Assembly: GCF_001462205.1 (NCBI RefSeq)
Contig: NZ_LKIR01000070.1
Span: 1-32,710, forward strand
Length of the DNA stretch: 32,710 bases
DNA from: Haloparvum sedimenti
GTDB lineage: Archaea; Halobacteriota; Halobacteria; Halobacteriales; Haloferacaceae
Direction of reading: 5' to 3'
In this document: one piece after another, positions 1-32,710 of the stretch
Layout: each line of letters opens with the position of its first letter
Numbering within the stretch: the stretch's first letter is position 1
Notes under the pieces: model-generated
What the model was told of the DNA's origin: nothing
Seen by the model: the letters and a program-made list of their open reading frames with translations, nothing else
The model's database searches: none
Position numbers and translations under genes: made by a program

Positions 1-123
1 GGGTGGTGCCGTCCCGATCAACAGGACCTGCAACAGACACAGAAACACCATCTTCTGACAGAAAAATGGAACAACGCACGTAGTAGACCCAGTATCGCTG
101 TCGCTCGGAAATCGCTCCATACG
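1..123. other. Short non-coding left edge
   Basis: I find no gene in this stretch. It is visibly richer in A and T than the rest of the window. Read on the minus strand it lies just downstream of the flippase-like gene and contains a run of five T at 66-62, which could end transcription of that operon; this is inference, since no strong stem precedes it. The change in composition may mark the edge of a different region to the left, which cannot be judged from 123 bases. Confidence 0.4.
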
Positions 124-1152
124 CTACTCCTCGACTGAATCCGCATCCAGATCGAGCGCCATCGAGGGGTACCAGCCGGCCACGGCGGGCAGGTAGACGC
201 CGAGGAAGCGGTCGACGAGGATGGCCGACACCGCGGCCGCCTCCGGGACGCCGAGCGCGACGAACACCACCGTCGTCGTCGCCTCGGTGACGCCGATGCC
301 GCCGGGCGTCAGCGGCAGCAGGGTGACGCTGTAGGCCGCGACCAGATACAGCGGCAGCAGGGCCGCGGGCTCGAAGGGCGCGCCGAACGCGGCGAGCAGG
401 ACCAGCACGCGGAGACCGGGCGCGAGCACCGAGAAGACGGTCCATCCGGCGGCGTACTTGCCCCAGAGCCCGGGGTCGACCGCGAGCCGGCGGAAGGAGG
501 CGCTCGCGGCCGCGGTGAACTCCCGCAGCCCCGCGACGCGCTCCGCGGCCGCGGCGCCGATCCGCGGAATCCGCCGCGCGAGCGCCGCGAGCGCGTCCAC
601 GAGCCGGTCGAGCAAGGTGAGGTTGACCCCGGCCAGAAGCACCGCGCCGCCGGCCGCGAGGTAGAGCCCGGTCGAGAGCGCGAGCAGGATCAGGACCCCG
701 GCGGAGAGTCGCGGCGCGGCGGCCGCCACCCCGACGGCGGCCACGACGCCGTACAGCACCGCGTAGATCCCGGTGTGGACGCCCGAGACCGAGGCCCCGT
801 CGGCGTAGGACATCCCGGTCCGGCTCCGCAGGACGAACGGCGCCGCCACGCGGCCGGAGAGCCGCGAGGGGAGCAGTTGGTTGAGGAAGTAGACCGTCAG
901 GTCGACGCTCGCGGCCGCGCGGAACGACGCCGCGCCGACCCGCGCCATCAGCACCTGCCAGGTGTAGAACCGCGCGAGCAGGCCGACGACCGAGACGCCG
1001 AGCACGACCGCGATCTCGGCGGGACCGAGGCGCCCGAGGAGGCCGAGCACCTCGCCGAAGCGCACCTGCGTCGACACCCACGCGAGCGCCGCGAGCCCGA
1101 GCCCGTACTGGAGCGCGGCGACCGCCAGATCGCGGGGGGAGCGGTCCGCCAC
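124..1152 (-). CDS. Flippase-like integral membrane protein (lysylphosphatidylglycerol synthase TM domain family)
   Basis: This 342-residue protein is almost entirely hydrophobic, with about eight predicted membrane segments and a short acidic tail. The pattern (Arg-rich loops, the GGIGVTEA-type motif near residue 285, a late DRFLGVYLP segment) fits the PF03706 flippase-like family. That family also forms the C-terminal half of haloarchaeal AglD and is thought to act on lipid carriers in the membrane. The start is a GTG one base after the stop of the deacetylase gene, so the two are co-transcribed and probably translationally coupled. It is the last gene of the four-gene minus-strand operon. 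The glycan-lipid role comes from the neighbours; the exact substrate is unknown. Confidence 0.8.
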   Translation of the reverse strand: MADRSPRDLAVAALQYGLGLAALAWVSTQVRFGEVLGLLGRLGPAEIAVVLGVSVVGLLARFYTWQVLMARVGAASFRAAASVDLTVYFLNQLLPSRLSGRVAAPFVLRSRTGMSYADGASVSGVHTGIYAVLYGVVAAVGVAAAAPRLSAGVLILLALSTGLYLAAGGAVLLAGVNLTLLDRLVDALAALARRIPRIGAAAAERVAGLREFTAAASASFRRLAVDPGLWGKYAAGWTVFSVLAPGLRVLVLLAAFGAPFEPAALLPLYLVAAYSVTLLPLTPGGIGVTEATTTVVFVALGVPEAAAVSAILVDRFLGVYLPAVAGWYPSMALDLDADSVEE

Positions 1153-1153
1153 G

Positions 1154-2047
1154 CTACGCCTCCCCGTGGTCCGATTCGTCCGTCCCCCCGCCCGCCGATC
1201 CGGTCCGGCTCCCGCCGCCGAGCCCGGCGTCCGCGAGCACGTCCTCGCAGGCGACGAACGAGAACTCCGTCGAGAGGATGCGCTCGACCGCGCGCCGCAT
1301 CCAGTCGCCGGTCCTGACGTACACTCGCTTCGGAACGCCCTCGACGGCCGGGAGGTCGACGAACTCCCACGGGTGGACGTACAGCACGGGCGCGATCCCC
1401 CGGCGCGCGAGCAGGCGCATCCCGAGGATCGCGTACCGGACGCCGAAGAAGCGCAGCCACGTCCCCGTCAGCGGGAGCCCGATACCGGGGAACACCGCGG
1501 TCGGCACCTCCGCGAGGTCGGCCGACGCCGTCGGGTCGACCGCCGTCGCGGGCGCGGGCCGGTGGAGGTCGTACTCGCCGCCGTACCAGCCGGGAATCCG
1601 CCGGCAGGAGACGACGCTCGCGTCGTAGGCGTAGCCGGCCGCGTCGAGCGCCGCGAAGTGGCCGTCCCCGAAGTCGAACGCCGGCGCGCGAAAGCCCGCG
1701 ACCGACGCGCCCGTGACGGCTTCGAGTCGCTCCTTCGACCGGACGAGCTCCTCGCGGCGCTCGTCGGGCGAGAGGTCGGTCAGCAGGCGGTGGGTGTGCG
1801 TGTGCGAGCCCACCTCGTGGCCGGCGTCGACGAACGCGCCGACCGCGCCGGGGTGCTCCTCGGCCACCTCGGAGACGACGAACGCCGTCGTCCGGGCGTC
1901 GTGGCGCGCGAACGCCTCTCGGAGGAACCGCGCACCCTCCAGTCCGACGCTCGGGTCGTCGAGGGTCCCCGAGGCGTTCCTGTACGCGGGCGTGTGTCTG
2001 AACAGCTCCACGTCGACCGAGAGGACGGCTCGGCGGGCGTCACTCAT
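1154..2047 (-). CDS. Polysaccharide deacetylase family protein
   Basis: The protein has 297 residues from the ATG at 2047. An upstream in-frame extension exists but is low-complexity Ala/Thr and lies inside the preceding gene, so I rejected it. The NodB-like carbohydrate esterase fold is supported by an N-terminal VLSVDVE motif with the catalytic/metal Asp, a HEVGSHTHTH motif that supplies the two metal-binding His, and a late YVHPWEF motif. Family members remove N-acetyl groups from sugars. There is no signal peptide or membrane segment, so it probably acts in the cytoplasm on a nucleotide- or lipid-linked precursor. The start overlaps the end of the DUF2304 gene by 8 bp. Confidence 0.87.
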   Translation of the reverse strand: MSDARRAVLSVDVELFRHTPAYRNASGTLDDPSVGLEGARFLREAFARHDARTTAFVVSEVAEEHPGAVGAFVDAGHEVGSHTHTHRLLTDLSPDERREELVRSKERLEAVTGASVAGFRAPAFDFGDGHFAALDAAGYAYDASVVSCRRIPGWYGGEYDLHRPAPATAVDPTASADLAEVPTAVFPGIGLPLTGTWLRFFGVRYAILGMRLLARRGIAPVLYVHPWEFVDLPAVEGVPKRVYVRTGDWMRRAVERILSTEFSFVACEDVLADAGLGGGSRTGSAGGGTDESDHGEA

Positions 2048-2537
2048 GGTCGTCGCTGTGGTCGCCGCGGGCGTCGCGGTCGCCGCGGTCGCCGCGATCA
2101 TCGCGACCCCCGGCCGCTTCCAGTTCGGCGTCAAGCAGGCTCAGGCGCTCGTTCAGCCGGGAGACGCGGTCGTACAGCCGCCCGATGCGGTTGAGCAGGT
2201 AGATGACCAGCGCGAACAGCGTCAGGTTGGAGACCACGAGGATGGCTCGCGCGCGCAGCTCCAGTCCGAGCAGACGCGCCACGAGGTCGAACGCGCCCGG
2301 GAACAGCGCCACGAAGACGAGCCCGCCCCCCACCGCGACCGAGAGGACGAACACCGCGACCGCCTCCCGGCCCTTCCGGACGAGGAAATAGCCGTTCGCG
2401 AGGAACAGCAGGCCGACGAGCAGCGCGGCGACGTTGACCAGCGAGTAGTCGAACGTACCGAGCACCGCCGGAGCGCCGGCGGTGACGGGAGCGTCGAGCG
2501 TGACGAGAGCGCCGGTCGTTGCGAGGGTGTCGATCAT
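2040..2537 (-). CDS. DUF2304 family membrane protein
   Basis: The protein has 165 residues, starting at the ATG five bases after the stop of the glycosyltransferase gene. It has three hydrophobic segments (about residues 29-48, 54-75 and 84-108), then a predicted coiled coil (RLYDRVSRLNERLSLLDAEL) and a very charged Gly/Asp/Arg/His tail. DUF2304 proteins are commonly encoded next to GT2 glycosyltransferases and are presumed membrane partners. The gene sits inside a much longer open frame on the same strand that is an artefact of high GC. No enzymatic role is known. Confidence 0.75.
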   Translation of the reverse strand: MIDTLATTGALVTLDAPVTAGAPAVLGTFDYSLVNVAALLVGLLFLANGYFLVRKGREAVAVFVLSVAVGGGLVFVALFPGAFDLVARLLGLELRARAILVVSNLTLFALVIYLLNRIGRLYDRVSRLNERLSLLDAELEAAGGRDDRGDRGDRDARGDHSDDHE

Positions 2538-2542
2538 GGGAG

Positions 2543-3217
2543 TCACCGGAACAGCAGGACGCGCAGCACCACGTCGGTCATGCGGAGCGGGTAGAGGACG
2601 AACGTGTCCAGCGTGAACTGCGAGTCGCCCTCCTCGCGGGTCGGCATCGCGACGGACACCTCCGTGATGCGCTGGTCGCGTTTGGCGGCGTCGAGCGTCT
2701 GCTCGACCGCCCAGTGTCTGTCCGATCGGTGGAGGATCTCGGCCAGCGCGTCGACGCGGTAGACGCGGAAGCCGCTGGTCACGTCCGTGATGTCGACGCC
2801 GCCGAGCACGTTCACGACGTTGGTGAAGAAGCTGATCCCGAGCCGTCGGACGAAGCCGTACTCCTCGAAGCTCTCGTTGAGGTAGCGGCTCGCGATCACC
2901 ATGTCCGCGTCCGCGGCCGCCTCCATGAGCCGCGGGATGTGGGCGGGGTCGTGTTGGCCGTCCCCGTCCACCTGCACCACGAAGTCGTAGTCGTTGCGGA
3001 TCGCGTACTGGTAGCCGGTCCTGACCGCGCCGCCGACGCCCGTGTTGAACACGTGCTCGACGACGGTCGCGCCGTGCTCGCGGGCGACCGCGGCGGTCGC
3101 GTCGCTGGACCCGTCGTCGACGACGACCACCTCGTCGACGTGTTCGCTCGTGCCCTCGATCACGGGGCCGACCGTCTCGGCCTCGTTGTACGCGGGGAGG
3201 ACGGCTACGGTTCGCAC
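2543..3217 (-). CDS. GT2 family glycosyltransferase (dolichol-phosphate mannosyltransferase type)
   Basis: The protein has 224 residues with the GT-A fold signatures VLPAYNEAETVG, VVDDGSSD and a DGDGQHDP metal/nucleotide motif. It resembles DPM1-like enzymes that move a sugar from a nucleotide donor to a polyprenyl phosphate. It lacks the C-terminal membrane helices of larger relatives. I chose the GTG at 3217 because a TATA-like TTCATAAG element (minus strand, about 3250-3243) lies 25-30 bp upstream, as expected for a leaderless transcript. A longer frame starting with the GTG at 3244 would overlap that promoter. It is the first gene of the operon running down to 124. Confidence 0.87.
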   Translation of the reverse strand: MRTVAVLPAYNEAETVGPVIEGTSEHVDEVVVVDDGSSDATAAVAREHGATVVEHVFNTGVGGAVRTGYQYAIRNDYDFVVQVDGDGQHDPAHIPRLMEAAADADMVIASRYLNESFEEYGFVRRLGISFFTNVVNVLGGVDITDVTSGFRVYRVDALAEILHRSDRHWAVEQTLDAAKRDQRITEVSVAMPTREEGDSQFTLDTFVLYPLRMTDVVLRVLLFR

Positions 3218-3242
3218 GTGCCCGAGAGAACCCGCGGCCCGC

Positions 3243-3251
3243 ACTTATGAA
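3243..3251 (-). promoter_or_regulatory. TATA-like box of the glycan operon
   Basis: On the minus strand the sequence reads TTCATAAGT, centred about 29 bp before the GTG at 3217. It fits a haloarchaeal core promoter driving a leaderless mRNA. It lies in the 175-bp divergent spacer shared with the hydrolase gene starting at 3393, whose own promoter is much less clear. Confidence 0.5.
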
Positions 3252-3392
3252 TGTCGTTCGCGGGAGGGCGCCGCGGCCGCCGCGACCGCACGAAGGAGGT
3301 GGCGCCGGACCGGCCGCGGCGGCCCCCGACCGCCGACCGTCGCTCGCCCGCACGACGAAAGCGACTTGTGAGTCGGCGCGGTCGGTCCCGAC

Positions 3393-4949
3393 ATGAGCAG
3401 AACGGTCGTCGTCGGGCTCGACGGGTCGAACTGGCGCTTGCTCGAGCCGTGGCTCGACGACGGCACCCTTCCGAACCTCGCCGCCCTCCGCGAGGAGAGC
3501 TCGTGGGCCGAGACCGAGAGCTGCCTCCCGCCGGTCACTTTCCCGAACTGGAAGTGCTACTCGTCGGGCAAGAACCCCGGTAAGTTCGGCGTCTACTGGT
3601 TCGAGCGCGTCGATCTGGCCGCCGGCGAGATCGAGGTGACCAACGGCGCGGACTTCGAGACGCTCGAGCTCTGGAACTACCTCAACGACGAGGGGAAGCG
3701 CGCGGGCGTGGTCAACATGCCCACCATGTACCCGCCTCGCGACATCGACGGGCCCGTCGTCGCCGGCGGCCCCGACGCCGTCGAGGGCGAGTACCGCTCC
3801 ATCAGCGGCGGCTACGCCACCCCCGAGGGGCTCGCCGACGACCTCGAAGAACGCTTCGACTACCGCGTCCACCCCGACCCCCTCCTCTCCTCCAACGAGG
3901 AGACCGGCGCGGAGGTCGACGCCATCCTCGACCTCCTCGAGAAGCGCTTCGAGGTCGCGCTCGCTCTGCTGGAAGAGGAGGACCTCGAGTTCGTCCACGT
4001 CACGCTGTTCTACCTCAACGTGCTCCAGCACTTCTTCTGGAACGACGAGCCGACGAAGCGCGCCTACGAGATCGTCGACGAGTGGGTGGGCCGGATCGAC
4101 GAGATGGACGAGACGAACCTGGTGATCATGTCCGATCACGGCTGTGCCCCCACGACGACGGAGTTCTACGTGAACGAGTGGCTGGCCGAGAACGGCTACC
4201 AGACGCGGTCGACGAGCGTCGATAGCGTGCTCCAGAAGGTGGGGATCGACCGGGAGAACGTGCTCGCGGCCGCGAAGGCGGTGGGAGCGGTCGACCTCCT
4301 CGCGACGGTCGTCCCCGAGCGGCTCCAGCAGCTCGTCCCTCAGAGCGCGGGCCTCAAGCGGGACAGAAAACTCGAGGCGATGGACCTCGCGGAGACGAAG
4401 GCGGTCGCGAGCGGGCAGGGACCGATCTACCTCAACCCCGCCTTCGACACGGAGGCGGTCCGCGAGGAGCTGATCGCGGACCTGAAAGCGGTCGCGGACG
4501 ACCACGGCCCGCTGTTCGACGGGGTGTACCGCGCGGAGGAGGTGTACGAGGGTCCCCATCTCGGCGAGTCGGACGCGCCCGCGGTCGTGGTCGACCAGCG
4601 CGACGGCGTCCACGTGAACGACGGCGTCGGCGGCGGCGACGTGCTCGCCGGCCCGGACCGCTGGCGCGCCGAGAACACCCGCAACGGCCTCTTCCTCGCC
4701 AGCGGCCCCGACTTCCAGCACCGCGGCGAACTCGAGCAGATCAGCATCACGGACATGGCCCCGACCCTGCTCGGGGCCGCCGGCTGTGCCGTCCCCACCG
4801 ACATGGACGGCGACGTGCTCCCCATCCTCGCGGGCGAAAAGGCCGAAACCGTCGAAACGCGCGACCCCCTCTCGCCCGACGCGGCCGCGACCGACCGCGA
4901 CACCGACGGCGTCGAGAACCGACTCAAACAGCTCGGCTACATGGAGTAG
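3393..4949 (+). CDS. Alkaline phosphatase superfamily hydrolase (type I phosphodiesterase/nucleotide pyrophosphatase-like)
   Basis: The protein has 518 residues. The N-terminus VVVGLDGSNW supplies a metal-binding Asp, followed by the conserved LPNL segment and a catalytic-region motif PPVTFPNWKCYSSGKNPG with the nucleophile Ser/Thr candidates. A VIMSDHGC motif holds the second Asp-His metal pair, and a further His is in a late FLASGPDFQHRGEL-like stretch. Members cleave phosphodiester or phosphomonoester bonds using two metals. There is no signal peptide or membrane helix, so it is probably cytoplasmic. It sits between two polyprenyl-type glycosyltransferases, which hints at a role with sugar- or lipid-phosphates. 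The substrate cannot be read from sequence. Confidence 0.85.
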   Translation: MSRTVVVGLDGSNWRLLEPWLDDGTLPNLAALREESSWAETESCLPPVTFPNWKCYSSGKNPGKFGVYWFERVDLAAGEIEVTNGADFETLELWNYLNDEGKRAGVVNMPTMYPPRDIDGPVVAGGPDAVEGEYRSISGGYATPEGLADDLEERFDYRVHPDPLLSSNEETGAEVDAILDLLEKRFEVALALLEEEDLEFVHVTLFYLNVLQHFFWNDEPTKRAYEIVDEWVGRIDEMDETNLVIMSDHGCAPTTTEFYVNEWLAENGYQTRSTSVDSVLQKVGIDRENVLAAAKAVGAVDLLATVVPERLQQLVPQSAGLKRDRKLEAMDLAETKAVASGQGPIYLNPAFDTEAVREELIADLKAVADDHGPLFDGVYRAEEVYEGPHLGESDAPAVVVDQRDGVHVNDGVGGGDVLAGPDRWRAENTRNGLFLASGPDFQHRGELEQISITDMAPTLLGAAGCAVPTDMDGDVLPILAGEKAETVETRDPLSPDAAATDRDTDGVENRLKQLGYME

Positions 4950-5030
4950 CGGGGCGTCCCGCGAGAGCGACAAAAGGTGCCGAGATCGCGAGACTGTGCC
5001 GTTCCGGGCACGGCCGTCGCGGTAAACCGT

Positions 5031-5040
5031 ATACTTAACC
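5031..5040 (+). promoter_or_regulatory. TATA-like box upstream of the AglJ-like gene
   Basis: The sequence ATACTTAACC is centred about 30 bp before the ATG at 5065 in an otherwise GC-rich 115-bp spacer. It indicates that the glycosyltransferase has its own leaderless promoter and is not simply read through from the hydrolase gene. Confidence 0.5.
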
Positions 5041-5064
5041 ACCCGGGCGGGCGACGGGCCGGTA

Positions 5065-5991
5065 ATGACGAGTCGCGACGACGTGTGCGTCCTCCTGCCG
5101 ACCTACAACGAGGCCGCGACCATCGCGGACGTGGTCGAGGGCTACCGGGCGGAGGGGCTGGAGAACGTCCTCGTGATCGACGGCGGGTCGGGGGACGACA
5201 CCCGCGAGCGGGCCGCCGAGGCGGGCGCGCGCGTCGTCGAGCAGTCCGGCGACGGGAAGGGACAGGCGATCCGGGAGGCGGTCCGGGAGCACGTCGACGC
5301 CGACTACGTGCTGATGGCCGACGCGGATGCGACCTACGACGCCGCCGACGCCGACGTGATGCTCGAGCCCCTGCTGGCGGGCGAGGCCGAACACGTGATC
5401 GGCGACCGGTTCGCGGACATGCGGGAAGGCGCGATGACCCGACTCAACCGGATCGGCAACCGGCTCATCAACGGCGCCTTCCGACTGATCCACGGCGAGG
5501 ACTACGGCGACATCCTCTCGGGGTACCGCGCGTTCACCCGCGAGTCGTTCCAGCATCTCACGCTGAGCGCCGAGGGGTTCGGCATCGAGACCGAGATGGC
5601 CGTCGAGTGCGTCAAACACGACGTGCCGGTCGCGGTCGTCCCCATCACCTACCGCCCGCGCCCCTCCGGGTCGGACACGAACCTCAACCCCGTCCGCGAC
5701 GGCGGGATCATCTTCCTGGAGCTGTTCCGCAAGGCGAAGACGAACAACCCCCTGTTCTACTTCGGGAGCGTCGGCGCGGCGTCGACGACCGCCGGCCTGT
5801 CCGTGGCCGCCTACGTGCTCTACGACTGGCTCGCGTACGGCATCGGCCACCAGATCCTCGCGATCGTCGCGGCCGCCGGCGTCCTGTTGGGCTTCCAGCT
5901 GCTGATGTTCGGCTTCCTCGCGGACATGATGCTGTCGCTCCACCGCGAGCAGATCCGGCGGCTGGACGGACAGCGGGACGGCGGGGGCTGA
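5065..5991 (+). CDS. aglJ: AglJ-like dolichol-phosphate glycosyltransferase
   Basis: The protein has 308 residues. The N-terminal GT2 domain (about 1-220) shows VCVLLPTYNEA, VIDGGSGDDT, a DADATYDAAD metal/nucleotide motif, GDRFADM and SGYRAF. Two C-terminal hydrophobic helices (about residues 233-255 and 265-290) anchor it in the membrane. Order, length and motifs match haloarchaeal AglJ, which adds the first hexose to dolichol phosphate in S-layer protein N-glycosylation. The remaining agl genes are not in this window, so assignment to that pathway rests on similarity recalled from memory and on the adjacent glycan genes. It could instead be a paralogue acting on another polyprenyl-phosphate glycan. 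Confidence 0.75.
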   Translation: MTSRDDVCVLLPTYNEAATIADVVEGYRAEGLENVLVIDGGSGDDTRERAAEAGARVVEQSGDGKGQAIREAVREHVDADYVLMADADATYDAADADVMLEPLLAGEAEHVIGDRFADMREGAMTRLNRIGNRLINGAFRLIHGEDYGDILSGYRAFTRESFQHLTLSAEGFGIETEMAVECVKHDVPVAVVPITYRPRPSGSDTNLNPVRDGGIIFLELFRKAKTNNPLFYFGSVGAASTTAGLSVAAYVLYDWLAYGIGHQILAIVAAAGVLLGFQLLMFGFLADMMLSLHREQIRRLDGQRDGGG

Positions 5992-6024
5992 GAACGAAAC
6001 GGCGCGACGGAAAGCGGGTACAGA

Positions 6025-6717
6025 CTAGTCGTCGCCGTCGGAGACGGTGACCTGCGCCTCGCGGATCACCTTCTCGCCGAGCTCGTAGCCCGGCTGGTAC
6101 ACCTCGTGGACCGTCCCCTCGGGCTGGTCGCTCTCGACGCGGAGCATCACCTGATGGCGCGTCGGGTCGACCTCGGCGCCCGGCTCCGGCTCGATGGGCT
6201 CGACGCCCTCCTCCTCCAGCACGCGGTCGAACTCCTCCAGCGTGGACTCGACGCCCGGCCGGATGTCCGCGCCCTCCTCCTGGTCGAGCGCACGGATCAG
6301 GTTGTCGCGGACGGGGACGATACGCTCCACGAGGTCCTCGGCCGCGCGCTCCTTGATCTGCTCCTGTTTCCGCTGCTGACGCTGCTTGTAGTTCTGGAAG
6401 TCCGCCTTCGATCGCTTCAGCCGGCCCTCGAGGTCCTCGACGGTCTCCTCCGCCTCGGCGAGCTCGGCCTCCAGCTCCGTCACGCCCGCCTCGAGGTCCG
6501 CGACCGCGGCCGCGAGCTCCTCGTCGTGGGCCGCGACCCGGTCCGCGAGGGGCGTCTCGCTCGCGGCGTCGCCCGCCGCCGCATCCTCCTCCGCCGCACC
6601 GTTCGCGTCGGCCGGTTCCTCGGCGGCGGCCCCCGCGGCGCTCGCCGCGTCCCCGGCCGCGCCCGATTCGTCGTTCGGCGCCTCGACCTCGACGTCGACG
6701 GCGTCGTCGTCGCTCAT
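6025..6717 (-). CDS. grpE: Nucleotide exchange factor GrpE
   Basis: The protein has 230 residues. The first 80 or so are low-complexity Ala/Asp/Glu/Gly. A long coiled coil follows (about 80-140, ending RLKRSKADFQNYKQRQQR), then the GrpE core with LIRALDQEEGADIRPGVESTLEEF and the C-terminal signature (HQVMLRVESDQPEGTVHEVYQPGYELGEKVIREAQVTV). GrpE drives ADP release from DnaK. The ATG at 6717 is preceded by a TTAAGG box 28 bp upstream; an upstream in-frame extension would run over that promoter. dnaK, usually beside grpE, is not adjacent on either side here. Confidence 0.95.
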   Translation of the reverse strand: MSDDDAVDVEVEAPNDESGAAGDAASAAGAAAEEPADANGAAEEDAAAGDAASETPLADRVAAHDEELAAAVADLEAGVTELEAELAEAEETVEDLEGRLKRSKADFQNYKQRQQRKQEQIKERAAEDLVERIVPVRDNLIRALDQEEGADIRPGVESTLEEFDRVLEEEGVEPIEPEPGAEVDPTRHQVMLRVESDQPEGTVHEVYQPGYELGEKVIREAQVTVSDGDD

Positions 6718-6740
6718 GTGCGAGGGGAGGCCCGCGCCGG

Positions 6741-6830
6741 GCTTAAGGCTTGCAGAACGCCGCGGCGGGGGTTCGCTTCCCACGGCCGCGTTCCGATCGC
6801 CGCTGTCGCGTTCCGCCGGCTTATAAGCCC
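6741..6830. promoter_or_regulatory. Divergent promoter region between grpE and menD
   Basis: Two AT-rich boxes stand out in a 134-bp GC-rich spacer. GCTTAAGGCT at 6741-6750 is about 28 bp from the grpE ATG on the minus strand. TTATAAGCC at 6821-6829 is about 27 bp from the menD ATG on the plus strand. Both spacings fit leaderless haloarchaeal transcription. Confidence 0.55.
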
Positions 6831-6851
6831 GCGACCCCCGAACGGGAACCA

Positions 6852-8693
6852 ATGACCGCACCGAACCGGAACACGCTGTGGGCGTCCGCTATCGTCGAGG
6901 AGCTCGCTCGCGCGGGCGTCTCCGCGGCGGTGGTCTCGCCGGGGAGCCGCTCGACGCCGCTCACGACGGCGCTGGCTCGCCACGAGGACGTACACGTCTT
7001 CTCCCAGCTGGACGAGCGCTCCGCGGCCTTCTTCGCGCTCGGCCGCGCGCGGCGGACGGGCGAGGTGACGCCGCTGGTCTGCACCTCCGGCACCGCCGCC
7101 GCGAACTATCACCCCGCCATCGTGGAGGCGGACGAGGCGCGCGTCCCGATGCTGGCGCTGACCGCCGACCGCCCGCCGGAGCTGCGCGACTCCGGCGCCA
7201 ACCAGACCGTCGACCAGGAGAAGCTCTACGGCGACGCCGTCCGGTACTACAAGGACCTGCCCGAGCCGGCCGCCGACGAGCGCGCACTGAAGTCCGTCCG
7301 CACGACGGTCGCCCGAGCGCTCGCGACCGCGGAGGGCGCCGAGGCCGGCCCGGTCCACCTCAACGTCCCGTTCGCCAAGCCGCTCGAGCCGACGCCGGTG
7401 GCGGGCGACGTGCCCGCGGATCTGGACCCCGAGGCCGCCGCGGGCCGCGACGGCCCCTACGTCTCCCGCCACGCCGGCGTTCCCGAGCTCGACGACCGCG
7501 CCCTCCGCGAGCTCGCGAGCGCGCTCGAGGCCGACCGCGGGCTGATCGTCGCCGGCCCCGCGGACCCGCCGGGGCTCGACGCGGAGGCGGTCACCGCGCT
7601 GTCGCACGCGACCGGCTTCCCGGTCCTCGCCGACCCCCTCTCGGGCGTCCGGTTCGGCGGCCACACCCGCGTCGCGCCCGTGATCGGCGGCTACGACGCC
7701 TACCTCTCGCCGGACCTGACCGAGGCGGACGCGTTCCCGAACCCCGAGGTCGTCGTCCGGCTCGGCGCCTCGCCGACCTCGAAGAACCTCCGCAAGTACC
7801 TCGCGGCGACGGACGCTGACCAGTACGTCGTCGACCCCGCGGGCGCGTGGCGCGAGGCCGAGTTCGCAGCGACCGATCTGGTGGTCGCGGAGCCTTCGCG
7901 GCTCTGCGGTCGGCTCTCTCGACTGCTCCCGGGCGGCGGGGACGCCGACTGGCGCGCGCAGTGGGAGGACGCGGACGCCGCGGCGTTCGACGTGCTGGAG
8001 GAGGACGACGCGGACGCCGCTCCCGACGCGTTCCTCGAGGGGCGCGTCCTCGAAACCGTGGTCGAGGAGTCGCCCGATCCGGCGACGCTGTTCGTCTCGA
8101 ACTCCATGCCCGTCCGCGATCTGGACCGGTTCGCCGCCCCGTCGACGAAGTCGATAACCGCGCTCGGGAATCGCGGCGCCTCCGGCATCGACGGCATCGT
8201 CTCGACGGCGCTCGGCGCCGGCTCCGCGACCACCGACGACCTCACGCTCGTGACGGGCGACATCGCGCTCTACCACGACTCGAACGGCCTGCTTGCGCTC
8301 GACCGCTGCGAGGTGGACGCGACGGTCGTCGCGATAAATAACGACGGCGGCGGCATCTTCCACAAGCTCCCCGTCGAGGCGTTCGACCCGCCGTTCACCG
8401 AGCAGTTCAAGACGCCACACGGCATCGACTTCGAACCCCTCTCGGCGCTGTACGACGTGGAGTTCGCGCGGGTCGACGCGCGGGGCGGAACGGCCGACGA
8501 CGGGGAGAACGACGACGCGGCCGGGGACGCGCTGGCCCCCGACGAGGCGACCGCGGCCCTCCGCGACGCCCTCGCGACCGCCCGCGAGGAGCCCGGCAGC
8601 CATCTGATCGAGGTGCGGACCGACGCCGAGGCGAGCCACCGGGCGCGCGAGGCGCTGCGGGAGCGCGTGGGCGAGCGGGTTCGTGAGGAGTGA
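6852..8693 (+). CDS. menD: 2-succinyl-5-enolpyruvyl-6-hydroxy-3-cyclohexene-1-carboxylate synthase
   Basis: The protein has 613 residues. It is a thiamine-diphosphate enzyme that joins isochorismate and 2-oxoglutarate in menaquinone synthesis. The N-terminal domain has VVSPGSRSTPLTTAL and FSQLDERSAAFFALG. The early substrate region has CTSGTAAANYHPAIVEA and LTADRPPELRDSGANQTVDQ. The C-terminal ThDP domain has SNSMPVRDLD, GNRGASGIDG and NNDGGGIFHKLPVE. The start at 6852 is fixed by a TATA box at 6821. An insert rich in Asp/Ala (about residues 540-565) near the C-terminus is a typical haloarchaeal spacer. The other men genes are not adjacent. Confidence 0.95.
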   Translation: MTAPNRNTLWASAIVEELARAGVSAAVVSPGSRSTPLTTALARHEDVHVFSQLDERSAAFFALGRARRTGEVTPLVCTSGTAAANYHPAIVEADEARVPMLALTADRPPELRDSGANQTVDQEKLYGDAVRYYKDLPEPAADERALKSVRTTVARALATAEGAEAGPVHLNVPFAKPLEPTPVAGDVPADLDPEAAAGRDGPYVSRHAGVPELDDRALRELASALEADRGLIVAGPADPPGLDAEAVTALSHATGFPVLADPLSGVRFGGHTRVAPVIGGYDAYLSPDLTEADAFPNPEVVVRLGASPTSKNLRKYLAATDADQYVVDPAGAWREAEFAATDLVVAEPSRLCGRLSRLLPGGGDADWRAQWEDADAAAFDVLEEDDADAAPDAFLEGRVLETVVEESPDPATLFVSNSMPVRDLDRFAAPSTKSITALGNRGASGIDGIVSTALGAGSATTDDLTLVTGDIALYHDSNGLLALDRCEVDATVVAINNDGGGIFHKLPVEAFDPPFTEQFKTPHGIDFEPLSALYDVEFARVDARGGTADDGENDDAAGDALAPDEATAALRDALATAREEPGSHLIEVRTDAEASHRAREALRERVGERVREE

Positions 8694-8790
8694 GAAGCCG
8701 AGGGACGGCCCAGTGAAGGTGCCGGGAGCCGGCGCTCGGTGAACCCCACGCGCGACGCGGGGAGCACTCGCGCGACCGGCGCTCCATACT

Positions 8791-8800
8791 CTATATATCC
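8791..8800 (+). promoter_or_regulatory. Distal AT-rich box upstream of pstS
   Basis: CTATATATCC lies about 120 bp before pstS in the 220-bp menD-pstS spacer. It looks like a core promoter and could give a second, leadered pstS transcript in addition to the proximal one. No gene starts at the right distance from it on either strand. Confidence 0.3.
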
Positions 8801-8869
8801 GACAGTACCGATACCACAGGCTCCGAGGCGCTACCGTCGGGTCATGGTCGCTCCGTTTCGGTCCAGTCA

Positions 8870-8893
8870 CCTATTATAAACGTGTTTAATAGG
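8870..8893 (+). promoter_or_regulatory. Near-palindromic operator/promoter of the pst operon
   Basis: This 24-bp AT-rich element runs from CCTATTA to TTAATAGG. Ten of twelve positions in each half pair with the other half, and the centre is ACGT. It contains two TATA-like cores, TTATAAA at 8874-8880 and TTTAAT at 8885-8890. The second is about 26 bp before the pstS ATG and would give a leaderless mRNA. A palindrome that covers the TATA box is well placed for a dimeric repressor or activator responding to phosphate. The AbrB-domain PhoU protein at the end of the operon is a candidate ligand; that link is inference. Confidence 0.55.
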
Positions 8894-8913
8894 TCGACGG
8901 GTGCTCTTACTCG

Positions 8914-10107
8914 ATGTCACGTGACGCGGCGCATCAGGTGGACACGGTATCACGTCGAAAGTACCTGCTGACGCTCACCGCCGCCGGGGCGACCGGTCTC
9001 GCGGGATGTAGCGGGCAGAGCAACAGCGGCGGCGGCGAGAGCGGGACCAGCAGTGGCGGGAGCGGCGGCGGGAGCGGAAACGGCGACGACGCCGACGAGG
9101 GAGGGAGCGGCGGGTCGTCGGCGCCGGCCACGGTGACCGCCGAGGGGTCCTCGACGGTGTACCCCATCTCGAACAAGGGGAGCTCTTACTGGAACTCCAA
9201 CTCGCCGGCGAGTGACGGCGAGTACTGGGGGTCCAACGACGAGTCGTCGGTCGCCGGGTGGGACCAGATCGACACTGACCAGAACATCGCCGACTACTTC
9301 GCCGGGCTGTACGGCTTCGAGCCGACCGGCGAGCGGTCGAACCCGCCCTTTGCTACCCGCGTGGCACTGAGCCACTCGGGGACCGGCTGTGAGGCGGTCC
9401 GTGACGGACTGGTCGACATCGGGAACTCCTCGGGACCGATCACGGCGGAACTCGACATCAGCGAGGAGCAGCGCGACGAGAACTACGTCGACCACGTGGT
9501 CGGCCGGGACGGGCAGCCCGTCTTCGTCAGTCAGGCCATCTACGACGCGGGAGTCGAACAGCTCACCGGCGAGCAGATCCGCGGCATCTATCAGGGCGAC
9601 ATCACCAACTGGAGCGAGGTCGGCGGCCCCGATCAGGAGATCTACGTGGTCGGTCGCGCCGAGGGGTCCGGGACGGACACCTCGTTCCGGCTGAACATGC
9701 TCGGCGACGCCGACGCGCCGATGGATGTCGACACGCGCTTGGGACAGAACCAGCAGGTCCAGCAGGTCCTCCAGGACAACGACAACGCCATCGGGTACAT
9801 GGCGCTGGCGTTCTCGGGATCGGGGATCCAGGCGATCGCGATCGACTTCGAGGGTACCGTCTTCCGCCCCGACCCCGACGCCGAGAACACCATCTTCGAT
9901 TCCGAGTACCCGCTGAACCGGGACCTGCACATGTACACCCGGATCAACGAGGAGACGCCCGACGGGACGGACATGCGCGAGGCCGCGTTCCTCAACATGT
10001 TCCTGACCGAATTCGGTCAGAAGACGTTCGTCGAGGACGTCAACTACATCACGCTGCCGACGTCCGACATCGAGGCGGAGCGCGAGAAACTCCCCGACCA
10101 GGCCTAG
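8914..10107 (+). CDS. pstS: Phosphate ABC transporter substrate-binding lipoprotein PstS
   Basis: The protein has 397 residues. The N-terminus holds a twin-arginine signal (SRRKYLL), a hydrophobic stretch and a LAGC lipobox (Cys about residue 33), so it is exported folded and lipid-anchored. A Gly/Ser/Asp linker of roughly 35 residues follows, then the phosphate-binding domain. That domain has TAEGSSTVYPIS, a DIGNSSGPIT motif, EGSGTDTSFR (the PstS phosphate-contact loop) and NAIGYMALAF. It captures phosphate outside the membrane and hands it to PstC/PstA. It is the first gene of the operon, with a dedicated promoter palindrome. A 43-bp spacer separates it from pstC. Confidence 0.95.
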   Translation: MSRDAAHQVDTVSRRKYLLTLTAAGATGLAGCSGQSNSGGGESGTSSGGSGGGSGNGDDADEGGSGGSSAPATVTAEGSSTVYPISNKGSSYWNSNSPASDGEYWGSNDESSVAGWDQIDTDQNIADYFAGLYGFEPTGERSNPPFATRVALSHSGTGCEAVRDGLVDIGNSSGPITAELDISEEQRDENYVDHVVGRDGQPVFVSQAIYDAGVEQLTGEQIRGIYQGDITNWSEVGGPDQEIYVVGRAEGSGTDTSFRLNMLGDADAPMDVDTRLGQNQQVQQVLQDNDNAIGYMALAFSGSGIQAIAIDFEGTVFRPDPDAENTIFDSEYPLNRDLHMYTRINEETPDGTDMREAAFLNMFLTEFGQKTFVEDVNYITLPTSDIEAEREKLPDQA

Positions 10108-10150
10108 CGCCGCGGTCGCACCGGCATTCGCCTCGCGGCCATTTATCCAA

Positions 10151-11278
10151 ATGTCACTCACTAACACAACCACCGACTGGCGTGCGGGCATCGAGCGGCG
10201 GTTGACCCGGACACGGGAGTTCCTCGACGAGACCGACCCGGAGGCGTTGACCGTGGTCACCGTTTCGATGGGCTCGCTTCTGGCGGCGTTCCTCGGGTTC
10301 CTGCTTGCATCCCCGTGGGCGGCCGTCCCGTTCGGCGCGTTCCTGACAGCCACCGGCTACGGATGGGCGCGTCATCAGGCACTCATCGCCCGCGCGGTAA
10401 CCCTCGCGATGACGACGGTGACGCTCGTCACGCTCGGGCTCATCGTGGTGTTCATCTTCGCCGAATCGATTCCCGCGTTTCGGTACGAGACGGCGAGCGC
10501 CTTCGGTATCTCCGTGCCGGGGCTTGGGATGTTCGCACAGCCCCGATGGGACGCCGTTTCGGAGCCCGTTCGCTATTCGCTTCTCCCGATGATCCACGGG
10601 ACAGTGATGGTGACGACCATCGCGACGCTCGTGGCGGCCCCGCTCGGGGTCGCCGCGGCGCTGTTCATCGCAGAGATCGCCCCGCCGACCGTTCGCGAGC
10701 TCGTCAAGCCGGGGATCGAGGTGCTGGCGGGCATCCCCTCGATCGTCTACGGGTTCATCGGCTTCACCGTCATCAACCCGTGGGCGAGCGGGGCGTTCGA
10801 CCTCAACGGCGGCTCGACGTACCTGTTCGTCGGAATCGTCGTCGGGCTGATGGCGTTGCCGACCGTCGTCTCCGTCGCCGAGGACGCGCTGACGAGCGTT
10901 CCGGACGTGATGAAACACGGGTCGCTCGCGCTCGGGGCGACCGACTGGCAGTCGATGACCTCGATCACGTTACCCGCCGCCTTCTCGGGCGTCTCGGCGG
11001 CCGTGCTCCTCGGCGTCGGGCGAGCCATCGGTGAGACGATGGCCGCAACGGTGATGCTGGCCGGCATTCCGCGGATCAGCGAACCGCTCGTGAACGTCTT
11101 TTACGGCTACGAGACGCTCACCTCGCTCATCGCACGCGGCTACGGCAGCGCGAACGGCGTCCACGAGAGCGCGCTGTTCGCCGCCGGCGTCGTCCTGTTC
11201 GTGACCGTGTTGTGCCTGAGCATCGGTTCACAGTACATCGAGGCGCGAATGCGTCGGCGTCTCGGGGGTGCCGAATGA
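10151..11278 (+). CDS. pstC: Phosphate ABC transporter permease PstC
   Basis: The protein has 375 residues with about seven hydrophobic segments. Two N-terminal helices lie before the core permease domain. The permease EAA-type coupling loop is seen at about residues 250-300 (ALGATDWQSMTSITLPAAFSG followed by GVGRAIGETMAATVM), with the PstC-typical AIGETMA motif. Its TGA stop overlaps the pstA ATG in an ATGA, so translation is coupled. It forms the membrane channel with PstA. Confidence 0.93.
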   Translation: MSLTNTTTDWRAGIERRLTRTREFLDETDPEALTVVTVSMGSLLAAFLGFLLASPWAAVPFGAFLTATGYGWARHQALIARAVTLAMTTVTLVTLGLIVVFIFAESIPAFRYETASAFGISVPGLGMFAQPRWDAVSEPVRYSLLPMIHGTVMVTTIATLVAAPLGVAAALFIAEIAPPTVRELVKPGIEVLAGIPSIVYGFIGFTVINPWASGAFDLNGGSTYLFVGIVVGLMALPTVVSVAEDALTSVPDVMKHGSLALGATDWQSMTSITLPAAFSGVSAAVLLGVGRAIGETMAATVMLAGIPRISEPLVNVFYGYETLTSLIARGYGSANGVHESALFAAGVVLFVTVLCLSIGSQYIEARMRRRLGGAE

Positions 11279-12843
11279 GTCGCGCCACCCGGACCGCGCT
11301 CGTCCGGGACGACCGCACGGCCTACGAGGCCGCTGCCGGGGCTGCGGTCGGTATCTCCGGAATCGTATTCGTGGTCGGCCTCGCGACGCTACTCGGCGTC
11401 GTCGGGATCGACGATCCCGTCGCTGGACTCGAGCTATCGGTGCTGTTCGGCGTGGTGCTGCTCGCGCTCGGGGTGACGGTCGTCGGCTTCGGGATGGCCT
11501 CGCGGCTGGGATACGTCGACGCGGCGCCCCAACCGAGCGCGGGGATCGTCGCCGCGGCCGCGTTCACGGGGATCTGGTTCGCAGTGGGCGCGGCCGTGTC
11601 CGGAGCGGCGGGGATCGGAACGGCCGGTCGGCTCGCTGTCGGCGCGGTCCTCGGCGGGAGCGCGTTCGCGGTGACCGCGTTCCCTCGCGAAGATGTCGGG
11701 TCGACGGTACCCGTGGGGGCCGTCGCCGGTCTGTGTGGACTGTCACTCGTTGTCGGCGTCATCGGCCCCGGGTGGGAGCAGGCGCTCGTCGGGTACAACG
11801 CGACCCTGTTCGGCGACACCGTCGTTCCCGTGGTCGTGCTGTTCACCTCGCTAGTGACCGGATGGAGCGCCGCGAAAGCGTACGGCGGGTTCGGTGCTCG
11901 CGGACGGAACGTCGGCGCGTACGTGCTCATCTACCTCGTCGTCGGTTCGATACTGACGGTGCTCGTCGGGCTCGTCGCCTTCGTCACAGTGAGGGGACTC
12001 CCGGGGCTGTTCGGCGGGTTCTCCGTCGGAGGCGCCAGCCTCGTTAGCTGGCCGTTCCTGACCAACGGTGCCGGCCTGACGGCCGACGTTGCCGGCGTGT
12101 TCCCCGCCCTCCTCGGGACGGTCTGGCTGGTCATCGGGGCGGTCCTCTTCGCCGTCCCGACCGGGGTCGGCGCGGCCGTGTTCCTCAGCGAATACGCCGA
12201 ACAGGGCCGGTTCACGGGAGCCGTCGAGGTGGCGACCAACGGCCTCTGGAGCACGCCGAGCATCGTGTTCGGCCTGTTCGGTGCCGCCTTCCTGATCCCC
12301 CGTTTCGGGAACCAGAAATCGCTGATAGCCGGGATGTTGACGCTCGGGTTCATGCTGCTGCCGCTCGTCCTGATCACGAGCCGCGAGGCGATCCTCGCGG
12401 TTCCGGACGAGTACCGGGACGCCAGCGCGGCCCTCGGCGTCTCCAAGTGGAAGACGATCCGCAGCGTCGTTCTCCCCGCAGCAATCCCGGGGATCGCGAC
12501 GGGCGTCATCCTCGGCGTGGGCCGCATCGCCGGCGAAACCGCGCCCATCCTGCTGACCATGGGCGGTGGCGTCCTCCCGGGGAAATCGGCCGCTCCCGAC
12601 GTATTGGGCGGCTTCCAGCTGAGCGGCTCGCCACCGTTCGTCAGCAATCCGGCGCTGTTGGAGGCCACGAGCGCGCTCCCCTATCAGCTGTACGCGCTCA
12701 TCACGGCGGGGCTGAGCGGCAACATCGAGAACCCGCAGGAATTCGCGTGGGGACTTGCACTGACGCTGCTGCTCGTCGTGTTGGTCTTCTACGCGGTCGG
12801 CATCGCGACGCGCTACTACTTCAGACGGAAACTCCACCAATGA
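11275..12843 (+). CDS. pstA: Phosphate ABC transporter permease PstA (long form)
   Basis: The protein has 522 residues, well above the roughly 280-300 of bacterial PstA. The N-terminal half (about 1-220) adds several extra membrane helices rich in Gly, Ala and Val. The conserved permease part follows, with the EAA loop at about residues 377-425 ([25 protein letters not shown], then [13 protein letters not shown]). The ATG at 11275 overlaps the pstC stop; a longer in-frame start inside pstC was rejected. Its own TGA overlaps the pstB ATG by 4 bp. The role of the N-terminal extension is unknown; I believe it is shared by other haloarchaeal PstA proteins, but cannot verify this here. Confidence 0.92.
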
Positions 12844-13754
12844 GTCAAACAGACACCGCAGAGACCACGGCGAACCGCACTGACGGCGAAGGGGTCTCCA
12901 CGACCGCCGGCGAAACCGTCGAGGAGACGCGTCCCGAGTGGACGTGTCACGAGACCGACGGAGAGACGAAACTTGCCGTCGGCGACCTCGACGTCCACTA
13001 CGGGGACGACCACGCGCTGAAGGGCGTCTCCATGGATATTCCCGAAGAGAGCGTGACGGCGCTCATCGGTCCGTCCGGCTGTGGAAAGTCGACCTTCCTC
13101 CGGTGTCTCAACCGGATGAACGACCGTATCCGTGCCGCCAGTGTCGACGGAACGGTCGAGTTCGACGGCGAGAACATCTATCAAGACGGCGTCGACCTCG
13201 TCGAGCTGCGCAAGCGCGTCGGGATGGTGTTCCAGAGCCCGAATCCCTTCCCCAAGTCGATCCGCGAGAACGTCTCCTACGGACCGCGGAAACACGGCGA
13301 CATCGAGACGGGACTGCTCGCACGGCTGACCGGCCGCGCGGAGCCCGACCGCGAGGAGGACCTCGTGAAGCGGTCGCTCGAACGGGCCGCGCTCTGGGAG
13401 GAGGTGCGGGACCGCCTGGACGACAACGCGCTCGGGCTCTCGGGCGGCCAGCAACAGCGGCTGTGTATCGCCCGGTGTCTGGCCGTCGATCCGGAGGTCA
13501 TCCTGATGGACGAGCCGGCCTCCGCGCTGGACCCGATCGCCACCGCGAAGATCGAGGACCTCATCGAGGACCTCGCGGAGGACTACACCGTCGTCGTCGT
13601 CACCCACAGCATGCAGCAGGCAGCCCGCGTCTCGGACCAGACTGCCGTCTTCCTGACGGGAGGCGAACTCGTCGAGTACGACGACACCCAGAAGATCTTC
13701 GAGGACCCGGAAAGCCAGCGCGTCGAGGACTACATCAGCGGCAAGTTCGGGTGA
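12840..13754 (+). CDS. pstB: Phosphate ABC transporter ATP-binding protein PstB
   Basis: The protein has 304 residues. An N-terminal acidic, Thr-rich extension of about 45 residues precedes the ATPase. Walker A is GPSGCGKST (about 77-85), the Q-loop is [12 protein letters not shown], the signature is [13 protein letters not shown] and Walker B is [13 protein letters not shown]. The switch His is in [15 protein letters not shown]. The CLNRMND segment after Walker A is typical of PstB. It powers phosphate import with PstC and PstA. The start overlaps the pstA stop (ATGA) and its stop overlaps the phoU GTG (GTGA). Confidence 0.96.
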
Positions 13755-14428
13755 TCGCCGTGGCTCGTGACGACTACCGCGAGTCGCTGGACACGCTGCG
13801 TTCCGATGTCGGGTCCATGGCCGCAGCCGTGCTCGAACAGCTCCGACGGGCGCTCGCAGCGCTCGACGCCGACGACCACGCGTCCGCACGTGAGGTGATC
13901 GACGCCGACGAGTCGATCAATCGACGATACCTCGACCTTGAGGGCGACTGCATCGACCTCTTCGCGCTGCAACAGCCCGTCGCCTCGGACTTGCGGTTTA
14001 TCGCGGCGTCGTTCAAGATCCTGACCGACCTGGAGCGTGTCGGTGACCTCGCCACGAACCTCGCACGCTACGCACTGGCGGACGGTCCGGAAGTCGTCAC
14101 GGACGTTCGCGTCCACCAGATCGGAGAGACCGCCGCCGACCAGGTCGAAGCGGCCATCGACGCGTACGTCGAGGGCGACGGCGAGGCGTGTCGAGCGATC
14201 GCCGAGCGCGACGACGAACTGGACGCGCTGTGTCAACACGCCAGCGAGGCGGTCGTCCGCGAACTGGTCGCCGGCGAGCCGGACCGCTGGGAGATCGAAC
14301 GGCTTCTCGACGGGATCTCGAACCTGCTCCTGACGATCCGCGACCTCGAGCGGGTCGGCGACCACGCCGTCAACATCGCCGCGCGGACGCTGTACGCGAC
14401 CGACAGTGACCCTGAGCTGATCTACTGA
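13751..14428 (+). CDS. phoU: Phosphate signalling complex protein PhoU
   Basis: The protein has 225 residues. I place the start at the GTG at 13751, which overlaps the pstB stop by 4 bp, matching the overlaps of the preceding genes; an in-frame GTG three codons later is the alternative. The sequence forms two copies of a three-helix PhoU repeat. The first has [23 protein letters not shown] and the second [18 protein letters not shown]. Each carries the E/D-R-V-G-D metal-binding signature. PhoU restrains Pst activity and links it to phosphate signalling. It is followed two bases later by a second PhoU-type gene. Confidence 0.94.
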
Positions 14429-14430
14429 CC

Positions 14431-15453
14431 ATGGAGACGAGAAAGCTCCAAGAGGTCGGCGGCGGGACGTTCACCGTGTCCATCCCCAAGGGGTGGGCGA
14501 CGAACCACGGGCTCGAGGAGGGGATGGAACTCCGGCTGTACACCCACCACGACGGGTCGCTCCTCGTCAGGTCCACCGAGGCGGACCTCGGATGTCTGAC
14601 CGAAGCAACTGTCACGGTCGACGGTGGCGGGGGCGACGCCGTCCGACAGGCGGTCCGAGCCGCTCACGCCGCCGGGTTCGAGACGATAACGCTCCGCGCG
14701 ACCGAGTCGTTCACCGACGCGGAGCGCAGGGCGGCGCAGGCGACGGTGCGCGAGCTCGTCGGAACGGACATCGCCGTCGAGTCGGAGACGGAGATCACGG
14801 TCAGACACCTGTTGGACGCGTCGTCCGTCTCCGTACGCCAGTCGATCGTTCAGCTCCAGTACGTGGCCGTCTCGCTCCACGGCTGCGCAGTCGCCGCGTT
14901 CCTCGAGGGGGACGCCGGCGCGCACGCGAGGGTCCGAGACCGAGCCGACGAGGCCCGGCGGTCGGCGGAGATGATCGGGCGACACTTCTCGCGGTCGCTC
15001 GTCTCACAAACCGAGCTGGACGTGTTGGACGTGTCACGCCCCGAGCTGTTCGGCTACTACGTGGCTGCCGAGCGCCTCGAAACCGTCGTCGACCGAACCG
15101 TCCGGATCGCGGGCGTCGCGGAGAGGCTGTCCCGCCCCGTCCCCGAGAGCGTCGCCGGGGAGGTCCGACCCGCGGCGGACAGCGTCGGAAACGCGGTCGA
15201 CGACGCCGTGACCGCGCTCCTCGACGGCGACATGGCGAAGGCACGGTCGGCGCGCGAGCGCTGTGAGGAGGCGGCGGCGCGGCTCGACGGCGTCGAACGA
15301 AGTCTGTACGAGGGGGAGAACGTGGAGTCGGTTCCGATGGCGGTGGCGCTGTCCAGCACGCTTGACCACCTCCGGCGGACGGCCGCCTGCGGTCGTGCCG
15401 TCACAGATACCGCCGTGCGGGCCACGATTCGCGCCGAGAACCGCGACATCTAA
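14431..15453 (+). CDS. AbrB/SpoVT-domain PhoU family regulator
   Basis: The protein has 340 residues. Residues 1-48 form a swapped-hairpin AbrB-type DNA-binding domain (METRKLQEVGGGTFTVSIPKGWATNHGLEEG). The remainder is helical with PhoU-like segments (about 120-330), although the metal-binding E-R-V-G-D signature of true PhoU is largely lost. Such fusions occur with archaeal pst operons and are assumed to regulate transcription in response to phosphate. It starts two bases after phoU, so it is the last gene of the operon, and it converges with the next gene 17 bp away. A target at the pstS palindrome (8870-8893) is inference. Confidence 0.87.
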   Translation: METRKLQEVGGGTFTVSIPKGWATNHGLEEGMELRLYTHHDGSLLVRSTEADLGCLTEATVTVDGGGGDAVRQAVRAAHAAGFETITLRATESFTDAERRAAQATVRELVGTDIAVESETEITVRHLLDASSVSVRQSIVQLQYVAVSLHGCAVAAFLEGDAGAHARVRDRADEARRSAEMIGRHFSRSLVSQTELDVLDVSRPELFGYYVAAERLETVVDRTVRIAGVAERLSRPVPESVAGEVRPAADSVGNAVDDAVTALLDGDMAKARSARERCEEAAARLDGVERSLYEGENVESVPMAVALSSTLDHLRRTAACGRAVTDTAVRATIRAENRDI

Positions 15454-15470
15454 CCGGTACGGCGTCCGGC

Positions 15471-16442
15471 CTACGCGAGGTCGGGGCGGTGCTCATCGAC
15501 CACCGCCTCCACGTCCGCCCAGTCGATCGGCGGCTCCATCCCCCCGAGCGCCCTCTCGACCGCCGTCAACCGGTCGTCGAACCGCTCGGTCCACGCCGGA
15601 TCGGCGCGGTCGGCGAGCCGGTTCCCGGCGGTCTCGTGGCGCGCCGCGAGGTCGTCGATCCGTGGGTCGACGTTCGACGGCGGGTCGATCCCCTCGCGCT
15701 CGGCCCACGTCCGAAGCGCCGACAGCTCCGCCCGAAGGTCGGCGATCATCAGCGACAGGACGCGGTGGCGGATCGTCGCCGCGGCCCATCGTCGTGCCGC
15801 CGCGTCTCCGCCGTCCTCCTCGGTCGCGGCCGGGATGTCCGAGACGGTCGCGTCGAGGCCGTCCAGCGCGTCCGCGACCGCGTCCACGTCGTCCGCGAGG
15901 TCCGCTTCGCGCCGGTCGGCGTCCGCGAGCCACTCCCGGAACGAGTCGAGCTCGAGTTGCAGGTCGTCGGCGACGCGCTGTGTCTCCCTCGCAGCGTCCG
16001 TCACCTCCCGGATCCGGCGCGCGACCCGGTAGAGGTCGCCGTCGTCCTTGCGTTCGAGGATTGCCTGTACGTCGTCGCCGAGAGCCTCCGCTCGGTCCTC
16101 GATGGCGTCGAGCCGCGCCGCGAAGCCGTCGACTCGCGACGAGACGGGGGGCAGGTCCAGCACGGGGTCGGCGTCCTCGCGTGCCTCGGACAGCTTCCGA
16201 GCCGCGAGCTCCGTCCGCGTCTCGGCGGTCGTCACCACCTTCGAGGCGTTCGCGAGCGCGTCGTCGACCGCGGCTCGGCGGACGGTGCCGTCGCTGGCGA
16301 CGATGGCGAGCGTCTCGCGCACCCGACCAGGGTCGGTCCGTTCGTCGTCGACCGCATCGACCGCCGCGTCGACGGACAGACCGTCGAGGTCGCCGTGTCC
16401 GTCGCCGCGCGTCCCACGCCCGTCTCCGCGGTCCTGACTCAT
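15471..16442 (-). CDS. Haloarchaeal coiled-coil protein of unknown function
   Basis: The protein has 323 residues and is very acidic, with no signal peptide and no membrane segment. It is largely helical with heptad-like stretches (about residues 90-190, rich in Leu, Asp, Arg and Ala), suggesting an elongated coiled coil. Similar haloarchaeal proteins are, as I recall, often labelled 'halo transducer protein' without experimental support, and I see no HAMP or methyl-accepting motif that would justify the name. The minus-strand ATG at 16442 lacks a clear upstream promoter box. It converges with the pst operon. Confidence 0.7.
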   Translation of the reverse strand: MSQDRGDGRGTRGDGHGDLDGLSVDAAVDAVDDERTDPGRVRETLAIVASDGTVRRAAVDDALANASKVVTTAETRTELAARKLSEAREDADPVLDLPPVSSRVDGFAARLDAIEDRAEALGDDVQAILERKDDGDLYRVARRIREVTDAARETQRVADDLQLELDSFREWLADADRREADLADDVDAVADALDGLDATVSDIPAATEEDGGDAAARRWAAATIRHRVLSLMIADLRAELSALRTWAEREGIDPPSNVDPRIDDLAARHETAGNRLADRADPAWTERFDDRLTAVERALGGMEPPIDWADVEAVVDEHRPDLA

Positions 16443-16568
16443 GCGTCGTGATTGCGGTCAGAGGTCCGTCAGTCATTCGGTGTGGACCACCGGGAGAGTG
16501 ATGCGGCGGTGCTGCCCGGCCCCGGGCTCGGCATCCGAGACGCGAGCCGCCCCGGGCGGAGACGGCCC

Positions 16569-17162
16569 TCAGACGCCGCCGTCGAACACCCAGAAGGCGA
16601 CCGCCGGCGCGAGCGCGATCAGGACTCCGAGCCCGACCGTCGCGAGGGCCGTTCGCCGGTCGAGGTCACCCGGAGGCGCATCGTAGCGCCACAGTTGGAG
16701 CGCGACGAAGGCGCCGCCGACGAGGAGTCCGCCGAGGTAGAGGAAGGACGGCCGCAGGAACGTCGGCGTCGCCGTGGGACCGCTCCGCAGTCCGATCTGC
16801 GCGCCGAGGCCGATGGCTCCGACCGCGGCCGCGCCGAGGACGTACGCGACCCCGGCGACGACGTGTCTCACCGACGCCTCCGCGGAGAAGGAGTGGGGAC
16901 CGTCGGCCGTCCGCTGCGGCGCCGCGAAGCTCGCGATCCCCGCGCGAAGCAGCGGGAGCGTTCCCAGCGCGACCAGCACCGCGTAGGGGAACGCGGCCCC
17001 GACGGCGAGGATGAGTATCGCGGCCGCGATGGCGTACGTCCGCGTCGTCACCTCGCCGAGCACGAGCGGCGGGACGACGAGGACCGCGAGCGTCACCAGC
17101 CCGAACAGGACCAGCGGAACCGAGTGGCGTCTGAACGACCGGCGGATGGAGGGCGTGGACAC
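16569..17162 (-). CDS. Small polytopic membrane protein, function unknown
   Basis: The protein has 197 residues with about five or six hydrophobic helices (around residues 14-36, 42-72, 100-125, 138-158 and 172-192). It has no catalytic motif I recognise. The GTG start at 17162 is supported by a TTTATCGG box 26 bp upstream (minus strand, 17192-17185), which gives it a separate leaderless promoter. It lies between the coiled-coil gene and the metal importer, both on the same strand, but spacers of 97-126 bp make a shared operon uncertain. Confidence 0.75.
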   Translation of the reverse strand: MSTPSIRRSFRRHSVPLVLFGLVTLAVLVVPPLVLGEVTTRTYAIAAAILILAVGAAFPYAVLVALGTLPLLRAGIASFAAPQRTADGPHSFSAEASVRHVVAGVAYVLGAAAVGAIGLGAQIGLRSGPTATPTFLRPSFLYLGGLLVGGAFVALQLWRYDAPPGDLDRRTALATVGLGVLIALAPAVAFWVFDGGV

Positions 17163-17259
17163 GCCTCGGGATCCTCGGCAGGCCGATAAATGCCTTCTGC
17201 CGCGTCACGACTCGCGGGCCTCGCGACGCCCTTCGCGGCCGACCGCCGGCTCGCCGCCC

Positions 17260-18276
17260 TCAGTGCAGCGACAGCGAGACCGACCGGCTCGACGCGGCGA
17301 CGCTCAGGAGGTAGAAGCCGATCCCGATCAGGACGACGGTTCCGCCCGCGGGGAGGCCGGTGACGTACCCCACGAGCAGGCCCGAGACGACCGACACCTC
17401 GCCGACCAGCACCGCGAGGAGGAGGGCCTCGCGGAAGCTCTCCGCGACCTGCGAGGCGGCCGCGGTCGGGACGACGAGCATCGCGGCGACGAGGATGACG
17501 CCGAGCACCTGCATCGAGCCGACGACGACCATCGCCGTGAGCACGACGAGCAGCTTGTTGTACAGCGACACGTCGAACTGCGCGACGCGGGCGGCCTGCT
17601 CGTCGAAGGTGATGAAGAGGAGCTGTTTGTACTGGGTCGCGACGACGCCGACGACGAACGCCGAGAGCGCGACCATCACCCACGCGCCGCCGACCGGGAC
17701 GAACGAGATGTTTCCGAAGAGGAACGAGTCGATGTTCAGCCCCGAGAAGCCGCCGCCGTAGGAGATGATCACCGTGCCGAGCGCGAACGAGCCGGTGAGC
17801 ATCACCGCGATGGGCACGTCGCCGTACGTCTCCGTGCGCTCCGCGAGCCACTCGACGCCGAACGCGCCCAGGACGGCCGCGACCAGCGCCGACAGCAGCA
17901 GCGGCGCGGACCAGTCGGTCGCGGAGGCGACGAGCAGGCCCGCGGCGACGCCCGCGAAGGCCGTGTGCGCCAGCGTCTCGCCGATCAGCGCCATCTCCCG
18001 GTGGACGACGAACATCCCCACCAGCGGCCCGACGACGCCGATGAGCGCGCCCGTCGCCAGCGAGTACCAGACGAACCGGAACCGGAACATCTCCAGCCCC
18101 GTGAGCGCCTCCAGCACGCGCCCGAGCAGGACGAGGAACTCCGCGAGGCCGCCGCCCGGAAGCCCCGCGCTCCCGAGCGCGTCGCTGGCCATGAACAGCA
18201 CGAGCAGGCCGACGAACGCCGCGACCGCGACCGTCGCGCCCTCGACCAGCCGCGTTCGCGTGGGTTTCCCCGCCAT
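17260..18276 (-). CDS. znuB: Metal ABC transporter permease (ZnuB/MntB type)
   Basis: The protein has 338 residues with eight or nine membrane helices of the ABC-3 permease family. Recognisable family segments are VVHREMALIGETLAHTAFAGVAAGLL and GVILVAAMLVVPTAAASQVA, which hold the cytoplasmic coupling region and the late pore helix. It is longer than bacterial ZnuB (about 260-280) because of an N-terminal segment of about 60 residues. Its ATG overlaps the ATPase gene stop by 4 bp. It imports zinc or manganese; which one cannot be decided from sequence. Confidence 0.88.
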   Translation of the reverse strand: MAGKPTRTRLVEGATVAVAAFVGLLVLFMASDALGSAGLPGGGLAEFLVLLGRVLEALTGLEMFRFRFVWYSLATGALIGVVGPLVGMFVVHREMALIGETLAHTAFAGVAAGLLVASATDWSAPLLLSALVAAVLGAFGVEWLAERTETYGDVPIAVMLTGSFALGTVIISYGGGFSGLNIDSFLFGNISFVPVGGAWVMVALSAFVVGVVATQYKQLLFITFDEQAARVAQFDVSLYNKLLVVLTAMVVVGSMQVLGVILVAAMLVVPTAAASQVAESFREALLLAVLVGEVSVVSGLLVGYVTGLPAGGTVVLIGIGFYLLSVAASSRSVSLSLH

Positions 18277-19043
18277 CAGTGGTGGTGATGGACGACGCTG
18301 CTCGTCGAGCCGTACGCCTCCTCCAAGGCGTCGCTCTCCACGAACGACTCGGTGTCCCCGTGGTGGAACAGCTGGCGGTTGATGCAGGCGATGCGGCTCG
18401 CGCGGTCGGTGACGACGCCGATGTCGTGTTCGATCAGGACGATCGTGATCCCGTCCTCGTTGAGCTCCTGTAACAGGCCGTAAAACCGGTCGCGAGACTC
18501 GGCGTCGACGCCGACGGTTGGCTCGTCGAGCGCCAGCAGGTCCGCCTCCGACGCGACCGCGCGGGCGATGTACGCGCGCTGGCGCTGGCCGCCGGAGAGC
18601 GCCGCGATCCGACGGTCCGCGAGGTCGGCGATCTCGACCCGCTCCATCGCCTCGCGGACCGTCCGCCGGTCGGCGTCCGTCAGCCGGCTGGAGCCGCGGT
18701 GTGGGTACCGCCCCATCTCGACGACCTCCTCGACGGTGACCGGCATCGCGGAACCCTGCTGGGTCGCCTGCTGAGCGACGTAGCCGATCCGGTGGCCGTC
18801 CGCGAACTCATCGATCGGCTCGCCAAACAGGCTGACGGAGCCCTCGTCGGGCTCCAGTAGCCCGAGCATCAGGTGGAGGAGCGTGGTCTTCCCCGAGCCG
18901 TTCGGGCCGACGAGACCGAGGAACTCGCCGGACTCGACCGTGAGCGTCACGTCCTCGACGGCGAGCGTCTCGCCGTAGTCGTAGGTGACGTCCTCGACCG
19001 CGACGACCGGCGGGTCGTCCCGCCGTGCTGCGTCCTCGCTCAC
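18276..19043 (-). CDS. znuC: Metal ABC transporter ATP-binding protein (ZnuC/MntA type)
   Basis: The protein has 255 residues. It has Walker A GPNGSGKTT (about 43-51), Q-loop VAQQATQQGS, signature LSGGQRQRAYIAR and Walker B DLLALDEPTVGVD. The H-loop is VLIEHDIGVV. The C-terminus ends in four consecutive His, which could bind metal. The GTG start at 19043 overlaps the stop of the binding-protein gene (GTGA) and the stop overlaps the permease ATG, so all three genes form one tightly coupled operon. Confidence 0.9.
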   Translation of the reverse strand: MSEDAARRDDPPVVAVEDVTYDYGETLAVEDVTLTVESGEFLGLVGPNGSGKTTLLHLMLGLLEPDEGSVSLFGEPIDEFADGHRIGYVAQQATQQGSAMPVTVEEVVEMGRYPHRGSSRLTDADRRTVREAMERVEIADLADRRIAALSGGQRQRAYIARAVASEADLLALDEPTVGVDAESRDRFYGLLQELNEDGITIVLIEHDIGVVTDRASRIACINRQLFHHGDTESFVESDALEEAYGSTSSVVHHHH

Positions 19044-20158
19044 TCGGTGATCCCTACCGCCGCTTGCAGGGCCGGCAGATTAACCTCTTCCATCTGTTCG
19101 ACGTAGCCCCAGCCGCGCTCGTTCCACTCCTGGGTCGTCCCCTCGGCGGGCGAGAGGTACTCGACTCGGCTCGCGCTCGACTCGCGGACGACGGTGTTCG
19201 CGAGGTCGTCGGAGCCGAAGTGGTCGGCCAGCACCACGTCGATCCCCTCGCTGTCGATCAGGTCGACGACCGCCGATATCTCGTCCTGACTCGGTTCGGC
19301 GTCCGGCGAGACGCCCTGCGGGGAGACGACCTCCAGCCCGTAGCGGTCCGCGAGGTAGGCGTAGGAGTTGTGCGCGGCGACGACGACGGTGTCGCGCTCG
19401 CGGTCGGCGAGGCCGGCCTCGAAGGCCTCGTGGAGCGCCGTCAGGCGCTCGACGTAGGCGTCGCCGTTCTCCGAGAAAACCGCCGCGTTGTCCGGGTCCG
19501 CCTCCTGGAACCCCGAGACGATGGTCTCGACGCTCTCGGCCGCGTGGACCGGGTCGACCCAGAAGTGGGGGTCGTAGTCGCCGTGCTCGTGCTCGTCGTG
19601 GCCGTCCTCGGTGTTCTCGTGGTCGTCGTGGTCCCCTTCGGTGTGCTCGTCGTGGGTCTCCTCGGTGTGGTCGTGGTCGTCGTGTCCGTCCTCGGTGTGT
19701 TCCTGCGTCGCCGTATGCTCGTCCGCGTGACCGTCTTCCGTGTGATCGTCGTGACTGTCCCCGTCGAGGGCCAGCAGGTCGACGCCGTCGAGCACGTCAA
19801 CGAGCGCCACCTCGGGATGGTCGGACTCGATCGTCGCGGCCGTGTTGCGGGCCCACCGCTGGAATCCCGGCACGTCCATGTAAACGAACGCTTGGTGGGA
19901 GACGACCTCCGTCGCCAGGTCCGGGCCGGGCTCCCAGCGGTGGCCCATCGTCCCCGCAGGGACCGGATTCTCGACCGGAAAGGCGTCGCCGCCGACCTGT
20001 CGCGCGAAGTCGGCGAGGGTGAAGAAGGCGGCGTACGCGCCGTCCTCCAGCTCGCTCGTGCCCGCGACGCGCTCGAGTCGCTCGGTACAGCCGGCGAGCG
20101 CGCCGACGCCGAGCGTCCCCGCGGTCGCGCGTAACACGTCGCGGCGTGAATGGGTCAT
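19040..20158 (-). CDS. znuA: Metal-binding lipoprotein of the ABC importer (ZnuA type) with His-rich loop
   Basis: The protein has 372 residues. The N-terminus is a twin-arginine signal (SRRDVLR) ending in a LAGC lipobox with Cys24. Likely metal ligands are His73 (MGHRWEPG), His198 in the DPHFWVDP motif, His263 in AAHNSYAYL and a late Asp (around 311). Between the first two, residues 136-192 form a loop with 15 His among Asp, Glu and Thr, a feature of zinc-specific ZnuA proteins. It has three degenerate copies of a TEDGH unit. It captures metal at the outer face and passes it to the permease. Zinc is favoured over manganese by the loop; this is inference. Confidence 0.9.
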   Translation of the reverse strand: MTHSRRDVLRATAGTLGVGALAGCTERLERVAGTSELEDGAYAAFFTLADFARQVGGDAFPVENPVPAGTMGHRWEPGPDLATEVVSHQAFVYMDVPGFQRWARNTAATIESDHPEVALVDVLDGVDLLALDGDSHDDHTEDGHADEHTATQEHTEDGHDDHDHTEETHDEHTEGDHDDHENTEDGHDEHEHGDYDPHFWVDPVHAAESVETIVSGFQEADPDNAAVFSENGDAYVERLTALHEAFEAGLADRERDTVVVAAHNSYAYLADRYGLEVVSPQGVSPDAEPSQDEISAVVDLIDSEGIDVVLADHFGSDDLANTVVRESSASRVEYLSPAEGTTQEWNERGWGYVEQMEEVNLPALQAAVGITE

Positions 20159-20180
20159 ACACGACCCTATCGGGTTCTCC

Positions 20181-20219
20181 GAGAAAAGGGTTGTTATCCT
20201 CAGCTCTTATCTTAATAAC
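20181..20219 (-). promoter_or_regulatory. Promoter and candidate metal-regulator site of the zinc importer operon
   Basis: On the minus strand a CCCTTTTCTC box (20190-20181) lies about 27 bp before the ATG at 20158. Just upstream, 20219-20193 is an AT-rich 27-bp stretch bounded by GTTAT and ATAAC, an imperfect inverted repeat. A site in this position could bind a metal-sensing repressor or activator such as a DtxR/SirR-type protein. The arms are short, so this is tentative. Confidence 0.4.
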
Positions 20220-20231
20220 TTCGGCCAGTAG

Positions 20232-24641
<4,410 letters not shown>

Positions 24642-24642
24642 G

Positions 24643-27138
24643 ATGAGTTCCGAGACACCGAACCCCGACGACGTGCGAGCCGCACAGGTCAAGACCGCCC
24701 GCATCGAGGACGAGATGGAGCAGTCGTACATCGACTACGCGATGTCGGTCATCGCGGGTCGCGCGCTCCCCGACGTGCGCGACGGGCTCAAGCCCGTCCA
24801 CCGCCGGATCCTCTACGCGATGCACGAGGCGGGCGTCACGAGCAACACCTCCCACCGGAAGTCCTCCTCCATCGTCGGCGAGACGATGGGCGACTACCAC
24901 CCGCACGGCGACTCGCCCATCTACGACGCCTTAGCGCGCATGGCGCAGGACTTCTCGATGCGGTACCCCCTCGTGGACGGGCAGGGGAACTTCGGCTCCG
25001 TCGACGGCGACCCGCCCGCGGCCCCGCGCTACACGGAGGCGCGCATGGCGCCGTTGGCCGAGGAGATGCTCGCGGACATCGAGCGCGACACCGTCGACTT
25101 CCAGAGCAACTACGACGACCGGCTCACGGAGCCGGAGGTGCTCCCCTCGGCGTTCCCGAACCTGCTCGTCAACGGCTCCTCGGGCATCGCGGTCGGGATG
25201 TCGACGAACATCCCGCCGCACAACCTCGGCGAGGTGATCGACGCGACCGTCGCGCTGATCGACGACCCCGAGGCGACCGTCGAGGACCTGATGCAACACG
25301 TCAAGGGCCCCGACTTCCCGACGGGCGCCAACATCGTCGGCCGGAACGCGGTCCACAAGGCGTACAAGACCGGTCGCGGTCGGATCCGCGTCCGTGCGGA
25401 GTTCGAGGTCGACGAGGAGGAGGGTCGGATCGTCATCACCGAGCTCCCCTTCCAGCAGAACAAGTCCCGGCTCGTCGAGCGCATCGCGGAGGACGTCAAC
25501 GACGGCTCCATCGAGGGGATCCGCGACCTGCGCGACGAGTCCGACCGCGACGGGATCCGCGTCGTCGTCGAGCTGAAGCGCGACGCGATGGCGGAGGTCG
25601 TCAAGAACCAGCTGCTGGAGAGTCACCTCGAACGCACCTTCGGCGTCATCAATCTCGCCTTAGTCGACGGCCAGCCGCAGGTGCTCGACCTCAAGGAGAC
25701 GCTCCAGGAGTACCTCGACCACCGTCGCGAGGTCGTGCGCCGGCGCTCCGAGCACGAACTCGCCGAGCGGCAGGACCGCGCCCACATCCTCGAGGGGCGG
25801 CTCCGCGCGCTCGACCACGTCGACGACGTGGTGGAGACCATTCGAGAATCCGAGGACCGCGACGCCGCGAAGGCGGCGCTCCGCGAGGGCTTCGACTTCT
25901 CCGAGGAGCAGGCGGCCCACATCGTCCGGATGCAGCTCGGCTCGCTCACCTCGATGGAGACCGAGGAGATCGAGTCCGAGTACGAGGACGTGACCGCCCG
26001 CATCGAGCGGCTGGAGGAGATCCTCGACTCGCAGGCGGAGCTCGACGCGGTGATCGAGAAAGAGCTGCTGGAGATAAAGGAGGAGTACGGCGACGAGCGC
26101 CGCACCTCCTTCATCGAGGACACCGGCACCGTCACCCACGAGGACCTCATCCCGGAGGAGGAGTTCGTCGTGGTCATGTCCGAGGACGACTACATCAAGC
26201 GGATGCCGCTGGACGCCATCCGCGCGCAGAACCGCGGCGGGAAGGGGGTGATCGGCACCGACCTGAAGGAGGAGGACGCCGTCTCCTCCGTCTTCGTCGC
26301 CAACTCCCACGACTACCTGCTGGTGTTCACCAACGAGGGGCAGATCTACCAGCTGAAGACCTACGAGATCCCGGAGCTGTCCCGCACCGCCCGCGGGAAG
26401 TCCGCGGTCAACCTGCTGGACTTAGACGACGGCGAGGAGATCCAGGCGGTCGTCAACACCGACGACCTCGACGATGACGAGTACCTCACGATGGTCACCC
26501 GCGACGGCTACATCAAGCGGACCGGCGTCGAGGAGTTCGAGAACATCCGCTCGACGGGGATCCGCGCCATCCGGCTGGAGGACGGCGACCAGCTGGTCGA
26601 CGTCGACGTCACCGACGGCGGCTTCGACATCGTCATCGGCAGTCGAAACGGGATGGCGATCCGCTTCGCCGAGGACGAGGTGCGCGCGATGGGTCGGACC
26701 GCCCGCGGTGTCCGGGGGATCGACCTCCGCGAGGGCGACGCGGTCGCGGGGCTCGCGGCCGTCGACGCCGACGCGCACGACTGGCTCCTGACCGTCACCG
26801 AGAACGGCTACGGCAAGCGCTCGGACGTGTCGGAGTACCGGCTCCAGTCCCGCAACGGGATGGGCCTCATCGACATCAAGACCGGCGACAGAAACGGCGA
26901 GGTCGTCTCCGTCGACGCGGTGTCGGCCGGCGACCACCTCGTGACGATGAGCCGCGAGGGGCAGATCCTCCGGACCCGCGTCGAGGACCTCTCGAAGGTC
27001 GGCCGCAACACGATGGGCGTCGTCGTGATGGACCTGGCGGCGGGCGACGAGGTGTCCACGGTCGACATCGTTGACGCTGAGACGGTCGCGTCCGCGGCCG
27101 CGGACGAGGAAGGCGACGAGGACGCGGACGGCGAGTAG
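24643..27138 (+). CDS. gyrA: DNA gyrase subunit A
   Basis: The protein has 831 residues. The winged-helix breakage domain contains the quinolone-region motif [15 protein letters not shown] with Ser91 and Asp95, the equivalents of E. coli Ser83 and Asp87, both in their susceptible form. The catalytic Tyr130 is in [12 protein letters not shown] long coiled-coil tower follows. The C-terminal beta-pinwheel includes the GyrA box QNRGGKG at about 529-535 (Asn replaces the common Arg), needed for DNA wrapping. The tail is acidic ([11 protein letters not shown]). It starts one base after the gyrB stop, so the two subunits are co-expressed. No intein is present. Confidence 0.97.
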
Positions 27139-27230
27139 CTCGCTCGCGAGCCGTCCACGCCCGCTCGCCGGAACCGGCTCCGACACCCGGAATCGGCAGC
27201 CCCTTTTCTCCCCCCGCCGAACCGCCGCGC

Positions 27231-28442
27231 GTGAACGCCAGCGACCGCGCCGTCGCCGCCTTCACCGCGCTCGGGCACGGCACGTTCCACGGCTTCGAGC
27301 TGTCGATCCCGCTGTTCGTCCCGCTGTGGATCGCGGAGTTCGGCGTCTCGGCGACGGTCGTCGGCGCCGTCACGGGCGCGAGCTACGCCCTGATCGGCCT
27401 GCTCGCGCCGCTTTCGGGCGCGGCGGCGGACCGGTGGGGCTCCCGTCGGCTCGTCCTCCTGTCCATCGGGGGAATGGGCGCGGCGTTCGCCGGCCTCTAC
27501 CTCGCGTCCACGCTCGTCGGCGTGACGCTCGCGCTGCTGGCGTGGGGCGCGGCGGCGAGCCTCTATCACCCCGCCGGGCTCTCGCTGATCAGCCGCGGTG
27601 CCGACCGCCGGGGGACGGTCCTCGCGGTCCACGGCGCGGGCGGCAACGTCGGGATGGTGGTCGGCCCGCTCGCGGTCATCCTCGCGCTGACGGCCGCGGA
27701 GTGGCGAACGGTCGCCGCGGCGCTCGCGGTCCCCGCCGCGGTCGCGGTGCTGGTCGGGCTCCGCGTGCGGATCGACCGGGACGGGGAGGGCGAGGACGCG
27801 GACGCTCCCGACACCCTCCGCGGCGCGCTCGGGGCGGACTCCCGGCGGCTGTTCGCCGGCGGCTTCCTGCTCGTGTTCGCGATCCAGATGACCTACGGCG
27901 TCTACTACCGCGGCGCGTTCACCTTCCTCCCGGACGTGCTGGCGGGCGTGTCGGTCTTCGAACCCCTGACGCTCGGCGGGCGCGACCTGGAGGCGAGTCG
28001 GCTCGCGTACACGTGGCTCCTGCTCGTGGGCGTGGCGGGCCAGTACGCCGGCGGGATCGCCAGCGACCGACTCTCCCCCGAGCGGACCCTGATGGGCACC
28101 TTCGCGGCGCTGGCGCTCGTCTCCGTGGCCTTTCTCCCCCTGTCGAACGCCGGCGTCGGCCCCCTGCTCGCGGTCTGTGCGCTGCTCGGGTTCTTCGCGT
28201 ACGCGGTCGCCCCCGTGGCTCAGACCGTCGTCGCGCGCACGGTCGACGAGGCGAGTCACGGGCTCTCGTTCGGCTTCGTCTACCTCGGCACGTTCGGCGT
28301 CGGCGCTCTCGGCGCGCTGCTGGCGGGTATGTCTCTCGATATCGGGGGCTCGGAGGCCCTGTTCGCGGTGCTGACCGTGGTGGCGGTGCTCGCAGCGGCG
28401 CTCGCCGGCGCGTTAGCGGTGCGAACCGCCCGTGCGTCGTGA
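27231..28442 (+). CDS. Major facilitator superfamily transporter
   Basis: The protein has 403 residues with about twelve membrane helices in two halves separated by an acidic cytoplasmic loop (about 185-205, RIDRDGEGEDADAPDT). The MFS signature appears after helix 2 as GAAADRWGSRR and is repeated weakly in the second half (GGIASDRLSPERTLMG). The GTG start at 27231 follows a weak TTTTCTC box 25 bp upstream. The motif FTALGHGTFHGFELSIPLFVPLW at the start recalls fosmidomycin-resistance/drug-efflux-like MFS proteins. The substrate cannot be inferred. It stands alone after gyrA. Confidence 0.88.
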   Translation: MNASDRAVAAFTALGHGTFHGFELSIPLFVPLWIAEFGVSATVVGAVTGASYALIGLLAPLSGAAADRWGSRRLVLLSIGGMGAAFAGLYLASTLVGVTLALLAWGAAASLYHPAGLSLISRGADRRGTVLAVHGAGGNVGMVVGPLAVILALTAAEWRTVAAALAVPAAVAVLVGLRVRIDRDGEGEDADAPDTLRGALGADSRRLFAGGFLLVFAIQMTYGVYYRGAFTFLPDVLAGVSVFEPLTLGGRDLEASRLAYTWLLLVGVAGQYAGGIASDRLSPERTLMGTFAALALVSVAFLPLSNAGVGPLLAVCALLGFFAYAVAPVAQTVVARTVDEASHGLSFGFVYLGTFGVGALGALLAGMSLDIGGSEALFAVLTVVAVLAAALAGALAVRTARAS

Positions 28443-28505
28443 TTCGGAAGCTCGGAGGCGGCTGGCGAGAGGATTTATGTCCGCGTTCCGCGTAGTTCTC
28501 CGACG

Positions 28506-28715
28506 ATGCGCGACCGACTCGCCCGGATCCCCATCGTCCCCGCCCTGCTCGGACTGATCGGCGTCGCGGCCGCGATCTCGCCGTTCATCGCCGGTTCCGC
28601 GACTGCATGGTCCGCCCGGATCGCCGCCTTCGGCGTCCTCCTCGTGATCGTCGCGATCGTGGTGGCCGTCGGATCGGGATCGGAGGACGAGGGAGCCTAT
28701 AGCCGAGGTCTGTAG
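28506..28715 (+). CDS. Small two-helix membrane protein
   Basis: The protein has 69 residues with two hydrophobic helices (about 8-30 and 37-57) joined by a short SATAWSAR loop and followed by a charged tail. The ATG is about 30 bp downstream of a GGATTTATG box, which supports real, leaderless expression. I do not recognise the family, and no partner is obvious. Confidence 0.65.
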   Translation: MRDRLARIPIVPALLGLIGVAAAISPFIAGSATAWSARIAAFGVLLVIVAIVVAVGSGSEDEGAYSRGL

Positions 28716-28846
28716 AAAGAGGGGACGGAGCGAGGTGGGTGCGAGGTATTTTCGTCCGACCGAGACCGTTCCGTGTTCGGCAGTGGTACTAACCGTGGCG
28801 GCGGGGTCGGGGACGCTTTGGTCGGGCCTCCGTGCCTTATCCGGGC

Positions 28847-28990
28847 GTTTTCTGTACTGGATGTAGATCCTGCTGTTCTGGACCGCATTATCCAGAAAGC
28901 CCCAGCCGGCTCTCTGTACGACGCGTTTTCTGTCTCGGTTGCAGAATCTGCTGCTCGGAACAGCAACGCCCAGAAAGCCCCAGCCGGCTC
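28847..28990 (+). repeat. Two degenerate 66-bp direct repeats
   Basis: Units at 28847-28912 and 28925-28990 align without gaps at 51 of 66 positions (77%). Both begin GTTTTCTGT and end with the identical CCAGAAAGCCCCAGCCGGCTC segment. The offset is 78 bp, so the units share one reading frame on the plus strand. In that frame they would encode Cys-rich peptides of the form VFC-x-GCR-x-CCS, with 16 of 22 residues identical. Whether it is translated is unknown. Confidence 0.75.
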
Positions 28991-29016
28991 GACCGGCCGC
29001 GCCTCGCTGCGCGCTC

Positions 29017-29270
29017 GCGCCTCTCCGCAACACCCGGCGCGAGTGCTTACGTCGTCGGGGCCGGATCGAGCCGGCTGCCCCTTTCAGTCCCACCCGTACC
29101 GCACAGTACCGCAACTGCCCCGCACCGCACCGCGACCGCACAGCAGCCTCACCCCTCCCCAGCCTCGGCCGCGGGCCGGCCGCGGAACCGCAACGCACCG
29201 CAATGCGGCCGGCCCGCGGCCTCCCTCGCGCGCGTTGCTCGCGCGCGCCGACCACATCAGCACCGCCACG
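29017..29270 (+). repeat. GC-rich stem-loop element, copy 1
   Basis: The parts in order are: a leading GCGCCTCTCCGCA box; a 29-bp box (29067-29095) containing CCCCTTTCAGTCCCACCC; a 33-bp insert absent from copy 2; a 40-bp box (29129-29168) containing CACAGCAGCCTCAC; hairpin I with a perfect 17-bp stem (29167-29183 with 29205-29221); a CTCCCTCGCGCG box; and hairpin II with an 8-bp stem (29227-29234 with 29240-29247). It sits between convergent gene ends. Confidence 0.8.
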
Positions 29271-29351
29271 AGTTTCAGTAAACGGCCCGCAGCGACTGGC
29301 ACCACCTCACCACGCTCCGCGGAATCTGTCGCTCTCCTGTTCGGAACCCGC

Positions 29352-30041
29352 CTATAAATCCAGCGCGTCGAGCAGCGTCTCCGCGGCCGCCTCGGAGGAC
29401 CCGGGCCCGCGGGCGGTGATCAGGTCGCCGTCGACGGTGACGCTCGTGTCCGCGTCGAGTTCGGCATCCCAGAGGCCGCCGGCGGCGACGACCTCGTCCT
29501 CGACCCAGTAGGGGAGCTTCCGGCCGTCCGGGAGCACGTCGTCGTCGTCGACGATGTCGGCCTCCCACGCGTTCGGGAAGCCGGTGACCTCGCGGCCTTC
29601 CACGAGGAAGGAGCCGTCCGCCTCGCGCGTGAACGCGAGGATCCCGGCCGCGTGACAGACGACGAGCGCGACGCCGTCCTCGCCCGCGACCGCATCGAGC
29701 AGGAGCTGGCGCGCGTCGCGGTCCTGGTTCACGTCCCAGACGGTGCCGTGGCCGCCGGGGAACACGACCGCGTCGTGGTCGGCCGCGGAGGCGGCGGCCA
29801 GCGGGACCGGGTCGGTGAGCGCCGGGTTCGAGCCGGCGACCTCGCGGTAGCGCTCCGCGGTCTCCTCGCCGACGCTCTCCGGGTCGAGCGAGCGCTCGTC
29901 CGGCTCGGGGGCCGCGCCCGAGGGCGTCGCGACCGTGACATCGACGCCGGCCGACTCCAGCGCGGACAGCGGCTCGATGCACTCCTCGGCCCAGTACCCC
30001 TCCTCGCTCACGACGAACAGTGCGCTCTGCGTGTCGCTCAT
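29352..30041 (-). CDS. DJ-1/PfpI (Hsp31-like) family protein
   Basis: The protein has 229 residues. The class I glutamine-amidotransferase-like fold is shown by the VVFPGGHGTVWD loop (around 92-103) and the nucleophile elbow VVCHAAGIL with Cys119-His120. An early SEEGYWAEE motif supplies the Glu that pairs with the Cys. The layout resembles Hsp31/HchA-type chaperone-deglycases more than short DJ-1. Members repair glycated molecules or act as stress chaperones; which applies here is unknown. The ATG at 30041 is preceded by a CCCTTTTGCG box about 26 bp upstream, and the longer frame from 30068 would cover that box. Confidence 0.88.
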   Translation of the reverse strand: MSDTQSALFVVSEEGYWAEECIEPLSALESAGVDVTVATPSGAAPEPDERSLDPESVGEETAERYREVAGSNPALTDPVPLAAASAADHDAVVFPGGHGTVWDVNQDRDARQLLLDAVAGEDGVALVVCHAAGILAFTREADGSFLVEGREVTGFPNAWEADIVDDDDVLPDGRKLPYWVEDEVVAAGGLWDAELDADTSVTVDGDLITARGPGSSEAAAETLLDALDL

Positions 30042-30146
30042 GTAGTCGCTTTGGGGCCGACGACGCAAAAGGGCGTGGTGGCCGGCAGGTCGGACCGGGA
30101 CCGGAAGCGGGCCGGCCGCCCGCGCGTCCGACGGTCCCGAGACGGC

Positions 30147-30716
30147 TTACCCGTCGCCGTCCTCGTCGACGATAACGACCTCGCCGTCCTCGACGGTGAC
30201 GTTGATCAGCGTCTTCACGTCGTAGTCGGTGTCGTCGAGTTCGTTCTCGCCCGCCTTCTTGATCACCGCAAGCACGTCGACCACGTCCGCGCCGACCTCG
30301 TTCGTGAGCGCGTCGAGGATGGCCTTCATCGTGCCGCCCGTCGAGAGCACGTCGTCGAGGACGAGCACGCGGTCGCCCGCCTCCACGTCGTTGATGTACA
30401 TCTCGGACTCGGAGTAGCCCGTCTCCTGGAACAGCGGCACCTCGCCGTCGAGGCCGTACTGCCGCTTGCGGATGACGACGAGCGGGATGTCCGTCATCAG
30501 CGAGAGCGCGGTGGAGATGTGGATCCCCATCGCCGCGGGGGTGACGATCTTGTCGACGTTCTCCAGCTCCGTCTTCCGGATCATCCGGATGACGATCTCG
30601 CGGAGGAGCTCCGGCTCCAGCATCGGAACGCCGTCGCTGATGGGGTGGACGAAGTACTCGTAGTCGCCCTTCTCGATGATCGGCGCGTCGAGGAGTGACT
30701 GCCGCAACTGGTCCAT
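30147..30716 (-). CDS. hpt: Haloarchaeal purine phosphoribosyltransferase (hypoxanthine/guanine type)
   Basis: The protein has 189 residues. The PRPP-binding motif [13 protein letters not shown] spans residues 117-129. The segment [30 protein letters not shown] is characteristic of archaeal apt-like HGPRTases. It joins hypoxanthine or guanine to PRPP in purine salvage. The ATG at 30716 lies about 27 bp downstream of an ACTTTATCC box (minus strand), so a much longer open frame to 31727 is a GC artefact lying opposite-frame within the DHH gene. Specificity for guanine, hypoxanthine or adenine is not settled by sequence. Confidence 0.88.
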
Positions 30717-30829
30717 GTCGCGCGTACCAACCCGGGCGGATAAAGTCTGGCGGTTACGCCGCCGACTGTGAGGTGTCCACAGACGGCTCGGCCCCGAAGC
30801 GCGGTCGGACTCCGGCGGCGCGAGACGCC

Positions 30830-32275
30830 TCAGTCGTGCGGGAACGACGCGTCCGGGTCGTGGTCCGGCGCCGCGGGCGCGTCCGCGAGCGTCTCGAAGA
30901 AGCGCCCGGAGATTATGTCCTCGACCACGTCGGTCAGGGTCTCCTCCGCCTCTTCGTCGACCTCCCCGAGGATCCCCAGCGGGACCTGTGCGCCCGCCAT
31001 GTCCGCGTGCCCGCCCGCGGAGCCGATCTGGTCGAGCGCCTCCCGGAGCGTCTCGCCGAGGTCGATCGACGCGCCGCGGGCGCGGCCGGAGACGTAGACG
31101 ACGCCGTCCATGTAGCCGTAGACGAGCGATACCGTCACGTCCTCCATGTTCAGCAGGCGCTCGGCCGCCTGCGCGAGCGCGTCGCGGTCCTTGATGCGTC
31201 CGACGCAGGAGGCGACCGCCGACCCCCGCACGTCCCGTCGCCGGATCGCCTCCGCGAGCGTCTCGACGGTGTCCACGCTCACGCTCGGCGACTCGACGCG
31301 CTCGAGCACCTCCTCGTCGACGAACGGGAGGAGATTCGCGCCCGCCTCGAAGTCTGCGACCGATACCTCGCGGGTGAACTCGCGCGTGTCGACGCGGATC
31401 CCGTACAACAGGGCGGTCGCAGTCCGGCGGTCCGGTTCGATCTCGAGCCGGTCGAGGTACTCGGCGAGCATGGTGCTCGTCGCGCCCAGATCCGGCCTGA
31501 TGTCGACGTACGATCCCTCCACCGGCCCACGCGGCGGGTGGTGGTCCACGACCACGTCGACCGCCGTCTCGGGGGCGAGACTGTCGTTGACGCCCGCACG
31601 CGAGTGATCGACGAGAGCGATCCCGCCGTACTCGTCGGGGTCGACGGATTCCACGTTCCGGATCGGGATGTCCAGCAAGTTCACGAGCGCGCGGTTCTCC
31701 TGATGGGAGATCTCGCCGTGATAGCACGCTTCCGCGGGCACCCCCACCGCCTCCGCCACGCGAACCAACGCGATGGCGCTGGCGATGGCGTCGGGGTCGG
31801 GGTTGTCGTGGGTCACGACCGCCAGCGGCCCGTTCAGTTGCCGGAGCGTCGAGAACAGCGACGCCATGCGCTCGCCCTCGTCCGCGCCCGCGGCCGCGAC
31901 GACGCGGTCCGCGAGCGCGTCGACGGGGTCGATGAGTCGGTCGACGGTCTCCCGAAGTCGGTCGCGGACCGCGTCCGCCGGGTCCTCGCCCGCGTACGCC
32001 ACGATCAGCGCGTCGGGGAACGCCGCCCGGGCCGACAGCGCGGCGGCGAGATTCCGGTCCGGATCGTCGCTCGCGACCACGACGACAGCCGCCCGGTCGG
32101 GATAGTTGGCGGAGTCGGTCGGGTCCGCCTCGACGGCGGCGACGTTCGCCTCCCGGAGCGTCGTCACCCAGCCGGTGTCGTCCGCGACGACGTGTAACTC
32201 GCCGCGGCGCTCCCGCGCTCGCTCGACGAGCGTGTGACCGACGGAGTCGCAGCCGAGAACCAGCCGCCGTACCAT
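30830..32275 (-). CDS. DHH family phosphoesterase with N-terminal TrkA-N-like domain
   Basis: The protein has 481 residues. Residues 1-125 resemble a Rossmann RCK/TrkA-N domain ([16 protein letters not shown], then VVVASDD). The DHH domain has [11 protein letters not shown] (His156, Asp160, Asp162), VDHSRAG (Asp223) and the defining DHH triad at 244-246. The DHHA1 domain near the C-terminus has GGH at 421-423 in [10 protein letters not shown]. RecJ-like and oligoribonuclease/pAp-phosphatase-like enzymes share this arrangement. A nucleotide-binding regulatory N-terminus suggests control by NAD or a cyclic dinucleotide, but this is inference. The start at 32275 is 28 bp from a TTTTGA box. Confidence 0.88.
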
Positions 32276-32710
32276 GTGCCCGTCCCTGCGGGACGCGGAC
32301 TCAAAACGGTACCGTCACGGTGAGTCCGGTGGCCCGACCCCCGAGGCGATGGGCTGCGAGCCATCCCACCCAACGGCACTCACGGCGGGAGTCCTTCGGT
32401 ATCTGCCAAAAACGTTCGTCCCACGTGCGGTCGCGGTGCTGTGCGTGGCGGTGCGGTCGGCGTGCGCCGCGGCGACCCCGTGTCGCCGCGACCGCGCGAG
32501 GGAGGCGACGGCGCGGCCGCCTGCGGTGCGGTTTCGCGGCCGCGCCGTCGCCGAGGCTGGGGAGGTGTGAGGCTGCTGTGCGGTCGCGGTGGGTGGGACT
32601 GAAAGGGGCAGCCGGCTCGGTCCCGCCCGGACGACGCTCTCGCGAGCCTGCCGAGCGAGAGTCAGCAAGTCGCAGCCCGGACCCGTCCGTCGGGCGGTGC
32701 GGAGAGACGC
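32276..32710. other. Right-edge intergenic region
   Basis: No credible gene is seen. The first 165 bases hold the DHH gene promoter (TTTTGA box, minus strand, about 32306-32301) and otherwise nothing I can name. The rest is copy 2 of the stem-loop element, running to the end of the window. Confidence 0.6.
32444..32710 (-). repeat. GC-rich stem-loop element, copy 2 (may continue beyond the window)
   Basis: Read on the minus strand it repeats the order of copy 1. A GCGTCTCTCCGCA box lies at the window edge, followed by an extra small hairpin (32661-32655 with 32643-32637). Next come the same 29-bp box (32619-32591, identical to copy 1) and the same 40-bp box (32590-32551, one mismatch). Then come hairpin I with a perfect 17-bp stem (32552-32536 with 32520-32504), the CTCCCTCGCGCG box and hairpin II with a 9-bp stem (32490-32482 with 32476-32468). 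Confidence 0.8.

Follow-up and report, generated by a model that had tools for sequence, protein, structure and literature searches.

Control of pst operons by phosphate (Pi) is the role of PhoR/PhoB, a two-component phosphorelay, and bacterial PhoU, which has no DNA-binding domain, contacts PstB and works through PstB and PhoR. For haloarchaea, the literature available treats proteins that join an AbrB to a PhoU domain as predicted regulators of phosphate uptake. The general idea that such AbrB-PhoU proteins regulate pst is already in print: in the accessible part of PMC6267482, HVO_2374 (PhoU2) of Haloferax volcanii is, on grounds like those used here, a predicted transcriptional regulator of Pi uptake. 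The available portions of further papers state that PhoU transcription factors are conserved in haloarchaea and that the pho-boxes of H. salinarum are essential for upregulation (PMC6560208, for the latter citing Furtwangler 2010), include a mutant in phoU with those in transcription factors of H. salinarum (PMC5605881), and count PhoU-like proteins among the transcription factors of P. furiosus (PMC6316755). H. salinarum is described as having two Pst systems, one constitutive and the other starvation-induced (PMC4996455); the constitutive one may count against the regulator reading pursued here. Within the accessible parts of the literature searched, no paper was recognized in which the action of an AbrB-PhoU protein on a pst promoter was tested by experiment, and the operon-terminal clade, the box, and the co-variation described below were not found.

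Like HVO_2374 and the B-type proteins defined below, the 340-residue protein encoded at positions 14431 to 15453 of the window, i.e., the whole 32,710-nucleotide stretch of Haloparvum sedimenti DNA that was analyzed, combines a DNA-binding domain with a PhoU domain and lies beside a pst operon (PMC6267482, accessible part). HVO_2374 would itself be a B type, given the synteny reported for it and the pst1 operon. Unlike the window protein, the B types lie mostly in divergent orientation to pstS, show higher conservation, retain the acidic residues of the motif (all 72 sequences of the core group), and go with a different promoter box. The operon of H. salinarum DSM 3754 (L219) resembles that of the window, with a clade-A protein at its end and TATTATAAAC in its promoter. 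The PhoU part of the window protein has the six-helix fold of bacterial PhoU (1t72, 4q25), and the protein would fill the role of PhoR/PhoB as a single polypeptide, a design without a phosphorelay.

Operon layout and domain architecture

Six genes from pstS to the AbrB-PhoU gene lie on the plus strand, the ATG of the last being located 2 nt past the phoU stop codon. The genes and the domains of the terminal protein are as follows:

8914 to 10107, plus strand: pstS, substrate-binding lipoprotein (TIGR02136, 150.9 bits, below the cut-off of 206.6; operon position)
10151 to 11278, plus strand: pstC (TIGR02138, above cut-off)
11275 to 12843, plus strand: pstA (TIGR00974, above cut-off; start inferred from the ATGA overlap, 11281 being used in the analyses)
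12846 to 13754, plus strand: pstB (TIGR00972, above cut-off)
13760 to 14428, plus strand: canonical phoU with GTG start (TIGR02135, 161.5 bits; cut-off, 130.25)
14431 to 15453, plus strand: AbrB-middle α/β-PhoU gene, 340 residues, operon-terminal clade A (Pfam, tree, model)
14431 to 14574, plus strand: predicted AbrB/MazE-type DNA-binding domain, residues 1 to 48
14593 to 14814, plus strand: middle domain with Alba/IF3-C-like fold, residues 55 to 128
14815 to 15438, plus strand: PhoU-like six-helix domain, residues 129 to 336

An AbrB-PhoU fusion directly 3′ of a true phoU, as described in the original prediction, was confirmed by Pfam matches to both domains and by the TIGR02135 score of the upstream gene. 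Specifically, PF04014 (MazE/AbrB) matches residues 10 to 48 with 26.1 bits (gathering cut-off, 24.7), and PF01895 (PhoU) matches the protein weakly, with 26.0 bits, but above its gathering cut-off of 23.5. With 24.3 bits against the TIGR02135 cut-off, the protein lies outside the canonical PhoU equivalog. Among 45 aligned sequences including that of the window, matches at E 0.01 were obtained for PF04014 in 44 and for PF01895 in 38, and residues R4, Q7, T13, V16, S17, P19, and W22 of the AbrB domain are invariant. The profile of these sequences found A. aeolicus PhoU in the PDB with an E value of 3e-12, an AbrB protein only with 0.38. Domains, fold, and conservation exclude a chance or artefactual open reading frame at 14431 to 15453. 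The eight best named relatives, in a list that may omit the genome itself, are all from Halorubrum (61 to 69% identity), and three more Halorubrum loci match at 34 to 51%. A convergent open reading frame for 323 amino acids (15471 to 16442, minus strand) follows directly downstream.

The AlphaFold2 model of the monomer reached a pLDDT of 89.3 and features six helices within residues 135 to 337. P. aeruginosa PhoU (4q25) aligns to residues 129 to 335 of the model (Z 24.5; 2.9 Å over 203 residues), and A. aeolicus PhoU (1t72) to the range 36 to 335 (Z 24.7; 2.9 Å over 209 residues), which places this part in the PhoU family by fold. The N-terminal hairpin region is less confident, with pLDDT block means of 63 to 74 for residues 1 to 50, as would be expected for a swapped dimer modeled as a monomer; given this low-confidence N terminus, the absence of an AbrB fold among the 50 matches listed per fold search carries no weight. 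Between the two parts the model contains a domain overlooked in the original prediction, with the topology β-α-β-α-β-β (residues 55 to 128). Its best fold match is Alba of P. horikoshii (Z 9.3; 2.3 Å over 70 residues), but since TsuB and SepF score nearly as high (Z 8.1 to 8.6), we call it Alba/IF3-C-like only; judging from the model, it is possibly a second nucleic-acid interface or a dimer interface. The architecture of AbrB plus PhoU together with the linkage to pst is that of the haloarchaeal predicted pst regulators.

AbrB-PhoU clades and the metal motif

Each of the 60 genomes searched, that of the window included, yielded at least one AbrB-PhoU match. Part of these matches, without most of the C types, was fetched, and 100 proteins were used for a maximum-likelihood tree, leaving aside L141 (in two pieces) and L131. 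Clade A comprises 20 rows (support 95/89), every one of them encoded by the last gene of a pst operon; the B rows are for the most part oriented divergently to pstS, and 10 C rows are separate. The window protein groups in clade A (95/89) and not with the divergent B types. With named genomes added, clade A grows to 81 distinct members, at a FastTree support of only 0.64. The genome itself (G000) encodes all three types: A in the window, B on C31, and C on C32. The B-type protein, 30% identical to that of the window, is encoded divergently from a pstB-phoU pair, and the C-type gene (L043, 8954 to 10363) has no pst gene within 19.5 kb around it. This third type (L043 and its relatives L132 to L140) likewise lacks pst genes nearby, as does a small clade near A (L053, L058, L063, and L065) in the stretches read; in one genome of the latter, G005, pstS lies elsewhere with an A-like box.

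In canonical PhoU, the metal motif E(D)xxxD is present in both repeats. The window protein keeps it in repeat 1 (E217/D221) and has lost it in repeat 2, where A319 stands in place of the D of B-type relatives; the earlier statement that the metal signature is mostly lost holds for repeat 2, but not for the intact repeat 1. The acidic pair of repeat 1 occurs in 51 of the 81 clade-A sequences and all three acidic positions in 39, compared with 72/72 in the B core group and 16/21 in a more divergent B group. As far as the alignment tells, erosion of the motif is a trend of clade A, not a peculiarity of the window protein, in which it is partial.

Directly upstream of the 81 clade-A genes lies phoU in 38 cases and pstB, with no phoU detected between, in 43. 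The proposed division of labor, one PhoU acting on the transporter and the other on transcription, is weakened, because those 43 genes have no phoU detected before them. The AbrB domain might conceivably serve only to oligomerize the protein, which would act on PstB or the transporter like an ordinary PhoU. The position of the gene next to pstB or phoU suits this idea, and in the 43 loci without phoU the protein could replace it. We regard it as quite improbable, since within clade A no other part is conserved as well as the AbrB domain (mean pairwise identity 0.59; middle domain, 0.35; PhoU part, 0.40) and since the co-variation of regulator and box would be left without explanation.

Promoter boxes and their pairing with regulators

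Three elements were recognized upstream of pstS:

8791 to 8799, plus strand: distal CTATATATC box, its TATATA starting 80 nt before the proximal box
8870 to 8893, plus strand: proximal promoter box, an imperfect palindrome with the core TATTATAAAC at 8872 to 8881
8885 to 8888, plus strand: TTTA, probable TATA-box core, 25 nt before the ATG, a near-constant distance across promoters

The palindrome has 10 of 12 pairs matched, a level reached by 36 of 2,000 dinucleotide shuffles of 8694 to 8913. In ten Halorubrum-type and related upstream regions, conservation is 0.81 for 8870 to 8893 and 0.40 for the rest, 8869 to 8892 being the best-conserved 24-mer (0.83); CTATATA near 8791 forms a second conserved block, kept in Halorubrum-type loci. 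The spacing of TTTA, usually 24 to 25 nt before the ATG, suggests that the pstS transcript is leaderless.

Across 127 of 146 pstS genes (19 without an anchored start were set aside), two promoter types were distinguished, A (TATTATAAACnnnTTTA) and B (CTATATAGnnnTMATAGYAGnGTAYTTA). A first classification with a rigid anchor left 30 of the 127 undecided; the revised rule, which was adjusted to the data it classifies, scans a wider window, is more permissive at two positions of the B pattern, and sets the threshold for B at 8 instead of 7 of 9. Under this rule, 1.2% of shuffled promoters score as A and 3.6% as B. Where the pattern was found, and with some genomes repeated as the same record, the distance from the start of the box to the ATG is 42 nt in 55/57 A and 33/43 B promoters, and TATATA occurs at −160 to −55 in 46/60 A promoters (8.8 expected) and 20/57 B promoters (4.7 expected). 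Most B promoters carry TATATA at 10 nt from the proximal box, further distances being about 20, 28 to 30, and 38 to 39 nt; in A promoters, 38 distances do not exceed 130 nt, and 31 of them are 68 to 70, 78 to 80, or 87 to 90 nt. After thinning at 70% identity (46 A and 44 B promoters), phasing at 10 bp was strong, with R values of 0.73 for A and 0.87 for B; these Rayleigh values assume independence, and that for B derives largely from the constant 10-nt distance of the CTATATAG box. The steps of about 10 bp suggest proteins located on one face of the helix; looping of the promoter is speculation.

In the 3.24-Mb genome, the 17-base A pattern has a single exact site, at 8872 to 8888 before pstS, and one further site at two mismatches, the same number as in the control. 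In 119 family genomes, a sample of a larger group, 21 exact sites were counted in 21 genomes (reversed pattern, 2), at most one per genome. Nineteen of these sites lie exactly 42 nt before the pstS ATG and one lies 43 nt before phoX; for the remaining one, no pst or phoX match was found within 1.5 kb on each side. The phoX site belongs to G019 (L238, 2312 to 4499), where the gene encodes a PhoX alkaline phosphatase (PF05787). A generic strong promoter is ruled out by the single genomic site and by the 19 of 21 family sites before pstS. Allowing up to one mismatch in relatives gave 35 sites (9 exact) against 27 for the reversed control, i.e., mostly noise. A near-A box with one mismatch occurs in G007 (L240, minus strand from 2240), with TATATA upstream; a phoU gene follows at about 570 nt, and the 4 kb read around it contain no pst match. 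With up to three mismatches allowed, the B pattern was found at 49 sites in 43 of 60 genomes (control, 3); for 42 of the 49 a B-type gene follows within 2.6 kb, and of the remaining seven, two precede further pstS genes.

The type of box goes with the type of regulator. Among the 127 anchored promoters, in which some genomes are repeated as the same record, operon-only linkage goes with an A box in 61/67 and divergent-only linkage with a B box in 44/48. After removal of duplicates, of loci lacking pstB, and of those in which several promoters belong to the same pstS type, 110 loci remained. In this set, the 56 loci with clade-A regulators have the TATTATAAAC A box in 53 cases, B in 2, and undecided in 1, and the 47 with B regulators have the TMATAGYAG B box in 42, A in 3, and undecided in 2; loci linked to both regulators have a B box in 5 cases and A in 1, and one locus without regulator has A. 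Distinct promoters of named genomes outside the consensus set, scored by the same data-adjusted rule, are A in 39/40 operon-only and B in 3/4 divergent-only cases, and those linked to both regulators are B in six cases and A in one. Strict one-to-one pairing is ruled out by L052 and L066 (A regulator, B box), by L120, L126, and L225 (B regulator, A box), and by G019 and G057.

Transporters of the other lineage follow the same tendency: B-lineage pstS with an A regulator has an A box in 7 of 8 cases, and A-lineage pstS with a B regulator has a B box in 6 of 9, including the sister rows L084 and L094, whose box is mixed (TCATAGAAAC). PstB alone yielded only three supported pairs, too few for a transporter tree, so the analysis was repeated with PstS, PstC, and PstB, by a quick method giving SH-aLRT support only, for the 100 of 110 loci that have a single regulator clade and an assigned box type. 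On this tree, 9 changes of regulator clade and 12 changes of box were counted. In the seven independent, supported pairs with different regulators, the box on average differs concordantly in 6.0, oppositely in 0.0, and is tied in 0.9 (sign test over random pairings, median p 0.031, range 0.016 to 0.22). We read this co-variation, which comprises few independent events, as a probable co-adaptation, although promoter and regulator could also have traveled together with the operon. Such hitch-hiking would have to replace both ends of the operon, since the box is at one and the regulator gene at the other. A search for specificity residues of the AbrB domain by mutual information was rejected, since positions across the whole protein score alike and ancestry thus confounds the signal; residues 8, 9, and 39 are a lead only.

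The boxes might instead be read by another factor, such as a B- or C-type AbrB-PhoU protein or general transcription factors, with the pairing reflecting inheritance of the operon. Several observations agree with this: G057 and G019 have exact A boxes with no clade-A regulator found (the fetched matches are B types and the unfetched ones score C-like), loci with both regulators mostly have a B box (5/6), and in the genome of the window a B-like box precedes the pstS of a separate pstSCA set (C50) with no regulator in the 14 kb around it. The joint change of box and regulator on the transporter tree, from opposite ends of the operon, and the restriction of 19 of 21 exact A sites to pstS, which does not fit a generic promoter, argue against it, and we consider it improbable. 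Regulation of its own operon by the window protein through 8870 to 8893, as originally predicted, gains comparative support, short of proof, from the co-variation of box and regulator, transporters of the other lineage included, from the near-exclusive location of the exact pattern before pstS, and from the top conservation of 8869 to 8892.

Candidate mechanism and further phosphate loci

On sequence grounds, the 340-residue protein is likely to be a one-component AbrB-PhoU transcription factor acting on its own pst operon, a reading that draws on its architecture, fold, clade, and operon position and on the conservation, specificity, and co-variation of the box. Acting as a dimer or larger assembly, the protein would use its AbrB hairpins to bind TATTATAAAC (8872 to 8881) directly, just upstream of the TATA-box core TTTA, and probably also the TATATA box that lies 80 nt, or about 8 helical turns, before it. 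Phosphate status would be read by the PhoU domain, probably by contact with PstB, like that of bacterial PhoU, or else through a bound ligand, and this would set DNA binding. Activation under phosphate starvation is somewhat favored over repression; if the protein is an activator, the position of its gene at the end of the operon would create a feedback loop.

A repressor at the same site, covering BRE/TATA under phosphate sufficiency and leaving upon starvation, would differ from the favored reading in sign and otherwise overlap with it. The palindrome at 8870 to 8893 spans the TTTA element, AbrB-type domains often serve repressors, and bacterial PhoU acts as a negative regulator, all of which would suit such a protein. 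The fixed position of the box at 42 nt and the phased upstream boxes, however, fit activation better, as does the statement, in the accessible part of PMC6560208, that the pho-boxes are essential for upregulation; on balance, we take repression to be rather unlikely.

A broader reading that we put forward tentatively, and with some doubt, is that the paralogues recognize different operators, the operon-terminal type TATTATAAAC and the divergent type TMATAGYAG, both usually 42 nt before a leaderless start, and that their oligomers bridge or loop the promoter via TATATA boxes on the same DNA face, which lie 1 to 4 helical turns upstream in B promoters and mostly 7 to 9 in A promoters. If so, a pst operon that exchanges its regulator would also change its operator. 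A one-component regulator of this kind would represent a design in which the accessory domain of a transporter is fused to a DNA-binding domain; a specific protein, a 17-base pattern, and natural swaps of regulator and box make archaeal phosphate control directly testable.

The genome contains a further set of transporter genes, pst1, which looks split. Genes pstS, pstC, and pstA are located on C50 (L252, 5534 to 9418), where neither pstB nor phoU nor a regulator gene was found in the 14 kb read, and pstB and phoU are located on C31 (L042, 8775 to 11790) next to the divergent B-type AbrB-PhoU gene. Both parts carry a B-type box, that on C31, the single B site of the genome, being positioned between the B-type regulator gene and pstB.
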